Source of the DNA: Dietzia sp. NCCP-2495
GTDB lineage: Bacteria; Actinomycetota; Actinomycetes; Mycobacteriales; Mycobacteriaceae
Assembly: GCF_026011735.1 (NCBI RefSeq)
Contig: NZ_BRVN01000014.1
Coordinates: forward strand, 1-64,000
DNA: 64,000 nucleotides
Reading direction: 5' to 3'
A program made the translations under genes and the position numbers. This document shows, in pieces, positions 1 through 64,000 of this stretch (positions are counted from its first letter, which is position 1; every line of letters begins with the position of its first letter). Under the pieces are notes generated by a model. The model had not been told where the DNA came from. It made no database searches and saw only the letters and a list, made by a program, of their open reading frames with translations.

Positions 1-1080
1 TATCCCGCGCCGCCGGAGTTCCGCCTCGGCCCGCGCCAAGCCTCCGTGCTCGAGCGCGGCGAGTCGGCTCCGGTCCGACCACACGAGTCGCCCGTGCCGC
101 CCCACCTCGACCTCGAGTTCCCCGGTGAGATGCTCGATCGCGCCGGCGACGTTCCTCCCCTGCGAGGGCAGCGGAACCGGCAACACGTGCGCACGGTCGA
201 GGGGCGACCGACCGGTCACCCTCACCTGCCACCCGTAGCCTCGACCGGACAGCCGCCATTCGTCGTCGCCGACTTCGGCGCGCACCGGCGAGATCACGGG
301 ATTGCCCAGCCTGATCACCCGACCCCCGGGCAACCGCACGACCAGCGCGGTCACCTCGGTGCGCAGCGGCCCGGAATGGATCTGTCCGCCGGCGAACGCG
401 ACGCAGGTGTCGGGCTCGGAGAAGGCCTGGGCCTGGCCCCACCACCACGCCTCGGGGAACCCCTCCGCTCCCCAGTTCTTCTCGCCGTACACCTCGGCGC
501 CCTCGAGCTCCCAGCGTCGGCCGTCGAGCTCGGCCCACCCGTGCGCGCGTCCGCCGAGGAGCCAGGGGTGCCAGTACTGGTTGAGCCGCGGGACCGCCTG
601 GAAGATGCTGGATCCACCGACCGCGCGATGCGTCCACGGACTGTCCGGCCAGGGCACCGTGTCGGTGATGTCCACGTGGAGACGAGCCCCCTCCCCCAGG
701 TCGACGCGGATCCCGTCGTGGCGGTAGTCGAACTGGTCCCCGGAGCGGGCGCCGACGTGGTGCGGGTGTGACCAGCCGTGCGGCGCGGCGGCCAGTCGGA
801 GGGAGGAGTAGGTCGACGACGACGACACGGTCTGCCCGTCACCCACCCGGCGGGATCGGTCGTCCCCGCTCCGGGTGGTCACTTCGTCAGAGGCCAGTCC
901 GAGCGTCGCCCATTGACCCGCCGGCCCACGATTCACGCCGATGAGGGCGATCACCACCCGCCCGTGCTCGGAGTCGGTGATCCGAAGGAAGTATCCCTCC
1001 ATGGCCACGCCGTGCGCGCGGAGCGGATCGCCGAAGGGCAGGTCTGCCCCAGTAGCCCGGTACATGCGGTGGACGCTCAC
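1..1080 (-). CDS. Tocopherol cyclase family protein, 3' end beyond window
   Basis: An open frame of 360 codons starts at GTG 1080 and is still open at position 1. An in-frame ATG at 1065 is an alternative start, and neither has a clear Shine-Dalgarno. Residues about 200-216 read KNWGAEGFPEAWWWGQA, the lysine/Trp-rich signature I associate with the tocopherol cyclase family (lipocalin-like beta barrel). The start (YRATGADLPFGDP) and the repeated W/G-rich strands also fit. Most actinobacteria do not make tocopherol, so the real substrate is unknown. A carotenoid- or lipid-related hydroxynitrile- or cyclase-type activity is possible. No signal peptide is visible. It is divergent from the PH-domain gene at 1109. 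The strand choice rests on this family signature, because the opposite strand also has long open frames. Confidence 0.72.
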   Translation of the reverse strand, partial: MSVHRMYRATGADLPFGDPLRAHGVAMEGYFLRITDSEHGRVVIALIGVNRGPAGQWATLGLASDEVTTRSGDDRSRRVGDGQTVSSSSTYSSLRLAAAPHGWSHPHHVGARSGDQFDYRHDGIRVDLGEGARLHVDITDTVPWPDSPWTHRAVGGSSIFQAVPRLNQYWHPWLLGGRAHGWAELDGRRWELEGAEVYGEKNWGAEGFPEAWWWGQAQAFSEPDTCVAFAGGQIHSGPLRTEVTALVVRLPGGRVIRLGNPVISPVRAEVGDDEWRLSGRGYGWQVRVTGRSPLDRAHVLPVPLPSQGRNVAGAIEHLTGELEVEVGRHGRLVWSDRSRLAALEHGGLARAEAELRRRGI

Positions 1081-1108
1081 GCTGCAAGCGTGTCACATCC
1101 CGCCTACG

Positions 1109-1621
1109 GTGAACACCGTGAATGCTCCTGCCGGATCACCGCCGCCCCTCGACCTGCGACCGCCGGGCAACCGGGTGGATCCACGCTGCAGGCAATGGTG
1201 GACGGTGCAGGTCGGTGTGGTCGTGATCGCCGGGCTCGTCGGACTTCCGGTCCTGCCACTGTTCTTCGGTCCGTGGCTGGTCCTGGCTCCGGTCGCGTGG
1301 GTGGTGGTGGGCGTGATCGCTCTGGTCGTGGTGCCGCGGGTGCGCTGGTCGATCCACCGGTGGGAGGAGACGGACACCGCCATCTACAGCCGTAGTGGGT
1401 TGTTCTGGGAGGAGTGGCGGGCCGCTCCCCTGTCGCGGGTCCAGACCGTGGACAAGTCGCGCGGCCCCCTGGAGCGCCTGTTCGGCCTGGCGACAGTGGT
1501 GGTCACCACGGCCTCGTCGAAGGGGGCGGTCCGCATCCGGTCACTCGACGCAGGTCTGGCCGAGGAGATCGCGCAGCGCCTCACTGTGACCGCCGAGGGC
1601 GAGCAGCGGGACGCGACATGA
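1109..1621 (+). CDS. Membrane PH-domain protein, YdbS-like (bPH2/DUF304)
   Basis: This is a protein of about 170 residues. A short polar N-terminus is followed by two adjacent hydrophobic helices (about residues 33-80) and then a bacterial PH domain. In the PH domain the segment YSRSGLFWEEWRAAPLSRVQTVDKSRGPLERLFGL (given here only as its two ends, YSRSGLFWEEW and PLERLFGL) matches the DUF304/bPH2 pattern with the P-L-x-R-[IV]-Q-x-V-D core. GTG at 1109 or GTG at 1118 can start it. Its stop overlaps the start of the following gene (ATGA at 1618-1621), the usual YdbS-YdbT arrangement. In Bacillus the YdbST pair contributes to resistance against bacterial toxins; the role here is unknown. Confidence 0.75.
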   Translation: MNTVNAPAGSPPPLDLRPPGNRVDPRCRQWWTVQVGVVVIAGLVGLPVLPLFFGPWLVLAPVAWVVVGVIALVVVPRVRWSIHRWEETDTAIYSRSGLFWEEWRAAPLSRVQTVDKSRGPLERLFGLATVVVTTASSKGAVRIRSLDAGLAEEIAQRLTVTAEGEQRDAT

Positions 1622-3201
1622 CCGGGCCCGAGCAGCCGGACCCCGACCACCCCGACCACCAACACGCAGAACGCAGGCACCCGGACCGCCACAGCCCGGA
1701 CCACTACAGCCGAGACCGCCACCACCTGGACCGCCGCACGGTCACCGCGAGCACGATCGTCGCGGCCGGAGCCCTGGTCGCCGCGGCCGTGCCCACGGCG
1801 ATCGGCATGGTTCTGGGCGGGCTGGGCGCCGGGTGGATCGCGCTGTGGTGCGTCGGCGGGATCGTGCTGGGCACGGTGTCGACGGCGGTCGCCGAGGCCG
1901 TCCGCCTGGCCGTCACCACGTTCCGGCTCGACTCCCATCGCGTCGAACGCCGGGTGCGGTTCCTGGCCAGCACCACCACGTCCATCGCCACGCCGCGCGT
2001 GCGCAATGTGGAGATCTCGGCAAACGTGGTCCAGCGCCGGCTGGGCATCGCGACGGTCAAGCTCTCGAGCGGCGAGACGGACGGCTCGCGACTCACCCTG
2101 GCGTCACTGGACCTGCAGGCCGCCGAGGACCTGCGCCGCCGACTGCTCGCGGAGCGCGCGTCCACCGATTCCACCGAGATCGCGCGCCTCGATCCGGGCT
2201 GGGTCCGCTACACGCCAGTGTCGTTCATGACCCCGGTGTTCGGCGCGATCGGGGTGGGCCTGGTGTTCCAGGTCGCCAGTTGGTTCAACGCGGTGCCGGC
2301 CCTGGTGCGCGAGGTCTGGGAGCGCGTGGACCACGTCCCGATCCCGCTCCTCGTGGTGGCTGCCGTACTGATCATCGGAGTGCTGGGCACCGTCGCCACT
2401 GTCGCGGTGTTCGTCGAGAGCTGGTGGTCGATGCGCCTGGACCTCCACCGCGACGGCTCGCTAGAGATGCGTCGCGGCCTTCTGGTCGGCCGCCACACGA
2501 CCCTCGATGGCAGCCGGATCCGCGGCGTGACCCTGCACGAGCCGCCGGGCCTGCGCGGGATCGGCGCCGCTCGTCTGGACGTGCTGGCGATCGGCGTGGG
2601 GCTCGGCAAGGACGAGAACGGCCAGACCAAGCCGAGCCCCGCCCTGGTGCCGGCCTCGCCGCGCGAGGTGTCGGTGGGGGTCGCGGAGTCGGTGCTCGGC
2701 GTGGAGCTCCCCGCGTCCGGGGCGCTGCGGGGTCACCCGGTTGCAGCCCGACGACGACGACACCTCCGCGCCGTCCTCGCCACCGTCGCGCTCACGGCGA
2801 TTGCACTCGTGCCGGCACTGGTGTGGCCGTGGCTGTGGTGGGTGCCGGTCACCGTGCTGGTCGTGTCCGGGGTCGTGTCGTGGTGGATCGCCGTCGACAA
2901 CCACCGCGGGCTCGGCCATACGGTCACCGACACGGTGGTGGCACTGCGGAAGGGATCGGTCCTGCGTCGGACGGATGTGCTGCTCCGCGACGGGATCCTG
3001 GGCTGGAACATCCGCCGGACGCCGTTCCAGCGTCGCGCCGGCCTGGCCACGCTGGTCGCCACCTCGGCCGGCGGCGGCGGGGCGTTTCGCCTGCCGGACC
3101 TCGGCGCCGATCAGGCGTCAGTCGTGTGGGGCACCGCAGGCGACGTGTGGGGCACCGCAGGCGACGTGTGGGCCCACCTCAGTCGAGGTCGGTCGGCCTG
3201 A
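1618..3201 (+). CDS. Membrane PH-domain protein, YdbT-like
   Basis: A 527-residue partner of the preceding gene, translationally coupled to it by ATGA. The N-terminal ~40 residues are extremely rich in Asp/His/Arg/Pro (PDHPDHQHAERRHPDRHSPD), possibly a metal-binding or disordered arm. Three pairs of hydrophobic helices (about residues 46-95, 215-260 and 385-425) each precede a bPH2 domain, as in the Bacillus YdbT architecture (about 490 residues). The C-terminus carries a 21-bp tandem duplication at 3124-3165 that encodes VWGTAGD twice. The end of the gene runs 23 bp into the convergent MOSC gene. Confidence 0.72.
   Translation: MTGPEQPDPDHPDHQHAERRHPDRHSPDHYSRDRHHLDRRTVTASTIVAAGALVAAAVPTAIGMVLGGLGAGWIALWCVGGIVLGTVSTAVAEAVRLAVTTFRLDSHRVERRVRFLASTTTSIATPRVRNVEISANVVQRRLGIATVKLSSGETDGSRLTLASLDLQAAEDLRRRLLAERASTDSTEIARLDPGWVRYTPVSFMTPVFGAIGVGLVFQVASWFNAVPALVREVWERVDHVPIPLLVVAAVLIIGVLGTVATVAVFVESWWSMRLDLHRDGSLEMRRGLLVGRHTTLDGSRIRGVTLHEPPGLRGIGAARLDVLAIGVGLGKDENGQTKPSPALVPASPREVSVGVAESVLGVELPASGALRGHPVAARRRRHLRAVLATVALTAIALVPALVWPWLWWVPVTVLVVSGVVSWWIAVDNHRGLGHTVTDTVVALRKGSVLRRTDVLLRDGILGWNIRRTPFQRRAGLATLVATSAGGGGAFRLPDLGADQASVVWGTAGDVWGTAGDVWAHLSRGRSA
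3124..3172 (+). repeat. 21-bp tandem duplication inside the YdbT-like gene
   Basis: The unit GTGTGGGGCACCGCAGGCGA plus C occurs at 3124-3144 and again without change at 3145-3165. A partial third copy (GTGTGGG) follows at 3166-3172. It keeps the reading frame (VWGTAGD repeated). Perfect identity suggests a recent slippage event. Confidence 0.9.
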
Positions 3202-3859
3202 CATCGGTGGCGGGGTCGAGCTTGCGGAGAAGGCTCGGGGCGAGGTCGTCGGTGTCGAACTCGGCCAAAAGGCGGCGAGCCTCGTCGTCGTCGACCCCCG
3301 CAAGGACCCGCCCGATGGTCACACCATGGGTGGGGACGGTGACCACCCGGATCTCGTCAGCCTGTTCGACCAGGCCGGCGGTGAGGACCCGGGCGTAGGC
3401 GCCGGGGCGGCCGCCCTCGGTGAAGCGGCGGACCCACTTCGCCTTGCCGGTGCGGTGGGCGAAGGTCTGGCACGGGACGCGCGGGGTGGTGATCTGCAGG
3501 CGCAGCCCGCCGGTTCCCACCTCGAGCTCGGTACCGATCTGCAGCCGCGAGGTGTCGACGCCGGTCAGGCGGAGGTTCTCGCCGAAGAACCCGATCGGGA
3601 TCGGGCCGCCGAACTCTCCGGACCACTGCTCGACATCGGAGTCCGACAGCATGTAGACGGCTTTCCACTGACCGCCGTGGTGCTTGCGGTCGGCCTGGAT
3701 ATCGCCGTGGAGACCGAGCTCGCGGACCCGGACGGGACCGTCGACGGGACGCTTGTCGATGGCCGAGACCCCCACGCGCCCGGGGACGGTGATGAGCTGG
3801 GAGACCACGCACACGGCGCGGATGCCGAACGTGTCGCCGGGAGCGATAGTCGGGGTCAC
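3179..3859 (-). CDS. MOSC domain-containing protein
   Basis: A 226-residue MOSC (molybdenum cofactor sulfurase C-terminal) protein of the YiiM type. Seen are the N-terminal KRPVDGPVRVRELGLHGDIQAD segment (core RELGLHGDIQAD), WKAVYMLSDSDVEQW, and the key FFGENLRLTGVD and TPRVPCQTFAHRTG motifs, where the Cys is the conserved ligand. The family handles Mo-cofactor-dependent sulfur or N-oxide reactions; the exact substrate cannot be read. The GTG start at 3859 overlaps the stop of the upstream prenyl synthase gene (GTGA), so the two are coupled. Confidence 0.85.
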   Translation of the reverse strand: MTPTIAPGDTFGIRAVCVVSQLITVPGRVGVSAIDKRPVDGPVRVRELGLHGDIQADRKHHGGQWKAVYMLSDSDVEQWSGEFGGPIPIGFFGENLRLTGVDTSRLQIGTELEVGTGGLRLQITTPRVPCQTFAHRTGKAKWVRRFTEGGRPGAYARVLTAGLVEQADEIRVVTVPTHGVTIGRVLAGVDDDEARRLLAEFDTDDLAPSLLRKLDPATDVRPTDLD

Positions 3860-4623
3860 TTGCCGAACCGCCGATTGCGATTGCCGTAGTCACGCATCGC
3901 GCGGAGGAAGTCGATGCGGCGGAACGCGGGCCAGTAGGCCTCGGTGAACCAGATCTCCGAGTAGGCGCTCTGCCACAGCAGAAAGCCCGACAGTCGCTGC
4001 TCGCCGGAGGTGCGGATCACCAGGTCGGGATCCGGCTGCCCCGAGGTGTAGAGGTGCTCGCCGATCGCCTCGACGGTCATGCCCTCGACGAGCTCCCGGC
4101 CGGTCTTGCCCTCGTCGATGAGTTGGGCGACGAGTTCGCGGGCGGCGTCGGCGATCTCGTGCCGACCGCCGTAGCCGATCGCCACATTGACCTTGCACCC
4201 CGGCCGTCCGGCACTGGCCTTCTCCGCCGCGCGCAGCCGTGTGGCGATGGGCTCCGGCAGCATGTCGGGCTTGCCGACGATCCGCACCTCCCAGTTGCGG
4301 TCCGGGCCCGTGATCTCGTCCACCACGTCGGCGATCACCCCGAGCAGTTCCTCGAGCTCCGTGGCGTCACGGCTGAGGTTCTCGGTGCTGAGCAGGTAGA
4401 TGGTGGCCACGTCGACCCCGAGCTCGTCGCACCAGCCGAGCAGCTCCGAGATCTTGGTGGCGCCGGCGCGGTACCCGTGCGTGACGTCGGTGAACCCGGC
4501 CTCGCGGGCCCAACGACGGTTGCCGTCCGCCATCACGGCGATGTGGCGGGGCAGCCTCGAGGCGTCCAGTGAGGCGCGCAACCTGGATTCGTAGAACGAG
4601 TACAGGGGCGAGAAGGCGGTCAC
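3856..4623 (-). CDS. Short-chain Z-isoprenyl diphosphate synthase, Rv1086-like
   Basis: 255 residues, a cis-prenyltransferase. It shows the substrate P-loop MADGNRRWAREAG (catalytic Asp in DGNRRW), YLLSTENLSR, and the C-terminal DLVIRTSGEQRLSGFLLWQSAYSE element (DLVIRTSGEQR core), followed by W-x-E/D pyrophosphate contacts. From memory it aligns closely with M. tuberculosis Rv1086, which makes (2Z,6E)-farnesyl diphosphate, the precursor handed to decaprenyl diphosphate synthase for cell-wall lipid carriers. The GTG start at 4623 is probably leaderless: a TAATCT -10 box lies at 4635-4630, six bases upstream. It is coupled to the MOSC gene by GTGA. Confidence 0.9.
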   Translation of the reverse strand: MTAFSPLYSFYESRLRASLDASRLPRHIAVMADGNRRWAREAGFTDVTHGYRAGATKISELLGWCDELGVDVATIYLLSTENLSRDATELEELLGVIADVVDEITGPDRNWEVRIVGKPDMLPEPIATRLRAAEKASAGRPGCKVNVAIGYGGRHEIADAARELVAQLIDEGKTGRELVEGMTVEAIGEHLYTSGQPDPDLVIRTSGEQRLSGFLLWQSAYSEIWFTEAYWPAFRRIDFLRAMRDYGNRNRRFGK

Positions 4624-4690
4624 GCGGCAAGATTACCGCGCCACGCCCCCGTTACTGCGAGGCGCCGCCGACACAGGACACCGGCCGGGG

Positions 4691-5764
4691 TCACGCGGTC
4701 CTGGCGCGGCGAACCGCCTCCGCGAGAGCGCGCAGGCTCTGCTCGGTGGTGTCCCAGCCGATGCAGGCGTCGGTGACGGACTGGCCGTAGACGAGCTCGG
4801 CCGCCTCGACGGACTGGGCGCCGGCCTCGATGAAGCTCTCGACCATGAGGCCGGAGATCCCCTTCTCCCCCGCACCGATCCGCTCACCCAGTTCCGCGAT
4901 GACCTCGGCCTGACGCTCGTGGGACTTGCCAGAGTTGGCGTGGCTCGCGTCGATCATCACCTGACCCGGCAGCCCGACCTTGTCCACTGCGGTGACCGCG
5001 GAGCTGACGGACTCGGTGTCGAAATTGGGACCGGCCGTCCCACCGCGCAGGATCACGTGGCAGTCGGTGTTGCCCGCGGTCTCCACCACGGAGGCGCGTC
5101 CGTCGGCGTCGGTCCCGAAGAACACATGGCGCGCCGCCGCCGAGCGGCAGCCGTCCACGGCGACCTGGACGTTGCCGTCGGTACCGTTTTTGAAGCCGAC
5201 CGGCATGGACAGTCCCGACACCAACTGGCGGTGGACCTGACTCTCGGTCGTGCGCGCGCCGATCGCGCCCCAGGACACGGCGTCGGCGATGTACTGCGGG
5301 CTGGTGGGCTCGAGGAACTCGGTGCCGACGGGCAGCCCCAGGTCCAACACGTCGAGCAGTAGGGACCGGGCCGTGCGCAGGCCCCGCGGGATGTCGTAGC
5401 TGCCGTCCAGTGCGGGATCGTTGATGAGGCCCTTCCAGCCGACGGTGGTGCGCGGCTTCTCGAAGTACACGCGCATGACGATCAGCAGGTCCTCGGCGAG
5501 CTCTGCGTTGAGCGTCGCCAGGCGCCCGGCGTAGTCGAGCGCGGCCTCGGTATCGTGGACCGAGCAGGGGCCCACCACCACGAGCAGGCGGTCGTCCCTG
5601 CCCGCCAGCACGTCGGCGACTTCGCGCCGGCTGCGCTCCACAAGCGCTCCGCGGGCCTCACCCAGGGGCTGCTCGTCGAGGATCTCGGTGGGGGTCGGCA
5701 GCGGCGAGTACTTCAGGACCCGACGGTCGGCGGTCTGGGTGGGATTCTCGGCGGTGATGGTCAC
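4691..5764 (-). CDS. aroG: 3-deoxy-7-phosphoheptulonate (DAHP) synthase, type I
   Basis: 357 residues from a GTG at 5764 (VTITAENPTQ) with CAGGAG about nine bases upstream. The frame is open further upstream, but that part is the leader RNA. The enzyme condenses PEP and erythrose 4-phosphate, the first step to Phe/Tyr/Trp. Type I (AroFGH) hallmarks are VVGPCSVHDTEAALDYA, RVYFEKPRTTVGWKGLINDP, the GARTTESQVHR segment, KNGTDGN, and the metal ligands in MIDASHANSGK and LMVESFIEAG. Expression is probably set by the attenuator at 5832-5958 and the leader peptide at 5915-5992. The symbol aroG is a family-level label; aroF would serve equally. Confidence 0.95.
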   Translation of the reverse strand: MTITAENPTQTADRRVLKYSPLPTPTEILDEQPLGEARGALVERSRREVADVLAGRDDRLLVVVGPCSVHDTEAALDYAGRLATLNAELAEDLLIVMRVYFEKPRTTVGWKGLINDPALDGSYDIPRGLRTARSLLLDVLDLGLPVGTEFLEPTSPQYIADAVSWGAIGARTTESQVHRQLVSGLSMPVGFKNGTDGNVQVAVDGCRSAAARHVFFGTDADGRASVVETAGNTDCHVILRGGTAGPNFDTESVSSAVTAVDKVGLPGQVMIDASHANSGKSHERQAEVIAELGERIGAGEKGISGLMVESFIEAGAQSVEAAELVYGQSVTDACIGWDTTEQSLRALAEAVRRARTA

Positions 5765-5831
5765 GGCAGTGCACTCCTGGATTCTCAACGGGTGGCGGGC
5801 CGGGTGCCGTGATGTTCTGGTGCCCTCGAAT

Positions 5832-5958
5832 GACACCCGGGCCGCCTGTCTGAAATGGCGGGAGGCGGCGACCATCTGGTCACCGCCTCTGGGCTCCGGG
5901 TGTCGGCGCCTCTGTCAGAAGACGCGTGCGCTCGCGGCGCGGGCTCCACCCGGAGCCC
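5832..5958 (-). promoter_or_regulatory. Putative ribosome-mediated attenuator upstream of DAHP synthase
   Basis: Complementary arms read on the DNA: 5952-5958 pairs with 5941-5947 (GGAGCCC/GGGCTCC, loop of 4). The longer arm 5948-5958 pairs without mismatch over 11 bases with 5891-5901. In turn 5896-5904 pairs over 9 bases with 5832-5840. Between these lies a strong hairpin, 5862-5868/5883-5889 (7 bp) continued after one mismatch by 5870-5874/5877-5881 (5 bp). The arms are mutually exclusive, and the first begins at the last Trp codon of the leader peptide, which is the geometry of amino-acid attenuation. The U-tract after the terminator-like hairpin is weak, so the mechanism (termination or RBS access) is open. 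Confidence 0.7.
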
Positions 5959-5992
5959 ACATAAAGCGCCAATATGCGCGAGCGTTCGACAT
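5915..5992 (-). CDS. Aromatic-rich leader peptide (25 aa) for DAHP synthase
   Basis: ATG 5992 to TGA 5915, 25 residues beginning MSNARAYWRFMWAPGG. Codons 7-12 are Tyr-Trp-Arg-Phe-Met-Trp, four aromatic codons in six and the end products of the pathway. A TACAGT -10 element (6005-6000) ends seven bases before the ATG, which predicts a leaderless transcript starting at the A. Leaderless attenuator peptides are known in corynebacteria, and I recall a comparable aromatic-controlled leader (aroR) before C. glutamicum aroF. The peptide itself probably has no function beyond ribosome stalling. It ends 150 bp before the enzyme start. Confidence 0.78.
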   Translation of the reverse strand: MSNARAYWRFMWAPGGARAASARVF

Positions 5993-5999
5993 GAGGGCC

Positions 6000-6005
6000 A
6001 CTGTA
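6000..6005 (-). promoter_or_regulatory. -10 element of the aro leader transcript
   Basis: TACAGT on the minus strand fits the actinobacterial TANNNT -10 and sits seven bases before the leader-peptide ATG. No convincing -35 is visible. Confidence 0.55.
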
Positions 6006-6059
6006 GCAGAACCGAGTCGCCGCCGGAGTGACGAGGAATACCGGCCGATCCTACTTTGT

Positions 6060-6082
6060 TTGACGTGTCATCAAGTTATGGT
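6060..6082 (+). promoter_or_regulatory. Possible promoter/operator before the luciferase-like gene
   Basis: TTGACG at 6060-6065 looks like a -35 box and lies inside the short inverted repeat TGACGTGTCA (6061-6070). The nearest TANNNT (TATGGT, 6077-6082) is too close to pair with it, so promoter geometry is unresolved. The palindrome may be a repressor site. The rest of the stretch between the leader peptide and the gene at 6150 shows nothing else. Confidence 0.3.
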
Positions 6083-6149
6083 GGGTACAACCCAGGACCG
6101 GTGACGCACCACCGTTAGGAGCGTCGCCAGACAAACGAGAGGTCACATC

Positions 6150-7400
6150 ATGCAGTTCGGAATCTTCACCATCGCGGACATCACGCCGGACCCGGTCACC
6201 GGCGCTATCCCCACCGAGCATGAGCGTCTGGAGGCGATGGTCGAGTACGCCGTGCAGGCCGAGCAGGTCGGCCTGGACGTGTTCGCGATCGGCGAGCACC
6301 ACAATCCCCCCTTCGTCACGTCCTCCCCCACCACCACGCTCGGCTACGTCGCCGGCAAGACCTCCGAGATCATCCTCTCCACCGCCACCACGCTGATCAC
6401 CACCAACGACCCGGTGAAGATCGCCGAGGATTACGCCATGCTCCAGCACCTGTCCGGCGGGCGGGTCGACCTGACGATGGGACGCGGCAACACCGGACCG
6501 GTGTACCCGTGGTTCGGACAGGACATCCGCCAGGGTCTCCCACTGGCGATCGAGAACTACGAGCTCCTCCACCGCCTGTGGCACGAGGACGTCGTAGACT
6601 GGGAGGGCAAGTTCCGCACCCCGCTCCAGCAGTTCACCTCCACCCCGCGACCGCTCGACGGTGTCGCGCCGTTCGTGTGGCACGGCTCGATCCGCTCCCC
6701 ACAGATCGCCGAGCAGGCCGCCTTCTACGGTGACGGCTTCTTCCACAACAACATCTTCTGGCCGATCAGCCACACCAAGCAGATGGTCGAGCTGTACCGC
6801 AGGCGCTACGAGCACTACGGCCACGGCTCCGCCGACGAGGCGATCGTCGGGCTCGGCGGACAGTTCTTCGCCCGGGCCAACAGCCAGGACGCCGTCAACG
6901 AGTTCCGCCCCTACTTCGACAACGCCCCGGTCTACGGCCACGGCCCGTCGCTGGAGGACTTCTCGGCCCAGACCCCGCTGACGGTGGGCTCGCCGCAGCA
7001 GATCATCGACCGCTACATGACGATGCGCGAGCACGTGGGCGACTACCAGCGCCAGCTGTTCCTCATCGACCACGCCGGACTGCCCCGCAAGACGGTGCTC
7101 GAGCAGATCGAGATCCTGGGCACCGAGATCGTGCCCGTGCTGCGCCGCGAGCTCGACGCCCTGCGCCCGGCCCACGTGCCGGACGCCCCCACCCACGCCG
7201 CCCGGGTCGCCGCCCGCGACGCCGCGCTGGCCGCCGCGGACGAGCCGGCCTACGACGACGCCTACCGCTTCGGCACCGGCGACAACTGGACGGGCCTCAC
7301 CGTCGAGGGCGGCCAGCGCGCGCAGGAGCAGTCGCTGGCCCGCGACCGCCGCAACCAGGCCCGCCTCGCCGACTCGCCCGCCGGAAAGGAGTCCAAGTGA
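6150..7400 (+). CDS. FMN-dependent luciferase-like monooxygenase, CE1758 family
   Basis: 416 residues, a bacterial-luciferase-like TIM barrel (LLM class). Seen are MQFGIFTIADI, the flavin-site segment EQVGLDVFAIGEHHNPPF, TLITTNDPVKIAEDYAMLQHLSGGRVDLTMGRGNTGPVYPWFG and WHGSIRSPQIAEQAA (key parts GEHHNPPF and DLTMGRGN). The C-terminal ~70 residues are an Ala/Asp-rich extension. The family is defined together with a dedicated FMN reductase, and that gene follows with a GTGA overlap. Such two-component enzymes oxidise small substrates with reduced flavin and oxygen. The substrate of this subgroup is, as far as I know, not established. Confidence 0.9.
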   Translation: MQFGIFTIADITPDPVTGAIPTEHERLEAMVEYAVQAEQVGLDVFAIGEHHNPPFVTSSPTTTLGYVAGKTSEIILSTATTLITTNDPVKIAEDYAMLQHLSGGRVDLTMGRGNTGPVYPWFGQDIRQGLPLAIENYELLHRLWHEDVVDWEGKFRTPLQQFTSTPRPLDGVAPFVWHGSIRSPQIAEQAAFYGDGFFHNNIFWPISHTKQMVELYRRRYEHYGHGSADEAIVGLGGQFFARANSQDAVNEFRPYFDNAPVYGHGPSLEDFSAQTPLTVGSPQQIIDRYMTMREHVGDYQRQLFLIDHAGLPRKTVLEQIEILGTEIVPVLRRELDALRPAHVPDAPTHAARVAARDAALAAADEPAYDDAYRFGTGDNWTGLTVEGGQRAQEQSLARDRRNQARLADSPAGKESK

Positions 7401-8098
7401 ACGCCCCCGACGCCACCGCCACCGGCGATCGACCGCTGAACCTCGTCGTCGTCGCCGCCGGAACCTCCGTCCCCTCCTCCACCCGGATGCTCGCCGACCA
7501 GCTCACGGCGGCCACCCGTGACGCGCTGGCGCGGCACGGACGCCACGTCACCGTGACGGTCCTCGAGGTGCGGGAACTGGCGCACGAGATCGTCGACGCC
7601 ACGTTGACGCGGTTCCCCGGCGACAAGCTCAAGGCCGCGCTCGACGAGATCGGGCGCGCCGACGGGGTGATCGCGGTGACGCCGACCTACAACCAGTCCT
7701 ACTCAGGCCTGTTCAAGGCGCTGTTCGACGTGATCGAGCCGGGCACGCTGACCGGCGTCCCGGTGGCGCTCGGCGCGACCGGCGGCACCGCGCGGCACTC
7801 GCTGGCGATCGACTACGCACTGCGGCCGATGTTCGCGTACTTCAAGGCCGACGTCGTGCCCACCACGGTGTTCGCGGCGAGCGAGGACTTCGGCGCCGTC
7901 ACCACCGCCGCCGACGAGAACTCGCTGGCCTCCCGCGCGGGGCGCGTCGGCACCGAACTGGCCGACTACATGTTGCGCTTCGCCGGGGTGACGGCCGGCG
8001 CCGTGGCACCCACGCGCGCCGACGCGGGTCGGGGACGAAGGACCGACGACGACGAGTTCGGCGACTTCGTGCCCATGGGAGATCTGTTGGGCCGCTGA
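7397..8098 (+). CDS. NAD(P)H-dependent FMN reductase, CE1759 family (LLM partner)
   Basis: 233 residues with a flavodoxin-like fold: LNLVVVAAGTSVPSSTRMLAD phosphate-binding start (core AAGTSVPSSTRML), then GVIAVTPTYNQSYSGLFKALFDVIEPG and GATGGTARHSLAIDYALRPMF as in NADPH-dependent FMN reductases. It presumably supplies reduced FMN to the monooxygenase it overlaps. The GTG start at 7397 sits in GTGA, with AAAGGAG just upstream. The C-terminus is charged and ends three residues after a Asp/Glu cluster. Confidence 0.9.
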   Translation: MNAPDATATGDRPLNLVVVAAGTSVPSSTRMLADQLTAATRDALARHGRHVTVTVLEVRELAHEIVDATLTRFPGDKLKAALDEIGRADGVIAVTPTYNQSYSGLFKALFDVIEPGTLTGVPVALGATGGTARHSLAIDYALRPMFAYFKADVVPTTVFAASEDFGAVTTAADENSLASRAGRVGTELADYMLRFAGVTAGAVAPTRADAGRGRRTDDDEFGDFVPMGDLLGR

Positions 8099-8103
8099 TC
8101 AGG

Positions 8104-9204
8104 TCAGCCGAGGCCGGGCTGCATCGCCGCGCGCGCGAGGATCGGATCGCCGGGACCGATGTCGAAGGTGCACTCGTCCGGGCGCGGATCGGGTACGAAC
8201 GCCCACAACATCGCGCCCGCGGCGCCGACGGCCCGGTACCCATCCAGACGCGCGGCCAACCGGTCGGCCCGCCCGTCGAGCGGGTTGCAGCTGCCCGCGC
8301 GTAGCCCGACCTCGGCCACCAGGACCGGAGCGTCGACCTCGTCGAGGCGCTGCTGCAGCCAAGCGGCGTCGTCGTAGTCGTGGTACTGCAGTACGTCGAC
8401 GTAGGGAGATTTCGCGAGCAGCCCGTAACCGTCACCGGTGATGCCGCACTGGTCGCCGCCGATCACGCCGGCGGTGATGAGCCGACCCGGATCCTGTCCA
8501 CGGATCACCCGGCCCACCTCGTCGGTCCACTCGCGGAGGACCCGCTCGGAATCCGCGGGACAGGTACGTGCGGCGAGCGAGCAGTCGTCGCCGCTACAGA
8601 TCGACGGCTCGGGCTCCCCCACCGGCTCCCAGGCCGCGATAACCGGGGATCCGGACCAGCGCCCCACGGCTGCGGCAACCCAGTCGCGGTGGCTCAGTGG
8701 CAGCGCGCCCGGCCGAGTCCACCCGCCGAGGTACCAGTCCCGTTGTTTGAACACCTCGTCGTCACACGCCCCGTCCTGGCCGGCGAGCACGGGCAGGATC
8801 ATCTGGTCGTGGCGCTCGGCGGCGGCCACGACCCGGTCGATGGTGGTGAAGTCCAACTCACCCGTGTGTTTGTTGACCGCCAGGCTCTGGAAGGCGTTGA
8901 AGCGGGTCAGGGACCGGTCCGGCAGCGCAGAGAAGTAAGCGTCCAGGTCGACCTCAGCACCACATCCTGCGTTGATAACCCAGTCGGTGGCCAGCTGGTA
9001 GGCGTTGAGCCCGGTCGGCCACCACGGGCGCCCGTCCAGGAACAGGCCCGACCCCACAGCCGTCGCGCGGGGGGCCACCCGGGGCTCGTCCCACGGCGGC
9101 TGCGGCGGCGCGCACGACGCCCACGACAACACCGCCGCCAGAGCGGCGAGCAACCCCACCGTCCCGGCGCGGCGGGCGGCCGGCCACACGGCGGTACGCC
9201 TCAC
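8104..9204 (-). CDS. Exported GH5-like glycoside hydrolase of the EPS operon
   Basis: 366 residues if started at GTG 9204, which overlaps the preceding stop as GTGA. GTG 9222 would add six residues. An N-terminal hydrophobic helix ends in LSWASCAPP, a near-lipobox Cys, so a lipoprotein is possible. The body is a TIM-barrel glycosidase of the cellulase/mannanase (GH5) type: TGLNAYQL, VIAAWEPVGEPEPS (acid/base Glu candidate), YHDYDD and VLVAEVGLRAG (nucleophile Glu candidate). As the last gene of the polysaccharide operon it probably trims or releases the polymer, as BcsZ does in cellulose systems. Confidence 0.8.
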   Translation of the reverse strand: MRRTAVWPAARRAGTVGLLAALAAVLSWASCAPPQPPWDEPRVAPRATAVGSGLFLDGRPWWPTGLNAYQLATDWVINAGCGAEVDLDAYFSALPDRSLTRFNAFQSLAVNKHTGELDFTTIDRVVAAAERHDQMILPVLAGQDGACDDEVFKQRDWYLGGWTRPGALPLSHRDWVAAAVGRWSGSPVIAAWEPVGEPEPSICSGDDCSLAARTCPADSERVLREWTDEVGRVIRGQDPGRLITAGVIGGDQCGITGDGYGLLAKSPYVDVLQYHDYDDAAWLQQRLDEVDAPVLVAEVGLRAGSCNPLDGRADRLAARLDGYRAVGAAGAMLWAFVPDPRPDECTFDIGPGDPILARAAMQPGLG

Positions 9205-10850
9205 GAACCGACCACCCGCCACAGGCGCCAGGTGGGCCTGTCGTGTCCGGAGTTGACAACCTCCGCCTCCAGCGACGTGAAGCCGGAGCCGTTCTCGTAG
9301 ATCGTCGGGTAGCGCAGGTTGAGCGCGTCGGCGGCGCCGCGCCCCTCATTGGGGACGGTGAGCAGATACTCGATGCCGTGGGCGGCCGGATCGTTGAGGG
9401 CGGTGACGAAGTCCCGGTCCGAGGGGATGACGTACGTCTGCGGGTGGCTTGTGGAAGCGATGATCGGGAACCCCTGCATGGTGTCCATGATGACCGATCC
9501 GTCTTCCAGGCCCAGCGAATCGAGATACTCGGCGATGCGACGCTCGGTGTCGAACGAGGCGATGATCGCCTCCTGTTCGCGGCGGAGCTCGGGGTCCGGG
9601 TATCCGAGCCGGGGCAGGATCGCGGCGTGGAGGGCGTGCTGTTCCTGGGAGAGCTCCGGCGAGAGCATCGCCGCGGCGGAGACGGGGAGACCGGCGACGA
9701 CGGCGAGGACCGCGATGGCCGACACCGGGGTCGTCCACCGGGAGGGGTCGTCCGCGCGGTCGACGGGTCGAGGGCCGGGCCGCCGGGCCCGCATCCGGCC
9801 GTGTCGGGGCGCGAGGAATACCGCGCACAGCACGAGCAGAGGCACCGCGATGATGTAGAACCGCAGGAACGGGAACGTCAGTCCCCGCAGGTAGGCGAGG
9901 GTGGCGAACGCCAGGACGGCCAGCGGGAGCAGCAGGGCGAGCGGCTCCGGGTCGCGTCGGCGCGCGGCGAGGGTCACGCAGACCACTCCCACCAGGGCCA
10001 GGGCCGGCGCCATCACGATGATCTCGGCCGCGGAGAACGCGATCGCTTCGAGTCCGCCCGCCGAGCCACCGCCGGATTGCTCGAGAATCGCCGCGTTGCC
10101 GTAGCGGGAGGAGAACTGGGCCAGCGCGCTGCCGGTGATGAGCCAGCTGGTGGCCGACCACACCACGAACGCCAGCACGGTGGGCGCCGCCACGAGGAGG
10201 CCGTCGAGGACCGCCACCGCACCGCGCCGGCTGCGGTACCACGCGACGGCGGCCACGAGCAACGTGGCCGTGCCCGTGGCGGCGAGGGCGTCGTAGCGGG
10301 TCAGGTAGGCCAGGCCGAGCGCGAGGCCCGCGACGATGAGGTCGTGCACGTCATCGGTGGTCGTCCACCGGACCAGTCGGCGTACCGCCCACACCACGAA
10401 GAACACGAACAGCGCCTCGCTCATGCCGTTCGCCCCGTAGTAGATGATCATCGGGTGCAGGGCGAAACCAGCCGTGAGCAGCCACGTCATCCAGGCGGAG
10501 CAGCGGCGCTCACGGGCGATGGCGTGAACCTGGACCACCGCCCCCGCCATTGCCGGCGCGCTCACGGCGATCGAGGTGAGACCCCAGCGGGTGAGCTGCG
10601 GGAACCACTCGGACAGCCACACCAGCGGGAGCTGAGCCAGCGCGGTGAGCGGTGTGAAGATGAACCCGATCGCGGCCAGGTGCGGGTCGCGGGAGAGCAG
10701 CGCGGCCCGGGTGTCCGCGACACGGCTCAGCGCGTCGCCCTGCAGGTAGCCCACGCCCAGCGCGAGGTACAGGCCGACGGCGAGATAGCCCGCGGCGGCG
10801 AGCAGGAACAGCGGCGTGGCACGCGGGATGTGCGGGGAACGCGATCTCAT
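9201..10850 (-). CDS. ArnT-like multi-spanning glycosyltransferase (GT-C)
   Basis: 549 residues from ATG 10850, in ATGA overlap with the GT2 gene. About ten hydrophobic helices are followed by a soluble C-terminal domain of ~150 residues. The early periplasmic loop GYLQGDALSRVADTRAALLSRDPHLAAIGFIFTPL (key part QGDALSRVADTRA) carries the acidic residue expected of GT-C enzymes that use polyprenyl-phosphate sugars. LTRYDALAATG and the Arg-rich cytoplasmic loops also fit. It probably decorates the operon's polymer or a protein; donor and acceptor are unknown. Confidence 0.75.
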   Translation of the reverse strand: MRSRSPHIPRATPLFLLAAAGYLAVGLYLALGVGYLQGDALSRVADTRAALLSRDPHLAAIGFIFTPLTALAQLPLVWLSEWFPQLTRWGLTSIAVSAPAMAGAVVQVHAIARERRCSAWMTWLLTAGFALHPMIIYYGANGMSEALFVFFVVWAVRRLVRWTTTDDVHDLIVAGLALGLAYLTRYDALAATGTATLLVAAVAWYRSRRGAVAVLDGLLVAAPTVLAFVVWSATSWLITGSALAQFSSRYGNAAILEQSGGGSAGGLEAIAFSAAEIIVMAPALALVGVVCVTLAARRRDPEPLALLLPLAVLAFATLAYLRGLTFPFLRFYIIAVPLLVLCAVFLAPRHGRMRARRPGPRPVDRADDPSRWTTPVSAIAVLAVVAGLPVSAAAMLSPELSQEQHALHAAILPRLGYPDPELRREQEAIIASFDTERRIAEYLDSLGLEDGSVIMDTMQGFPIIASTSHPQTYVIPSDRDFVTALNDPAAHGIEYLLTVPNEGRGAADALNLRYPTIYENGSGFTSLEAEVVNSGHDRPTWRLWRVVGS

Positions 10851-12286
10851 GACGCCAACCCGTGGACGGTCTTCTCCCAGTAGGAGGGGTTGGCGAACAG
10901 TTGGTAGGTGCCCTTGATAGCAGCGACCGACATGAGCAGCCAGTACAGCGGCACGGTAAGACAGGCCCACCACAGTCGCGAGTTCCCGGTCTCCCGCACG
11001 GCGACGAGGTTTGAGTACAGGATCGTGGCGTTGCCCAGCACCAGGCAGATCAGCGCAGGGAAATAGACGTACGCCGGGAACACCTGGGCGACGAGGGCGG
11101 GCTGGCCGAGGATCCACGACAGGGTCACCAGCCAGAACACCATGTTCAGGCAGGCGATCACCGGCGTGCCGGCGAGCAACGTGGTGAACCGGAACATGCC
11201 CACCGTGCCGAGGGTCCGCCACAGCGCGACCGGCTGACGCATGTGCACCAGCCACGTCTGCAGATACCCCTTGTACCAGCGGGAACGCTGCCGTATCCAG
11301 TTGATGGGGTCGGGGTTGGCCTCCTCGAGGGTGGTGGAGTCGAGCACCGCCGTGCGATAGCCGCGGGCGGCGATCCGCACGCCCAGGTCGGCGTCCTCGG
11401 TGACGTTGTGCGGATCCCACGCCCCGATCTCCGAGAGAACGTCGGCGCGGATGTGGTTGGAGGTGCCGCCGAGCGGGATCGGTGAGTCCGACCGCATCAG
11501 GCCGGGCAGCAGGAAGTTGAACCACAGTGCGTAGTCGGCGGTGAACCAGGCGGCGAGCATGTTCTGCGAACCGTTGTGGAAGGCCAGCTTGGCCTGCACG
11601 CAGGCCACGTCGTCGTCGAGATCGGCCAGTGCCGCCACGACCCGGCGCAGCTGGAGCGGGTCGGGCCGGTCCTCGGCGTCGAAGATCGTGATGATCTCGC
11701 CCGTCGCGTAGTGCAGCGCGTAGTTGCACGCCTTCGGCTTGGTCCGCGGTTGGGCGGGCGGGATCCGCAGAATCGTGCACACCTCGCCCAGACCAGCAGC
11801 CTCGGCGGCGTCGATCGTCACCTCGTCGTCGGCCTCGAGCAGGAGGAGCACCTCGAGCTTGTCGGCCGGGTAGTCGATCGCGTCCATCGCGCCGATGAGG
11901 TCGCCGATCACCTCCGGCTCGTTGTAGGCCGGCACGAGCACCGTGTAGCGGGGAAGCTCCGAGTCCGGCACCGCGCGGGCCCGGTCATCCGGGATCGTCA
12001 TGATCGCGTCCCGCGCCAGCCCCCGGGAGAGCAGGAGGACCCGGTCGGCGAGTGTGACGAGGTAGGCGACCGTGCACAGCGCGGTGAGGATGATGAGCGT
12101 GGCGTCGGTCGCCGCCACCAGCGCGACGACCATGCTGACGACGGCCACGACGCCCACCCACTTCTGCCAGCGAACGAACGGCACCGCCGCCGAGGCCAGC
12201 GGATCGCGCTCCCGGAGCCCGTGTACGGAATCGTGCAGCGCCGCGTCGCTCCGGGCCTGCTCATCCGGAGTCGGGGCCGGGATCAC
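10847..12286 (-). CDS. Processive GT2 family polysaccharide synthase
   Basis: 479 residues from GTG 12286, which forms GTGA with the upstream stop; GTG 12298 is an alternative adding four residues. Two N-terminal membrane helices are followed by the GT-A domain: VLVPAYNEPEVIGDL, LLEADDE (first Asp), IFDAEDRPDPLQLR (DxD-like) and NVTEDADLGVR (TED base). The QRSRWYKG motif (QxxRW) marks processive synthases such as cellulose, curdlan and hyaluronan enzymes, and at least four membrane helices follow. It has no PilZ domain, so c-di-GMP control, if any, must come from elsewhere. With the BcsB-like gene in the operon it is the likely polymerase and pore. Confidence 0.9.
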   Translation of the reverse strand: MIPAPTPDEQARSDAALHDSVHGLRERDPLASAAVPFVRWQKWVGVVAVVSMVVALVAATDATLIILTALCTVAYLVTLADRVLLLSRGLARDAIMTIPDDRARAVPDSELPRYTVLVPAYNEPEVIGDLIGAMDAIDYPADKLEVLLLLEADDEVTIDAAEAAGLGEVCTILRIPPAQPRTKPKACNYALHYATGEIITIFDAEDRPDPLQLRRVVAALADLDDDVACVQAKLAFHNGSQNMLAAWFTADYALWFNFLLPGLMRSDSPIPLGGTSNHIRADVLSEIGAWDPHNVTEDADLGVRIAARGYRTAVLDSTTLEEANPDPINWIRQRSRWYKGYLQTWLVHMRQPVALWRTLGTVGMFRFTTLLAGTPVIACLNMVFWLVTLSWILGQPALVAQVFPAYVYFPALICLVLGNATILYSNLVAVRETGNSRLWWACLTVPLYWLLMSVAAIKGTYQLFANPSYWEKTVHGLAS

Positions 12287-13581
12287 TGCGTCTGCCACTG
12301 TGCCTCCACCAAGTCGGTGCCGAGTTCGGTGAGCATCGCGAGATCCTTGTCCTGGGGGCCGCTGGCGGTGACCGACGCCGACCCGCGCAGCAACAGGGAC
12401 AGCATCCGCCCGAACGTCGAACCGGCCACGTGGACGGTCTCGGGGAACTCCGCGTCGTACTCGTGGTCGTCCACGGTGAGGACCGAGACCCGTTGGACGT
12501 GGTCGGACGAGCGTGTCCAGATGAACGTCAGCAGGCTCCAGGTGAGGAGCCGCTCGTCGTCGACCACCGTGCGGTACCGGCCGGTAATCCCGTGGCCCAG
12601 GTCGACGGGCTCAGGCTCCCCGACGCGCGCGTTGGTCAGATCGTAGGTCATCTCCAGCGGGTAGAGGTCGAGCAGTCCGGGATCGGACACGGTGAGGGTC
12701 TGCACCACCGCCTGTCGGGGCCGCATCAGCGTGTCCCAGTCGGCGCGCGGGGAGTCGGCGCGCAGTAGCTGGCGGTAGAGGGTCGCGGACGGTCCGAACA
12801 TACGCGGCGCCCACGGGATGTCCTGCACCGACCGTTCGGTCCACCCGGCGGGGACGTTCTGCCCGGGCCCGGCGGGGCCGGACGGCCCGTGGCCCAGTCG
12901 GGTCTGCGCGCCGCCCGGCAGTGGGGCGAGCCACAGCACCACGCCGACCACGAGCAGCAGCGGGACACTTCGCCAGGCCTGGCGGGCGGTGACCGCGGGC
13001 CCGGCCCACTGCACGCGGGCGGACGGTCGACCCCGCCGGACGCCACGGACGATGACCACCACCGGGCCGGCGAACACGACTGCGGCCACCACCGCGGCCT
13101 CCGCCCACGGCCCACCACCGAGGAAGTACATGACCAGACGCATCGCACCCGGAGAGGCCACCGCCAGAACGAGCCACGCCGCCCAGAAGCGGCCCGTGCG
13201 GCGGAGTCCAAAGGCGAAGACGCAGCAGCCCAGCAGATACGCCCACGCCGCCATCACGTCGATGTGCAGCAGCACGTACGCACCGGCGTAACGCGGAACG
13301 AGCAGCCACTGACCCATCAGGGCGATGAGGAGGACGACCGTGCCGACTATCGCATCGCTCTGGCGGTCGTGTATCGGCAGCTCGGGTCGGCGACGCCAGG
13401 CGAGCGCGCTCACGGTGAGCAGCCCGCCGAGTAGTGGGGCGAACACGAGCGCGCTACCCGCCCCCACTGCGGTCTCGTCCGCGATCCGCCCCCAGGTGGG
13501 CCAGAAAGCGAGAACCACCATTGCCAGGATCAGTACGCCCCGCGCGGTGGATTCGATGACCGCGGAGGTCCGCGGCGTCAC
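12283..13581 (-). CDS. Polytopic membrane protein of the EPS operon, unknown function
   Basis: 432 residues from GTG 13581, in GTGA overlap with the BcsB-like gene. Six to eight hydrophobic helices occupy the first ~260 residues (for example VLILAMVVLAFWPTW and AWAYLLGCCVFAFGL). An extracytoplasmic domain of about 170 residues follows, starting near NVPAGWTERSVQDIPWAPRMFG and ending in a helical tail. The layout (membrane part plus secreted C-terminal domain) is reminiscent of exosortase/EpsI-type proteins. I see no exosortase Cys/Arg/His triad, so I do not assign it. Position between a BcsB-like subunit and the synthase suggests a role in assembly or export. Confidence 0.75.
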   Translation of the reverse strand: MTPRTSAVIESTARGVLILAMVVLAFWPTWGRIADETAVGAGSALVFAPLLGGLLTVSALAWRRRPELPIHDRQSDAIVGTVVLLIALMGQWLLVPRYAGAYVLLHIDVMAAWAYLLGCCVFAFGLRRTGRFWAAWLVLAVASPGAMRLVMYFLGGGPWAEAAVVAAVVFAGPVVVIVRGVRRGRPSARVQWAGPAVTARQAWRSVPLLLVVGVVLWLAPLPGGAQTRLGHGPSGPAGPGQNVPAGWTERSVQDIPWAPRMFGPSATLYRQLLRADSPRADWDTLMRPRQAVVQTLTVSDPGLLDLYPLEMTYDLTNARVGEPEPVDLGHGITGRYRTVVDDERLLTWSLLTFIWTRSSDHVQRVSVLTVDDHEYDAEFPETVHVAGSTFGRMLSLLLRGSASVTASGPQDKDLAMLTELGTDLVEAQWQTQ

Positions 13582-15500
13582 GACCGCCGTCGGGGGCGGC
13601 CACGCCCGGTCGCCAGCCAGGCGAGACCGGCGAGCGCGACTCCCGCGACCGCGACCACCGAGCCGACGAGCAGCGCGGTGCGCACCGTTGCCGACCCGCC
13701 GTCCTCGTCGACGGCGGCCGCACCGGCGGCCTCTGCGGTCGACAGCTGGACCGGTTCCCTGCCCGGAGCGGTGAACAGGACGTCGCCGCGCAGTCCGGCC
13801 CAGCGGTCCGGATCGGCCGAGAGCCACTCGAGGGTTCGGTCGAGCTCCCCGGAACCCGACGAGGTCGAGGCGACCAGGATGGCGCGATCGTCGTCCTCCA
13901 CCACCTGCAGGGAGGCGAAATCGATGTCCTCGGAGAACCGCAGGATTGCCGGCTCGACGTCCCCGGCGCCCATCACCTCGAGTGTGCGGCCGCCGGTCAA
14001 CTCCAGTGGCAGCGGCAGTCCGTCCGCGATGCCGTCGGAGGACACCAGCAGGCCCGGGGCCGCACCGTCGGTGAGTTCCTCGACCGTCACCCACTCCGGT
14101 CGCAGCAGACTGGCAGAGAGCCTCTGCAGCTCCACGAGGATGGTGATCGCCCGCCGGGTGTCGTCGAGTGACGCAGATCCGGTGGCCACCTGTACCCGCG
14201 GCATCATCGCCTGGGGCAGCGAATCGAAGCCGCGAGGGGCCGGCGAACCGGACTCGCCGATCCGGAGCCGTGAGTCGCCGGAGAGCACCATGGTCAGCGG
14301 CTGGACGACCCCGCACGAGGCTCCGGCGCCGGAGGTCTGCAGCGACACGGATATGTCGGTGTAGCGGCCCAGCACGTCACCCGGGACGACGACCGTCCGG
14401 TCGATCAGACCGGACGGATCCGCCACCCATGAGTCGATCACCGTACCGCCGGCCTCCACCACCACCAGACCGCTATGATCCGCCGGCGGCGGGGAGTACG
14501 TGCCCGACAGCTCCAGAGTGACGTCGCCGGCGGCCGTCGCCAGACGCGTCTGGTCGAGCCCGAAGGTCGCGGTCACCGTCCCCACCCCTCGTGAAGTGAC
14601 CGTGCCGATGTCCAGCTCGTTCAGCGTCGCCTCGGTGACCAGAGCCCGCGGCACCGGAAGGTTCGTCTCCACGGAGACGGAGTCGGCGATCGCCAGGTCC
14701 CGCAGATTCGTCGACACCGACCGAACCTGGTGGGCCAGGGTGCTGGCGTCACCGACGACCTCGGCCGTGGGGACCGGAGCCTCGACCAGCGTGATCCGAG
14801 ACTCCGTTTCCTCCCGCAGCTCCACCCGTCGGGTAAACGGTGAGGCGGCCGTCGCGCGGACCCCGTCGGCCGGCAGGATCGCCACCTCGAGATCTCGGGT
14901 ACCGAACCTGGCCGATGCGGCGAGCGCCAGTTCTGCAGCCGCCTCCGCCTCGACGGTGCTCGGATCGGTGGGCAGGTAGATCTCGAGCCGCTCCAGTACA
15001 GGGGGGATGAAGTCCGCCAGCACCCGCGGAACCTCGAGCCCGCCGTCGAAGACCACCTCGCCGTCGCGAAACTCCAGCGTTCGCCCGGTCCAGTCCGGGC
15101 ATGCCTCGCCCTCCGAGTGGAGGACGGTCCGCAGCGTCACGTCGGCCACTCCGTTGCGTACGCGAGCGCCCTCGAGCGGGATCTCGACGGGCGTGAAATC
15201 GCGGCGGCCGTCGATGGCGATACGGGCCAACAGCAGATCCCCCGACCACGCCTCGAGATGCCCGCTCTCCAGATCGACGGGCGTCTGTACCGTGCCCGTC
15301 AACGTCTTCGGGGTGAGTCCCCTCGGCACCGGGATCGGAAAGGCGACCTCGTCAGTGCGATCTCTGAACCCGATCTCGTCCGACATCCCCAGCGGGGTCG
15401 CCCCGATCACAGTGCGCGCACCAACGGGCGCCGGAAAGGCGAGAGCGATGACAAGCAGACCTGCAGACACACGACCTAGAGGTGCTAAACCGATTCTCAC
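13578..15500 (-). CDS. BcsB-like exported polysaccharide synthase subunit
   Basis: 640 residues from GTG 15500. The opening codons are unusually AT-rich for this genome (AGA, TTA, CTA). A signal peptide (VSAGLLVIALAFPAPVGA) is followed by a long secreted region of beta-rich domains: an EGEACPDWTGRTLEF Cys segment, IYLPTDPSTVEAEAAAELALAASARFG, and GRYTDISVSLQTSGAGASCG. A single C-terminal membrane helix (LVGSVVAVAGVALAGLAWLA) and a basic tail RGRPRRRS complete it. This two-jellyroll plus anchor plan matches BcsB, which guides the nascent polymer. Sequence identity to Gram-negative BcsB is likely low, so 'BcsB-like' is an architectural call. It is the first gene of the operon. Confidence 0.75.
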   Translation of the reverse strand: MRIGLAPLGRVSAGLLVIALAFPAPVGARTVIGATPLGMSDEIGFRDRTDEVAFPIPVPRGLTPKTLTGTVQTPVDLESGHLEAWSGDLLLARIAIDGRRDFTPVEIPLEGARVRNGVADVTLRTVLHSEGEACPDWTGRTLEFRDGEVVFDGGLEVPRVLADFIPPVLERLEIYLPTDPSTVEAEAAAELALAASARFGTRDLEVAILPADGVRATAASPFTRRVELREETESRITLVEAPVPTAEVVGDASTLAHQVRSVSTNLRDLAIADSVSVETNLPVPRALVTEATLNELDIGTVTSRGVGTVTATFGLDQTRLATAAGDVTLELSGTYSPPPADHSGLVVVEAGGTVIDSWVADPSGLIDRTVVVPGDVLGRYTDISVSLQTSGAGASCGVVQPLTMVLSGDSRLRIGESGSPAPRGFDSLPQAMMPRVQVATGSASLDDTRRAITILVELQRLSASLLRPEWVTVEELTDGAAPGLLVSSDGIADGLPLPLELTGGRTLEVMGAGDVEPAILRFSEDIDFASLQVVEDDDRAILVASTSSGSGELDRTLEWLSADPDRWAGLRGDVLFTAPGREPVQLSTAEAAGAAAVDEDGGSATVRTALLVGSVVAVAGVALAGLAWLATGRGRPRRRS

Positions 15501-15624
15501 GTGGTGGGACGATACCGCTGAACACCGGTGATCAGGGCCAGATTCCGCCCATTGGCCGAGCGGGGCACCCGTCAGAGGGTGGTCGCCCACAGGCCGAGCG
15601 GGCCCCGGCTCACGGCGACGGAGC

Positions 15625-15948
15625 TCAGCGGAGGTCCGGAGCCCCGTCCGGGTCGTCGACAGGAACCCCGGACCGGTCGGTGCCCTCGTCGGCGAGCTGA
15701 TCGGCTTCGGGATTCTCGGCGTCGAAGCTCTCCGGCAGGTTCTTGATGTGCTTGTTCATGTTGCGGATGAGCAGCACGGTGGCGATGAGCAGGATCAGCA
15801 CGACCGGGATGCCGATCGGCGACGCCTTACCGAACTCCGGACCCACCGGATTGTCGTTGGCGCCCGGCGTACCCGGCGACTGGTTCTGCGCCAGCACCAT
15901 CACCGACTCGTACGCCAGGATCTGGACGTTCGGTCCCAGGGTGATCAT
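15625..15948 (-). CDS. Small membrane protein, Rv1083-like
   Basis: 107 residues with one membrane helix ([19 protein letters not shown]), preceded by a Pro/Gly/Asn-rich outer segment and followed by an acidic tail. Its start overlaps the mca stop (ATGA at 15948-15945), matching the M. tuberculosis order mca-Rv1083. Function unknown; coupling suggests a link to mycothiol-dependent detoxification. Confidence 0.82.
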
Positions 15949-16868
15949 CGGAGGTCCTCACTCGTGCTCGGTCCGACCGGCAGGTCGACATGGGGATCGA
16001 CTCGCTCGAACAGGTCTGCCTCGTATTGTCCCTCAGGCAGATCCGGGAAGCCCACCCGGCTGGCGGCCAGCTCGAACTCCTCGGTCGGCCACACCCGCTG
16101 CTGCATCTCCACCGGCGCCGCGAAGAACCAGCCGTTCGGATCGATCTGGGTGGCGTGCGCCAGCAGGGCCGAGCTGCGCTGCTCGAAATAGGCCGCGCAC
16201 TCGACGCGCGTGGTGACACGCTCCATGACGTCCGGGCGGTCACCCCACCGGGAGAGGAACTCCTCGAAGTGGCGGACCCCGTCGCGGGTGAACAGCTCCT
16301 CGTCGAGCAGTTCGAGCCGACTCTTGGGGAAGCCGTGCGTGTAGTAGACCTTCGCCACGGCCCACGCCTCGCCGGCGTCCGGGTACCGTGCGGGATCCGC
16401 GGCGGCCTCGTAGGCGGCCATCGACGCCGAGTGCACCTTGAGATGGTCCGGGTGCGGGTAGCCGCCGTTCTCGTCGTAGGTGATGAGGACGTGCGGTCGG
16501 AACTCGCGGATGCGGCGTACCAGTGCTTCCGTGACCTCATCGTCGTCGGCCAGCGCGAAACATCCCTCCGGCAGGGGCGGCTTGGGGTCACCCTCCGGCA
16601 ACCCCGAGTCCTCGTACCCCAACCAGTGGTGGTCGACGCCCAGGATGTCGGCGGCACGCGCCATCTCCCGGCGCCGCACCGCGGGCAGGTCAGCGGTCAC
16701 GTCCGGCCGGTCCATCGCGGGGTTGAGGATGTCGCCACGCTCGCCACCGGTGCAGGTCTCCACCAGGACACGGTGTCCCTCGGCGACATACCGCGCCATG
16801 GTCGCCGCACCCTTGGACGCCTCGTCGTCGGGATGGGCGTGAATCGCCATCAGCCGGAGACCGGCCAT
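15945..16868 (-). CDS. mca: Mycothiol S-conjugate amidase
   Basis: 307 residues from ATG 16868 ([16 protein letters not shown]), the start that matches the M. tuberculosis Mca N-terminus; an in-frame ATG lies 15 bases upstream. It cleaves mycothiol S-conjugates to release mercapturic acids for export. The zinc amidase (LmbE-like) motifs are [15 protein letters not shown] (His, Asp, Asp), TGGERGD, and [14 protein letters not shown] (His of the HPDH motif). Its presence places the organism among the mycothiol-producing actinobacteria. Divergent from the DUF4307 gene. Confidence 0.95.
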
Positions 16869-16988
16869 CGTGGCACCTGCCATTTCTTTTTGCTCGCGCA
16901 CTACTCGGGTCCGCACCATTCTAGGGTCGGTGCGAGTCCGAGTGCCCCCGGGCGGGTCCGGACCCGCCCTGCCGATACCCTTGAGGGC

Positions 16989-17447
16989 ATGAGTCAGCCG
17001 AGGTCGGACGCCGGGCCCCAGCGCGCCACGTCGCTTCCCGAGGGCCGCTACGGCCCGCAGAGCAGCGGGAACAACATCATGGGCAAGGTCGTTGCCGCGG
17101 TGCTGGGGCTGCTCATGGTGGGGATCATCGTGGCCGGCGCCTTCACGATCTACGACTTCACCTCCACCGACTCGATCTCCGGCGAGATCGTGAGCGTCGA
17201 CGCCCCGGACGAGAACACGCTCGAGGTGATCATGACCGTCTCCCGCGACGTACCCGGCGACCCCGTCTACTGCATCGTCCGCGCACAGGACCAGTCCAAG
17301 GGCGAGCTCGGCCGCCGCGAGATCTTCGTCCCGCCATCGGAGAGCGGCACGGTGCAGGTCACCACCGAGGTCCCCACCACCGCCCTCGCGTTCATGGCCG
17401 ACGTCTACGGCTGCGGCACGGACGTCCCCGCCTACCTGCGACGCTGA
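16989..17447 (+). CDS. DUF4307 membrane protein, Rv1081c-like
   Basis: 152 residues: a polar N-terminus, one membrane helix ([19 protein letters not shown]), then an exported beta-rich domain with two Cys (YCIVRAQ and VYGCGTDVP) that may form a disulfide. TACCCT (16976-16981) lies seven bases before the ATG, so the mRNA is probably leaderless. The neighbours mca and greA reproduce the mycobacterial order. Function unknown. Confidence 0.85.
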
Positions 17448-17518
17448 CGGTCCGGGAGGCCACCGGCAGGTTTCCGGCCCGGCCCTCTGAGGCGCCGCCA
17501 CCCCCGGTGCAGTGTGTT

Positions 17519-17565
17519 AAGATCGTCGCATCAGCACGGCTCCCGTTCCGCGGGGCCGTGTTTTT
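17519..17565 (+). promoter_or_regulatory. greA promoter with terminator-like leader hairpin
   Basis: A -10 box TAAGAT (17519-17524) predicts a start near 17531. A hairpin then follows at once: CACGGC-T-CCC (17535-17544) pairs with GGGGCCGTG (17552-17560), and five T follow (17561-17565). It has the form of an intrinsic terminator inside the greA 5' leader, 34 bp before the gene. It could end DUF4307 transcripts, or attenuate greA in the manner of the E. coli GraL leader. Confidence 0.55.
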
Positions 17566-17598
17566 GTTACATACAGGTAGAAGAGATAGGAGTGCGCC

Positions 17599-18096
17599 AT
17601 GGCGAACGACACCCAGGTCCACTGGCTGACCCAGGACTCGTACGACCGCCTCACGGCTGAGAAGGAGGCGCTCATCGCGAATCGCCCGGTGATCGCAGCC
17701 GAGATCAACGAGCGGCGCGAGGAGGGCGACCTCAAGGAAAACGCCGGCTACCACGCAGCCCGCGAGCAGCAGGGTCAGGAAGAGGCCCGCATCCGGACCA
17801 TCGACGACCTGCTGGCCAACGCCCAGGTCGGCGAGGCCCCCACGGAGACCGGTGTCGCGCTCATCGGTTCGGTCGTCCGGGCCTACTACAACGGCGACGA
17901 GGACACCAAGGAGACCTTCCTCATCGGTACCCGCGGTGAGGGCTCCGGCAAGGACGATCTGGAGATCTACTCGCCCGACTCGCCGCTCGGCCGCGCCCTG
18001 CTCGGCGCCAAGAACGGTGAGACCCGTGAGTACACGGCCCCCAACGGCAAGACCGTCAAGGTGACCGTCGTGACCGCGGAGCCGTACCACAGCTGA
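17599..18096 (+). CDS. greA: Transcription elongation factor GreA
   Basis: 165 residues, the full family length. The N-terminal coiled coil contains the acidic tip [19 protein letters not shown], whose Asp/Glu pair (GDLKEN) reaches the RNA polymerase active site to stimulate cleavage of backtracked RNA. The FKBP-like C-terminal domain runs from about residue 85 ([15 protein letters not shown]) to the end ([18 protein letters not shown]). GATAGGAG precedes the ATG. Confidence 0.96.
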
Positions 18097-18188
18097 CCGT
18101 GGCCGACCGCCTCCCGGTGGTAGGTTTCTGACGAATGTCGGGCCGGATCCCCGGACCCGACCCAGCGCCGGCGTTGCAGGAGTTCCAC

Positions 18189-20420
18189 GTGTCAGACGGT
18201 TCCCAGGACAGGCCCCTCGGCCCCGCGCCGAAGCTCGAAGCGGCGGCGGCTCGGGTCCTGGGTCCGGCGCTGCGCACCGGGCAGTCGCCCTTCGAGGACG
18301 ACCTGTATACGTGGACTCCCGAGGTGGCCGAGGAACTCGCCCGCCGACTCGATGCGGATCCCGACGAGTCGGCGGCCTCGGACAATCCCCGCTCCCCCGT
18401 CATGCAGGCACTGCACGACCAGCTCGAGGGCGCCCCGCGCCCGGTGGTCCTGCTGGCCGCCGAGCTGCTCTACATCCAGCAGCTCCCGCTGTCCACGGTC
18501 ACGGCCCGCCTCAAGCGCGGTCGGGTCCGCGACGTGCTCTCCTGGACCGAGGACGCCCCCGAGATCCCCGCCGACCTCGACGAGGTGCTCACCGAGCGTG
18601 GTCCGCTGACCGGCGGTCTCGGGTTCAACGTCCAGATGCGCGAGCACCTGCGCTGGCTGTGCTCGTTCATCATCCACTGGGCCGAGCTCGAGCCCGGTGT
18701 CCGCGACGCCGCCCTTTCCGACCCGTGGGAGTTCCAGCGGGCCGCCCGCTCCACCCCCGGCGACTGGCGTGCGATCCGCTACAGCCTCCAGTACCTCGTC
18801 TGGCCCGGCAATTTCCAGCCGATCGTCAAGCACGAGCACAAGACCCGGATCCGGGACGCGTTCGCGGACCTCATCAGCGGCCCGTCCGGCATCGACGAGT
18901 TGGACATCGACCAGGACCTGTACCGAATCTCCGAGGTCCTGTCCGCGCAGCTCGGCCAGCCGGTCGACTGGTACCGAGGGTCGGTGGCCAACCAGTGGCA
19001 GCGGCACCGTGACGATCACTCGCGCCGTGCGTGGCTGGTCCGGCCCGGTCGCGGCGGGGTCGGCAAGGCCGGCCAGTGGGTCGAGCAGAACCGCATCGCG
19101 CTGCCCGCTTCGCACCTCCCGCGGATCCCGGCGCACGCCAGCCGCCTCGAGGTGTCGCAGGCGGTCGAGCAGGGCTACCCGCACCTGGACTACCAGGCCC
19201 GGTTTCAGCTCACCGCGGAGCTGCACACCTTCCTGTCGCGGATGACACCGCAGGACGTGGTGGCCACAGTCGCCGACGCGCGCCTCCACCTGGGCACGCT
19301 GACCGACGACCTGGGCTACGTGGAGGACGGCGGCCAGCAGCTCGAGCGGTCGGTCCTGTGGAGCGATGTCACCCTCGACCTGGACTCGCTGCCGAGCCCG
19401 CTGTCCGAGCTGATCGGCGAGCCCGGGACGGTCGTGGACCTCACCGACGGCCTCGACGCCCTGCTCGCGGCGATGCACCCGGGCAGCCACTCCTCCGAGT
19501 CGCAGATCGCCGAGGCGCCGGCCGCAGGAGCGGTGCCGCAGCTGCCGGAGGTCACCGAGGAGCTGGCCGAGAGCCTGCACATGCCCCGCAAGGAACTTCA
19601 GGAGATCGTCGACACCCTGCAGTCGCGGCAGCAGATCGTGTTCTACGGTCCGCCCGGAACCGGTAAGACCTACCTGGCCCAGGAGCTGGCCCGCTTCCTC
19701 GCCGGTCTCGACGACCCGAGTCGCGTGCAGCTCGTGCAGTTCCACCCGAGCTACGCCTACGAGGACTTCTTCGAGGGCTACCGTCCCACCCTCACCGAGT
19801 CGGGACAGCCGGGCTTCGCGCTCCAGGCAGGACCCCTGCGTCGGCAGGCCGCTCGGGCCACGTCCGAATCGGGCCGCGACCATCCGAGCTTCCTCATCAT
19901 CGACGAGATGAACCGCGCCGATCTGGCACGCGTGTTCGGCGAGATGTACTTCCTGCTCGAGTACCGCGACCGGACGGTGCTCCCCCAGTACAGTCCCGAC
20001 ACGTCGTTCCGCCTGCCGCGCAACCTGTTCATCATCGGCACCATGAACACGGCTGACCGGTCCATCGCGATGGTCGACGCGGCCATCCGGCGCCGCTTCG
20101 CGTTCATGGAACTGCACCCGGACACCCCGCCGGTCGCCGGCGTGCTGCGCCGCCACCTCGAGGCGAAGGGCGTGAGCACCGAGCCCGCGGACCTGCTCGA
20201 GGCGCTCAACTCGGAGATCGACGACTCGGACCGCGACCTGCGGATCGGCCCCTCGTACTTCATGAAGGACGAAACCACCGAGCCCGGCGGACTCGAGGCG
20301 ATCTGGCGCTTCGACCTGCTGCCCCTGCTCGAGGAGCACTACTACGGCAGGCTCACCCGCGCCGAGGTGCACGAGCGGTTCGGCCTCGCCGCGCTACGCC
20401 GCAAGATCGGCCGGGCGTGA
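18189..20420 (+). CDS. McrB-like AAA+ GTPase/ATPase
   Basis: 743 residues from GTG 18189, chosen because AGGAG sits six bases upstream; an in-frame ATG at 18135 would add 18 residues. The N-terminal ~480 residues match no domain I recognise and have no clear DUF3578 or EVE reader. The C-terminal AAA+ domain is McrB-type: Walker A GPPGTGKTYLA, Walker B LIIDEMNRADLARVFGE, and the signature GTMNTADRSIAMVDAAIRRRF. Such proteins drive translocation for the McrC partner. It is coupled by GTGA to the McrC-like gene. Whether this is DNA restriction or a repurposed complex is open. Confidence 0.85.
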   Translation: MSDGSQDRPLGPAPKLEAAAARVLGPALRTGQSPFEDDLYTWTPEVAEELARRLDADPDESAASDNPRSPVMQALHDQLEGAPRPVVLLAAELLYIQQLPLSTVTARLKRGRVRDVLSWTEDAPEIPADLDEVLTERGPLTGGLGFNVQMREHLRWLCSFIIHWAELEPGVRDAALSDPWEFQRAARSTPGDWRAIRYSLQYLVWPGNFQPIVKHEHKTRIRDAFADLISGPSGIDELDIDQDLYRISEVLSAQLGQPVDWYRGSVANQWQRHRDDHSRRAWLVRPGRGGVGKAGQWVEQNRIALPASHLPRIPAHASRLEVSQAVEQGYPHLDYQARFQLTAELHTFLSRMTPQDVVATVADARLHLGTLTDDLGYVEDGGQQLERSVLWSDVTLDLDSLPSPLSELIGEPGTVVDLTDGLDALLAAMHPGSHSSESQIAEAPAAGAVPQLPEVTEELAESLHMPRKELQEIVDTLQSRQQIVFYGPPGTGKTYLAQELARFLAGLDDPSRVQLVQFHPSYAYEDFFEGYRPTLTESGQPGFALQAGPLRRQAARATSESGRDHPSFLIIDEMNRADLARVFGEMYFLLEYRDRTVLPQYSPDTSFRLPRNLFIIGTMNTADRSIAMVDAAIRRRFAFMELHPDTPPVAGVLRRHLEAKGVSTEPADLLEALNSEIDDSDRDLRIGPSYFMKDETTEPGGLEAIWRFDLLPLLEEHYYGRLTRAEVHERFGLAALRRKIGRA

Positions 20421-21811
20421 CCCGTACCTCGACAGGCCGGGCGGCGGGTGAACCGCCGGTGGTCCTCGAGTTCGACGAGTTCGACCGGCGGGGCAAGCTC
20501 GTCACCCTGAGTTGGGAGGGGGCGCAGCACCTGTCCCAGACGGGACTGGTGGAGGTGCTGCCCGCCGGTCGGGACACGTGGCGACTGATCCCCTGCGGGT
20601 CTGTCGGATCGGTGCATGTCGAGGGACTGTCGGTTCGCGTCATGCCCGCGGCGAGCCTCGGCTTGACGCAGTTGTTCTTCCTGCTCGACCATGCGCCCGG
20701 TGACCCGTTCCTGTCCTCAGCCGTCCAGGCGCGTGACGACGACGAGCTCTGGGTCTCTGTCGCCGAGTCCCTGGCCCACCTCGCGCACCAGGCGCTCGCG
20801 GCCGGTCTGCTGCGCGGCTACCGCCGCGTCGACGAGTCGCTCACCACGGTGCGCGGCCGCATCCGGCTGGGCGACCAGATCCGCCGCCGGCCAGGCATGA
20901 CGATCCCGCTCGAGGTCTCGTACTCGGAGTTCACGCCGGACATCTCCGAGAACCGGATCCTGCGCACGGCGGCACACCGACTGCAGTTCCTGCCGGACCT
21001 GCCCGACTCGACTCGACGCCGACTGGCGATGGTCGACGCCCGGCTGGCGGACGCCACGCTCATCCCGCAGGGGGCCCAGATCCCCGCGTGGACGCCGAAC
21101 CGGCTCAACACCCGGTTCCAGGACGCGCTATCCCTGGCCGACCGCATCGTCCGACGGATCTCCGTGGAGGTCGAGGACGGGCATGCCTCCTCGGCGGCGT
21201 TCGTCACCGAGATGCCGGACCTGTTCGAGCGCTACATCGAGGCCGAACTGACCGCCGCCCTGGCCAGCCGTGGCGGCCGGTTGCTGCAGAACCCCGTCGT
21301 CGACCTGTCGTCGGGCACCGAGGCGGAAGGCGGTCCCACCGACGGCACGGGCGGCACGTCGGACTCCGCCACCGGCGTCCCCGGCTCCGGTACCCACGCG
21401 TCGGGCCGTCACCGTGCCCCGGCAGACGAGGCCGCCGACACCATCTCCGTCCGTACGGGGCTCGTGTGGGAGGTCCACGACGAGCCGGTCACCACGTTCG
21501 TCCCCACCTACCCCACCGACCGTCGCGCGCGGGCTGCCGAGCACTACCGGTTGCTGGCGGCGTGCACCGCGCTGGGCGTGGACCGTGCGTATCTGGTCTA
21601 TCCCGCCCAGCGCCGGGGCGACACACCCCAGCCGAGGCGGATCGTCCACACCGACATCTCGATCGTGGAGTACCCGATCGATCTGTCCGGCGGGCCGATG
21701 CAGAGCCGACAGGCTATCGTCGATCTCGCAGAACACGCCCGTATCCACGCGGCCGCGCCCCAGGGGACGGCAGCGCGTCATCGCACGGAAGGACGTCGAC
21801 ACGCCCGATGA
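20417..21811 (+). CDS. McrC-like protein with apparently degenerate nuclease site
   Basis: 464 residues, with the McrC layout: an N-terminal beta domain, a helical middle (LLRGYRRVDESLTTVRGRI, VSYSEFTPDISENRIL), then the PD-(D/E)xK domain entry MPDLFERYIEAELTAAL. Where active McrC proteins have a PD-x(n)-D-x-K site (RPDLVW...VDAKYK), this one reads VRTGLVWEVH and TTFVPTYP. All three catalytic positions look lost. A low-complexity Gly/Ser/Thr stretch of ~45 residues is inserted just before. The downstream LVYPAQRRG strand is kept. Likely a structural or regulatory partner of the ATPase. Confidence 0.8.
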   Translation: MTRTSTGRAAGEPPVVLEFDEFDRRGKLVTLSWEGAQHLSQTGLVEVLPAGRDTWRLIPCGSVGSVHVEGLSVRVMPAASLGLTQLFFLLDHAPGDPFLSSAVQARDDDELWVSVAESLAHLAHQALAAGLLRGYRRVDESLTTVRGRIRLGDQIRRRPGMTIPLEVSYSEFTPDISENRILRTAAHRLQFLPDLPDSTRRRLAMVDARLADATLIPQGAQIPAWTPNRLNTRFQDALSLADRIVRRISVEVEDGHASSAAFVTEMPDLFERYIEAELTAALASRGGRLLQNPVVDLSSGTEAEGGPTDGTGGTSDSATGVPGSGTHASGRHRAPADEAADTISVRTGLVWEVHDEPVTTFVPTYPTDRRARAAEHYRLLAACTALGVDRAYLVYPAQRRGDTPQPRRIVHTDISIVEYPIDLSGGPMQSRQAIVDLAEHARIHAAAPQGTAARHRTEGRRHAR

Positions 21812-23040
21812 GCGACTTCGAGGATCCGGCCCGCCGACTCGTGATGGGTGCCGCGCTGGTCGCCGTGGGGACGGCGGGTGTCTACCGGGGCACGCTCGGA
21901 CTGTTGACGCAGCAGGCGAAGATCGCGCGCACGATCATCCCCAAGCCCACCTCACCCCCGTACTCGGGCGACGGCCTGTACCGGCCGGGCGCGGTGTCGC
22001 CGGAGCCGTGGCGTCCTGGCATGGAGTGCGACGTCCACATGATGGTCTTCGGCGACTCACTCGCGGCCGGTCTCGGCGCCGACTCGGTCCACGAACTGCC
22101 CGGCGTCCTCCTGGCGCGCGGCCTGGCCGAGGAGTCGGGCTGGAACGTGCGACTGTCCATCAAGGCGATCGTCGGGGCCACGTCCAAGGGGCTGCCCGGT
22201 CAGGTCGAGGCCATGCAGATCGCGCAGGGCAGGCCGGACATCTCGGTGATCCTCATCGGTGGCAACGACATCACGGCGCGCAACGCGATCGGGCCGTCGG
22301 CGCGCCGCCTGGGCGAGGCGGTCACGGCATTGGTCGACGACGGGTCGCACGTCGTGGTGGGTACGTGTCCTGATCTGGGGATCATCAAGCCGGTCCCCCA
22401 GCCTCTGCGCTCGGTCATGTCGACGCTGAGCCGTCGTCTGGCCACGGCGCAGACCGCGCATGTGCGCAAGGCCGGCGGCGTGCCGGTGTCGCTGGCGGAG
22501 ACGTTGGCGCCCGAGTTCCACCGGCGTGGCGAGAGCCTGTTCTCCCCCGATCGTTTCCATCCGAATTCGGCCGGGTACGAGCTCGCGGCCGGCCTGTTGT
22601 TGCCGTCGGTCTGCGTGGCGCTCGGTGTGTGGGACGAACTGCCCGAGGACCGCGTGGGTGACCACGCGGTGGCGGCCGGGGTCGACGACGACGAGGCGGT
22701 CGCCGACAAGGTCGACGCAGACGAGGTGGACTCCGCATTGCCGGCCACCGCCGTGCCGGGCACCGGGGCTGCCGGCACCGACGACGTCGGCGACGACGAG
22801 GCCGCGGGCTCGCACCGCGACTCCGTCGTGGCGCGGCTGTCCAGGCGCCTCACCGACTTCATCCGCACCCACGAGGACGCGCCCGGCCGGGGCGAGAACA
22901 CGTTCCTGCATAATGAGGACGTGGACGGCGATCCCGAGAACACGGTGGACGCCCGCGAGGCCGCGGACACCCTCAGGCGCCGTAGTCGCATCCTCCGGGT
23001 GGCCCGTCCACATCGGGACAGCCCTGACCCCGCAGACTAG
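21808..23040 (+). CDS. Exported SGNH/GDSL hydrolase, Rv1075c-like
   Basis: 410 residues from ATG 21808 (ATGA overlap with the McrC-like stop). An N-terminal hydrophobic segment (MGAALVAVGTAGVYRGTLGLL) serves as anchor or signal. The SGNH blocks are clear: VFGDSLAAGLGAD (Ser), VGATSKGLPG (Gly), LIGGNDITARN (Asn) and FSPDRFHPNSAGY (Asp/His). The last ~130 residues are an acidic, low-complexity tail. M. tuberculosis has a related secreted lipase-like gene at the same place, next to fadA3. Probably an esterase acting in the envelope. Confidence 0.88.
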   Translation: MSDFEDPARRLVMGAALVAVGTAGVYRGTLGLLTQQAKIARTIIPKPTSPPYSGDGLYRPGAVSPEPWRPGMECDVHMMVFGDSLAAGLGADSVHELPGVLLARGLAEESGWNVRLSIKAIVGATSKGLPGQVEAMQIAQGRPDISVILIGGNDITARNAIGPSARRLGEAVTALVDDGSHVVVGTCPDLGIIKPVPQPLRSVMSTLSRRLATAQTAHVRKAGGVPVSLAETLAPEFHRRGESLFSPDRFHPNSAGYELAAGLLLPSVCVALGVWDELPEDRVGDHAVAAGVDDDEAVADKVDADEVDSALPATAVPGTGAAGTDDVGDDEAAGSHRDSVVARLSRRLTDFIRTHEDAPGRGENTFLHNEDVDGDPENTVDAREAADTLRRRSRILRVARPHRDSPDPAD

Positions 23041-23102
23041 AACCACCCGCACGGTGCTCCCATCAGACCCGGGGGCACCACCTGCTATAGAAGGAGCCTT
23101 CC

Positions 23103-24323
23103 ATGCCGGAAGCCGTGATTGTCTCTTACGCCCGTTCCCCCATCGGGCGCGCCAACAAGGGTTCCCTCGTGGGCATCCGTTCGGATGACCTCACCTCGCA
23201 GATGGTCAAGGCCGCACTGTCCAAGGTCCCCGAACTCGACCCCACCCAGATCGACGACCTGATGCTGGGCAACGGTCTGCCCGGCGGTCAGCAGGGCTTC
23301 AACATGGCCCGGGTCGTGTCCGTGCTCTCGGGCCTGGACACCGTTCCCGGCACCACCGTGAACCGCTACTGCTCCTCCTCGCTGCAGACCACCCGTATGG
23401 CGCTGCACGCGATCAAGGCCGGCGAGGGCGATGTGTTCATCTCCGCCGGTGTCGAGACCGTCTCGAACTTCCAGTACGGCACCTCCGATCACATCCCGAA
23501 CACCCACAACCCGATCTTCGCCGACGCCGAGGCCCGCACCGCCGCGCGCGCCGAGGGTGGGGCCCCTGTGTGGACCGACCCGCGCGCCGAGGGCCTGCTG
23601 CCCGACGTGTACATCCCGATGGGCCAGACCGCCGAGAACGTCGCCCAGATGACCGGCATCACCCGTGAGGAGCAGGACCGCTGGGGCGTCCGCTCGCAGG
23701 AGCGCGCCGTCGCCGCCGTCGAGCGTGGGCACTTCGCGAATGAGATCACCCCGGTCACGATGCCCGACGGCACCGTGGTCTCCGCCGACGACGGCCCGCG
23801 CCCCGGCACCACCTACGAGAAGGTCTCGCAACTCAAGCCGGTCTTCCGCCCCGACGGCACCGTCGCCGCCGGCAACTGCTGCCCGCTCAATGACGGTGCC
23901 GCCGCGCTGGTGATCATGTCCGACACCAAGGCCAAGGAGCTCGGCCTCACGCCGCTCGCCCGCGTCGTCTCCACCGGCGTCTCCGGCCTGTCGCCCGAGA
24001 TCATGGGCCTGGGCCCGATCGAGGCCGTCAAGAACGCGCTGCGTATCGCCGGCAAGCAGATCTCCGACATCGACCTGTTCGAGATCAACGAGGCGTTCGC
24101 CGTGCAGGTGCTCGGCTCGGCCCGCGAGCTCGGCATCGAGGAGGACAAGCTCAACGTCAACGGTGGCGCCATCGCGCTCGGCCACCCGTTCGGCATGACG
24201 GGCGCCCGCATCACCGCGTCGCTCATCAACAACCTCCAGGCGGAGGACAAGCAGTTCGGCGTCGAGACCATGTGTGTCGGCGGCGGCCAGGGAATGGCGA
24301 TGGTGCTCGAGCGCCTCAGCTGA
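23103..24323 (+). CDS. Acetyl-CoA acetyltransferase (thiolase), FadA3-like
   Basis: 406 residues. The catalytic residues are visible: acyl-accepting Cys in NRYCSSSLQT, His in GGAIALGHPFGMTGAR, and the second Cys in METMCVGGGQGMA (reads VETMCVGGGQG). It makes or cleaves beta-ketoacyl-CoA in fatty-acid degradation or synthesis of short intermediates. AAGGAG lies seven bases upstream of the ATG. The position after the SGNH gene and before the Bax-inhibitor gene repeats the Rv1075c-Rv1074c-Rv1072 order. It is closed by the hairpin at 24376-24432. Confidence 0.95.
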   Translation: MPEAVIVSYARSPIGRANKGSLVGIRSDDLTSQMVKAALSKVPELDPTQIDDLMLGNGLPGGQQGFNMARVVSVLSGLDTVPGTTVNRYCSSSLQTTRMALHAIKAGEGDVFISAGVETVSNFQYGTSDHIPNTHNPIFADAEARTAARAEGGAPVWTDPRAEGLLPDVYIPMGQTAENVAQMTGITREEQDRWGVRSQERAVAAVERGHFANEITPVTMPDGTVVSADDGPRPGTTYEKVSQLKPVFRPDGTVAAGNCCPLNDGAAALVIMSDTKAKELGLTPLARVVSTGVSGLSPEIMGLGPIEAVKNALRIAGKQISDIDLFEINEAFAVQVLGSARELGIEEDKLNVNGGAIALGHPFGMTGARITASLINNLQAEDKQFGVETMCVGGGQGMAMVLERLS

Positions 24324-24375
24324 TCCCCGCCAGCGCTGTGACGGCGCTGCACGCCCCTGACGGGCAACCTCAGGC

Positions 24376-24432
24376 GTCGAGAGCCTTCCGCTCACTCCCT
24401 TTCGCGGGGAACGTGGGCGGAAGGCTCTCGAC
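24376..24432 (+). terminator. Terminator hairpin after the thiolase gene
   Basis: The arms GTCGAGAGCCTTCCGC (24376-24391) and its exact complement (24417-24432) form a 16-bp stem with a 25-nt loop, followed by ATTTCTCC. It lies 52 bp after the stop codon. Confidence 0.8.
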
Positions 24433-24478
24433 ATTTCTCCTGGCCTCACTCGTCAGATGCCGGCGACCTCGTCAAATG

Positions 24479-24519
24479 CCGGCGACCCCGGCCGCGCTGT
24501 GCGTGGCCGGGGTCGCCGG
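24479..24519 (-). terminator. Terminator hairpin after the Bax-inhibitor gene
   Basis: A 15-bp perfect stem CCGGCGACCCCGGCC (24479-24493) pairs with 24505-24519, loop 11 nt. It sits 26 bp past the minus-strand stop, between two convergent genes, so it may work in both directions. Confidence 0.75.
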
Positions 24520-24544
24520 GAGAACTGTCGCGACAGTCGCGATG

Positions 24545-25396
24545 TCAGTCGCGGAAGTAGCTCATCAGGCGCAGGATCTCGATGTACAGCCAGACCAGGG
24601 TCACGGCCAGGCCGAGGGCGACGCCCCAGGCCATCTTCGAGGGGGCGCCGGCGCGCACGAGGCGGTCGGCGTTGTCGAAGTCCATGAGGAAGCTGAACGC
24701 CGCGAGGCCGATGCACACCAGCGAGAAGACGATGGCGATCGGGCCGCCGTCACGCAGCGGGTTGAAGCCGAACAGCAGCGCGCCGACGAGGTTGCCGAGC
24801 ATGAGCACCACGACGCCGATGATCGCGGCGGTCATGAACCGGGTGAACTTGGGCGTCACTCGGACGGCGCCGGTCTTGTAGACGAACAACATTCCGGCGA
24901 ACACGCCGAAGGTGCCGAGCACGGCCTGGCCGATCACGACACCGGCGCTGGCGCCGACGATGTCCATCGTGAACACGTGCGAGACCGCGCCGATGAACAG
25001 GCCCTCGAACGCGGCGTAGATCAGGGTCACGGCCGCGGAGTCCATCTTGCGGCCGAAGGTGGCCACCAGGACGGTGATGAAACCGCCGATGCCACCGACC
25101 AGCAGCAGCGGCATGGCCAGACCTGCCGAGATCGACAGGTAGTAGGCGATGACGCCGATGACACCGATGACACCGAGGGTGATGCCGGTCTTGGACACCA
25201 CGTCGTCGATCGTCATGGGCCGGTCGTCGGTCGCGAACTGCGGCTGCTGGGTCGCGTAACCGGGCTGGGCACCGAAGCCCTGCTGGCCGTACTGGCCCTG
25301 GTGGAAGGCCGCGCGGCCCGCGCCGCCGAGCGCGGTGGCGCCCTTCGCGGAGTCGGAGGACAGTGAACTGAAGACCGGGTTGCTGCTCTGGCGCAT
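24545..25396 (-). CDS. Bax inhibitor-1/YccA family membrane protein
   Basis: 283 residues. A Gln/Gly-rich cytoplasmic N-terminus (FHQGQYGQQGFGAQPGY) leads into seven membrane helices (from about residue 70). The BI-1 signature region includes FVYKTGAVRVTPKF, DFDNADRLV and the final ALGLAVTLVWLYIEILRLMS. Family members act as pH-sensitive calcium leak channels or protease regulators (YccA of E. coli). M. tuberculosis Rv1072 is the positional counterpart. Confidence 0.92.
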   Translation of the reverse strand: MRQSSNPVFSSLSSDSAKGATALGGAGRAAFHQGQYGQQGFGAQPGYATQQPQFATDDRPMTIDDVVSKTGITLGVIGVIGVIAYYLSISAGLAMPLLLVGGIGGFITVLVATFGRKMDSAAVTLIYAAFEGLFIGAVSHVFTMDIVGASAGVVIGQAVLGTFGVFAGMLFVYKTGAVRVTPKFTRFMTAAIIGVVVLMLGNLVGALLFGFNPLRDGGPIAIVFSLVCIGLAAFSFLMDFDNADRLVRAGAPSKMAWGVALGLAVTLVWLYIEILRLMSYFRD

Positions 25397-25643
25397 CGAG
25401 GTCCCTTCGAGATTGGTGGGGAAGGTCGTTTACCGAGAGTCCCCGCCGGGCGACCGACGAATCACTCGTACGTAGTCAACGCACGGGTTCACCTGGATGT
25501 TCCCGCCACGGAATTTTCCTTCACAATTCCTGTGAGAACGCGACGCACCTCCCCGCGACGCGCCTTCCTGCGACGCCACTCCCCTCGTCGCGCCGTCTCG
25601 CGAGTAGCTGGGTCCGGGCACGTCGCGAGTAGCGGGGCCCGGG
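25397..25643. other. Intergenic region with short imperfect repeats
   Basis: Contains the 5' leader of the Bax-inhibitor gene (GAAGGGACCTCG RBS at its start) and a C/G-rich segment with repeated CGCGACG and two copies of GCGAGTAGC-x-GGG-x-CCGGGC (near 25601 and 25627). No gene is supported here on either strand. Confidence 0.5.
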
Positions 25644-26486
25644 CTATTCGCAGGCGACGCCGTCGTTGTCGCGATCGAGTTTCGGGGCGTAGCCGGGCTG
25701 TCCGCGATAGAGCGGCGCCGCCCCGGCAGCACGGGCCGCCGAGCAGTTCGCATACGACGCCGCCTGTGGGACCGCGGCGAGCGGGGCCGGCGCATAGGTG
25801 GGTGCCGGCGCATAGGTGGGCTCCGGAGCGTAGGCGGGGGCCGTCGGCACGTACGCGCGCGCCGTGGACGCCGGGTCCTGCGCAGGGACCGCAGCCGCCT
25901 CGGCAACCGCCACTTCGGTGACGGTGACGGTTGACGGTTCGGTCACGGCGGTGCTGGTCGGAGGGAGAGTCGTCGCCGTCGACGTCTGGGTCGTCGTCAT
26001 GGTCGTCACGACGGGAGTCCGCACCGGTGACGCAGTGCCCGGCTCGGTCTCCACCGACGGCGTGACGATTCCACCTCCGATGAGCAGTGCCGCGGACGCT
26101 GTGCCGACCACCAGCCAGCGGCGCTCGACCGGAACCAGCGGCGTGTCCCATGAGAGCGGCGCCAGCGCGGCCGGGGCCACGAAGTCGGCCATCGTCTGCT
26201 GCGCCCTGGCCGCCTGCTGGTCGAGTCGGAAGTCCTCGTCCGCGCGGGTGCGGTCGGTGCGCTCGCAGTAGATCCACCAGGCTCCGGGTCCGGCGATCCC
26301 CGCACCGACCAGGATCATCCCGACGGACAGGCGGATACCGTCGCCGAACGTCGCCACCGCCGCCATCATCGTCAGTCCGCCGAGCACGAGCGCGGCCCAT
26401 GCCAGGACGGGCTTCCACACCGGCGGAGCGACGAACGTCGGCTCGGTCAGGTGCGGTCGAGACGGGGACGGCAGGACTATCGGCAT
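25644..26486 (-). CDS. Membrane protein with C-terminal excalibur domain
   Basis: 280 residues. Two N-terminal membrane helices (VLAWAALVLGGLTMMAAVA and GMILVGAGIAGPGAWWI) precede a cytoplasmic linker and a third helix (WLVVGTASAALLIGGGI). A Thr/Ser/Pro-rich extracellular stalk with a YAPEPTYAPAPTYAPAP repeat follows. The tail is the excalibur calcium-binding motif: NCSAARAAGAAPLYRGQPGYAPKLDRDNDGVACE (core DRDNDGVACE). The paired Cys and the DxDxDG loop are intact. Probably surface-exposed; function unknown. Confidence 0.88.
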   Translation of the reverse strand: MPIVLPSPSRPHLTEPTFVAPPVWKPVLAWAALVLGGLTMMAAVATFGDGIRLSVGMILVGAGIAGPGAWWIYCERTDRTRADEDFRLDQQAARAQQTMADFVAPAALAPLSWDTPLVPVERRWLVVGTASAALLIGGGIVTPSVETEPGTASPVRTPVVTTMTTTQTSTATTLPPTSTAVTEPSTVTVTEVAVAEAAAVPAQDPASTARAYVPTAPAYAPEPTYAPAPTYAPAPLAAVPQAASYANCSAARAAGAAPLYRGQPGYAPKLDRDNDGVACE

Positions 26487-26799
26487 GGTCGAGGGGCTTT
26501 CGAAACGAAGGGCGAGAGGGGCTCGTCCGACACTGCGGACGCGAGTACTTTAGCTGATGTTTTGCTTATTTTCCTAGTTGGGAGCCGTCACCGATATCGG
26601 CCGACGCGTCACACTCGCCCCGCTGCCAATCGAGACCCGCCCTGCCGCTCGCCCGTAACGCAGGGTCGCTCGGTCGCCGGCCGGCAGTGTCGGTAACGCC
26701 GTTTAACGACATGTCGTTGACATTCTTTCGAGTGGCGTTGATACTCCTTCCATGCCGGTCGCCACACGGGCGGCCATCCAGCGGAGAAGGAGACGATCG
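26487..26799. promoter_or_regulatory. Divergent control region with PadR-type promoter and operator
   Basis: The sequence around 26545-26575 is AT-rich and probably holds the minus-strand promoter of the excalibur gene. On the plus strand TTGACA (26717-26722), a 17-bp spacer and GATACT (26740-26745) make a near-consensus promoter for the PadR gene. The perfect 14-bp palindrome AACGACATGTCGTT (26705-26718) overlaps the -35 box, which is the expected place for an autorepressor. An AGAAGGAG ribosome site lies at 26784-26791. Confidence 0.72.
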
Positions 26800-27624
26800 A
26801 TGCGCAGTCACGACGTCAATCACGGCCCGGGCGGATTCGACCCGGACAGGTTCGGCCCGGAGGGGTTCGGTCGGCCCGGACACGGCGGGCACCCGTTCAG
26901 CTTCGGACAGACAGGACAACGCGGAGGACGCGGCCACACCCGCGGCCACGACCATCCGCGTGGTCACGGCCGCGGAGGCCATGGACACGATCATCGCGGC
27001 GGACCCTTCGGCCAGGCGGGCCCGTTCGGCCCCGGCGGCCCGTTCGGCCCGGGCGGCCCGTTCGGTCCGGGCGGACCGTTCGGCCCCGGTGGGACGTTCG
27101 GCTCCGACGGCCCCTTCGGGGGCGGACCGGGCGGGCGGGGTCGCGGTCCCCGGCGCAGTTCCGGGGGACGACGACGTCGAGGAGACGTCCGCCATGGAGC
27201 ACTGCTCCTCCTCGCGGAGGGCCCCATGAACGGCTACGGGATCATCCGTGAGCTGGCGGAGCGGAGCGGCGGCACGTGGCGGCCGAGTTCGGGAGCCGTC
27301 TACCCGGCGCTGGCCATGCTCGAGGATGAGCAGCTGATCGGTCCCGCCGAGGACGCGGGCCCGAAGCACTACCAGCTCACCGACGCCGGCCGGGCCGAGG
27401 TCGAGCGACTCAGCGAACGTCCCGCCCCCTGGGAGGACGCCACCGAGGAGGCGGCCGACCGACTCGGCGGCAACGCGGAGCTGTGGAAGGCGTTCGGCGA
27501 CGCCGCGATGGCGGTGCGTGCCGTGGTCCAGACCGGTGACGACGCGGCCGCCACCGCCGCCGCGGAGGAACTCGTCGCCCTGCGAAAGCGGCTCTACGGA
27601 CTACTCGCCGACGGGCCCGCCTGA
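26800..27624 (+). CDS. PadR-family regulator with Gly/His-rich repeat N-terminus
   Basis: 274 residues from ATG 26800 (AGAAGGAG upstream). Residues 1-130 are low complexity: a His/Gly/Arg-rich part (GHTRGHDHPRGHGRGGHGHD) and five near-perfect copies of GPFGPGG. The PadR winged helix runs from about 135 to 215 (GALLLLAEGPMNGYGIIREL, GAVYPALAMLEDEQLIG, YQLTDAGRAEVERL). A C-terminal dimerisation helix ends the protein. The His-rich arm could bind metal. It probably represses its own promoter through the palindrome at 26705-26718. The regulated target beyond itself is unclear; the next gene encodes an exported protein. Confidence 0.88.
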   Translation: MRSHDVNHGPGGFDPDRFGPEGFGRPGHGGHPFSFGQTGQRGGRGHTRGHDHPRGHGRGGHGHDHRGGPFGQAGPFGPGGPFGPGGPFGPGGPFGPGGTFGSDGPFGGGPGGRGRGPRRSSGGRRRRGDVRHGALLLLAEGPMNGYGIIRELAERSGGTWRPSSGAVYPALAMLEDEQLIGPAEDAGPKHYQLTDAGRAEVERLSERPAPWEDATEEAADRLGGNAELWKAFGDAAMAVRAVVQTGDDAAATAAAEELVALRKRLYGLLADGPA

Positions 27625-27718
27625 CGCTGATGTCGGGACGACACCGATCTGCCGATCGGCGCCCAGACCGCACCCGGATGCGCTATATGTGACTCAGGGC
27701 ACAGTTGGGTGGGCGTAC

Positions 27719-28468
27719 ATGGGAATGCGAACTCGGGCGGGTCGGGCGGGCCTTGTCATCGTCGTCACGGTTGCCACCTCGGGGCTCGTCACGTCCGCGC
27801 TCGTCACCGCCGTGACACCCGGTGGCCCCGCGGCACCGCCCGCCCACGCGACACAGCCCGCCCACGCAGCGCCGGCCGTCCAGGCGACGTCGGCGACCAC
27901 CGCGGTGGAGGACAATCCCCACGGCGAACGAGGCGGCGGGTTCTCCTCGTCCCTTCCCGTCGACAGTCAGGCATTGCGCCCGCTGCTCGACCGGGCCCGG
28001 GCCTCCGGCGCCGACCCCGCGAGCTACAGCACCCTGACCAGGCAGTACTGGCTCGCCGTAGGGGCGGAGAACGCCGGGATCGACCTGAACGACTGGGTTC
28101 CCGCCCGGGGACTGGAGGCCAACCTCGCCACGGTCGACAAGGTCTACGTCAACTACCTACGGCTGGCGAGCCTGGGACAGTTCCGGCCCCTGACTGTGCA
28201 GGCGGAGGTCGACGGGCGACACCTGACCGTCCACACTCCCCTGCCCGCCTTCAACTGGGCCGACCGCGAACCCCGCTGGGAGTACATCGAGCAGGAACTC
28301 GTGCCCCGGCAGCGCGAGCTGGTGCAGGACCGGCCCGCGGAGGCGCAGCGGGTGCTTGGCGTGGAGTTCCGGCAGCGCGCGGAGCAGAACCGGATACTGC
28401 AGCGACTGCCGGTGTTCCTGGCGGAGATGACCAGCGGCTGGGCGGTGGTGCCGGCCGAGCCGGAGTGA
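27719..28468 (+). CDS. Exported protein of unknown function
   Basis: 249 residues from ATG 27719 (a second ATG follows two codons later). A signal peptide (AGLVIVVTVATSGLVTSALVTA) and an Ala/Pro/His-rich spacer (PPAHATQPAHAAPAVQA) precede a helical domain from about residue 80. That domain is rich in charged residues and has conserved-looking Trp (QYWLAVGAENAGIDLNDWVPARG; RWEYIEQELVPRQRELV). No catalytic motif is recognised. Confidence 0.75.
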   Translation: MGMRTRAGRAGLVIVVTVATSGLVTSALVTAVTPGGPAAPPAHATQPAHAAPAVQATSATTAVEDNPHGERGGGFSSSLPVDSQALRPLLDRARASGADPASYSTLTRQYWLAVGAENAGIDLNDWVPARGLEANLATVDKVYVNYLRLASLGQFRPLTVQAEVDGRHLTVHTPLPAFNWADREPRWEYIEQELVPRQRELVQDRPAEAQRVLGVEFRQRAEQNRILQRLPVFLAEMTSGWAVVPAEPE

Positions 28469-28544
28469 GATCGCGCGGGTAGCCGCGGGTAGCGACGGCG
28501 GCTGGTTGACGCCATGCCGACGGCGCGTCGTGCATACTCGCCGC

Positions 28545-28871
28545 ATGCCTGAGCACCTGTTCGTGTACGGAACCCTCGCGCCGGGCCGGCCCAACGCCCA
28601 TGTGCTCGCCGATGTGCCGGGCACCTGGCGGCCCGCGGTGATCTCCGGTTCGCTCGAGGCCCGGGGCTGGGGTGCTGCACAGGGGTTTCCCGGGATCGTG
28701 CTGGGAACCGACGGTGAGGTGGCCGGCCAGGTGTTCAGCTCACCGGAACTGCCCGAACACTGGGATCGGCTCGACGAGTTCGAGGGTGACGAGTACTCGC
28801 GCGTGACCGTGCGGGCACGGCTCGACGGGGGCGGAACCGTCGATGCGCAGGTGTACGCGCTACGCGACTGA
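28545..28871 (+). CDS. Gamma-glutamylcyclotransferase-fold protein
   Basis: 108 residues of the GGCT/AIG2-like fold: LFVYGTLAPGRPNAHVL, where YGTL is the substrate loop, GFPGIVLGTDGEVAGQVF, and DRLDEFEGDEYSRVTV with the catalytic Glu of the DEFEG motif. These enzymes turn gamma-glutamyl-amines into 5-oxoproline. CATACT at 28533-28538 ends six bases before the ATG, pointing to a leaderless transcript. Confidence 0.88.
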   Translation: MPEHLFVYGTLAPGRPNAHVLADVPGTWRPAVISGSLEARGWGAAQGFPGIVLGTDGEVAGQVFSSPELPEHWDRLDEFEGDEYSRVTVRARLDGGGTVDAQVYALRD

Positions 28872-28888
28872 CACGGATTCGGACACGG

Positions 28889-29695
28889 TCATCGCAGGGC
28901 GATCCTGTGGTTCCACGACCGGGCCGTGCGCCACAGGCAGACCGCGGCGACCACCAGTATCACCACCACGCCAAACGGCATCACGTCGCTGCTGGAGGTG
29001 CCCGCCGTCATCTCGTCGAGGAGATGGAACGGGACGACCCCGAGCCGGTCGCCGTCTATGCCGATCCCGAACGGGATGGCCAGCAATCCGAGGAAGGTCA
29101 CGACCTGGACGACGAGGTAGACGCCCACGAACACCACGATCGGGCCACCCGCACCGAGTCCGACGAGCCGCTTCTCATGCCCGATCGACACGGAGAAGTA
29201 GTAGAAGATCGGCCACACGCCGATGTAGGCGAGGAGTAGAAGTGCGGCCCCGACGAGCATCCATGCGGGCATGACCCCGGTGGCCTGCTGCCAGAGTTCG
29301 CGCGGACCGGGCGGTGCGGCCTCCAGTGTCCACTCCGCCACCTGCCGGATGAGCAGCCCCATGACCACCGCCCACACCAGAGCTACGAGGCTGGCGAGGG
29401 CGCTCCACGCCAGCTTCGCGCGGAACACGGTGCCACCCCGGATCGGCAGCGAGTGTGTGAAGTAGCCGGTGCGCCCGAACCCCGAACGCCAGAAGTCGGC
29501 GGCGAGCAGGAGCTGCGTGGCCGGGACGAGGAGGCACACTCCCCCGATGGACACGATCAGTCCGAAGGTGGCGAGGATCGACCCGAGAGGGAGAAGGAGG
29601 CAGCCGAGGAGCACCACGAGGGTGACGACGCCGGCGAGGGCCCCGAGCGGCGCGCGCGTGCGGAGCCACTCGTGCTTGAGCAGTGTGGTGGTCAT
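28889..29695 (-). CDS. ABC transporter permease of the YtrA-regulated module
   Basis: 268 residues with six hydrophobic helices and no ATPase motif: TLLKHEWLRTRAPLG at the N-terminus is typical of ABC-2-like permeases that pair with a single ATPase. Its start overlaps the ATPase stop (ATGA at 29695-29692). Substrate unknown. In Firmicutes and actinobacteria YtrA-type modules respond to cell-wall antibiotics. Confidence 0.85.
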   Translation of the reverse strand: MTTTLLKHEWLRTRAPLGALAGVVTLVVLLGCLLLPLGSILATFGLIVSIGGVCLLVPATQLLLAADFWRSGFGRTGYFTHSLPIRGGTVFRAKLAWSALASLVALVWAVVMGLLIRQVAEWTLEAAPPGPRELWQQATGVMPAWMLVGAALLLLAYIGVWPIFYYFSVSIGHEKRLVGLGAGGPIVVFVGVYLVVQVVTFLGLLAIPFGIGIDGDRLGVVPFHLLDEMTAGTSSSDVMPFGVVVILVVAAVCLWRTARSWNHRIALR

Positions 29696-30435
29696 CGGTA
29701 CATCTCCCTGAAGATCTGGTCGAGACTGGCGGAGTGGTGCGCGCGCAGGTCGTCGGCGTCGCCCTGGGCGATCACGCGGCCGTGGCGCATCATCACCACG
29801 CCGTCGAGGAGCGGCTCGAGGTCGTGCACGAGGTGCGTCGAGATGAGCAGGAGCGAGTCCTCGTCGAGGCTGCGCAGCATGCCGTCGAGGATGAGCTGGC
29901 GCGCGGCCGGGTCGACGCCGGAGATCGGTTCGTCGAGCAGGAACACGCAGGCGTCGCGGGACATGGCGAGCGAGATCTGCACCTTCTCGCGCATGCCCTT
30001 GCTCATCTCCTTGAGCCGCGTGGACTCACTCAGGCCGAAGAAGCCGATGAGGTCCCGCGCTTTCTCCCGCTGGAAATCGGCGAAGAAGTCCGAATACAGG
30101 TCGAGGCAGTAGCTCACCCGCGCCGAGTCGGGAAGGAAGCTGGTGTCGGGCAGGAACGACACGAGCGCCTTGGACTCGGGACCGGGGGCGTGACCGGCGA
30201 TGCTCACGTGACCGGAGTATCCGGCCAGGACACCGGCGAGGATCTTGAGCAGGGTGGTCTTGCCGCAGCCGTTCTCCCCGAGAAGGCCGACGATCTGCCC
30301 GGAACGGGCGGTCATCTCGAGACCGTCGAGTGCGCGGACCGCACCGTACTCCATGGTCAGGTCGCGCACGTCGATCAGCGGGGCGGACCCGGGTCCGGAC
30401 TGTTCCGCGTCGTGGGCGGCGGTGTGATCGGTCAT
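29692..30435 (-). CDS. ABC transporter ATP-binding protein
   Basis: 247 residues from ATG 30435, with GGAGGCTGAG immediately upstream inside the end of the regulator gene. Walker A is GLLGENGCGKTTLLK, the ABC signature is LKEMSKGMREKVQIS, Walker B is VFLLDEPISGVDP, and the switch His is STHLVHDLE. It couples to the overlapping permease. Part of a GntR-ATPase-permease operon. Confidence 0.93.
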   Translation of the reverse strand: MTDHTAAHDAEQSGPGSAPLIDVRDLTMEYGAVRALDGLEMTARSGQIVGLLGENGCGKTTLLKILAGVLAGYSGHVSIAGHAPGPESKALVSFLPDTSFLPDSARVSYCLDLYSDFFADFQREKARDLIGFFGLSESTRLKEMSKGMREKVQISLAMSRDACVFLLDEPISGVDPAARQLILDGMLRSLDEDSLLLISTHLVHDLEPLLDGVVMMRHGRVIAQGDADDLRAHHSASLDQIFREMYR

Positions 30436-30436
30436 C

Positions 30437-30835
30437 TCAGCCTCCTCCGCCGGCCGGAACGTCAGTGGTGTGGTGCTCATTGCTGTCCCATCTCTCGTCG
30501 AGCAGCGTGCGGGCGCGGTCGCGGACCATCCCGAGACCGCGCACTCGTCGGATGAACTCGTCCGTGGCATCGGCGGCCAGCTCGGCGCGCACCGCGTCGA
30601 TTCGCTCGTCGTCGCTGGTGACGAAGCGACCGGTCGCCCGTTCTGATCGACACAGTTCGAGTCGCTCGAGTTCGGCGAGCGCCCGTTGTGCCGTGTTGGG
30701 GTTGACGCCGAGGTCGGCGGCCAACTCCCGGACGCCGGGCATCTTCTCGCCCGCCGCCCACTCCCCCGTCACGATGCGCCGCGAGAACTCGCGGACGAGC
30801 TGCACCCAGATCGGGGACGAGGTGTCGAACTGCAT
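30437..30835 (-). CDS. GntR-family (YtrA subfamily) regulator
   Basis: 132 residues, the short YtrA form without an effector domain. Its winged helix is IWVQLVREFSRRIVTGEWAAGEKMPGVRELAADLGVNPNTAQRAL (core VRELAADLGVNPNTAQRAL), followed by a dimerising helix. GGAGGGG precedes the ATG. It heads the ABC operon and probably represses it at the inverted repeat 30856-30877. Confidence 0.92.
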   Translation of the reverse strand: MQFDTSSPIWVQLVREFSRRIVTGEWAAGEKMPGVRELAADLGVNPNTAQRALAELERLELCRSERATGRFVTSDDERIDAVRAELAADATDEFIRRVRGLGMVRDRARTLLDERWDSNEHHTTDVPAGGGG

Positions 30836-30855
30836 CGCAGCACCCCTCCGTATCG

Positions 30856-30877
30856 CTGTATTAGTACCTTAATACAG
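30856..30877 (-). promoter_or_regulatory. Probable YtrA operator
   Basis: CTGTATTA (30856-30863), six bases, TAATACAG (30870-30877): an 8-bp perfect inverted repeat about 20 bp upstream of the regulator start, overlapping AT-rich -10-like sequence (TACTAAT on the minus strand). Confidence 0.65.
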
Positions 30878-31001
30878 TGACACTATGTGGGCGCCGAGTC
30901 AATAGCCGCAGCGTCACATGCCGCAGAGCCAATAGCTGGATGCCCCCTGGACCGGTTCCCGCCCGCGCGCCCGTGTCGTACCCAGGCGGTACAACATCGC
31001 C

Positions 31002-31490
31002 ATGGGACCTGCATTCGGAGACGAACTCATCTGGATGGACGCCGTGACGTTGTACGAGGACGGTATGCACGCCGACGATGTGTGTCGGCGTTACGGCATC
31101 TCCCGCCGCACGCTCGCCAGGTGGTGCGACTGGTTCGACTTTCGCGCTACCTGGCCGAACCCCGACCGACAGCCGCCCGTCCCCTCCCCCGCCCCGGATT
31201 ACGCGCCGACGCGTCGGCGACAAGTGAACGAACCGGTGGAGGCATCTCCGGAGAGATACGACGGACGCCTCCGGCCACCTGGTGGCGATTGTGCCGCCGT
31301 TGTTCGTCTCGCCTCGTGCTATCCGTTCTCAGCCTGCTCGGCGTGCGCGGCCTGCTCCGCCTCGTCAGCCAGGGCCTGGGCCACCGGCGCCTCGGTCTGG
31401 GCGGTGTTGCGCAGGAACCACACGCCGACCACGGTGACCAGCGAGATCACCGCACCAGCGATCAGTGCGTTGTGGACGCCGTTCATCTGA
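31002..31490 (+). CDS. Possible small helix-turn-helix protein or mobile-element remnant
   Basis: The first ~45 residues look like a genuine helix-turn-helix of the transposase/Fis type: WMDAVTLYEDGMHADDVCRRYGISRRTLARWCDW. The rest is Pro-rich and then, past about 31319, runs antisense to the MFS gene, where the frame reads like noise (Ser/Ala/Cys-rich). A 16-bp perfect palindrome CGCCGACGCGTCGGCG sits at 31204-31219. The true gene may be shorter or a decayed fragment. Confidence 0.35.
   Translation: MGPAFGDELIWMDAVTLYEDGMHADDVCRRYGISRRTLARWCDWFDFRATWPNPDRQPPVPSPAPDYAPTRRRQVNEPVEASPERYDGRLRPPGGDCAAVVRLASCYPFSACSACAACSASSARAWATGASVWAVLRRNHTPTTVTSEITAPAISALWTPFI
31238..31272 (-). terminator. 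Possible terminator stem after the MFS gene
   Basis: GGAGGCGTC (minus strand, 31272-31264) pairs with 31246-31238 through nine pairs including one G-U that exists only in minus-strand RNA. It lies 47 bp past the MFS stop and has no T-run. Confidence 0.35.
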
Positions 31491-32836
31491 GCCGCCACGG
31501 CATCCTCGCCACTCTCGCCGCCGGCCACCTGACCGAGCGTCATCACGGTGATGAACAGGGCGGTGCCGGCCGCCGCGGCGACCTGCTGCAGTGTGGTGAG
31601 CAGCGCCGAGCCGTGGGAGTACAGATGCGGCTCGAGCGACCCCAGGGCCGAGGTCATGAGCGGCGAGAACAGCAGCGCGAGGCCGAACGTCAGTGTCACG
31701 TGGAAGACCACGACCGTGCCGAGCGAGGAGTCGGTACCGAGGGTCGTCATGCCCCACAGACCCGCCGAGGCCAGGATCGACCCGGGAATGATCAGCGGGC
31801 GCGGGCCGACCTTGTCGTAGAGGCGTCCCACGAACCAGCCGAGGACGCCCATGACCAGGCCGCCGGGCAGCAGCGCAAGGCCGGCCTCGAGCGTGGTCGA
31901 GCCCAGCACCTGCTGCATGTAGATCGGCAGCAGGATCAGCACGCCGAACAGCGACATCATGGCGATGAGCATGAGCACCAGGGCCACGGTGAAGGTGGGC
32001 GAGGCGAACGCCCGCACGTCGAGGAGAGCATTGCCCTTGAGCGCCAACTGGCGCCACACGAACACCGCGAGTGCGAGCACGCCGACGATCACCGGGATCC
32101 ACGGGGAGACGAGCGCGTTGCCCATGGCGGCCTCGCCGATCGAGCTGAGACCGTAGATCAGGCCGGCGAAGCCGAGCGCCGACAGAACACCCGAGAGGAT
32201 GTCCAGCGGGACATTGCGGTTCTCCGTGACGTTGCGGATCAGCGCGCCGCCGGCGATCAGTGCCAGCACAGCGATCGGCAGGACCGACCAGAACATCCAG
32301 CGCCAGCTCAGCGAGTCCAGCACCACGCCGCCGACCGTCGGCCCGATGGCGGGCGCCACGGCGATCACGATGGAGATGATGCCCATCGTCCGACCGCGGC
32401 GATCTGCGGGCACGACGTTGAGAACAGTGGTCATGAGCAGGGGCATCATGATCGCCGTGCCGACGGCCTGCACCACGCGCCCGGCGACGAGCATGGGGAA
32501 CACCGTCGCGAGAGATGCCAGAACCGTACCGGCGGTGAACGTGCTCATCGCGATGACAAAGACGGTCCGCAGCGGGAACCGCACGAGCATCCACCCGGTG
32601 AACGGGATGACCACGGCCATCGTGAGCATGAAGGCCGTGGTGAGCCACTGCGCGGTGGCCGCGGTGACCTCGAACTCGGCCATCAGGTCGGGCAGCGCCA
32701 CGGACATGATGGTCTCGTTGAGGATCACCACGAACGCGGCCGCGACGAGCAGCGAGATGAGCCTGATCGTGGCTGCGGGCAGTCGGGGGGATTCGGTACT
32801 GCTGCCGTGGTCGGCGGCAGTGGACTGAGACGTCAC
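31319..32836 (-). CDS. MFS drug exporter, DHA2 (EmrB/QacA) family
   Basis: 505 residues, about fourteen membrane helices. Diagnostic segments are FVVILNETIMSVALPDLMAEF (helix 1, motif D), RFPLRTVFVIAMSTFTAGTVLASLA (motif A-like loop) and VGRVVQAVGTAIMMPLLMTTV with GPTVGGVVLDSLSWRWMFW (motif C, GPTVGGV). These proton-driven exporters expel hydrophobic drugs or cell metabolites. The GTG start at 32836 has AAGGACG upstream. A TACGTA-centred inverted repeat lies just before, possibly an operator. Confidence 0.92.
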   Translation of the reverse strand: MTSQSTAADHGSSTESPRLPAATIRLISLLVAAAFVVILNETIMSVALPDLMAEFEVTAATAQWLTTAFMLTMAVVIPFTGWMLVRFPLRTVFVIAMSTFTAGTVLASLATVFPMLVAGRVVQAVGTAIMMPLLMTTVLNVVPADRRGRTMGIISIVIAVAPAIGPTVGGVVLDSLSWRWMFWSVLPIAVLALIAGGALIRNVTENRNVPLDILSGVLSALGFAGLIYGLSSIGEAAMGNALVSPWIPVIVGVLALAVFVWRQLALKGNALLDVRAFASPTFTVALVLMLIAMMSLFGVLILLPIYMQQVLGSTTLEAGLALLPGGLVMGVLGWFVGRLYDKVGPRPLIIPGSILASAGLWGMTTLGTDSSLGTVVVFHVTLTFGLALLFSPLMTSALGSLEPHLYSHGSALLTTLQQVAAAAGTALFITVMTLGQVAGGESGEDAVAAQMNGVHNALIAGAVISLVTVVGVWFLRNTAQTEAPVAQALADEAEQAAHAEQAENG

Positions 32837-32996
32837 GGGTCGTCCTTATGAAATACGTACTACGGGAAAAGAGGACAAAGTCCGGGCGGCACGTCGCCGC
32901 GCACGGGAACCAGCGAACCCTACCCGACCACTCTTCCGCGACGCCCGTCAAGTGACGAGCGTTACCTCGCGTGAGCCGGTCGTGCAGAAGCAGCGC

Positions 32997-33848
32997 ATGG
33001 CAGCAACGCGCACGGCCGAACGTCCCGGGGTCGACCGCCGGAGACTCCCCGCATACACGGCTGGCGAGACCACGATGCCGTTCGTGATCACCGTCATCCA
33101 CGATCTGGATCTCGAGGTGCCGGCCGGCCGCCTCACCGCGATCGTCGGCGCGAACGCGTGCGGCAAGTCCACGCTGCTGCGGTCGATGTCGCGGTTGCTC
33201 ACGCCGAGGGCGGGCCAGGTGCTGCTCGACGGCAAGAGAGTGCACCGGATGCCCGCCAAGGAACTCGCCCGCACGCTCGGCCTGCTCCCCCAGTCGCCCC
33301 TCGCGCCGGAGGGGATCACCGTGTCGGATTTGGTGGGGCGCGGCCGGAACCCGCACCAGGGGATGCTCTCGCGCTGGAGCAGGGACGACGACGAGGCGGT
33401 CGCCACCGCCCTCGAGGCCACCGGGTCCCTCGAACTGGCGGACCGGGCGGTCGATGAGCTCTCCGGCGGTCAGCGTCAGCGCGTGTGGATCGCGATGGCC
33501 CTGGCCCAGCAGACCGACTTGCTCCTGCTCGACGAACCGACGACCTTCCTCGACGTGGCGCACCAGGTGGAGGTGCTCGACCTGCTGGTGGACCTCAACC
33601 GTGATCGCGGGACGACCATCGTGATGGTCCTGCACGATCTCAACCTGGCCGCCCGCTACGCCGATCACCTGGTCGCGATCGCCGACGGCCGCGTGCACAG
33701 CGCCGGTCCGCCCGACGAGGTGCTCACCGCCAAGACGGTCCACGCGGTGTTCGGGCTCGAGTGCGAGGTGATCCCGGACCCCCCACGTCCGGCCGGCCGC
33801 TCATGCTGCCACTGGGGCGGCACGGGGTCCACACGTCCGACGCGCTGA
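32997..33848 (+). CDS. FecE/FepC-type iron-siderophore ATPase, damaged at both ends
   Basis: Walker A is GANACGKSTLL, the signature is ELSGGQRQRVWIAMALAQQ, Walker B is LLLLDEPTTFLDVAHQ, and the switch is LHDLNLA. This is the siderophore-uptake ATPase type. Two oddities stand out. The region before VIHDLDLEVPAG is an unusual, Arg-rich start where a short strand with the A-loop Tyr should be. Near the end the frame leaves the family at a run of six C (33778-33784): one base shifted, the sequence reads TSGRPLMLPLGRHGVHTSDAL, the normal family ending. No permease or binding-protein genes adjoin. The start is uncertain (GTG 32952 and ATG 33075 also in frame). Confidence 0.7.
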   Translation: MAATRTAERPGVDRRRLPAYTAGETTMPFVITVIHDLDLEVPAGRLTAIVGANACGKSTLLRSMSRLLTPRAGQVLLDGKRVHRMPAKELARTLGLLPQSPLAPEGITVSDLVGRGRNPHQGMLSRWSRDDDEAVATALEATGSLELADRAVDELSGGQRQRVWIAMALAQQTDLLLLDEPTTFLDVAHQVEVLDLLVDLNRDRGTTIVMVLHDLNLAARYADHLVAIADGRVHSAGPPDEVLTAKTVHAVFGLECEVIPDPPRPAGRSCCHWGGTGSTRPTR

Positions 33849-33888
33849 GTATCTAGCCGGCTGCGCGGGCGTCGGGCCCGGGCCGCGC

Positions 33889-35007
<1,119 letters not shown>

Positions 35008-35306
35008 GGCCACCTCGTAGTGACGTGGGACACGCATGCCGAAAGACCGACACCATCAACCGGAGCCTTTCGCCGCTCCCGACCGGGTGCTGGTCGCCGC
35101 CGCGCAGCCTCGTCGCGCTGCACCCATCGCGTGGTCGCACCGCCTCACGTTCTCCCAGGTCCGGCGTTCCGGAGAAAGTGATCTGCGACCACTCGGCGAA
35201 CGGGACTCGCACAGTTGGCGACGGAAGCGGCCCTGGCGCCGGACGGGCGAGGTGACCTACTCCCGCGGGACCGTAGCGTAGGTGCCGTGACCACCCGGGA
35301 GCCGTC
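35008..35306. other. Divergent intergenic region, sterol desaturase/AraC
   Basis: No gene is supported in this 299-bp stretch. TAGCGT just before the AraC gene (about 35275-35280) fits a -10 box and GGGAG lies a few bases before GTG 35307. No clear operator palindrome was found. Confidence 0.4.
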
Positions 35307-36326
35307 GTGCAGCCGCTGATCCGCGCGGCCAGCCTGCGCGGGTTCGACGCGCTCGTCACCGAACTCGGCGGCGACCCAGTCCGCCTTCTCGAGGCATTCG
35401 ACATCGTGGCGGACGTCCTCGAACACGACGACGGACTGCTGTCGATCACCGCGCACGACCGGATGCTCGACGCCGCCGCGGCCGAGCTGCACTGCCCGGA
35501 CCTGGGTCTGCGTCTGGCCGAGCGGCAGGACCTGACGATCCTCGGCCCGGTGGCCCGCGCGGTGAGCACGTCGGCCACCGCGACCGAGGCGCTCGACGCT
35601 GCCGCCCGCTTCCTGTTCGTGCACAGCCCGGTCCTGACCATCGGCGTGGACGACGACCCCTGGGACCGGCGCGGGGTCGTGGCGCTCACGTACCGCAAGG
35701 AGGTCTCCGAGTCGCCGTACTCGCCCCAGGCCGTCGAACTCGGTCTGGGCGTGTTTTACCGGGTCGCCGTGCAGTTGCTCGGCCGGTCCACCGGGTTGCG
35801 GTCGGTCGAGATCCCGCACGGGCCGCTGTCCCCGGTGAATCGATACCTCGACTTCTTCTCCGCGGACGTGAAGTTCGACCGGCCGGTGGCCGCCCTGTGC
35901 GTGGACGCCCGTGTGCTGGACTCGGTCTTCGAGACCGCGGACGAGGAGATCCGCCGGGCCGCGGTCGAGCACCTCGCCGGCGCCTACGCGGACCCCGCGG
36001 ACTCGATCGCAACCCAGATCCGCCGGATCGTGAGCGAGAGCCTTCCCGGCCTCATCCCTTCACTGTCGGAGGTGTCGAGGACGCTTCATCTCCATCCGCG
36101 GACTCTTCAGCGGCGCCTCGTCGTCGTCGGCACGTCTTTCGGACAGATCATCGACGACCTGCGCCGCGACCGCGCGCACCGGTACATCACCACCACCGAC
36201 CTGTCCTTCACACAGATCGCCGACCTGGTGGGCTTCGCCGAACAGGCCACGCTCAGCCACGCGGTGCGGCGGTGGTTCGGCGTCTCCCCCAGGCGGCTCC
36301 GCCACCAGGCCAGGTTGTCGCGCTGA
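35307..36326 (+). CDS. AraC-family regulator, VirS-like
   Basis: 339 residues: an N-terminal arabinose-binding-type domain (AASLRGFDALVTELGGDPVRLLEAFDI; CPDLGLRLAERQDLTILGPVARAV; YVHSPVLT-like reads FVHSPVLTIG) and a C-terminal AraC double helix-turn-helix (LHLHPRTLQRRLVVVGTSF; DLSFTQIADLVGFAEQATLSHAVRRWFGVSPRRLR). From memory this follows M. tuberculosis VirS domain by domain. It precedes the MBL-SDR-hydrolase genes on the same strand, which it probably activates. Confidence 0.9.
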   Translation: MQPLIRAASLRGFDALVTELGGDPVRLLEAFDIVADVLEHDDGLLSITAHDRMLDAAAAELHCPDLGLRLAERQDLTILGPVARAVSTSATATEALDAAARFLFVHSPVLTIGVDDDPWDRRGVVALTYRKEVSESPYSPQAVELGLGVFYRVAVQLLGRSTGLRSVEIPHGPLSPVNRYLDFFSADVKFDRPVAALCVDARVLDSVFETADEEIRRAAVEHLAGAYADPADSIATQIRRIVSESLPGLIPSLSEVSRTLHLHPRTLQRRLVVVGTSFGQIIDDLRRDRAHRYITTTDLSFTQIADLVGFAEQATLSHAVRRWFGVSPRRLRHQARLSR

Positions 36327-36364
36327 CACAAGTTTTCTGTCGGCGGCCGTCCGATCCTAGAACG

Positions 36365-37522
36365 ATGACCACGCAGCAACACACCCCGCAGGCGGGCACC
36401 GCGACGACGCTCAAGGAGATCGGTGCCCGCGCCATCCCCGAGTTCGACGGGGTCCACGACATCTGGCCCCGCGGCGAGCGTCTCCGCGCGATCCGCGCCG
36501 CCGCGACCGAGTACAAGCAGCGCTTCGCCGCGCAGGGGCAGGTGCGCGCGGTGAAGTCCGTCGACGTGGCCGGTGCGCCGTACCCGGTCAACTACGCGTT
36601 CGACAACGCCGTGTCGGTGCCCAGCCTGCCGCTCATCACGATGATCAACCGCATGCTCGTGGTGCAGTACGACGATTTCAACGGCCGCCCCCGCACGCTG
36701 GTGTTCGAGCCGACCGTTCCCGCCGGCTCGGCCGAGGCGCCGTTCTACAACAACCTGCAGACGATGGTCGACAAGATCCCCGGCGGCCAGCTCGCCAGCA
36801 AGGTGATCCTCAAGTACTTCAACGAGCCGGACGTGGCGTTGGCCAAGGTGGGCCTGACGCCCGCGGACGTGGACTTCTGCACGTTCGACCACCTGCACGT
36901 GCAGGACCCGCGGATGATCCTCGGCTCCACCGAGACGATCCCCGGCGATTCCGCCCCGCGCGAACCGCTGTTCGGCGACGCGAGGATGCTCGTGCACCGC
37001 CGCGAGCTGGCGACCCTGCAGGACCTGCACCCGATGCAGTGGGCCTGGTACGTCGAGGACGGCCTCGGCGGCGTGGACCCGGGCAGGTTCGCACTCTTCG
37101 ACGGCGACATCGAGCTCGGCCCCGGCATCGCGCTGTTGTGGACGCCCGGCCACACCGACGGCAACCACTCGCTGGTCATCAACACCCCGGACGGCGTGTG
37201 GGTGTCCTCGGAGAACGGTATCTCGCTGGACAACTGGCAGCCGGAACTGTCGAAGATCCCGGGCGTGCGCCGCTACCACGAGCAGTACGGCCGCGAGATC
37301 TGCCCCAACGCCAATACCCTCGAGGATGCGCTGGATCAGTACGACTCCATGATCAAGGAGAAGACCATGGCGGATACGTGCGCGGCCGATCCGCGTTGGC
37401 TGCAGATCCTGCCGTCGACCGAGCTGGCGCCGTGGAAGCGGTTCTGGCCCGTGGTGCCCACATATTGCCACGGCGGGATCTCGTACGGCCGCATCGAGTC
37501 GGGCCTGAAGGACGAGAAGTGA
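36365..37522 (+). CDS. MBL-fold metallo-hydrolase, variant metal site
   Basis: 385 residues from ATG 36365. The metallo-beta-lactamase region spans about 170-330: CTFDHLHVQDPRMILG at the place of the H-x-H-x-D-H motif, DARMLVHRRELATLQDLHPMQWAWY, LLWTPGHTDGNHSLVI (His) and WVSSENGISLDNW. The HLHVQD motif differs from canonical HxHxDH, so one metal may be missing or ligated differently. Its stop overlaps the SDR gene start (GTGA). Likely hydrolyses a lipid-like ester or lactone in the same pathway. Confidence 0.85.
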   Translation: MTTQQHTPQAGTATTLKEIGARAIPEFDGVHDIWPRGERLRAIRAAATEYKQRFAAQGQVRAVKSVDVAGAPYPVNYAFDNAVSVPSLPLITMINRMLVVQYDDFNGRPRTLVFEPTVPAGSAEAPFYNNLQTMVDKIPGGQLASKVILKYFNEPDVALAKVGLTPADVDFCTFDHLHVQDPRMILGSTETIPGDSAPREPLFGDARMLVHRRELATLQDLHPMQWAWYVEDGLGGVDPGRFALFDGDIELGPGIALLWTPGHTDGNHSLVINTPDGVWVSSENGISLDNWQPELSKIPGVRRYHEQYGREICPNANTLEDALDQYDSMIKEKTMADTCAADPRWLQILPSTELAPWKRFWPVVPTYCHGGISYGRIESGLKDEK

Positions 37523-38370
37523 CGACGACGAGAACACGTCCCGGCGCCCTCGTCACGGGTGCTGGCCGCGGGCTGGGCCGGGCGATCGCCGAGCTGCTGG
37601 CCGATCGCGGACACCTGGTCATGGTCACCGATCTCAGTGGCGAGGCCGCCTCCGCCGCGGCCGCGGAGATCGGGCGTGGGGCGCTCTGGGCCGAGGTCGA
37701 CGTGCGCGAGCACACGCAGGTCGAGCGGGCGCGCGATGAGCTGATCGCCGCGGCCGGGTCGCTGGAGGTGTGGGTGAACAACGCCGGCGTGCTGGTCACG
37801 GGGCCGGCGTGGGAGCAGTCGGAGGAGCTGCGCAAGCTCCATATGGACGTCAACGCGCTGGGCACGATCAACGGCACGGTCGCGGCGATCGACGCGATGC
37901 GGGGCGGCGCCGGCTCGGGCCCCGGCGGCCACATCATCAACATCGCCTCGCTCGCCGGCATCTCGGCTGTTCCCGGTGAGGCCGTGTACGCGGCGTCCAA
38001 GCACGCGGTGATGGGATTCTCCAGCAGTACCGTGGCCGATCTGCGGCTCGCGGGAGTGTGCAACATCGACATCTCGTGCGTGTGCCCGGACGGCATCTGG
38101 ACGCCGATGCTCCATGACAAACTCGACGATCCACAGGCGGCGCTGTCCTTCTCCGGCGTGCTGCTCCAACCCGAGGACGTGGTGAAGGCGGTCGGCACGG
38201 TGCTCGACAAGCCGCGCCCCGTCACGGCGATCCCGCATTGGCGCGGGGCGCTCGCCCGCCTGGGCGCCGCGTTCCCCAGTCTCGGCTCGGCGGCGCTGCC
38301 GCTGCTCGTGACGCAGGGGCGCCGGGTGCAGAAGAAGATGGTGGAGAAGAACGGACCCACACTGCGATGA
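37519..38370 (+). CDS. Short-chain dehydrogenase, SadH-like
   Basis: 283 residues, classical SDR: TGAGRGLGRAIAELLADRG (TGxxxGxG), WVNNAGVL (NNAG), the Ser in INIASLAGIS, and the YAASKHA (YxxxK) catalytic pair. The basic C-terminal tail RRVQKKMVEKNG resembles mycobacterial SadH (Rv3085). Joined by GTGA to the MBL gene and ATGA to the hydrolase gene. Confidence 0.92.
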   Translation: MTTTRTRPGALVTGAGRGLGRAIAELLADRGHLVMVTDLSGEAASAAAAEIGRGALWAEVDVREHTQVERARDELIAAAGSLEVWVNNAGVLVTGPAWEQSEELRKLHMDVNALGTINGTVAAIDAMRGGAGSGPGGHIINIASLAGISAVPGEAVYAASKHAVMGFSSSTVADLRLAGVCNIDISCVCPDGIWTPMLHDKLDDPQAALSFSGVLLQPEDVVKAVGTVLDKPRPVTAIPHWRGALARLGAAFPSLGSAALPLLVTQGRRVQKKMVEKNGPTLR

Positions 38371-39326
38371 GCGCACACACCAGTGACGTCGTCACCACCT
38401 ACCGGTCCCCCAGCCCGACGTCGCGCGTCCTCTACTGGGGCTCCCGTGCGACCCTGCGGCACGTGTACCGGGCGTGGCCGTTGACAGAATCCGGCATCCG
38501 CGGACTCGCCGCAGTGGAACGGGGCTTCGCCCGGCTACCGCATGCGCCGGGCGTGGTCGTTGAGGCCAGCTCGCTCGGCGGTGTCCCGGCGGTCACCACG
38601 ACGCCCCGGTCGGGCGCCGACGGGTCGGACGTGACGGTGCTGTACCTCCATGGCGGGGCGTTCGTGTTCTGCGGTCCGGGCACGCACGCCCGGCTGTGCT
38701 CGAGTCTCGCCGTCCACCTCGACGCCCCGGTCCACGCGGTGCGGTACCGCAAGCTGCCCGAGGTGGACCTGGCTGCGCTGATCGACGAGGTCTATTCGGC
38801 GTACCGCAGTCTGGCCGGGCAGCTTCCCGCGGGGCATCGGATCGTGGTGGCCGGGGATTCGGCCGGCGGGTTCCTCGCCGCCAAGATCTGCGAGCTTGCG
38901 GCGCTCGACGACGTACGGGCGCCCGCCGCGATGGTGGGGTACTCCCCGTTGTTCGATCTCGACCGCGAGGTCCGCGACGGATCGTGGTTCACGCGCGATG
39001 CCTACCAGCCCGCGGCGACCCTGCAGCGCGCTCAGGCGCTGTGGTCGCGCGGGCCGGCCGGCATCCGGGGCGAGCGGTCCATGCTCGAGGTGGACCCCGA
39101 GGCGTTCCCGCCCACACTCATCACGCTGGCTGCGGGCGAGTTGGTGGAGGACAGCGCGATCGCGCTGACCGAGCGTCTCCACGCGGCCGGGCGCACGGTG
39201 GAGACGCACCGCTGGTACACGGCCGTTCACGCCTTCCCCGTACTCGACGGCCTGGCACCGGAAAGCCGGCGAGCACGCGAACTGACGGTGGAGTTCCTGC
39301 GAAGGACACTGCCCCGCGTCGGGTAA
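38367..39326 (+). CDS. Alpha/beta hydrolase, hormone-sensitive lipase family (LipR-like)
   Basis: 319 residues with the HSL-family oxyanion motif YLHGGAFVF, nucleophile GDSAGGFLA, the acid candidate in AAGELVEDS and the catalytic His in TAVHAFPVL. It hydrolyses short- or medium-chain esters. M. tuberculosis LipR (Rv3084) occupies a comparable cluster under VirS. The start is coupled by ATGA to the SDR gene. Followed in the same frame, after the stop, by an acyl-CoA synthetase fragment. Confidence 0.9.
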   Translation: MSAHTSDVVTTYRSPSPTSRVLYWGSRATLRHVYRAWPLTESGIRGLAAVERGFARLPHAPGVVVEASSLGGVPAVTTTPRSGADGSDVTVLYLHGGAFVFCGPGTHARLCSSLAVHLDAPVHAVRYRKLPEVDLAALIDEVYSAYRSLAGQLPAGHRIVVAGDSAGGFLAAKICELAALDDVRAPAAMVGYSPLFDLDREVRDGSWFTRDAYQPAATLQRAQALWSRGPAGIRGERSMLEVDPEAFPPTLITLAAGELVEDSAIALTERLHAAGRTVETHRWYTAVHAFPVLDGLAPESRRARELTVEFLRRTLPRVG

Positions 39327-39368
39327 CCCGGCCGCCGACGGGAACCGCTCTGCCCACACAGAGAAGAC

Positions 39369-39914
39369 ACCACGATCGGGACCCCGATCGGCGACGTGCA
39401 GGCCCGCATCGTTGACGATTCCGGCGACCTGGTGCCCCCCGGAGCCGAGGGCGAACTCCAGCTCCGCGGGACGTGTGTGGCGGACGGCTACTGGGACATG
39501 CCCGCCGAGACCCGGAGCACGTTCCTGCCCGACGGGTGGCTGGCCACCGGCGACATGGGCACCATGACGGGGGACGGCCACATCACCATCCGCGGACGCA
39601 AGAAGGAGATGTACGTCCGGGGTGGCTACAACGTGTACCCGGCCGAGATCGAGAACGTCCTGTCCACCCACCGGTCGGTCGCCCTGTGCGCCGTGATCGG
39701 GTACCCGGACCCGACTTTCGGGGAGAAGGGCTGCGCGTTCATTGTCCCCGCACCCGGCCAGGTGGTGGACATCGATGAGCTGCGCGGCCTGTGCACGCAG
39801 CAGCTGGCCGCGTACAAGGTCCCGGACCAGTTCGAGGTGGTGGACTCGTTGCCCATGACCCCGGCCGGAAAGATCAGGAAATCCGAGCTCACGTGGGGGC
39901 CGCCCGCGCAGTGA
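39369..39914 (+). pseudogene. Acyl-CoA synthetase (AMP-forming), 3' fragment
   Basis: Homology starts abruptly at TTIGTPIGDVQARIVD with no start codon or RBS of its own; the frame opens directly after the LipR-like stop at 39324. It covers only the last ~180 residues of a ~520-residue enzyme. Present are the GYWDMP segment, the hinge motif GWLATGDMGTMTGDGHITIRGRKK (ATGD and the R-x-K-x hinge), YNVYPAEIENVL, and the catalytic Lys in TPAGKIRKSEL. GTG 39396 could start a 172-residue product, but without the AMP-binding core it would not be active. Most likely a deletion remnant of a FadD gene of this cluster. Confidence 0.8.
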
Positions 39915-39926
39915 CGGGCAGTCCGC

Positions 39927-42197
39927 TCAGCCGGCTCCCCGCGCAGCGGCGCCGACGTCGGCCACGAGCTGGTCGGCCAGCGGGTGGGAGGCGTCGATGA
40001 ACGCCGCCGGGCTGCCGATAGGGGCGGCCACCGTGATCGTCGAGTCGCCCTGGTAGGCCTCCCCGGTGATCAGGTGCCGCCAGGTGCCCGGCGGCAGCGA
40101 CACCGTGACCTCGGTCTGGCCGGGGGCCATCACCGGCGCCACGAGCAGGGAGCCGCCCAGCATGAACTGGCCGTCCGCCCCCGCGGCGGTGGTGCCTGGG
40201 TGGGTGAGCCACAGGTGCCGGATCGCCGGGACCCCGGTAAGGGCGGCCTCGTCCAGAACCTCGGCCCTATATGGCGCAAGCGCCGCGAAGATGCGGCTGT
40301 TGCGGGCGAACGCATCGATCTCCTCGGGGTCATAAACCTGACGGTTGACCGCCGGCCGGTTGCCCTCGTGGCTGCGGAACATCGGGCCGAACGCTGCGTA
40401 CTCACCCCAGCGGGCGAGCAGTTCCGCGTCGCGGACGTAGTCGGTCAGCTGCAGGTTCACGGAGGTGTAGCCGCCGATGTCGGAGTGGACGACCGGCCAG
40501 CCCGACACCCCGGCCGCAAATGTCCCGGCGAGCGCCGAGGCGAGACCGTCCTCCTCCGACCAGCCGACCATCTGGTCGCCGTTCCAGAACGCCGGACTCT
40601 GCGAGTCCATCCCCGAGGTGCCGGCGCGGAACCAGGTCACGCAGTCGGGGCGTCCCGCCTTCTCGCAGCCCTCACGCACGACCTCCGACCACAGGCGGGG
40701 CCAGGCGTTGTGCATGAGGGTGGCGTCACCCTCGTGAAGGACGGCATCCATCGGCAGCGCCTCCCCGAAGTCCGCCATGAATCCGTCGACCCCATCAGCC
40801 AGCACCTCCTCGGCGATGACCGTGGACATCCACTCCCGGCCCGCCGGGTTGGTGAAGTCCACGAGCGCCGCCGAGTACCCGCCCTGGTCGACCATGTAGG
40901 GGCCACCGTCGGGCGCGCGCACCAGAAGCCCGGCGTCCCGCGCCTCCGCCCACAGGTTACGGATCCCGGGGTCGCCCTTGGGAGCGGCGTCGACGAGCCA
41001 CGGGTTGACGTAGGTGGTGGTCCGGATGCCGCGATCATGTAACTCACCGACGAGCTGCTCCCACCCCGGGTACCGCTGCTCGTCCAACTGCCACGTCCAC
41101 CACAGGCGGTCGCCGAAGTCCGTGGTGCGCTGCCCGGTCCAGTCCTGGAGCCACACACCCGCCACCTCGGTTCCGGAGGCCTCCAGCCTGTCCACGGTCT
41201 CCCGCACCGTGTCCGTGCCGCCCTGAATGCCGACGATCGCGCCCTGCTGGGTCCAGTCGGCCAGCCGCGGCCGCTCCACCGAACCCTGCTGCGTGGCGAT
41301 GAGGTGTTCAGGGGTGCTGCCGCGGGTGAGCTCGAGCCGCATCGACGGGGCCCACACCTCCAGCCCAACCCGGTCGGGAGCGCGGGTGTCGCCCACCGCG
41401 AACGCGTGCGCGGCCTCGTGGTCCGGGTCCACCCGAACGCCCTGCAGGTCGCCGGTGACATACGACGGCCACGCCGCGTAGGTCATCGAGGTGGTCCCGC
41501 CGGCCCCGCCGTTGGTGACGTCGGCCAACAGCGTCAGCGGCTGTTCGCCGCGGCCGACGCCCTGCTCGCGGGCGACCACGGGGACGAGCCGGCCGTCGAG
41601 GTTGAAATCGTCGAACTGTTCACCGAAGCCGTGCACGCCTGCGCCGGCCGACCGGCCGCCGATCCACTGCAGGACCGGGTCGTCGCCGCCTGCCGCGGTG
41701 GCGCCGGTGTCGACGTCGGCCGCTACCCCGCCGTCAGCGCGCTCGGTGAAGCTCACCGTGAACGGGACCGCACCGTCCGCGGAGACGAGGTCGCCGGTGA
41801 GGGTGACGGCTCCCGGGGCGGCCTCCACGCCGGTCAGCTGCTGGGCCGTCCACTGCTGATCGTGGTTCACGTCGGCCCAGAAGTACCCGCGGTGCTCCTC
41901 CCAGGAGACGTGCCCGGTCCCGGCGGACAGGAAGGCTGCGCCCGGGGCGTTCGACCACACGGTCTGATCGCCCTCGACCACTCGCACCGCGTCGTCCTCG
42001 ACGACCACGGAGTGCGCGCCCAGCGGGTGCACGCCGACCGCGCCCGGGTCGACGCTGAGCCCGCTGGGAGACATCACCGCGAGGTGATCGGTGGGCACGC
42101 CCAGGAGATCAACGCTGGCCGCTCCCCCCAGCGCGAGAGATCCGGTCACTGCGGTACCGACGGCGCTCAGCGCCCACCTACGAATTGTGTCGCCCAT
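39927..42197 (-). CDS. Exported GH31 glycosidase, sulfoquinovosidase-like
   Basis: 756 residues from ATG 42197, with an RRWALSAVGTAVTGSLALGGA twin-Arg-like signal. The (beta/alpha)8 GH31 core has VWLQDWTGQRTTDFGDRLWWTW, GFMADFGEALP (nucleophile Asp), FRAGTSGMDSQSPAFWNGDQMVGW, PVVHSDIGGYTS (acid/base Asp) and FRSHEGNRP. The QDW-x-G-x-R and FG-x-R-x-x-W elements are those of YihQ-type sulfoquinovosidases rather than alpha-glucosidases. It would release sulfoquinovose from plant or algal sulfolipid outside the cell. No sulfoquinovose catabolic genes are nearby, so the substrate call is an inference. Confidence 0.85.
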   Translation of the reverse strand: MGDTIRRWALSAVGTAVTGSLALGGAASVDLLGVPTDHLAVMSPSGLSVDPGAVGVHPLGAHSVVVEDDAVRVVEGDQTVWSNAPGAAFLSAGTGHVSWEEHRGYFWADVNHDQQWTAQQLTGVEAAPGAVTLTGDLVSADGAVPFTVSFTERADGGVAADVDTGATAAGGDDPVLQWIGGRSAGAGVHGFGEQFDDFNLDGRLVPVVAREQGVGRGEQPLTLLADVTNGGAGGTTSMTYAAWPSYVTGDLQGVRVDPDHEAAHAFAVGDTRAPDRVGLEVWAPSMRLELTRGSTPEHLIATQQGSVERPRLADWTQQGAIVGIQGGTDTVRETVDRLEASGTEVAGVWLQDWTGQRTTDFGDRLWWTWQLDEQRYPGWEQLVGELHDRGIRTTTYVNPWLVDAAPKGDPGIRNLWAEARDAGLLVRAPDGGPYMVDQGGYSAALVDFTNPAGREWMSTVIAEEVLADGVDGFMADFGEALPMDAVLHEGDATLMHNAWPRLWSEVVREGCEKAGRPDCVTWFRAGTSGMDSQSPAFWNGDQMVGWSEEDGLASALAGTFAAGVSGWPVVHSDIGGYTSVNLQLTDYVRDAELLARWGEYAAFGPMFRSHEGNRPAVNRQVYDPEEIDAFARNSRIFAALAPYRAEVLDEAALTGVPAIRHLWLTHPGTTAAGADGQFMLGGSLLVAPVMAPGQTEVTVSLPPGTWRHLITGEAYQGDSTITVAAPIGSPAAFIDASHPLADQLVADVGAAARGAG

Positions 42198-42283
42198 CAC
42201 ACCGGGCACTCTAGCGGCCGATCCCGGCTATGAAAAATAATCCATCATTCGTCCAACGCACAGCTTCGGCCTGCGCCGGACGA

Positions 42284-42628
42284 TCAGGCGCGCGAGTCCT
42301 GGCCCGGCTGGCTGGTGACCGTGGTCAGCAGGAACACGCTGTCCTCGAGCGCCAGCACCGAGTGGCGCTCGTGGGTGAGGATCCAGAGTTCGCCCTCGCC
42401 GAACTCGCCCTGGGATTCGTTGTCCAGATCCACGCGGACCCGCCCCCGGAGGACCTGCAAGCTCGCTGCCGGTGGGGAGTTGTGCTCGGCCAGACGGACC
42501 CCGTCACGTAGTGCGATGACGGACTGGCGCAGGGGCCCGTCGTGAGCGACGAGTTCGGCGCTGCGCCCGTGCTCCCCCGCACGCGCTGTAGCGAGGTGGG
42601 ACTCGGCCAGTTCCTTGAGATTCGCCAT
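42284..42628 (-). CDS. Small cupin-domain protein
   Basis: 114 residues from ATG 42628 (AAAGG upstream). A single beta-barrel cupin: VRLAEHNSPPAASLQVLRGRVRVDLD and GELWILTHERHSVLALEDSVFLLTTVT (key parts EHNSPPAASLQVLRG and HERHSVLALED). The metal-binding His pattern is partial. Such proteins often sense or protect against small oxidised metabolites; function unknown. Confidence 0.82.
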   Translation of the reverse strand: MANLKELAESHLATARAGEHGRSAELVAHDGPLRQSVIALRDGVRLAEHNSPPAASLQVLRGRVRVDLDNESQGEFGEGELWILTHERHSVLALEDSVFLLTTVTSQPGQDSRA

Positions 42629-42752
42629 GATCAACCTTTCCGACGCCGGGCGGACGGGACGCCGTCCACACAGCCGCGGAGGGCGTGTCCTCAACCTATC
42701 CACATCGGACCATCCCGGATGGCGAAGCGTTCAGTCCCGGTTCGCTAAGGGA

Positions 42753-43592
42753 TCAGTTCCCGTCCGCCACGACCCCGCGCAGGCCGTCGGCCCCGAACAG
42801 CGGCTCGAGCATCGAGGAGAAGTCGGGGCCGCGGCGCAGCATCTGGCCGCCGTCGACGTTGATCACCTGTCCTGTGATCCACGTCGAGCCGTCGCCGAGA
42901 AGAAATGCGGCGGCCTCCGCTATGTCCTCCACCCGTCCGATCCGCGGGAGCGGGGTGTTGATGCGGTAGTCCTCGGCGATCGCCGGATCGGACAGGATCG
43001 GCGCCACCAGGTCGGTCTCGATCAGGCCCGGGCGGATGCCGTTCACGCGTACCCCGCTCGCGCCCAGCTCGTCGGCGGCGAGCCCGACGAGGTGGTCGAC
43101 CGCCGATTTGGTCACCCCGTAGGCGCCGAACCACCGGTGGGTGTTGCTCGCGGCGATCGAGGAGATCGCCACGAACGAGCCACCGCCGGCCGCGACCAGC
43201 GCTCGCGCGGAATGCTTGAGGGTGAACATCATGCCGTTGACGTTGAGGTCGACAGTGCGCTTCCAGGCCTCGGTGTCCATCTGGGTGAGCGGACCGATCG
43301 TCTCGCTTCCACCGGCACAGGCCACTACACCGTCGAGCCCACCCCCGTGCTCGACCGCCACCGCGACCGCCCCGGCCACGCGATCCTCGTCTGTGACGTC
43401 GGCGGCGTGTGCGAGGACGGCGTCTGTCCGCCCGGTGTTCTCGCCGATCCGCTGCGCGGTCTCCGTCAGTCGCTCGGCTCCCCGACCGACGATCGTGACC
43501 TTCGCGCCGCGGCGGACCAACTCCTCGGCCACTCCGGCGCCGATGCCGCTTCCCCCGCCGGTGACCAGTACTGACTTCCCCTCAAAGCTCAT
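42753..43592 (-). CDS. Short-chain dehydrogenase/reductase
   Basis: 279 residues: TGGGSGIGAGVAEELVRRG nucleotide motif, VACAGG in place of NNAG, the Ser in VAISSIAAS, YGVTKSAVDHL (YxxxK) and the substrate-loop region GIRPGLIETDLVAPIL. The closing ITGQVINVDGGQMLR is typical of SDRs resembling 2,4-dienoyl-CoA or 3-oxoacyl reductases. Substrate not readable. No operon partner on the same strand within 100 bp. Confidence 0.9.
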   Translation of the reverse strand: MSFEGKSVLVTGGGSGIGAGVAEELVRRGAKVTIVGRGAERLTETAQRIGENTGRTDAVLAHAADVTDEDRVAGAVAVAVEHGGGLDGVVACAGGSETIGPLTQMDTEAWKRTVDLNVNGMMFTLKHSARALVAAGGGSFVAISSIAASNTHRWFGAYGVTKSAVDHLVGLAADELGASGVRVNGIRPGLIETDLVAPILSDPAIAEDYRINTPLPRIGRVEDIAEAAAFLLGDGSTWITGQVINVDGGQMLRRGPDFSSMLEPLFGADGLRGVVADGN

Positions 43593-43768
43593 GCCCGCAG
43601 CGTAGAACGTGTTCCAGTTCCGCGGGGGCGGTTCGGAATCTCGGCAGCATCGGCGGGGGAAGCGACACCACCCTGCGGATCATGCAGCAGCACATGCCGG
43701 ACTGATGCGGCAGCCCCCGACCGACATGGCCGCCTCGCGGGGCACGATTTACCCCCGGACACAAAGCG

Positions 43769-43801
43769 CCCCCGGCGTGCGAACTCGTCGCACGCCGGGG
43801 G
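43769..43801 (-). terminator. Intrinsic terminator of the 45-residue gene
   Basis: A 14-bp perfect stem CCCCCGGCGTGCGA (43769-43782) pairs with 43788-43801, loop of five. On the minus strand the stem is followed by GCGCTTTGTGT. It ends 22 bp after the stop of the small gene. Confidence 0.85.
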
Positions 43802-43823
43802 CAGCCGCGTCATTCGGTCGGGT

Positions 43824-43961
43824 TCAGGAGGCGAGCCCGAGCCTGCTGGCAAGGTACGGAATCCACCCCATGCAGCCGGGAGTGAGGGCCATACAGGCCA
43901 TCTCGCCCTCTCCGGGACCGAACAGGAAACGCATCGGGTCCTCTAACGAGCCTTCGAACAT
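43824..43961 (-). CDS. 45-residue protein of unknown function
   Basis: Begins MFEGSLEDPMRFLFGPGEGE and ends YLASRLGLAS. GAGGAG lies eight to nine bases before the ATG at 43961, and a strong terminator follows the TGA. Those two signals on both sides are the main support that it is a real gene. The middle (MACMALTPGCMGW) has two Cys eight residues apart and many Met; the C-terminus is amphipathic. No family recognised. Confidence 0.6.
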   Translation of the reverse strand: MFEGSLEDPMRFLFGPGEGEMACMALTPGCMGWIPYLASRLGLAS

Positions 43962-44052
43962 CGGGATCGCTCCTCGCAGTGTCGACAGTGATGTCCTGCA
44001 AGGGTTATCGGCCTGCGGCACCACTGTGTTACCCGTCACGCCTCTGATAGAC

Positions 44053-44100
44053 ATCCCGTGAGGCTCGGGTTTATCCCGTGATTGTCGGGTCTATCCCGTG
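44053..44100. repeat. Three 20-bp direct repeats between the mini-gene and GH1 gene
   Basis: The block ATCCCGTG recurs at exact 20-bp spacing at 44053, 44073 and 44093. The first two units continue with x-x-x-x-TCGGGT-x-T. On the minus strand this reads CACGGGATA-x-ACCCGA. The third copy contains the GH1 stop codon. Phased 20-bp spacing suggests a regulator binding on one face of the helix, upstream of the 45-residue gene. Confidence 0.7.
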
Positions 44101-45482
44101 AGCACGGCCCGAGGCCCCTCCACCGACACCGGATCCAGACAGGTCTCGGGGATCGTCGACAGGGAGCACCACGCCGTCGGCAGAACGGGTCGGTAGTCGG
44201 GCCCGACTCCCCCGCCGGCGATCACCTCGCGGTACGCGTCCACGCCGGAGGTGGGCCGCCGTTCGAGCGCCGGGTCGCCGAGCACGTCCACGCGGTACAG
44301 CCCGAACCGCGGCGAGTAGCTGCCCCATTCGTAGTTGTCCACCAGTGACCAGTGGTTGTAGCCGATCACCGGGTAGCCGTCGGCCACAGCGCGTTGCAGC
44401 CAGAACGCGGTGTCCCGGAGGAAGTCACCGCGGTCCACCCCGTCTGCCCGGCCACCGTCCGCCGTGGGCATCCCGTTCTCCACGATGTAGATCGGCTTAC
44501 CGGGATAGGAGCGCGCGTAGTGGGCGATCGCCTCGTAGATTCCCTCGGGCTGCGGCCGCACCGCCGCGAAGTCGTCCCAGGCCGCGTTGATCGCGGTGAG
44601 GTTGTTCAGCGCGACGCCGTAGTAGTAGTCGATGCCCACAAAGTCCACCACGTCGGCCACGCGGTCGCCGATGAGCGTGTCGGTGAAGCCTGTGGCCAGC
44701 GGCAGGTAGGCCTCGTTCATGGTCACCATGGCGCCGGGGTCGGCGCGGTGGGCGGCGGCGTAGCCCAGCCGGTGGGCGGCCTCGATCTGGTCGAGGAACC
44801 GGGAGAAGTCGCCGGGCCCCACTCTGCCGAGGGTCATCTCGTGCTTGAAGAACACCAGGGGTTCGTTGACTGTCACCCACATGGTCCCTTCGCCGGCCCA
44901 GCGCTCGGTGATGAGCTGCGCGAATCGGCCGAACGCCTCCACCGCGTCGCCGGAGAGCATGCCGCCACGGTCGGCGAGCCACCCCGGGTAGGTGAAGTGG
45001 ACCATGGTGATCATCGGGACCATGCCGTGCGAGCGGATCTCGGCGATGATCCGGTCGTAGTGCGCGAGCGCCTCGGCGCTGTACTCCCCCGGCGCCGGTT
45101 CGATCCGCGCCCACTCCACGCTCAGGCGGAACGTGTTGACCCCCATCTCGGCGGCACGCGCGATGTCCTCGGGGTACCGGTTCCAGAAATCCACGGCGTC
45201 CCGCAACGGATCGGCCTCGCCGCGGGGCGCGGCGGCGTCGACGTAACGCTTCCAGTTGGAGTCGGGGCTGGAGCCCTCGACCTGGAAGCCGGAAGTGGCC
45301 ACGCCCCAGTGGAAATCCAGGGCCACGGGCGCGGCCGGCGTAGTCGGTGCGGCGGGCTCGGCAGGTGCGGCGCCGACGCGCGGTACCTGTGGCACCGCCG
45401 CGACGAGGACCACCGCGACCAGCACCGCCACGACCCTCGTGATGAACGACCCGTTCCCTGCTGACTCTCCTCGCCGACCCAT
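44091..45482 (-). CDS. Exported GH1 family beta-glycosidase
   Basis: 463 residues with a signal peptide (ITRVVAVLVAVVLVAAVPQVPRVGA). GH1 barrel motifs: FHWGVATSGFQVEGS, FRLSVEWARIEP, WVTVNEPLVFF (acid/base Glu), DFVGIDYYYG, IYIVENGMPT (nucleophile Glu) and NHWSLVDNYEWGSYSPRFGLY. It removes terminal beta-linked sugars outside the cell. The C-terminal ~35 residues contain two Cys (TAWCSLSTIPETCLD) not usual for the family. Together with the GH31 gene it suggests use of plant or algal glycosides. Confidence 0.93.
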   Translation of the reverse strand: MGRRGESAGNGSFITRVVAVLVAVVLVAAVPQVPRVGAAPAEPAAPTTPAAPVALDFHWGVATSGFQVEGSSPDSNWKRYVDAAAPRGEADPLRDAVDFWNRYPEDIARAAEMGVNTFRLSVEWARIEPAPGEYSAEALAHYDRIIAEIRSHGMVPMITMVHFTYPGWLADRGGMLSGDAVEAFGRFAQLITERWAGEGTMWVTVNEPLVFFKHEMTLGRVGPGDFSRFLDQIEAAHRLGYAAAHRADPGAMVTMNEAYLPLATGFTDTLIGDRVADVVDFVGIDYYYGVALNNLTAINAAWDDFAAVRPQPEGIYEAIAHYARSYPGKPIYIVENGMPTADGGRADGVDRGDFLRDTAFWLQRAVADGYPVIGYNHWSLVDNYEWGSYSPRFGLYRVDVLGDPALERRPTSGVDAYREVIAGGGVGPDYRPVLPTAWCSLSTIPETCLDPVSVEGPRAVLTG

Positions 45483-45559
45483 GTCAGCACTGTAGGCAGA
45501 GCGACGGGCGTATCAGGCCCGAACGGCGCGCTCGAGTCGGCGGACTGCGCGGCGCGTCC

Positions 45560-46750
45560 TCACCCCACCCGGAGCCGCCACAGGCTGGTCCGTTCCCGTG
45601 ACCGGGCCGCGTGGAGCGGGTCCGTGTCGTCGGCGGCGCGCGAGTGCGTCGCCGTCGTATCGATGGTGTCGACGACGACGAGACCGGCCTCGCTGATGCG
45701 TCGCAGTAGCTCCTTCCGGGTCCGCAGCCCGAGGAGTTCGGCGAGGTCGGACAGGATCAGCCACCCTTCGCCACCCGGGGTGAGGCGGTTCGCGAGTCCG
45801 GCGAGGTAGCGGTGGAGCACGTCGGATTTCGGGTCGTAGATCCCCTGCTCGAGCGCCGACGTGGGCCGGCCGGGGATCCACGGCGGATTGCACACCACCA
45901 CGTCCGCCATCTCATCGGTGGCGGGCCACAGGTCGGCCTGCTCCACCACCACCCGCTCGGCCAGGCCCAGGCGGTCGACGTTGTCGCGTGCGCACCGCAC
46001 CGCGCGCGGATTGATGTCGGTGGCCACCACGCGCCGTGCGCCGCGACGGGCGAGGATCGCGGCGAGCACTCCGGTCCCGGTGCCCAGATCCATGACTGTT
46101 GGCCGGTCCACCCCGTCCGGCCACGCGGCGTCGGCGACGAGATCGAGGTACTCGTCCCGAGTGGGCGCGAACACTCCGTAGGCGGGGTGGATGCGGTCCC
46201 CCAGCGCCGCTACTTCGATTCCGGTCTGGTGCCACTCGTAGGCGCTGATCATGCCCAGAAGTTCGGGCAACGACACCAGGACCGACTCCCCGGACACATC
46301 GGCGACCGGCGAGCCGTCTGCGTCCGACGAGCCATACGCGTGCTCGCACGCCGCGCGCACGTCAGGAGCCCGACGCAGCCTGATCGTGTAATCGGGCTCC
46401 AGCTCGAGAAGGATCTTGCCGAGGATCCCCGCCCGCTGCGACCGCGCGAGTCGCGTGACGTGGAAGAGGTCGGTCAGCGAGGCGTCGCTGCTCGTACGCG
46501 AGGCCCTTTTGGCAGCCTGCTTGTCCGCCTGCTTCTGCAGTCGCCGGTCGAGCGCGGCGTGGAGCTGCCGGGCGTTGTGGAAGTCGCCCCGCCAGAGGAT
46601 TCCCGTGCCGGAGCGGGCCAGTGTGAGTGCGGCATCGGCGGCGATGTCGTCGTCGACCACCAACATGTCCCGTGGCGGCGTGGCGCCGTTCTCCGGACGC
46701 CAGCCCGCGCGGCGCTCGACGCCGTTCTCGGTCCAGGAGACGGTTGTCAC
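45560..46750 (-). CDS. Class I SAM-dependent methyltransferase, HemK/RsmC-like
   Basis: 396 residues. An N-terminal helical/RNA-binding-like domain (about 1-165, with a basic coil RRLQKQADKQAAKRASR) is followed by the Rossmann domain: VMDLGTGTGVLAAILARRG (SAM loop), VVATDINPRAVRCARDN, and VVVCNPPWIPG with the NPPW motif of N-methyltransferases acting on glutamine or bases. It probably modifies rRNA or a release factor; the target is uncertain. Confidence 0.88.
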   Translation of the reverse strand: MTTVSWTENGVERRAGWRPENGATPPRDMLVVDDDIAADAALTLARSGTGILWRGDFHNARQLHAALDRRLQKQADKQAAKRASRTSSDASLTDLFHVTRLARSQRAGILGKILLELEPDYTIRLRRAPDVRAACEHAYGSSDADGSPVADVSGESVLVSLPELLGMISAYEWHQTGIEVAALGDRIHPAYGVFAPTRDEYLDLVADAAWPDGVDRPTVMDLGTGTGVLAAILARRGARRVVATDINPRAVRCARDNVDRLGLAERVVVEQADLWPATDEMADVVVCNPPWIPGRPTSALEQGIYDPKSDVLHRYLAGLANRLTPGGEGWLILSDLAELLGLRTRKELLRRISEAGLVVVDTIDTTATHSRAADDTDPLHAARSRERTSLWRLRVG

Positions 46751-46960
46751 GACTCGCCCCGACGCGCGGCTCTACAGCTGAGGTGGGTGCGCACTGATGC
46801 CCTTCGAACTGGCACGTCCGGCTCCGACGACGGGAACGGGCGTGCGCGAACAGGTGATGCCCAGATCCTAACGCCCACCCGACAGGACTCGTTCGTTGGC
46901 GACAGAGAGGAGTTCTCGTCGCTCGGAATTTCTTCCCTCTTTCACTTTATAGCTGGTAGG

Positions 46961-46979
46961 GGGCCTTGCGGCAAGGCCC
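46961..46979 (+). promoter_or_regulatory. Rifamycin-associated element (RAE)
   Basis: GGGCCTTGCGGCAAGGCCC is a 9-bp perfect inverted repeat around one G. It differs at a single position from the RAE consensus I recall (GGGGCTTGCGGCAAGGCCC), which is found before rifamycin-inactivation genes in actinobacteria. It lies 23 bp upstream of the HelR start and just after AT-rich -10-like sequence (TTTATA, about 46946-46951). Confidence 0.85.
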
Positions 46980-47002
46980 GGGTGGGCGCGCACAATGGCC
47001 CG

Positions 47003-49204
47003 ATGCCTGCCGCCAGTCACGCCCCGAACCCGTCAGTTTTCGCCCTCCCCGACCACCTCTCGCACAAGGCCTCCTCGGCGGTGATCGCCGCCGACGAGCA
47101 GCACTTCGCCGCGATCACCCGCACACTCGAGTCGCGGGTCGCCGACCTCTCCGCACGCCTGGACGCCCGTCGCCGTGAGCCCGCGGGCCGATTCGCCCAG
47201 ACCATTGAGCGCGACGCCGACATCCGCCGACTCGTCGCCGAGCTCGCGACCCTGCGACGCTTCGGCCTGGACCTGTGCATCGGGCACATCGCCCTGACCG
47301 GCGGCGAGCGCGTGTACGTCGGCCGCATCGGTCTGATCGACGAGTCCGGCACGCCGCTGCTCGTGGACTGGCGCACGCCGGCGGCGGAGCCGTACTTCGC
47401 CGCGACGCTCGCCGCCCCGGGAGATGTGGTGTATCGACGTCGGTACCGCTGGTCGGGAGGGCGCATCGTGGATCTGTGGGACGAGGTCCTTGTCGACGAC
47501 GACAACGCGGGTACGAACCTCCACACGGCACCCGACGATCAATCGGCGTTCGTGACCAGCCTGTCCGGGGCACGCACCGGCCGGATGCGCGACGTGCTGT
47601 CGACCATCCAGTCGGATCAGGATGCGATCATCCGTGCCGACGCCACGGGTGCGCTGGTGGTCGACGGCGGGCCGGGCACGGGCAAGACGGTGGTGGCGAT
47701 GCATCGGGCCGCATTCCTGTTGCACGAGCAGTCCCGGTCCGGGATCAGCCGCGGAAATCTCCTGCTTGTCGGGCCGCATCGGCCGTACCTGGACTACGTC
47801 TCCGACGTGCTCCCGGCGCTGGGCGAGCACAGTGTCCAGACTGCGACGGTGGCGGATCTCGCGGGCGCGGCACTCGCGGGCGCAGCACTCGAGCTCGACG
47901 TCGACGAGCTACCCGACGAGGCCGACCCGGACATCGCACGGCTGAAGTCAGGAGTGGAGATGGTGGACGCGATCGACACGGCCGTGCGCTTCTACGAGGA
48001 GCCGCCGACGGAGTCGATGGTCGTCCAGACCGAATGGCTGGATCTGCGCATCACACCGGCCGACTGGGCCGAGGCCTTTACGTCTGTCGAGGAGGGCACC
48101 CCGCACAACGAGGCCCACGACCAGATCTGGGACACCCTTGTCGAGATACTCCTGGACAAAGCAGGCGCCGGGGCCGCCCTGCGCGCGGAGCTCGCCGCGA
48201 ACGTCGAGCTGCGCCGGACGCTGGCGCGGGCCTGGCCGATGATCTCCCCGGTCGATCTCGTGGGCGATCTGTGGACAGTGCCCGCATACCTCCGACTGTG
48301 TGCCCCCTGGCTCACCGCCGACCAGCTCCGAGCACTCCAGCGACCCGAACCGCAGGCGTGGACCACCGCCGACCTCCCCCTCCTGGACACGGCACAGCAC
48401 CGGCTCGGCGATGCGGATCGTGCGCGTCGGGGTCGTCGTCGTCAAAAGGAACAGCAGGCCGAGCTGGAGTTGCGACGGACGGTGATCGACGAGGCGATCG
48501 CCGCGGACGACGATCCCGAAGGCGTCACCGCGATGCTGCGCCACACCGGAATGCAGGAGGCCCTGCTCGATCCCGGCCGCGACGAGCCAGCGGCGCCAAC
48601 CGGACTGGCGGGACAGTTCGGGCACATCATCGTGGATGAGGCCCAGGAACTCACCGACGCGCAGTGGCGGATGCTCCTGCGGCGCTGTCCGTCCGGCAGC
48701 CTCACCGTGGTGGGCGATCGCGCGCAGTCCCGTGGGGAGTTCGGCGAGTCGTGGTCGGAGCGACTGGGCCGGGTCGGTCTGTCGCCGGAGAGCGTGCGGA
48801 CACGGGGCCTGAGCATCAACTACCGGACACCGTCCGAGGTGATGGACGCGGCCGCACCGGTGATCCGAGCGGTCCGTCCCGATGCCAATGTGCCGGAGTC
48901 CGTGCGCAGCAGCGGAGTGCCCGTGGAATACGGCTCCGTCGATGACCTGGCTCGTGTGCTCGACGAGTGGCTGGCCGAGAGCCACGACGGCGTGGCGTGC
49001 GCGATCACCGCCCCCGGTGCGCCCCTCCCCGACCTCCCCGCCACGGACCGCATCCGCGCGCTGAGCCCAGCCAAGGCGAAGGGGCTCGAGTTCGACCTGG
49101 TGGTGCTGGTCGATCCCGACTCGTTCGGTCCGGACGTGACCGGTGCGGTGGACCGCTATGTGGCGATGACCCGGTCGACGCAGCGGCTGGTGGTGCTGCG
49201 CTGA
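47003..49204 (+). CDS. helR: HelR-type RNA polymerase-recycling ATPase (HelD/UvrD-like)
   Basis: 733 residues from ATG 47003. An N-terminal coiled-coil arm (ALPDHLSHKASSAVIAADEQ to about 110) is followed by VYVGRIGLIDESGTPLLVDWRTPAAEPYF, typical of HelD. Walker A is VVDGGPGTGKTVVAMHR; helicase motifs FGHIIVDEAQELTDAQW, LTVVGDRAQSRGEFGESW and LSINYRTPSEVMDAA follow. The C-terminus has KAKGLEFDLVVLVDP. HelR dislodges rifampicin-bound RNA polymerase from DNA and gives rifampicin tolerance in M. abscessus. The RAE upstream supports that role and predicts induction by rifamycins. Confidence 0.9.
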   Translation: MPAASHAPNPSVFALPDHLSHKASSAVIAADEQHFAAITRTLESRVADLSARLDARRREPAGRFAQTIERDADIRRLVAELATLRRFGLDLCIGHIALTGGERVYVGRIGLIDESGTPLLVDWRTPAAEPYFAATLAAPGDVVYRRRYRWSGGRIVDLWDEVLVDDDNAGTNLHTAPDDQSAFVTSLSGARTGRMRDVLSTIQSDQDAIIRADATGALVVDGGPGTGKTVVAMHRAAFLLHEQSRSGISRGNLLLVGPHRPYLDYVSDVLPALGEHSVQTATVADLAGAALAGAALELDVDELPDEADPDIARLKSGVEMVDAIDTAVRFYEEPPTESMVVQTEWLDLRITPADWAEAFTSVEEGTPHNEAHDQIWDTLVEILLDKAGAGAALRAELAANVELRRTLARAWPMISPVDLVGDLWTVPAYLRLCAPWLTADQLRALQRPEPQAWTTADLPLLDTAQHRLGDADRARRGRRRQKEQQAELELRRTVIDEAIAADDDPEGVTAMLRHTGMQEALLDPGRDEPAAPTGLAGQFGHIIVDEAQELTDAQWRMLLRRCPSGSLTVVGDRAQSRGEFGESWSERLGRVGLSPESVRTRGLSINYRTPSEVMDAAAPVIRAVRPDANVPESVRSSGVPVEYGSVDDLARVLDEWLAESHDGVACAITAPGAPLPDLPATDRIRALSPAKAKGLEFDLVVLVDPDSFGPDVTGAVDRYVAMTRSTQRLVVLR

Positions 49205-49265
49205 CCGAGGCCTCGGTGTGGCGACTGAGCATGACTGGTGTCGTCCGCGACGGAGCGAGAACGCG

Positions 49266-50423
49266 TCAGCTCCCGGCGCCGGGGAGCGGACCGCCTGGCC
49301 CGAACGCGTGTCGGGCGAAGCGCGTACCGATCAACTCGTGGGTCGCGGTGTCGGGGTGTAGCGCGTCCGGGAGGGGATGGGAGATCGCGTCGGCGGGCCC
49401 GTACAGCTCGGTACCGTCGAGGTAGTGCAGGTGTTCGTCGTCCCTGGCCTCCACGATCGACGCGAGGGCGTCACGGATGACGCGAAGGGTCAGGCGCCCC
49501 ATCGCGGTATCGCCGGCCTCGCCCGTGGCGACGAACCGCACCTGCCCGGTCCGGAAGGTCTCGGGGTCGAAGGCACCCGGCCCCGGGGTGTCCTCGTGGA
49601 TATCGCAGTGGATCGGCGAGACGAGCAGGATCGGGGTGGTGGGGTGACCGTCGCGGAGGGTGTCGAGGAACCCGTGAACGGCGGGAACGAACGCCCGCAG
49701 GCGCATCGCGTCCGAGTTGACCACGTTGATGCCCAGCTTGAGGCTGATCACGTCGGCCGGGGTGTCACGCATGACTCGCGCCATGAACGGATCAACCATG
49801 GCGCTTCCGCCGAAGCCGAGATTGCGCAGGTCGACGCCGCCGAGCCTCGCGGCGATCGAGGTCCACGTCCGCGCCGGCGAGGTGGCATTGGAGCCGTGGC
49901 TGATCGAGCTCCCGTGGTGGAGCCAGCGTGGCGTATCGGAGGGCGCCGTGGTCACCGGGGCGTCTGTGCTGAGCTCGATGAGCTCGATCTGCTCGTTGTG
50001 CGGCAGCCACAGCTCGACGAGCTTCTCACCGGGACCGAGTCCAGTGAAGCTACTCGTGTGCGACGGGCCGGGAACGAGGTGAGTCTCGCCGGTCTGGAGG
50101 TCGGTCACCCAGGCATCGCCGCCGGTGAGTTCGTCGCTCTCCACGAGTTGATGGTCGACTACCAGATCGATGGCGCCGCGCGGCCTGTCGATGCCCTTGT
50201 AGGCGAGCCTCGTGGAATGGGAGACGAGCGTGACGGCCTCCGCCTCGGTCACCATCGCCACTCGCACGCCGGAGGGCTGGGCCTCCGCGCCCAGCAGCTG
50301 CGGGTCGGGGAACTGCTCAGTCACCCACGTGGGCAGCCGGTGTGGGCGAAGGCCGCGCTCGGTGGTCTCGAGGTACTCGTGACCTCGGACGAGGGCGGGC
50401 GTGATCGGGGTGCTGGGGATCAT
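49266..50423 (-). CDS. SGNH/GDSL-type esterase with N-terminal jelly-roll domain
   Basis: 385 residues from ATG 50423. An N-terminal beta domain (about 1-165) precedes the SGNH domain: RWLHHGSSISHGSNA (Ser in GSSIS), LRNLGFGGSAMVD (Gly), SLKLGINVVNS (Asn) and LPDALHPDTATHE (Asp-x-x-His). This matches the two-domain 'SGNH/GDSL hydrolase N-terminal' proteins of actinobacteria. No signal peptide, so probably a cytoplasmic carbohydrate or acyl esterase. Convergent with helR; no operon partner. Confidence 0.88.
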   Translation of the reverse strand: MIPSTPITPALVRGHEYLETTERGLRPHRLPTWVTEQFPDPQLLGAEAQPSGVRVAMVTEAEAVTLVSHSTRLAYKGIDRPRGAIDLVVDHQLVESDELTGGDAWVTDLQTGETHLVPGPSHTSSFTGLGPGEKLVELWLPHNEQIELIELSTDAPVTTAPSDTPRWLHHGSSISHGSNATSPARTWTSIAARLGGVDLRNLGFGGSAMVDPFMARVMRDTPADVISLKLGINVVNSDAMRLRAFVPAVHGFLDTLRDGHPTTPILLVSPIHCDIHEDTPGPGAFDPETFRTGQVRFVATGEAGDTAMGRLTLRVIRDALASIVEARDDEHLHYLDGTELYGPADAISHPLPDALHPDTATHELIGTRFARHAFGPGGPLPGAGS

Positions 50424-50530
50424 TGATGGTGCCTTTGTCGTTGCTACCTTGTAGTGCTTTCCCACCATCGCGGCACGGACACCACGACAGAGGACGTCAC
50501 GTCACACCATACGAATCCGCAGCCCCGGAC

Positions 50531-52645
50531 CTACACCGTGGCGACCTTCCACGCCGAGTGGACCGCGCCGTGGATGTAGCCGACCTCGCCGGCGTCGCCG
50601 ATCACCTCGCACTCGATGCCCGCATCGCGGAGCTGGTCCGCGAGCGGCGCGGCCGCAGTGGTGCCGTCGGCGTAGATCACCATGTCCGCCGGCGCCGAGG
50701 CAGACTCGCCCTTGGCGGTGGTCCACTCCACGGACTGCTCGGTGATCCGGGTGACGGAGACGTTGCGCTGGATATCCACGCCGTGGTGCTTGGCGTGACG
50801 CACCGCGGTCCACCGCCGCGGCATGGCCAGCGGCAGGCCGAGCTGTTGCGAGTCGTGTAGCAGCGTGACGTTGCGGCCGCGCTCGCCGAGGAACTCCGCG
50901 AGCTCCAGGCCGACCAACGAGCCGCCGATCACCACGACGTTCTTGCCCATCGGCAGTGCGATCTTGGTGAGGTTGCGGATCCACGCCGGACGCTTGGTGA
51001 TCCCCGACAGACGGCCGAGCTTTCCGGCCAGCCGCAGGAAGGTCCCGGCCTCCTCCGCGGTGGCGGTACCGAGCATCGTCGCGCGCAGCGAGTCGCCGGT
51101 GTGCACGTGCGGAAGCTGGCCGCCCGGGATCTGTGGGGCCGGCCGCACCGCACCGGTCGCCACGATCACGCGGTCGGCGCCCAGCGCGCGCACGGTCTCC
51201 ACCGTGGCCTCGGTGTTCAGCCGGACGTCGATGCCCAGCTGGTCGATCTTGGCCTTGTAGAAGCTGATCAGCGGCTCGTTGGCCGGTGTGGTGAGCGTGG
51301 AGAACCACATGGTCCCGCCCAGCCGATCGGCCTTGTCGAGCACGGTCACGCGGTGCCCGCGCTCGGTCAGCACCACGGCCGACTCGAGTCCGGCGGGTCC
51401 GGCGCCCACCACCACGACGTGCTCGCGGGTGGGCGCGGGCGTCAACGGCAGCAGCCCCTCGTTGCCGAGCACCGGGTTGACGGCGCAGAACGGGGTGTCG
51501 TCGAAGAAGTTCTCGGCCACGCAGAGGTAACAGTTGATGCACGGACGCACCAGCTCGGGTGTGCCGGCCGCGAGCTTGTTAGGTAGTTCAGGGTCGGCGA
51601 GCAGTTGCCGACCCATGGCGGCGAAGTCGATCTTGTCGTCGTCGATCGCCTTCTCCGACACCTCCGGCAAAATCCGACCCACGCCGATCACCGGCACCGA
51701 CACCGCCTTCTTGATGGCGGCGGCGTTGTCCAGGTAGGCACCGACGGTGTCGGGCAGGGGGCCGTCGGTGAAGTTGTCGAACGGGTTGCGGCCCCAGCCG
51801 GTCACGTGGATCGCGTCGGCGCCGGCCTGCTCGAACAGCTGCGAGGCCAGGATCGCCTCGTCCAGCTCGAGCCCGCCCTCCTGGCCGTACTCCTGCCCGG
51901 CCACGCGCACTATCACGGCGAGCGTGTCCCCCACGCGCTTCTTGACTGCCTCGATCACCTCGCACGCCAGCCGCGCGCGATTGACCAGCGCTCCGCCGTA
52001 CTCGTCGGTGCGCTGGTTGTCTCGCCGGTTGAGGAACACGCCCAGGATGTAGCCGTGTGCGACGTGGATCTCGATCGCGTCGGCGCCGGCGCGGGCGATG
52101 CGGTCGGCGGCCTCGGCCCAGGTGTCGATGAGCCAGGCAATGTCCTCGTGGGTCATCTCCTTGTAGACGATCTGCTTGCCCGCGGTGGCGGCGCCCATGC
52201 GGGCCAGTTCGTCGGGAGTGCTGTCGGCGAGCGCGGAGTAGTCATAGTCGTAGTCCGGCATGCTCGGCGCGATCACGGGACGGTCATTGGCCACGTCCAC
52301 ACGCGCGACCTTGCCGTGGTGGGTGGACTGCACGCACAGTTTCGATCCGGCCGCGTGCACGGCGTCGGCCAGCGCCTTCAGTCCCGGGATGTACTTGTCG
52401 TCCGACAGTCCCGGTTCCTTCATCGACGCCGCACCCACCGGGAACGCGATCGCGCACGCGCCGGTGATGATCAGGCCCGCCCCGCCGGCCGCGCGGGCGA
52501 CGTAGTGGTCGATCTCCCGCTGCTCGATCTCGCCGTCCTCGGACACGTTCATGTCCATGGCCGGCAGGACGATGCGGTTGCGCGTCGACATGGGGCCGAT
52601 CCGGCCGGACGAGGTGAGGTTCGGGAAGGAGGCGAGGGTAGTCAC
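50531..52645 (-). CDS. NADH:flavin oxidoreductase/2,4-dienoyl-CoA reductase family (FadH-like)
   Basis: 704 residues, three-part flavoenzyme. The TIM barrel (1-370) binds FMN and holds HHGKVARVDVANDRPVIAPS, EIHVAHGYILGVFLNRRDNQRTDEYGG (catalytic His/Tyr region) and VIGVGRI. The 4Fe-4S cluster follows: RPCINCYLC and the fourth Cys in TPFCAVNP. The FAD/NAD domains come last (VVVVGAGPAGLESAVVL; VVVIGGSLVGLELAEFLGERG). It reduces alpha,beta-unsaturated acyl-CoA or a related enone. No neighbour shares its operon. Confidence 0.92.
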   Translation of the reverse strand: MTTLASFPNLTSSGRIGPMSTRNRIVLPAMDMNVSEDGEIEQREIDHYVARAAGGAGLIITGACAIAFPVGAASMKEPGLSDDKYIPGLKALADAVHAAGSKLCVQSTHHGKVARVDVANDRPVIAPSMPDYDYDYSALADSTPDELARMGAATAGKQIVYKEMTHEDIAWLIDTWAEAADRIARAGADAIEIHVAHGYILGVFLNRRDNQRTDEYGGALVNRARLACEVIEAVKKRVGDTLAVIVRVAGQEYGQEGGLELDEAILASQLFEQAGADAIHVTGWGRNPFDNFTDGPLPDTVGAYLDNAAAIKKAVSVPVIGVGRILPEVSEKAIDDDKIDFAAMGRQLLADPELPNKLAAGTPELVRPCINCYLCVAENFFDDTPFCAVNPVLGNEGLLPLTPAPTREHVVVVGAGPAGLESAVVLTERGHRVTVLDKADRLGGTMWFSTLTTPANEPLISFYKAKIDQLGIDVRLNTEATVETVRALGADRVIVATGAVRPAPQIPGGQLPHVHTGDSLRATMLGTATAEEAGTFLRLAGKLGRLSGITKRPAWIRNLTKIALPMGKNVVVIGGSLVGLELAEFLGERGRNVTLLHDSQQLGLPLAMPRRWTAVRHAKHHGVDIQRNVSVTRITEQSVEWTTAKGESASAPADMVIYADGTTAAAPLADQLRDAGIECEVIGDAGEVGYIHGAVHSAWKVATV

Positions 52646-52690
52646 GCTCTACGAGATTACGCCCAAGTCGACAGGTGTCAAGAATGGGTA

Positions 52691-53041
52691 CTAGCTGCGA
52701 TCCGGCGAGGTGGGACCCGGCCATGTGGGATCAGGCGACGTGGGATCTGACGCGGTGGGACCTATGCGGGGGTCGGCCGGGCGCGCGGGGCCTCGCCGCC
52801 TGGTGGCGACCAGGACGATCGCGCCGACGACGACAACGCACACCCCCCATCCGATCGCCAGGAAGCGGACCGCGAAGAAGGTCCCCCAGACCACATAGGT
52901 GTAGAGGTATCCCGGAACAAGGGACAGTGACGCCGGGATACCGAGCCCACTGAAGATCGCCATGCCCGCCATCGCGGCGACCCACCACAGCAGCAGGCCT
53001 CCGAACACCGACACCGCGGACACCGTGAGCGCTCGCGTCAT
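52691..53041 (-). CDS. Small membrane protein with Pro/Asp-rich tail
   Basis: 116 residues from ATG 53041 (GGGGGAG directly upstream). Three hydrophobic helices (VFGGLLLWWVAAMAGMAIF; TYVVWGTFFAVRFLAI; VCVVVVGAIVLVATR). The tail is a short-period repeat of the type TSPDPTWPGPTSPD, encoded by repeating GTGGGA-x-C blocks at 52705-52760. Function unknown. Confidence 0.65.
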   Translation of the reverse strand: MTRALTVSAVSVFGGLLLWWVAAMAGMAIFSGLGIPASLSLVPGYLYTYVVWGTFFAVRFLAIGWGVCVVVVGAIVLVATRRRGPARPADPRIGPTASDPTSPDPTWPGPTSPDRS

Positions 53042-53148
53042 CTCCCCCGCCGTCCCTTCATCCCGAAAATCGCGGACACAGCAAGCGCCGCGGCTTGAAC
53101 ACCTCGGGCACGGCAATTGCCGAAGTCGACACTGATCGCATGCTGATT

Positions 53149-53826
53149 TCAGTTCCCGATGTGCGTATTGGCACCCTTCGGCAGGCCGAACATCGGTCCT
53201 GTCGGGCTCATGGTTGCATCATGCACGACGAGTTCGGTGGGCACGCCATCGGGAATTGCGGCGCGAGGGCGATCACTGTCATCGGCGGTGACCGTCGGGT
53301 TCTGCCGCGCGATCACAACCCCGTTCTCATAATCGACGTATATCGACACCCTGGAGTCTTCGGCACTTGCCAGAGGATCCGTTCCCCGGTCATCACCGAG
53401 GATCATGGGTGCCCCCTGCCCGGAGAGTATCCGTGACGGATCCATGGACAGGTTCTGCACCTCCTCGCTGGGGATGTATAACCGGGTGCCCACCACACCC
53501 TGCCCGGGCTGCGACTCAATGGGAACCACGACTACCTCGGATTCCGCGCCCTGAGTCTTGTCCGAATAGGTATGGGGGTCGAGGGCGTCCGCCGTAATGA
53601 AGTCGGCCGGAGTCTGGGGCGGGCGTCCGGTCACCGGCGCGGGTCCGCGCCGCCCGTGCGCGTCGGTGCCGCCGGTGCGGTTGTACACCACCGAGATCCG
53701 GTATCTGCGCCGATCTCCGCACCCTGTGGAGGTGCGGCTGCGGACGACTGCTTGTCGAAACACGCCCCTTCGTCCCGTAATGCAGCGGGCCGGGGCTACG
53801 TCAGCGAGTCGAGGTAGTTCACCCAC
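53149..53826 (-). CDS. Orphan protein with lower GC, unclear start
   Basis: The frame is open from 53826, but the first ~45 residues are Arg-rich and overlap the next gene. The coding-like part begins near VVYNRTGGTDAHGRRG (GTG 53691). The C-terminal half, with IPSEEVQNLSMDPSRILSG, RVSIYVDYENGVVIARQNP and GPMFGLPKGANTHIGN, is well-behaved and beta-rich. Its base composition is visibly less GC-rich than the neighbours. No family recognised. It could be the C-terminal domain of a larger secreted or toxin-type protein whose 5' part is missing, or a recently acquired gene. Confidence 0.5.
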   Translation of the reverse strand: MGELPRLADVAPARCITGRRGVFRQAVVRSRTSTGCGDRRRYRISVVYNRTGGTDAHGRRGPAPVTGRPPQTPADFITADALDPHTYSDKTQGAESEVVVVPIESQPGQGVVGTRLYIPSEEVQNLSMDPSRILSGQGAPMILGDDRGTDPLASAEDSRVSIYVDYENGVVIARQNPTVTADDSDRPRAAIPDGVPTELVVHDATMSPTGPMFGLPKGANTHIGN

Positions 53827-54209
53827 CCACCGAAGTCGGTGATGTCCCGGGCGCCTGACACCGCGACGGGCTCCACCAGGAAGCCCGGGACCTCGCGACC
53901 GTCGCCGAGTTCCACCTTCCCGATAGCCATCGGCGCGGGCAGGCCGGCCACAAAGGTACCGAAGTCCGCGGCCGCGAGCTCCCAGATCTCCACCGCCTGT
54001 GCCCGTCCGCCGTTCGCTGTCCGGACCAGCCCCGGCTTGGGTGGATCTGTGGGCAGTGCGTACATGCGGTAGCGCGCTGCAGTGGTGGTGCTCTCGAGCA
54101 GCCGCGCGGACCGCTCCGTGAGCTGGTGGTTCAGGGGTTGACCCCCGAGGTGCGCTCCGGCCACCGCGAGGGGAATGCCCCCCGTCCGGCCGGGATCATC
54201 AGGTTTCAT
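53796..54209 (-). CDS. Allophanate hydrolase C-terminal domain as a separate protein
   Basis: 137 residues from ATG 54209, with AGGAGG five bases upstream. It matches the C-terminal domain of AtzF/DUR1,2-type allophanate hydrolases: LAVAGAHLGGQPLNHQLTERSARL, YRMYALPTDPPKPGLVRT, VEIWELAAADFGTFVAGLPAPMAIGKVEL and ITDFGGWVNYL (core parts GAHLGGQPLNHQL and PAPMAIGKVEL). This domain converts the carbamate intermediate left by the amidase. It is normally fused to the amidase; here the two genes overlap by 11 bp. Confidence 0.88.
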   Translation of the reverse strand: MKPDDPGRTGGIPLAVAGAHLGGQPLNHQLTERSARLLESTTTAARYRMYALPTDPPKPGLVRTANGGRAQAVEIWELAAADFGTFVAGLPAPMAIGKVELGDGREVPGFLVEPVAVSGARDITDFGGWVNYLDSLT

Positions 54210-55530
54210 CATGTCCTCCTTCGCGGGCCACGGCGACGAGACGGGCGTCCTCGAAGGCGTCGCCGATGAGCTGGATACCGAACGGCAACCCCGCGACCCG
54301 CCCGGCCGGCACCGCGAGGGCGCAGAGGTCCAGGAGGTTGGCGAAGTTGGTGAAGCGACCCATGCGGGCGTTGGTGCCCACGGGGTCGGCCGCGACCTCG
54401 TCGAGGGTCGGGTGGAACGTGGTGGTGGGCAGCACCAGCGCGTCGAGGCGACCGAACACCTCCCGCGCCCGCGCGCGGAACACGTCCAGGCGCGCCTGGT
54501 CAGCGAAGACCCGGTGGGCCGGGAGCTCGCCGGCCGCGGAGATGATGCCGCGCACCGTCGGGTCGACCTCCTGTGGGTTGGCGTCCACGAAGGCCCCGAC
54601 CGCGGCGTACCGCTCGGCGACGAACGCGCCCTCGTAGAGCAGCCTCGCGGCCTCGAGGAAGGGGGCGATGTCGACCTCCTCGGTGCGGAAGCCACGGTCG
54701 GCGAACCGCTGGACGGCCGCCGAGTAGGCCTCCCGCCAGCCCGGTGCCAACTCGCCCAGCTGCTCGGTCCGGGCGAACCCGATGGTCCGCTCGAGTGCCG
54801 CGGCCCTGTGCGTGCGCGCTGACCGGGACAGCGGGTCGTCGTCGTCAAGGCCGGTGATCACGTCCGCCGCGAGACGGGCGAGAGACAGGTCGCGCGCCAT
54901 CGTCGTCACCACGTCCTGGCTGCGACACGCGGGCACGACCCCCGTCGTGGGCACGAGGCCCTTGGTCGGCTTGACGCCGTAGAGACCGTGCAGGGCGGCG
55001 GGCACGCGTCCCGAACCGGCGGTGTCCGTGCCCAGGGCGAAGTCCACGACGCCCGTGGCGACGGCGACCGCCGAACCGCTGCTGGACCCGCCCGAGATCC
55101 GGGTGGGGTCCTCGGCGTGCCGGACCGCCCCGTACGGGCTGCGGGTGCCGACCAGTCCCGTGGCGAACTGGTCCAGGTTCGTGGTGCCCAGCACCACCGC
55201 GCCGGCGTCGCGGAGTCGACGGACCGCGACCGCGTCCCGGGCCGGCTCGTACCCGTAGGCCGGGCAGGCCGCCGTGGTGGTGGCACCGGCCACGTCGATG
55301 TTGTTCTTGACGGCGAACAGGGTGCCCGCCAGCGGCAGGTACTCCCCCTGCGCGCGGGCGGTCAGGGCCCGGGACACCTCCTGCGCGACCACCGAGCGGT
55401 CGCGCAGGGTGATCCACGCCTCCGGCCGATCGGCGCGCGCCAGGGTCTCGAACCGTCGGGCGACCAGGTCCTCGGCGGCGCGGCCGGCGTCGTCCGCGGT
55501 GTCCGGTCGGTGGTGGGTCAGGGTGCTCAT
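54199..55530 (-). CDS. atzF: Allophanate hydrolase, amidase domain
   Basis: 443 residues from ATG 55530 (GGGAGAG upstream). Amidase-signature enzyme: catalytic Lys in FAVKNNIDVAG, cis-Ser and Ser in RISGGSSSGSAVAVATG, and DTAGSGRVPAALHGLYGVKPT. The DLCALAVPAGRVAGLPFGIQLIG segment is characteristic of allophanate rather than generic amidases. It releases ammonia from allophanate. It stops short of the fused C-terminal domain, which follows as its own gene. Lies 15 bp after the carboxylase gene in one operon. Confidence 0.92.
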   Translation of the reverse strand: MSTLTHHRPDTADDAGRAAEDLVARRFETLARADRPEAWITLRDRSVVAQEVSRALTARAQGEYLPLAGTLFAVKNNIDVAGATTTAACPAYGYEPARDAVAVRRLRDAGAVVLGTTNLDQFATGLVGTRSPYGAVRHAEDPTRISGGSSSGSAVAVATGVVDFALGTDTAGSGRVPAALHGLYGVKPTKGLVPTTGVVPACRSQDVVTTMARDLSLARLAADVITGLDDDDPLSRSARTHRAAALERTIGFARTEQLGELAPGWREAYSAAVQRFADRGFRTEEVDIAPFLEAARLLYEGAFVAERYAAVGAFVDANPQEVDPTVRGIISAAGELPAHRVFADQARLDVFRARAREVFGRLDALVLPTTTFHPTLDEVAADPVGTNARMGRFTNFANLLDLCALAVPAGRVAGLPFGIQLIGDAFEDARLVAVAREGGHDET

Positions 55531-55545
55531 CAACTCTCCCATGTT

Positions 55546-58500
55546 CTAGACAGCGCTGCTGGTGAGGGTTCCGGATGCGGCGCCGAGCACGTCGTCGACG
55601 ACCGGGCGCAGCACCACGAGCACCGATCCCGGGGCCACCTGGGAGCCGGGTTCGGCCACCACACGCTCGACCACGCCGGCGGCCGGGGCGCGGACCTGGC
55701 TCTCCATCTTCATGGCCTCCACCGCCAGTAGCGACTGTCCCTCGTCCACCGTCTGGCCCACTTCCACGTCCACCCGGAAGACGATCGCCGAGAACGGCGA
55801 CTCGACGGCGTGGGCCCCCTCGGGGATCTCCACGGCCGACTCCTCCACACGGACGGTCTCCGCGAGCTCCGCGGCGCGGGTGAACTCCCCGCTGTCCTCC
55901 CAGCGCTGGCGCTCGGCGTCGAAGGCGTTCTGCTGACGGCGCTTGAAGTCGTCGATGCCCTCGCGGTGGTCCGCGAGGAACCGCTGGTACTCGGCCATCG
56001 AGAACTCCCCGTCCTCGATCCGGATCGGGAGCAGTCCGACCTCCATGTCCGCGCGCATCTCGGCGAGTTCCGCAGAGGAGACGGGGAACCACCGGATGCG
56101 GTCGAAGAACCGCAGCAGCCACGGGGTTCCGGGTGCGTAGGGTCCCCGCTGGCGGTGCGTGGACCAGACCTGGGTGGTCCGGCCGACGAACTGGTACCCG
56201 CCCGGACCCTCCATGCCGTAGATGCACAGGTACGAGCCGCCGATCCCCACGGCGTTCTGCGGCGTCCAGGTCCGTGCCGGGTTGTACTTGGTGGTGACGA
56301 GCCGGTGGCGGGGGTCCACCGGCGTGGCGACGGGCGCACCGAGGTACACGTCGCCCAGGCCGAGGACGAGGTATTCCGCGTCGAACAGCACGGACCGGAC
56401 GTCGTCGGTCGAGTCGAGCCCGTTGACCCTGCGGATGAACTCGATGTTCCACGGGGACCACGGGGCATCGTCGCGGACCCCCTTCTCGTACCGGCGGATC
56501 GCCTCGTGGGTCGAGGGGTCGTCCCAGGACATCGGCAGGTACACGGTGCGGCTGGGCACCTTGAGGTCGTGGGACGAGGGCAGCTCCGCGTCGGCGGCGA
56601 TGAGCACCTCGCAGGCCTCGTCGCAGCGGAGCGTGGCGGGATCGAGGTGCACCTGCAGGGACCGGATGCCCGGCGTCATCTCCAGCACCCCCTCGAGCCG
56701 GCCGGCGTCGACGAGGTCCTGGAGCGAGCGGCGGAGGACCTCCACGCGCATCCGGGATCCGATGTCCAGGCTCATCTCGCCGTACTCGGCGAGGACGTTG
56801 GAGTCCCCGCAGCGTCGGAGGGTCATCTCCGGACGGCCCTCGGTCGCGGGAACCCTCGCGATGATCCCTCCGTCGACGACGGGGGCCCTGCCCGCGGTGA
56901 CCTCGGCGGTCGGGTCGGCGCGCAGGGCATCGGCCTGGACCTGGGTGATGGGCACGAACCGGACGGTGTCCCCCGCCCGCAGCTGCCCCAGCTTCCATTT
57001 CTGCCCGTCCGCGATGGTGGCCGGGCACGTGAATCCGCCGAGGCTCGGACCATCCGGGCCCAGCAGGATGGGCATGTCCCCGGTGTAGTCGACGGCGCCC
57101 ACGGAGTACGGGGTGTCGTGGATGTTGGACGGGTGCATGCCGGCCTCGCCGCCGTCGCGACGTGCCCACTGCGGCTTGGGCCCGATGAGGCGGACGCCGG
57201 TCCGGTCGGAGTTGATGTGCACCTCCCAGCGGGCGGCGTAGAACTCCTCCATGTCCCCCACCGTGAAGAACTCGGGTGCCGCGTGCGGCCCCTCCAGGAC
57301 GCCGATCTCCCACTCGCTCCCGAACCGCGGGCGCTCGTGGGGCGGGACGTCCCGCACAAACTGCCCGGCGGCAGGGGCGTTGATGGGCACCACGTCCCCC
57401 GTGGCGACCGCGCGCCCGGTGGATCCCCCGATCGCCCCCTGCACGAACGTCGAGGCCGAGCCCATGACCAGCGGCACGTCCAGTCCGCCCTCGAGAAGGA
57501 GGTAGGACCGCGTCCCCCGTTCCACCGCACCCAGGTCCAGCTCGTCCCCGGCCCGCAACTCCAGCACCTCCCACCGGGCCACCGGGACGCCGTTCACCGT
57601 GGCGTCGACGGGCGCGCCCGTGAGGATCGCCCGCGTGTCGGAGTGGAAGCGCAGGGCGGGGCCCGCCATGGTGATCTCCAGGCCCGCCGCGCGCTCGGCA
57701 TTACCCAGCGCCCGGTTGCCCAGGAGGAAGGACAGCTCGTCCATCGGCCCCGACGGCGGGATGCCCACCGGCCAGTACCCGACGCGCCCCGGGTGGTCCT
57801 GGATCGTGGTCATGAGACCCGACCGCAGAACCTCGAGTCGACGGTCCACGCTGCGGACATCCTCGAGGGTGCGGGTCGAGTGCTCCGCCGCGGCCACCGA
57901 GTCCAGATCGACGACCGCGCGCAGCACACCCAGGTTGGTGGCCGGGCCGTGGATCCTCGCCTCCGCCAGCGCCTGTCGGAGGGTGGCCCAGGCCTCGTCG
58001 CGGGTCTCGCCGTATGCGATGAGCTTGGCCAGCAGCGGGTCGTAGTGGGCGCTCACCTCCGTGCCGATCTCGATCCAGGAGTCGACCCGCACGCCCTCGG
58101 GCACCGTGAGGCCGGTGACGGTCCCGGCGCTCGGCCGGTTGTCGAGGTCGGTGTTCTCCGCGTAGACCCGGGCCTCGACGGCCGCGCCCCGCGGCGCCGG
58201 CTCCGTGTCGAACATGGCGGTGTCGCCGCCGGCGAGCCGCACCATCCACCCGACGAGGTCGATCCCGTACACCGCCTCGGTCACCGGGTGCTCGACCTGC
58301 AGCCGGGTGTTGACCTCGAGGAACGACACGGACTGCCGGGCCGGGTCGTAGATGAACTCCACCGTCCCCGCGGAGCGGTAGTCGACGGAGGCGCACAGGG
58401 TCCGCGCGGCCTCGTGCATCCGGGTGCGCACCGCGTCCGGGAGCGCGGGGGCGGGGGCCTCCTCCACCACCTTCTGGTGCCGGCGTTGCAGGGTGCAGTC

Positions 58501-59193
58501 GCGGTCGCCGAGGACCATGACGCGACCCTCGCCGTCGCCGAAGACCTGCACCTCCACGTGTCGGGCGTGGTCCACCAGACGCTCGAGGAAGACGCCCGCC
58601 GACGCGAAGTTGGCACCGGCCACCCGCCGGACGCCGTCCCAGCCGTCCCGAAGGTCCTCCGGGCCGCGGCAGGCCGCCATGCCGATGCCCCCGCCGCCCG
58701 CCGTGGCCTTGAGCATGACCGGATAGCCGATCGCGTCCGCGGCCGCGAGGGCGTCCTCCACGCTGTCCAGCACGCCGGTGCCCGCCAACAGTGGCACGTC
58801 CGCGGCCTCCGCGGCGGCGCGGGCGGTGTGCTTGGTGCCGAAGACCGACAGCTGGTCGACCGTGGGGCCGATGAAGGCGATCCCGGCGGCCTCACAGGCG
58901 GCGGCGAACTCGGTGCTCTCGGACAGGAAGCCGTACCCCGGGTGGATGGCGTCCGCGCCGGACTCGCGGGCCGCGGCGATCACGGCGTCCGTGTCGAGGT
59001 AGCTCTGGTCGGCCGGCGCCGGGCCGAGGCGGACCGCGCGGTCGGCGGCGGTCGCGTGCAACGCCCCGCGGTCCGCGTCGGAGAACACGGCCACGGACTC
59101 GAGGCCCATGGAGCGGAGGGTCCGGATGATGCGGACGGCTATCTCGCCGCGGTTGGCCACGAGGACGGTCCGCAGGGTGGGGGTGGTCGTCAT
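55546..59193 (-). CDS. Biotin-dependent guanidine (or urea) carboxylase
   Basis: 1215 residues from ATG 59193 (GAGGAGA upstream). Biotin carboxylase domain, about 1-450: VLVANRGEIAVRIIRTL, KATAGGGGIGMAACRG, FLEVNTRLQVEHPVTEAVYGIDLV. Carboxyltransferase (KipA/AHS-type) regions, about 470-1010: TIQDHPGRVGYWPVGIPPSGPMD, GFTCPATIADGQKWKLGQL, EYGEMSLDIGSRMR. The rest contains NPARTWTPQNAVGIGGSYLCIYGMEGPGGYQFVGRT. The C-terminal BCCP holds the biotinyl Lys in AVEAMKMESQV. The companion DUF1989 genes point to guanidine as substrate, giving carboxyguanidine; enzymes of this gene context were long called urea carboxylase. Confidence 0.93.
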   Translation of the reverse strand: MTTTPTLRTVLVANRGEIAVRIIRTLRSMGLESVAVFSDADRGALHATAADRAVRLGPAPADQSYLDTDAVIAAARESGADAIHPGYGFLSESTEFAAACEAAGIAFIGPTVDQLSVFGTKHTARAAAEAADVPLLAGTGVLDSVEDALAAADAIGYPVMLKATAGGGGIGMAACRGPEDLRDGWDGVRRVAGANFASAGVFLERLVDHARHVEVQVFGDGEGRVMVLGDRDCTLQRRHQKVVEEAPAPALPDAVRTRMHEAARTLCASVDYRSAGTVEFIYDPARQSVSFLEVNTRLQVEHPVTEAVYGIDLVGWMVRLAGGDTAMFDTEPAPRGAAVEARVYAENTDLDNRPSAGTVTGLTVPEGVRVDSWIEIGTEVSAHYDPLLAKLIAYGETRDEAWATLRQALAEARIHGPATNLGVLRAVVDLDSVAAAEHSTRTLEDVRSVDRRLEVLRSGLMTTIQDHPGRVGYWPVGIPPSGPMDELSFLLGNRALGNAERAAGLEITMAGPALRFHSDTRAILTGAPVDATVNGVPVARWEVLELRAGDELDLGAVERGTRSYLLLEGGLDVPLVMGSASTFVQGAIGGSTGRAVATGDVVPINAPAAGQFVRDVPPHERPRFGSEWEIGVLEGPHAAPEFFTVGDMEEFYAARWEVHINSDRTGVRLIGPKPQWARRDGGEAGMHPSNIHDTPYSVGAVDYTGDMPILLGPDGPSLGGFTCPATIADGQKWKLGQLRAGDTVRFVPITQVQADALRADPTAEVTAGRAPVVDGGIIARVPATEGRPEMTLRRCGDSNVLAEYGEMSLDIGSRMRVEVLRRSLQDLVDAGRLEGVLEMTPGIRSLQVHLDPATLRCDEACEVLIAADAELPSSHDLKVPSRTVYLPMSWDDPSTHEAIRRYEKGVRDDAPWSPWNIEFIRRVNGLDSTDDVRSVLFDAEYLVLGLGDVYLGAPVATPVDPRHRLVTTKYNPARTWTPQNAVGIGGSYLCIYGMEGPGGYQFVGRTTQVWSTHRQRGPYAPGTPWLLRFFDRIRWFPVSSAELAEMRADMEVGLLPIRIEDGEFSMAEYQRFLADHREGIDDFKRRQQNAFDAERQRWEDSGEFTRAAELAETVRVEESAVEIPEGAHAVESPFSAIVFRVDVEVGQTVDEGQSLLAVEAMKMESQVRAPAAGVVERVVAEPGSQVAPGSVLVVLRPVVDDVLGAASGTLTSSAV

Positions 59194-59194
59194 G

Positions 59195-59827
59195 TCAGTT
59201 CTCCTCGTCGGCGGCACCGGTGATGACCATCTCGACCGCGGTCGGATGGAAGCCGTTGCACGGGTTGTTGACCTGCGGGCAGTTGGAGACGATCACGAGC
59301 GTGTCGCGCTCGGCCCGCAGGCTCACCGACAGTCCCGGCGCGGAGATGCCGTCGACGATCCCCAGGGCGCCGTCCGGGTCGACCGGCACGTTCATGAACC
59401 AGTTGACGTTGGAGACCTGGTCGCGCCGCCCCAGCCCGTGCCGGGACAGCTCGAGCAGGAAGTTGTCCGCGCAGCCGTGTTGGCTCCAGGTGTGGTGTCC
59501 GTAGCGCAGGGTGTTGGACTCCTTCGAGCAGGCGCCCCCGAGGGTGTCGTGGCGTTCGACGTCGGTGGCGACCACGGTGAGCAGCGGGTCGTACTCGTTG
59601 GTCCGGAGCACGGACCCGGCGGTGAGGAACACCGAGTCCTGCCCTTGCAGGGTGGCCTGGGCGCTGTACGCGCGGGCGGTGTCGTGGGCGTCGTAGGCGA
59701 GGAAGTCGACGGCCTGGTTGCCCTCGAGGTCGACGATCGTGAGCGTCTGGCCCGCCTTCAACACGGCCGACCAGGGTCCCCGCGGGGGCACGGTCTCGCG
59801 GCGCAGGACGGAGTCGTGGATGGTCAT
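59195..59827 (-). CDS. DUF1989 protein (UAAP2 type), carboxyguanidine deiminase subunit
   Basis: 210 residues from ATG 59827 (AAGGAG upstream). DUF1989 fold with conserved metal-site residues: LEGNQAVDFLAYDA, GGACSKESNTLRYG, HGCADNFLLEL and NCPQVNNPCNGFHPT (several Cys/His). Proteins of this family next to urea carboxylase genes were shown to be subunits of carboxyguanidine deiminase (CgdA/CgdB), making allophanate and ammonia. Its stop is one base before the carboxylase ATG. Confidence 0.88.
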   Translation of the reverse strand: MTIHDSVLRRETVPPRGPWSAVLKAGQTLTIVDLEGNQAVDFLAYDAHDTARAYSAQATLQGQDSVFLTAGSVLRTNEYDPLLTVVATDVERHDTLGGACSKESNTLRYGHHTWSQHGCADNFLLELSRHGLGRRDQVSNVNWFMNVPVDPDGALGIVDGISAPGLSVSLRAERDTLVIVSNCPQVNNPCNGFHPTAVEMVITGAADEEN

Positions 59828-59850
59828 CTGTGGGCTCCTTGGATAGTGGG

Positions 59851-60702
59851 TCAGGCCAGGCCGGCGGCGCGGAGGTACTCGAGGGTGTTCTCGTGGGCTC
59901 GTCGGCGTTCCGGATCGAGCTCGGCGATCGGGGCACCGGACGAGCCACCCGCGCCGCGGTGGGCCAGGACGTCCACCGGGGTGTTCACGTACTCCGCCCG
60001 CGGGTCCAGGGGGTGGGCGGCGTTGGCGATCAGGGCGATCACCGGCATCTCGGTGACGATCGAGACGGTGGCGCCGGGCCCCGCGGACCCCGTGAACTCC
60101 GGTCGCCCGTCGGCGGTGATGTTCACGCCCTGGAAGAACGACAGCGCGGGCGGGATGTCCCGGCGGTTGAGGCCGTACTTCAGGCCGGCCACGGTGAGCA
60201 GCTCGCGGCCAGCGGGGCTCGGCCCGTGGACCTGGCCGTCGCCGTAGCGTTCCTCGTTGCGGGCCCGGCTGCTGGGGCCGTACAGGCCGTCGTGACGGCC
60301 CGACGTGTCCTCCAGCACGGTGGCCAGCGCGCGACCGGACGCCGAGAGCAGCACCTGCCCCACCGCGCTGTACACCTGCCACTGGATCTTCATGGTGTCG
60401 GCCACGTTGAGCCGCTCGGCGGTGTCCGCCGCGTTGTACAGGACGACCGAGGCGCACGCGTCGCCCTCGACGTCGGTCAGTCGCAGGACCGTGCCCCGGT
60501 CGAGCAGCCGGTGCGAGTAGTTCCCGCCGGCGATCCGCTCGGCCCACACGATGTCGAGCGGGCCGCCGTCGGCGTCCGTGGTCTGCACCTGCGTCGACGG
60601 GACCGTGGGCCGCGCGTCGACCACGGTGCCCTCCTGCGCCCGCGCGTGATCGCGGGCGGCGCTGGTGGTCGCGGTCGACGAGCCCGCCTGTGTTGTCGTC
60701 AT
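59851..60702 (-). CDS. DUF1989 protein (UAAP1 type), carboxyguanidine deiminase subunit
   Basis: 283 residues, the longer partner of the pair. After a Thr/Ala-rich start: GGNYSHRLLDRGTVLRLTDVEGDACASVVLYNAADTAERLNVADT (core VEGDACASVVLYNA), TSGRHDGLYG, LNRRDIPPALSFFQGVNI and VALIANAAHPLDPR-like residues. AGGAGGG precedes the ATG at 60702. First gene of the operon, divergent from the TetR gene, with the operator-like repeat at 60718-60750 between them. Confidence 0.88.
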   Translation of the reverse strand: MTTTQAGSSTATTSAARDHARAQEGTVVDARPTVPSTQVQTTDADGGPLDIVWAERIAGGNYSHRLLDRGTVLRLTDVEGDACASVVLYNAADTAERLNVADTMKIQWQVYSAVGQVLLSASGRALATVLEDTSGRHDGLYGPSSRARNEERYGDGQVHGPSPAGRELLTVAGLKYGLNRRDIPPALSFFQGVNITADGRPEFTGSAGPGATVSIVTEMPVIALIANAAHPLDPRAEYVNTPVDVLAHRGAGGSSGAPIAELDPERRRAHENTLEYLRAAGLA

Positions 60703-60717
60703 CTCCGTGCCCTCCTA

Positions 60718-60750
60718 CTGTTTTCTATCGGTTGATCTAAAGTGAAACAG
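60718..60750. promoter_or_regulatory. Operator-like repeat before the guanidine operon, AmtR-like
   Basis: CTGTTT (60718-60723) and AAACAG (60745-60750) form an inverted repeat around TTTCTATCGGTTGATCTAAA. That core resembles the AmtR box of corynebacteria (TTTCTAT-N6-ATAGA-like) in the left half but differs in the right. It overlaps the minus-strand -10 region (TTTAGAT), so a TetR repressor bound here would block the operon. Confidence 0.5.
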
Positions 60751-60850
60751 CGGCGTGTTGCGCCACCGTTGGGCCGCAGTTTCGTACGTGTTACGTCGCG
60801 CCCCACGGCCGCTGCCGTGGCCGCGACCAGGCGATTGCTACTCTCGGCGG

Positions 60851-61531
60851 GTGACCAAGTACCGCGGGCGGCCCCGCCGCAACCCCGGGTCGCCGACCGG
60901 GCTCGGCAGCGAGGCGGACATCCTGCACGCCGCCGGGGAGCTGTTCGTCACCCGGGGATTCGGTCGCACCAGCACCCGCGCGATCGCCGAGGGCGCCGGC
61001 CTGCAGCAGGCCAGCGTCTACCACTGGTTCGGATCCAAGGACGCGATCCTCCTGCGGCTGGTGCTGGGCACCGTCGTCCCCTCCCGCCACGTCGCGGACG
61101 AGTTGGTGGGTTCCGGGTCCCCCGCGCACGTCCTGCTGTGGGCCCTGGCGTACTCGGACGCCACGGTCCTGTGCGAGGACCCGCAGAACCTGGGGGTGCT
61201 GTACTTCGATCCGGAGCTCGACGGCGACCGCTTCCGCGAGTTCCACGAGGTGCGAGTCCGTCTGCACGACTGCTACCGGGTCCTGCTCGACCGGACGACG
61301 GGCGCCACGGCCACCGAGGTGGACGTGGCGATGGTGGTGGGCCTGGTGGAGAACGTCATCACCTACCGACGGCGCTCGCCCTCGCCGATCCCCGCGGACA
61401 CGCCCGAGCGCATCGCCGACGCAGTGCTGACGCTGGCGCGGGTCCCCCACCTGGTCACCGATGAGACGCGGGCCCGGGGAGTCGAGGTGCTCGCTGCTCT
61501 CGACTCCCCGGGCCCGGGGTCTGCCCGCTGA
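60851..61531 (+). CDS. TetR-family regulator of the guanidine/urea operon
   Basis: 226 residues from GTG 60851. Helix-turn-helix: GLGSEADILHAAGELFVTRGFGRTSTRAIAEGAGLQQASVYHWFGSKDAILL (core TRAIAEGAGLQQASVYHWFGSK). A TACTCT -10 box (60839-60844) six bases upstream suggests a leaderless transcript. Divergent placement makes it the probable regulator of the DUF1989-carboxylase-hydrolase operon. It may be an AmtR relative, since AmtR controls a urea amidolyase-type operon in M. smegmatis. Confidence 0.88.
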   Translation: MTKYRGRPRRNPGSPTGLGSEADILHAAGELFVTRGFGRTSTRAIAEGAGLQQASVYHWFGSKDAILLRLVLGTVVPSRHVADELVGSGSPAHVLLWALAYSDATVLCEDPQNLGVLYFDPELDGDRFREFHEVRVRLHDCYRVLLDRTTGATATEVDVAMVVGLVENVITYRRRSPSPIPADTPERIADAVLTLARVPHLVTDETRARGVEVLAALDSPGPGSAR

Positions 61532-61560
61532 CGCCGACCAGGGCCGACGGGCGGGGCGGG

Positions 61561-63099
61561 TCAGGCTCTCGCGGCGACCTCCGCGGTCGGGCGGGCCGCG
61601 GTGTCCTCCGCGAGGGTGGCCTCCGCGAGGGCCGCGGTGTCTGGCGTCCGCGGCTGCTCCGGTCCGACGGGCGCCGCCCCGGGTCCCGCGGTCCGCGTGT
61701 CATAGGCGGCCACGGCCACGTAGACCACGAGTGACACCCCGGCGGCGAGGAACGTCGTCCAGCCGTCCACGCTCTGGGTCACCACGTCGTTGGGGACGTA
61801 GGCCAGCGTGTTCTCCACGCCGTAGATGGTGGGGGTGAACACGAAGAAGCCCAGCCGCACCCCGAGCCCCAGGATGGTCGAGATCACCAGCGCCCTCGTA
61901 CTGACCAGCCGCGTCCACAGCGACAGGACGAACGGCGCCACGATACTCGCGCACAGCAGGTCGAAGGTCAGCGTGAGCAGGATGCCCGTGTGGTTGACCC
62001 GCAGTGCCACCAGGACCCCGATCGCGGCGACGGGCACCATGGCCAGGCGGGAGGCCTGGAGCACGCTCACCGGTAGCGTCCGAGTGTGCAGCACGGTGCC
62101 CACCACGATGGACGAGGACGCCAGGAGGATTCCGCTCACCGTGGTGAGCGAGGCCGCCAGCAGACCCGAGACGACCAACATCGCCACCGGCGTGGGCACC
62201 TGCCCGGCCAGGAGCTGGAAGAGGATCGGCGCGTCGGTGGCGCCGTCGCCGAGCAGGCCGACCCCGGTCACCGCCACGGCGGCGAGCGGGACACACAGGA
62301 TCACCGTTCCGGCTGCGGCGATCAGGCTCGCCGCCCGGGCGCCGCGGGCGTTCCGGGAGGAGGACACCCGCTGGAAGACGTCGATGGCCACCAGGTTGCC
62401 GAAGCCCAGCGCGAACAGCGTCGCCCAGTTGATCACCGAACCCGCTGCCTGGTCGGTCACCTGCTCGAGGTCCGCGATGCCGAGCCCGGCCGGGGCGCTG
62501 TACCCGGGGCCGAGGAACAACCACAGCGAGATCCCGACGAACCCGACCACCATGATCGCCATGACGAACACGCCCGTGTACACCGACGCGAACATCCCGC
62601 CGACCATCGTGTAGGCCAGGATCGCGACGGTGACGACGACGATCGCCACCCAGTACGGCACGCCCAGGAAGTGGTCCATCATGTGGCCCAGGGCGACGAG
62701 GTTGCCCGCCATGAGGATCCCGAAGCTGGCGACGGTCAGGACGGCGCACAGGATCTCACCGGTCCGTCCGAACCGCCCGCGGAAGTACTCGGGCAGCGAG
62801 TACAGCTCGAGTGCGCGGACCTTTTTGGCCACGAACAGGCCCATCATGAGGAATGACAGAGCGAGCCCCAGCGGCATCGCCGCCCCGGCCCAGAAGCCGA
62901 AGCCGCCGGCCAGGTCCGCCGCGCCCACGGTCGCGTTGGAGTCGATCACCTGGGACATGAGCAGGACGGCCACCAGGGGCACGGCGAGCGAGCGCCCCGC
63001 GACGGCGAAATTGCGGTTCTCACCCCGGACCCTGCGTGAGGACGACAGGCCCAGGACGACGAGGACGAGGACGGTCGCCCCGATTGCTGCGCTGATCAT
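61561..63099 (-). CDS. Sodium:solute symporter family transporter
   Basis: 512 residues, about thirteen membrane helices of the LeuT-fold SSS family: ENRNFAVAGRSLAVPLVAVLLMSQVIDSNATVGAADLAGGFGFWAG (helix 1 region; key part AVAGRSLAVPL), LYSLPEYFRGRFG and GLLAASLTTVSGILLASSSIVVG (helix 8 sodium-site region, LAASLTTVSGI). The C-terminal tail is Ala/Pro/Glu-rich. Coupled to the oxygenase gene by ATGA. Substrate not readable; by context a guanidino compound, guanidine or urea. Confidence 0.88.
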   Translation of the reverse strand: MISAAIGATVLVLVVLGLSSSRRVRGENRNFAVAGRSLAVPLVAVLLMSQVIDSNATVGAADLAGGFGFWAGAAMPLGLALSFLMMGLFVAKKVRALELYSLPEYFRGRFGRTGEILCAVLTVASFGILMAGNLVALGHMMDHFLGVPYWVAIVVVTVAILAYTMVGGMFASVYTGVFVMAIMVVGFVGISLWLFLGPGYSAPAGLGIADLEQVTDQAAGSVINWATLFALGFGNLVAIDVFQRVSSSRNARGARAASLIAAAGTVILCVPLAAVAVTGVGLLGDGATDAPILFQLLAGQVPTPVAMLVVSGLLAASLTTVSGILLASSSIVVGTVLHTRTLPVSVLQASRLAMVPVAAIGVLVALRVNHTGILLTLTFDLLCASIVAPFVLSLWTRLVSTRALVISTILGLGVRLGFFVFTPTIYGVENTLAYVPNDVVTQSVDGWTTFLAAGVSLVVYVAVAAYDTRTAGPGAAPVGPEQPRTPDTAALAEATLAEDTAARPTAEVAARA

Positions 63100-64000
63100 T
63101 TCGATTCTCCAACCAGTGAGGACTCGCGTCCGAGCGAGTACAGGGGGCGGGCTCCGTCAGGGAGGACGAGGTCACCGGCCTCGATCCGCCTCCTGAGGTA
63201 GGCGAAGCTCTGGGCGGTCTGGGCGAACAGGTGCTCGCCGGCGTGCAGCGGTTCGTAGCGGGCGACGTCGGAGTCGGACACCGTCAGGGGGCTGACCACC
63301 GTGTCGTAGTCGACGCTGAAGAACAGCGGGTACGAGTAACGCTCCTCGGCGACCTTCCGCACCCGGTGGGAGGTGGCCACGAACGCGCCGTTGGTCCACA
63401 CCTCGAGCAGGTCCCCGATGTTGACCACGATCGCGTCCTCCCGGTAGGGGACGTCGATCCAGTCGCCGCGTCCGTTCATCACCTCCAGCCCGGGCGCGGT
63501 GGGCTTGAGGAGGGTCAGCGCCTCGTAGTCGGTGTGCGCCCCGATCCCCGGCCGGTCGCGGGCGTCGGGGTTGTACGGGTAGTGAATGAGCCGCAGCTGC
63601 GACGGGGGCTGTGTCACCGAGCCGAGGAACGTGGCGGGGTCGAGCTCGAGATAGCGCGCGAACGCCGCGAGCAGCCGAGACCCGAGACCGAAGACCTCGT
63701 CGTAGTACTCCGTCACCGCCTCGGCGAATCCCGGCAGGTCGGGCCACTGGTTGGGGCCCAGGAGCGGGTTGCCCGCCAGGTATTCCGGATGGTCGGCGGG
63801 CAGGTCGATGGACAGGTCGTAGGCCTCCTTGAGGTCCGGGGTGGCGCCGGCGAACACCTCCTCCCCGATCGGCACGTAGCCGCGGTGGTTGCTGGAGTTG
63901 CCGATGTACACCTCGTGTTTGACGACGTCGGGCTGGGCGAAGAACCGCTGCGCGGCCTCGTGCAGCGCCCGGAAGGTCTCGTCGGGCACCCCGTGGTTGA
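63096..64000 (-). CDS. 2-oxoglutarate/Fe(II) oxygenase, isopenicillin N synthase family (5' end beyond window)
   Basis: At least 301 residues. The frame is open to the window end, where NHGVPDE is the conserved 'NHGV' element of the family, so the N-terminus is missing. Iron ligands: His and Asp in GIGAHTDYEALTLL and the distal His in FVATSHRV; 2-oxoglutarate ligands in ERYSYPLFFSVDY (R-x-S). Also YPYNPDARDRPG and NIGDLLEVWTNG. Relatives hydroxylate amino acids, nucleobases or guanidino compounds. Coupled by ATGA to the symporter, so its substrate is probably imported. Confidence 0.9.
   Translation of the reverse strand, partial: NHGVPDETFRALHEAAQRFFAQPDVVKHEVYIGNSSNHRGYVPIGEEVFAGATPDLKEAYDLSIDLPADHPEYLAGNPLLGPNQWPDLPGFAEAVTEYYDEVFGLGSRLLAAFARYLELDPATFLGSVTQPPSQLRLIHYPYNPDARDRPGIGAHTDYEALTLLKPTAPGLEVMNGRGDWIDVPYREDAIVVNIGDLLEVWTNGAFVATSHRVRKVAEERYSYPLFFSVDYDTVVSPLTVSDSDVARYEPLHAGEHLFAQTAQSFAYLRRRIEAGDLVLPDGARPLYSLGRESSLVGESK

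Follow-up and report, generated by a model that had tools for sequence, protein, structure and literature searches.

Recently, an MgdH/MgdL methylguanidine demethylase has been described in the salt-loving Vreelandella boliviensis (Sinn et al., 2025, PMC12508155). In this bacterium MgdL acts as an N-(hydroxymethyl)guanidine lyase with Asp49 and Arg51 as catalytic residues, and Trp, Glu and Asp bind the guanidine group inside its beta-barrel (PMC12508155). According to the same text, known guanidine-producing reactions are limited in number; the hemiaminals derived from arginine and homoarginine decay spontaneously, whereas N-(hydroxymethyl)guanidine is long-lived and is served by MgdL. Guanidine carboxylase requires two Asp residues, at K. 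lactis positions 1330 and 1584 (PMC11410670). Since the MgdH/MgdL pair has already been described in V. boliviensis, the Dietzia locus studied here looks like its actinobacterial version, and we consider it probable that this locus encodes a methylguanidine assimilation system of two transcription units that are probably co-regulated.

Gene by gene, locus L084 is laid out like the operon published for V. boliviensis (Gd-I riboswitch, ABC genes, two DUF1989 genes, Gd-II riboswitch, gca, mgdH, mgdL, atzF). Of the primers given in PMC12508155, mgdL forward and mgdH reverse align to L084 with 0 mismatches and mgdH forward with 4, and the L084 MgdH was used as a stand-in for V. boliviensis MgdH in identity comparisons. 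The genes and riboswitches of L037 are as in L084, except that further genes separate mgdL from atzF.

Organization of the Dietzia locus

The window, i.e., the whole stretch of DNA analysed, comprises the first 64,000 nt of a contig (G000:C14) of Dietzia sp. NCCP-2495. Here a guanidine carboxylase operon adjoins overlapping genes for a 2-oxoglutarate (2OG) oxygenase and a sodium:solute symporter (SSS), and the features of the locus are as follows.

53796..54212, minus strand: AH_C (PF21986), allophanate hydrolase C-terminal domain, a separate ORF (Pfam E 5e-49)
54199..55542, minus strand: amidase part of allophanate hydrolase, AtzF N-terminal domain (TIGR02713, 521.8 bits, cut-off 511)
55546..59193, minus strand: predicted guanidine carboxylase, 1215 aa (Pfam domains; TIGR02712, 1710 bits, cut-off 1304)
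59195..59827, minus strand: predicted carboxyguanidine deiminase subunit, DUF1989, UAAP2 (TIGR03424, 310.5 bits, cut-off 284.7)
59851..60702, minus strand: predicted carboxyguanidine deiminase subunit, DUF1989, UAAP1 (TIGR03425, 261.6 bits, cut-off 205.95)
60717..60741, plus strand: candidate operator between the divergent UAAP1 and tetR genes (21/25 bases common to the mgdL promoter element)
60851..61531, plus strand: TetR-family regulator (PF00440), transcribed away from UAAP1 and towards the symporter gene
61561..63099, minus strand: SSS symporter (PF00474), proposed methylguanidine/guanidine importer, conserved in position after mgdH
63096..64145, minus strand: MgdH-type 2OG/Fe(II) oxygenase (PF14226 and PF03171; 59% to L037/L084 MgdH; tree)
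64138..64863, minus strand: MgdL-type lyase (resemblance to MgdL, Asp-x-Arg kept)
64876..64900, minus strand: partner candidate operator before mgdL (shared element)

Every gene named in the original prediction is present, including the two DUF1989 genes beside the carboxylase gene, and its picture of the locus needs two amendments. Firstly, tetR lies on the other strand between the symporter and DUF1989 genes, which divides the locus into two transcription units and rules out its reading as a single operon. Secondly, the cassette has a third gene: the oxygenase gene crosses the window end (63096..64000 lie within), and the lyase gene, located wholly beyond it, has 8 bp in common with the start of the oxygenase gene. 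The oxygenase stop and the symporter start share ATGA, so the overlap underlying the claimed translational coupling of these two genes is real.

The guanidine carboxylase operon

The Dietzia carboxylase is full length, with biotin carboxylase, carboxyltransferase and biotin carrier parts. In an alignment to the K. lactis urea amidolyase chain 5i8i, D702 corresponds to K. lactis position 1330 and D948 to position 1584, the latter mapped by hand count. Because both signature Asp residues are present, the enzyme is predicted to be a guanidine rather than a urea carboxylase, and the reading as urea amidolyase was rejected on account of these two positions. Both DUF1989 subunits also exceed the cut-offs of the UAAP1 and UAAP2 models, in agreement with what the original prediction had deduced from these genes. 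The allophanate hydrolase is encoded by two overlapping ORFs; the AH_C ORF begins within the 3' end of the amidase ORF, with AAGGAGG preceding ATGATG.

The oxygenase and its lyase partner

The 2OG/Fe(II) oxygenases are recognized by an HxD...H iron triad and an Arg-x-Ser motif for 2OG. The Dietzia enzyme carries DIOX_N and 2OG-FeII_Oxy domains; H204, D206 and H260 are invariant across eight aligned oxygenases, and R269 and S271 across five. Over 338 aa it is 59% identical to the L037 oxygenase, and likewise 59% over 338 aa to the L084 MgdH. In a tree of 39 rows it shares a 27-row clade (support 98/95) with gca-linked halomonad-type oxygenases, including those of L037 and L084, apart from other IPNS-type oxygenases. 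This tree is midpoint-rooted and limited by long outgroup branches; its rows consist of segments hit by tblastn, from which unknown residues were removed, and one L069 HSP was dropped as well. It covers loci before L087 and omits 26 loci, mostly repeats of loci already included; all three D. natronolimnaea copies (L006, L011, L022) are among the omitted loci, and V. boliviensis and 9ovh are absent.

The lyase is more divergent. It shares 23% identity overall with L037 MgdL, and pairwise BLASTP gives a modest match (32% over 111 aa, 32 bits, E 4e-6); a profile built from the Dietzia and Jiella lyases retrieves the L037 gene at 3.6e-8, and the PDB search returned no convincing relative (best E 0.22). 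Nevertheless, D41 and R43 align with D49 and R51 of L037 MgdL (positions counted by hand). Nine aligned MgdL-type proteins all keep W32, Q34, D41 and R43, along with further residues, and the W-x-Q...D-x-R motif occurs in 17/17 loci (L087-L103). W32, W93, W132, E121, E130 and D107 are also invariant in the nine proteins and are candidates, by residue type, for the guanidine-binding Trp, Glu and Asp.

By homology to the V. boliviensis pair, we infer MgdH and MgdL activities for the two Dietzia proteins. The original prediction had pointed to an arginine-type substrate for the oxygenase; in this reading, arginine, homoarginine or agmatine would be hydroxylated beside the guanidine nitrogen to a product that decays to guanidine, as in the ethylene-forming enzyme and plant 2-ODD-C23 enzymes. 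These belong to the same superfamily, their guanidine would likewise feed the carboxylase pathway, and the best PDB match of the Dietzia oxygenase, 9ovh, is named an ethylene/succinate-forming enzyme (E 6e-56, 41% by match-line count). However, the gca-linked MgdH proteins are closer than 9ovh, and other chains with that name are far weaker matches (9eir at 5.5e-23; 5lun and the like at about 5e-17 over about 175 residues). Moreover, an MgdL-type lyase is paired with the oxygenase in 7/7 Dietzia loci, whereas arginine-type chemistry should need no lyase, and no semialdehyde-handling gene was seen within 61561-64863. Both the resemblance to MgdH and the presence of a lyase partner led us to reject the homoarginine/agmatine reading, and we regard arginine-type chemistry as very unlikely.

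The low identity and modest score of the lyase mean that the MgdL substrate could have shifted. MgdH/MgdL-type chemistry might then act on another N-alkylguanidine, such as N,N-dimethylguanidine or a compound derived from creatine/creatinine, and methylguanidine would be a minor substrate; V. boliviensis MgdH also accepts N,N-dimethylguanidine (PMC12508155), and creatininase occurs in the operons of some MgdL-like genes (L034, L038). Against this, the catalytic pair and several polar and aromatic MgdL residues are invariant, no creatininase was seen among the genes inspected by eye around the Dietzia locus, and levels of hydroxylated dimethylguanidines were insensitive to V. boliviensis MgdL (PMC12508155). 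Such a shift seems rather unlikely, if less so than an arginine-type substrate, and methylguanidine remains the preferred one.

Distribution and linkage in other genomes

The MgdL-type lyase was found in 35 of 351 family genomes. UAAP1 is present in 33 of these 35 genomes vs 195 of the 316 without the lyase (Fisher p 2.6e-5, shared ancestry ignored). Among the 35, lyase and UAAP1 lie within 20 kb of each other in 18, share a contig at a greater distance in 8 and fall on different contigs in 7, while UAAP1 is absent from 2. In L106 the deiminase, carboxylase, AtzF, MgdL, MgdH, SSS and TetR genes all stand in one row. The symporter gene directly follows mgdH in 7/7 Dietzia loci and in 11 of 13 other family loci fetched, and we propose that its product imports methylguanidine. 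The original prediction had suggested a survey of this kind, and the oxygenase-symporter pair does recur with DUF1989-carboxylase operons; it was mistaken in counting the oxygenase as an unusual member, as MgdH-MgdL operons were published in 2025 and are recurrent in the family searched.

It could be argued that the oxygenase unit is unrelated to guanidine, e.g., a pyrimidine oxygenase with its permease, and stands beside the carboxylase operon by chance. In 6 of the 7 cassette-bearing Dietzia genomes the cassette is not shown adjoining the carboxylase operon (lyase-UAAP1 gaps of about 99 kb, about 101 kb and about 2 Mb in three genomes; different contigs in three drafts), and thymine dioxygenase is a distant relative of the oxygenase (E 1e-23, PDB search). 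The MgdH/MgdL pair also occurs in L079-L081 and L108 with no carboxylase in the fetched stretch. Chance is nonetheless extremely unlikely in view of the linkage within 20 kb described above, of the halomonad-type loci L050-L065, where the fetched 3.7 kb include a gene for a carboxylase or for AtzF in 16/16 cases, and of Jiella (L008), where a guanidine-I riboswitch is followed by the MgdH/MgdL pair and then an agmatinase-like ureohydrolase gene. A promoter element common to both Dietzia units speaks further for a functional connection to guanidine.

TetR and the shared promoter element

The 25-bp elements before mgdL and in the UAAP1/tetR region agree at 21 positions, which was reached in 0 of 2000 mononucleotide shuffles (shuffle maximum 20). 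A 23-bp core pattern derived from both sites has no third site genome-wide at up to 3 mismatches. The start of TetR was set by the conserved VTK-RGRPRR start, and D. cercidiphylli and two further Dietzia genomes have a TetR orthologue (81-83%) next to mgdLH.

In seven Dietzia promoters the block upstream of mgdL can be made out by eye. Comparison of the tetR and mgdL upstream regions in L005, L023 and L024 yielded no shared element apart from a single unrelated 12-mer in L023; in L005 and L023 the pattern, at six mismatches, occurs only ahead of mgdL. The best match in L107 is at chance level (200 shuffles), and that in L111 is 15/20, a figure without shuffle control. Since the shared element was not found in these relatives, the case for co-repression through it comes from the window strain.

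No guanidine riboswitch was found with E up to 1 at window positions 52000-64000, at the gathering score in L003 (59001-79000) or in four related actinobacterial loci (L104, L106, L107, L110); the search of these four loci also took in L084 and L083, where it detected Gd-I and Gd-II. Probably, TetR represses both transcription units through the shared candidate operator and takes the place of the riboswitches.

Proposed pathway

In the first unit (mgdL-mgdH-symporter), methylguanidine would enter via the SSS symporter. MgdH would hydroxylate its methyl group to give N-(hydroxymethyl)guanidine, which MgdL, using its Asp-x-Arg acid-base pair, would cleave to guanidine and formaldehyde. The formaldehyde may be removed by a mycothiol-dependent formaldehyde dehydrogenase; such an enzyme is encoded elsewhere in the genome (TIGR03451, 691 bits, cut-off 513). 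In the second unit, guanidine carboxylase would convert guanidine to carboxyguanidine, the DUF1989 heteromer would deiminate it to allophanate, and the two-piece allophanate hydrolase would release ammonia and CO2, with ammonia serving as nitrogen source. TetR, encoded between the units, may repress both through the common element. The outline of import, oxidation, carboxylation, deimination and hydrolysis given by the original prediction is probably right, with methylguanidine a more likely substrate than homoarginine or agmatine.

Implications

What is most likely new here is the actinobacterial host together with a predicted importer and regulator of other types than in the known MgdH/MgdL system. 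No actinobacterial MgdH/MgdL locus is described among the titles and abstract starts listed from open-licence PMC text, and a count of "Actinobacteria" and "Actinomycet" in the main text of PMC12508155 gives 0 for both. A broader generalization is possible, though we hold it as doubtful: that Actinobacteria use a sodium-driven SSS importer and a TetR that senses guanidine/methylguanidine and co-represses the demethylation and carboxylase units via a shared operator, and that the carboxylase of many relatives is carboxyltransferase-only and must rely on another enzyme for its biotin carboxylase and carrier domains. If true, a protein-based guanidine switch would do the work of riboswitches, and the importer would be of neither the ABC nor the APC type, the two that the literature consulted names for guanidine.

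The locus bears on what guanidine and its methylated forms do in nature. A recurrent mgdL-mgdH-symporter cassette in Actinobacteria would extend methylguanidine use beyond the halophilic genera of PMC12508155, supply a specific candidate importer and protein regulator, and allow automatic annotations in Dietzia and related genera, where these genes appear as urea carboxylase or as an unnamed oxygenase and lyase, to be corrected.

Comparison with known systems

Like V. boliviensis MgdH/MgdL, the Dietzia locus combines a 2OG oxygenase (59% to the L084 stand-in), an Asp-x-Arg lyase and a link to guanidine carboxylase. Unlike it, the host is actinobacterial, the lyase has diverged (23% to L037) and is encoded before the oxygenase, an SSS symporter stands in place of the ABC importer, and tetR and two transcription units are found with no riboswitch detected. 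The second unit resembles the guanidine carboxylase pathway (Gca, CgdA/B, AtzF; PMC11410670, PMC12186494) in its TIGR02712 carboxylase with both Asp residues, both DUF1989 proteins and the allophanate hydrolase domains, but differs from the pathway of those texts in that no riboswitch was found and the allophanate hydrolase is split into two overlapping ORFs. With the ethylene-forming enzyme and plant homoarginine-6-hydroxylases (2-ODD-C23; PMC11018352), the Dietzia oxygenase shares the 2OG/Fe(II) superfamily and a predicted guanidine product, 9ovh being 41% identical; it departs from them, as they are presented there, in having a lyase partner and a different predicted substrate and co-product, formaldehyde.

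Gene organization at the locus

The contig is 80,019 bp long; the window takes up bases 1-64000, and the sequence beyond the window end was read as well. Two transcription units, both on the minus strand, make up the locus, with tetR between them:

64138-64863, minus: predicted MgdL-like gene, 241 aa, without Pfam or NCBIfam match (unit 1)
63096-64145, minus: 2-oxoglutarate (2OG) oxygenase, 349 aa (unit 1)
61561-63099, minus: sodium:solute symporter, SSS (unit 1)
60851-61531, plus: TetR gene, between units 1 and 2
59851-60702, minus: UAAP1 (unit 2)
59195-59827, minus: UAAP2 (unit 2)
55546-59193, minus: carboxylase (unit 2)
54199-55542, minus: allophanate hydrolase amidase (unit 2)
53796-54212, minus: allophanate hydrolase C-terminal domain (unit 2)

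The 241-aa and oxygenase genes overlap by 8 bp, and the oxygenase and symporter genes by 4 bp (ATGA). Allophanate hydrolase is split into two overlapping ORFs (53796-55542), with an AAGGAGG site ahead of the second start; it is a single ORF in the comparison loci L041 and L037. Past the window end, the same contig carries a SAM-IV riboswitch (G000:C14:77017-77130, minus) and a TPP riboswitch (77504-77598, plus).

The oxygenase and its lyase partner

Stand-ins for the Vreelandella boliviensis proteins MgdH (2OG oxygenase) and MgdL (N-(hydroxymethyl)guanidine lyase) were taken from the family of genome G073, whose label "halomonad-type" rests on primer match and gene layout. Locus L084 of this type contains, in order, a guanidine-I riboswitch, ABC genes, two DUF1989 genes, a guanidine-II riboswitch, gca, mgdH, mgdL and atzF, as in the published V. 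boliviensis layout (PMC12508155). Of the published primers, mgdL forward and mgdH reverse fit L084 with 0 mismatches and mgdH forward with 4. L037 shares these genes and riboswitches, but additional genes separate its mgdL from atzF.

Identity of the window oxygenase to the MgdH of both L084 and L037 is 59% (338 aa), and to the Jiella oxygenase also 59%; two other actinobacterial oxygenases reach 33-38%. A point against an MgdH assignment is its top PDB match, 9ovh, which is named ethylene/succinate-forming enzyme (E 6e-56); at 41% it is less similar than the MgdH equivalents, and further chains with this name are only remotely similar (9eir, 5.5e-23; 5lun and similar chains, ~5e-17). In a tree of 39 rows, from which 9ovh is absent, the window oxygenase falls in a 27-row clade (support 98/95) together with halomonad-type, Jiella and other family oxygenases. 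Judged from its sequence, the oxygenase is MgdH-like. The halomonad-type oxygenases of L066-L071 fall outside this clade; they belong to a second, diverged MgdH/MgdL pair in six genomes, with MgdH ~40-44% identical to the window protein.

The 241-aa protein shares W32, Q34, D41, R43, F77, G79, W93, D107, G109, E121, Y128, E130 and W132 with eight homologues, and D41/R43 align with D49/R51 of the L037 MgdL. Overall identity to the latter is 23% (pairwise BLASTP 32% over 111 aa, E 4e-6), and the protein is predicted to be MgdL-like. Its identity to Dietzia relatives is only 53-59%, against ~79-86% for mgdH, the symporter and tetR.

The carboxylase operon

The window carboxylase passes TIGR02712, a model named urea carboxylase. 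According to PMC11410670, guanidine carboxylases are set apart by Asp at K. lactis position 1330, and Asp at 1584 is also required. In alignment with K. lactis urea amidolyase (5i8i), Asn1330 corresponds to window D702 and Asp1584 to D948 (counted by hand); both were confirmed in the translated carboxylase. The DUF1989 proteins pass the UAAP1 and UAAP2 subunit models. These findings support the original prediction of a guanidine rather than a urea carboxylase.

A full-length carboxylase occurs in the window, L106, L107, L109 and L111. Other Dietzia and some other family members have a carboxyltransferase-only form of 656-670 aa that lacks both the biotin carboxylase and the biotin carrier domains, as judged in L041-L048 from tblastn coverage and in L041 and L042 also by Pfam:

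L041:9197-11179, Dietzia (Pfam)
L042:9041-11020, Dietzia (Pfam)
L104:7571-9541 and L110:11580-13592, other family members

A different protein would have to supply what this form is missing; a shared acyl-CoA carboxylase alpha subunit may do so. Gene by gene, the window operon is ~45-70% identical to those of L041-L049. This low identity, together with the different carboxylase architecture, suggests that the window operon stems from a different lineage than the other Dietzia operons.

Co-occurrence in Dietzia and the wider family

MgdL was found in 7/23 genus genomes, with MgdH and the symporter alongside in all seven. UAAP1 exceeds the cut-off in nine of the 23, namely 7/7 with MgdL versus 2/16 without (Fisher p 1.5e-4, or 4.9e-4 if fragmented G019 is counted, shared ancestry ignored). 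In the wider family, 35/351 genomes have MgdL, and a UAAP1 match is present in 33/35 with versus 195/316 without it (p 2.6e-5; over cut-off 31/35 versus 183/316, p 1.8e-4; shared ancestry again ignored). The survey proposed with the original prediction does find the oxygenase and symporter together with DUF1989-carboxylase operons.

Among the seven Dietzia, the units are shown side by side only in the window strain, which counts against the proposed reading; lyase and UAAP1 are ~99 kb apart in G013, ~101 kb in G016 and ~2 Mb in G009, and on different contigs in three drafts. In the 35 family genomes, MgdL and UAAP1 lie within 20 kb on the same contig in 18, farther apart on the same contig in 8 and on different contigs in 7, and UAAP1 is missing from 2. 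Among 13 non-Dietzia loci (L091-L103; the other 15 non-Dietzia MgdL genomes yielded no locus in this search), MgdH is adjacent in 12, the symporter in 11 and a carboxylase-pathway gene inside the fetched stretch in 10. L106 holds UAAP1, UAAP2, carboxylase, AtzF, MgdL, MgdH, SSS and TetR in a single row, and L107 a divergent two-unit arrangement with TetR. No carboxylase was found in the fetched stretches of L079-L081 and L108, which have the MgdL-MgdH pair. The originally noted link of the oxygenase and symporter to the guanidine locus stands and exceeds chance.

In L079-L081 (family genus g2), a peptide-type ABC transporter was recognised by eye, and L081 has metallo-beta-lactamase-fold, amidohydrolase and isochorismatase-like genes by Pfam.

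Contexts outside the family

In the halomonad-type family, the MgdL profile matches in 18/201 genomes. In each of the 16 best loci (L050-L065), the 3.7 kb fetched include MgdH (53-59%) together with a gene for carboxylase or AtzF. MgdL occurs in at least 8/398 genomes of Jiella's phylum and at least 5/396 of the window genome's phylum (Jiella and the window genome counted), figures that rest on few candidates scored per genome.

The Jiella locus (L008) combines a guanidine-I riboswitch, a TIGR03427 substrate-binding protein (putative urea ABC transporter), MgdH and MgdL with an ABC permease and ATPase recognised by eye. It also holds a ureohydrolase that falls short of the agmatinase cut-offs, for which guanidine hydrolase is a plausible function. 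In the same phylum, L034, L035, L036 and L038 have MgdL-like genes in operons, with a guanidine-I riboswitch in the L034-L036 stretches; creatininase family genes were confirmed in L034 and L038, and a link between creatinine and guanidine use in such operons is possible. At L082:8786-10649 (G801), an MgdL-like gene adjoins a Rieske ring-hydroxylating oxygenase, and the stretch gave no match to MgdH; the two may be a demethylase pair built on a different kind of oxygenase.

Regulation

Searches for guanidine riboswitches gave none at the window locus or in L104, L106, L107 and L110. Between the UAAP1/tetR intergenic region and the mgdL promoter, 21/25 bases agree, a match reached by 0/2000 mononucleotide shuffles (maximum 20). 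The 23-bp core pattern was derived from these two sites, which match it perfectly by construction, and at up to 3 mismatches the genome contains no further site. In seven Dietzia promoters the block upstream of mgdL can be made out by eye, but only the window strain yielded the copy upstream of tetR. TetR may repress both units.

Proposed pathway and comparison with the published system

The symporter would act as importer. By homology to characterised enzymes, MgdH would hydroxylate the substrate and MgdL would then fragment the product. Formaldehyde may be cleared by S-(hydroxymethyl)mycothiol dehydrogenase, encoded elsewhere in the genome. Carboxylation, deimination and hydrolysis would follow the known pathway, whose signature residues are present. 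The guanidino-compound route originally predicted is right in outline but lacks the lyase, which was missed because its gene lies wholly outside the window. The arginine-type substrates then proposed are probably wrong; methylguanidine is the likeliest substrate, and another N-alkylguanidine its main rival. The locus is an actinobacterial variant of the system published in 2025 for V. boliviensis MgdH/MgdL, from which it differs in importer type and probably also in regulator type.
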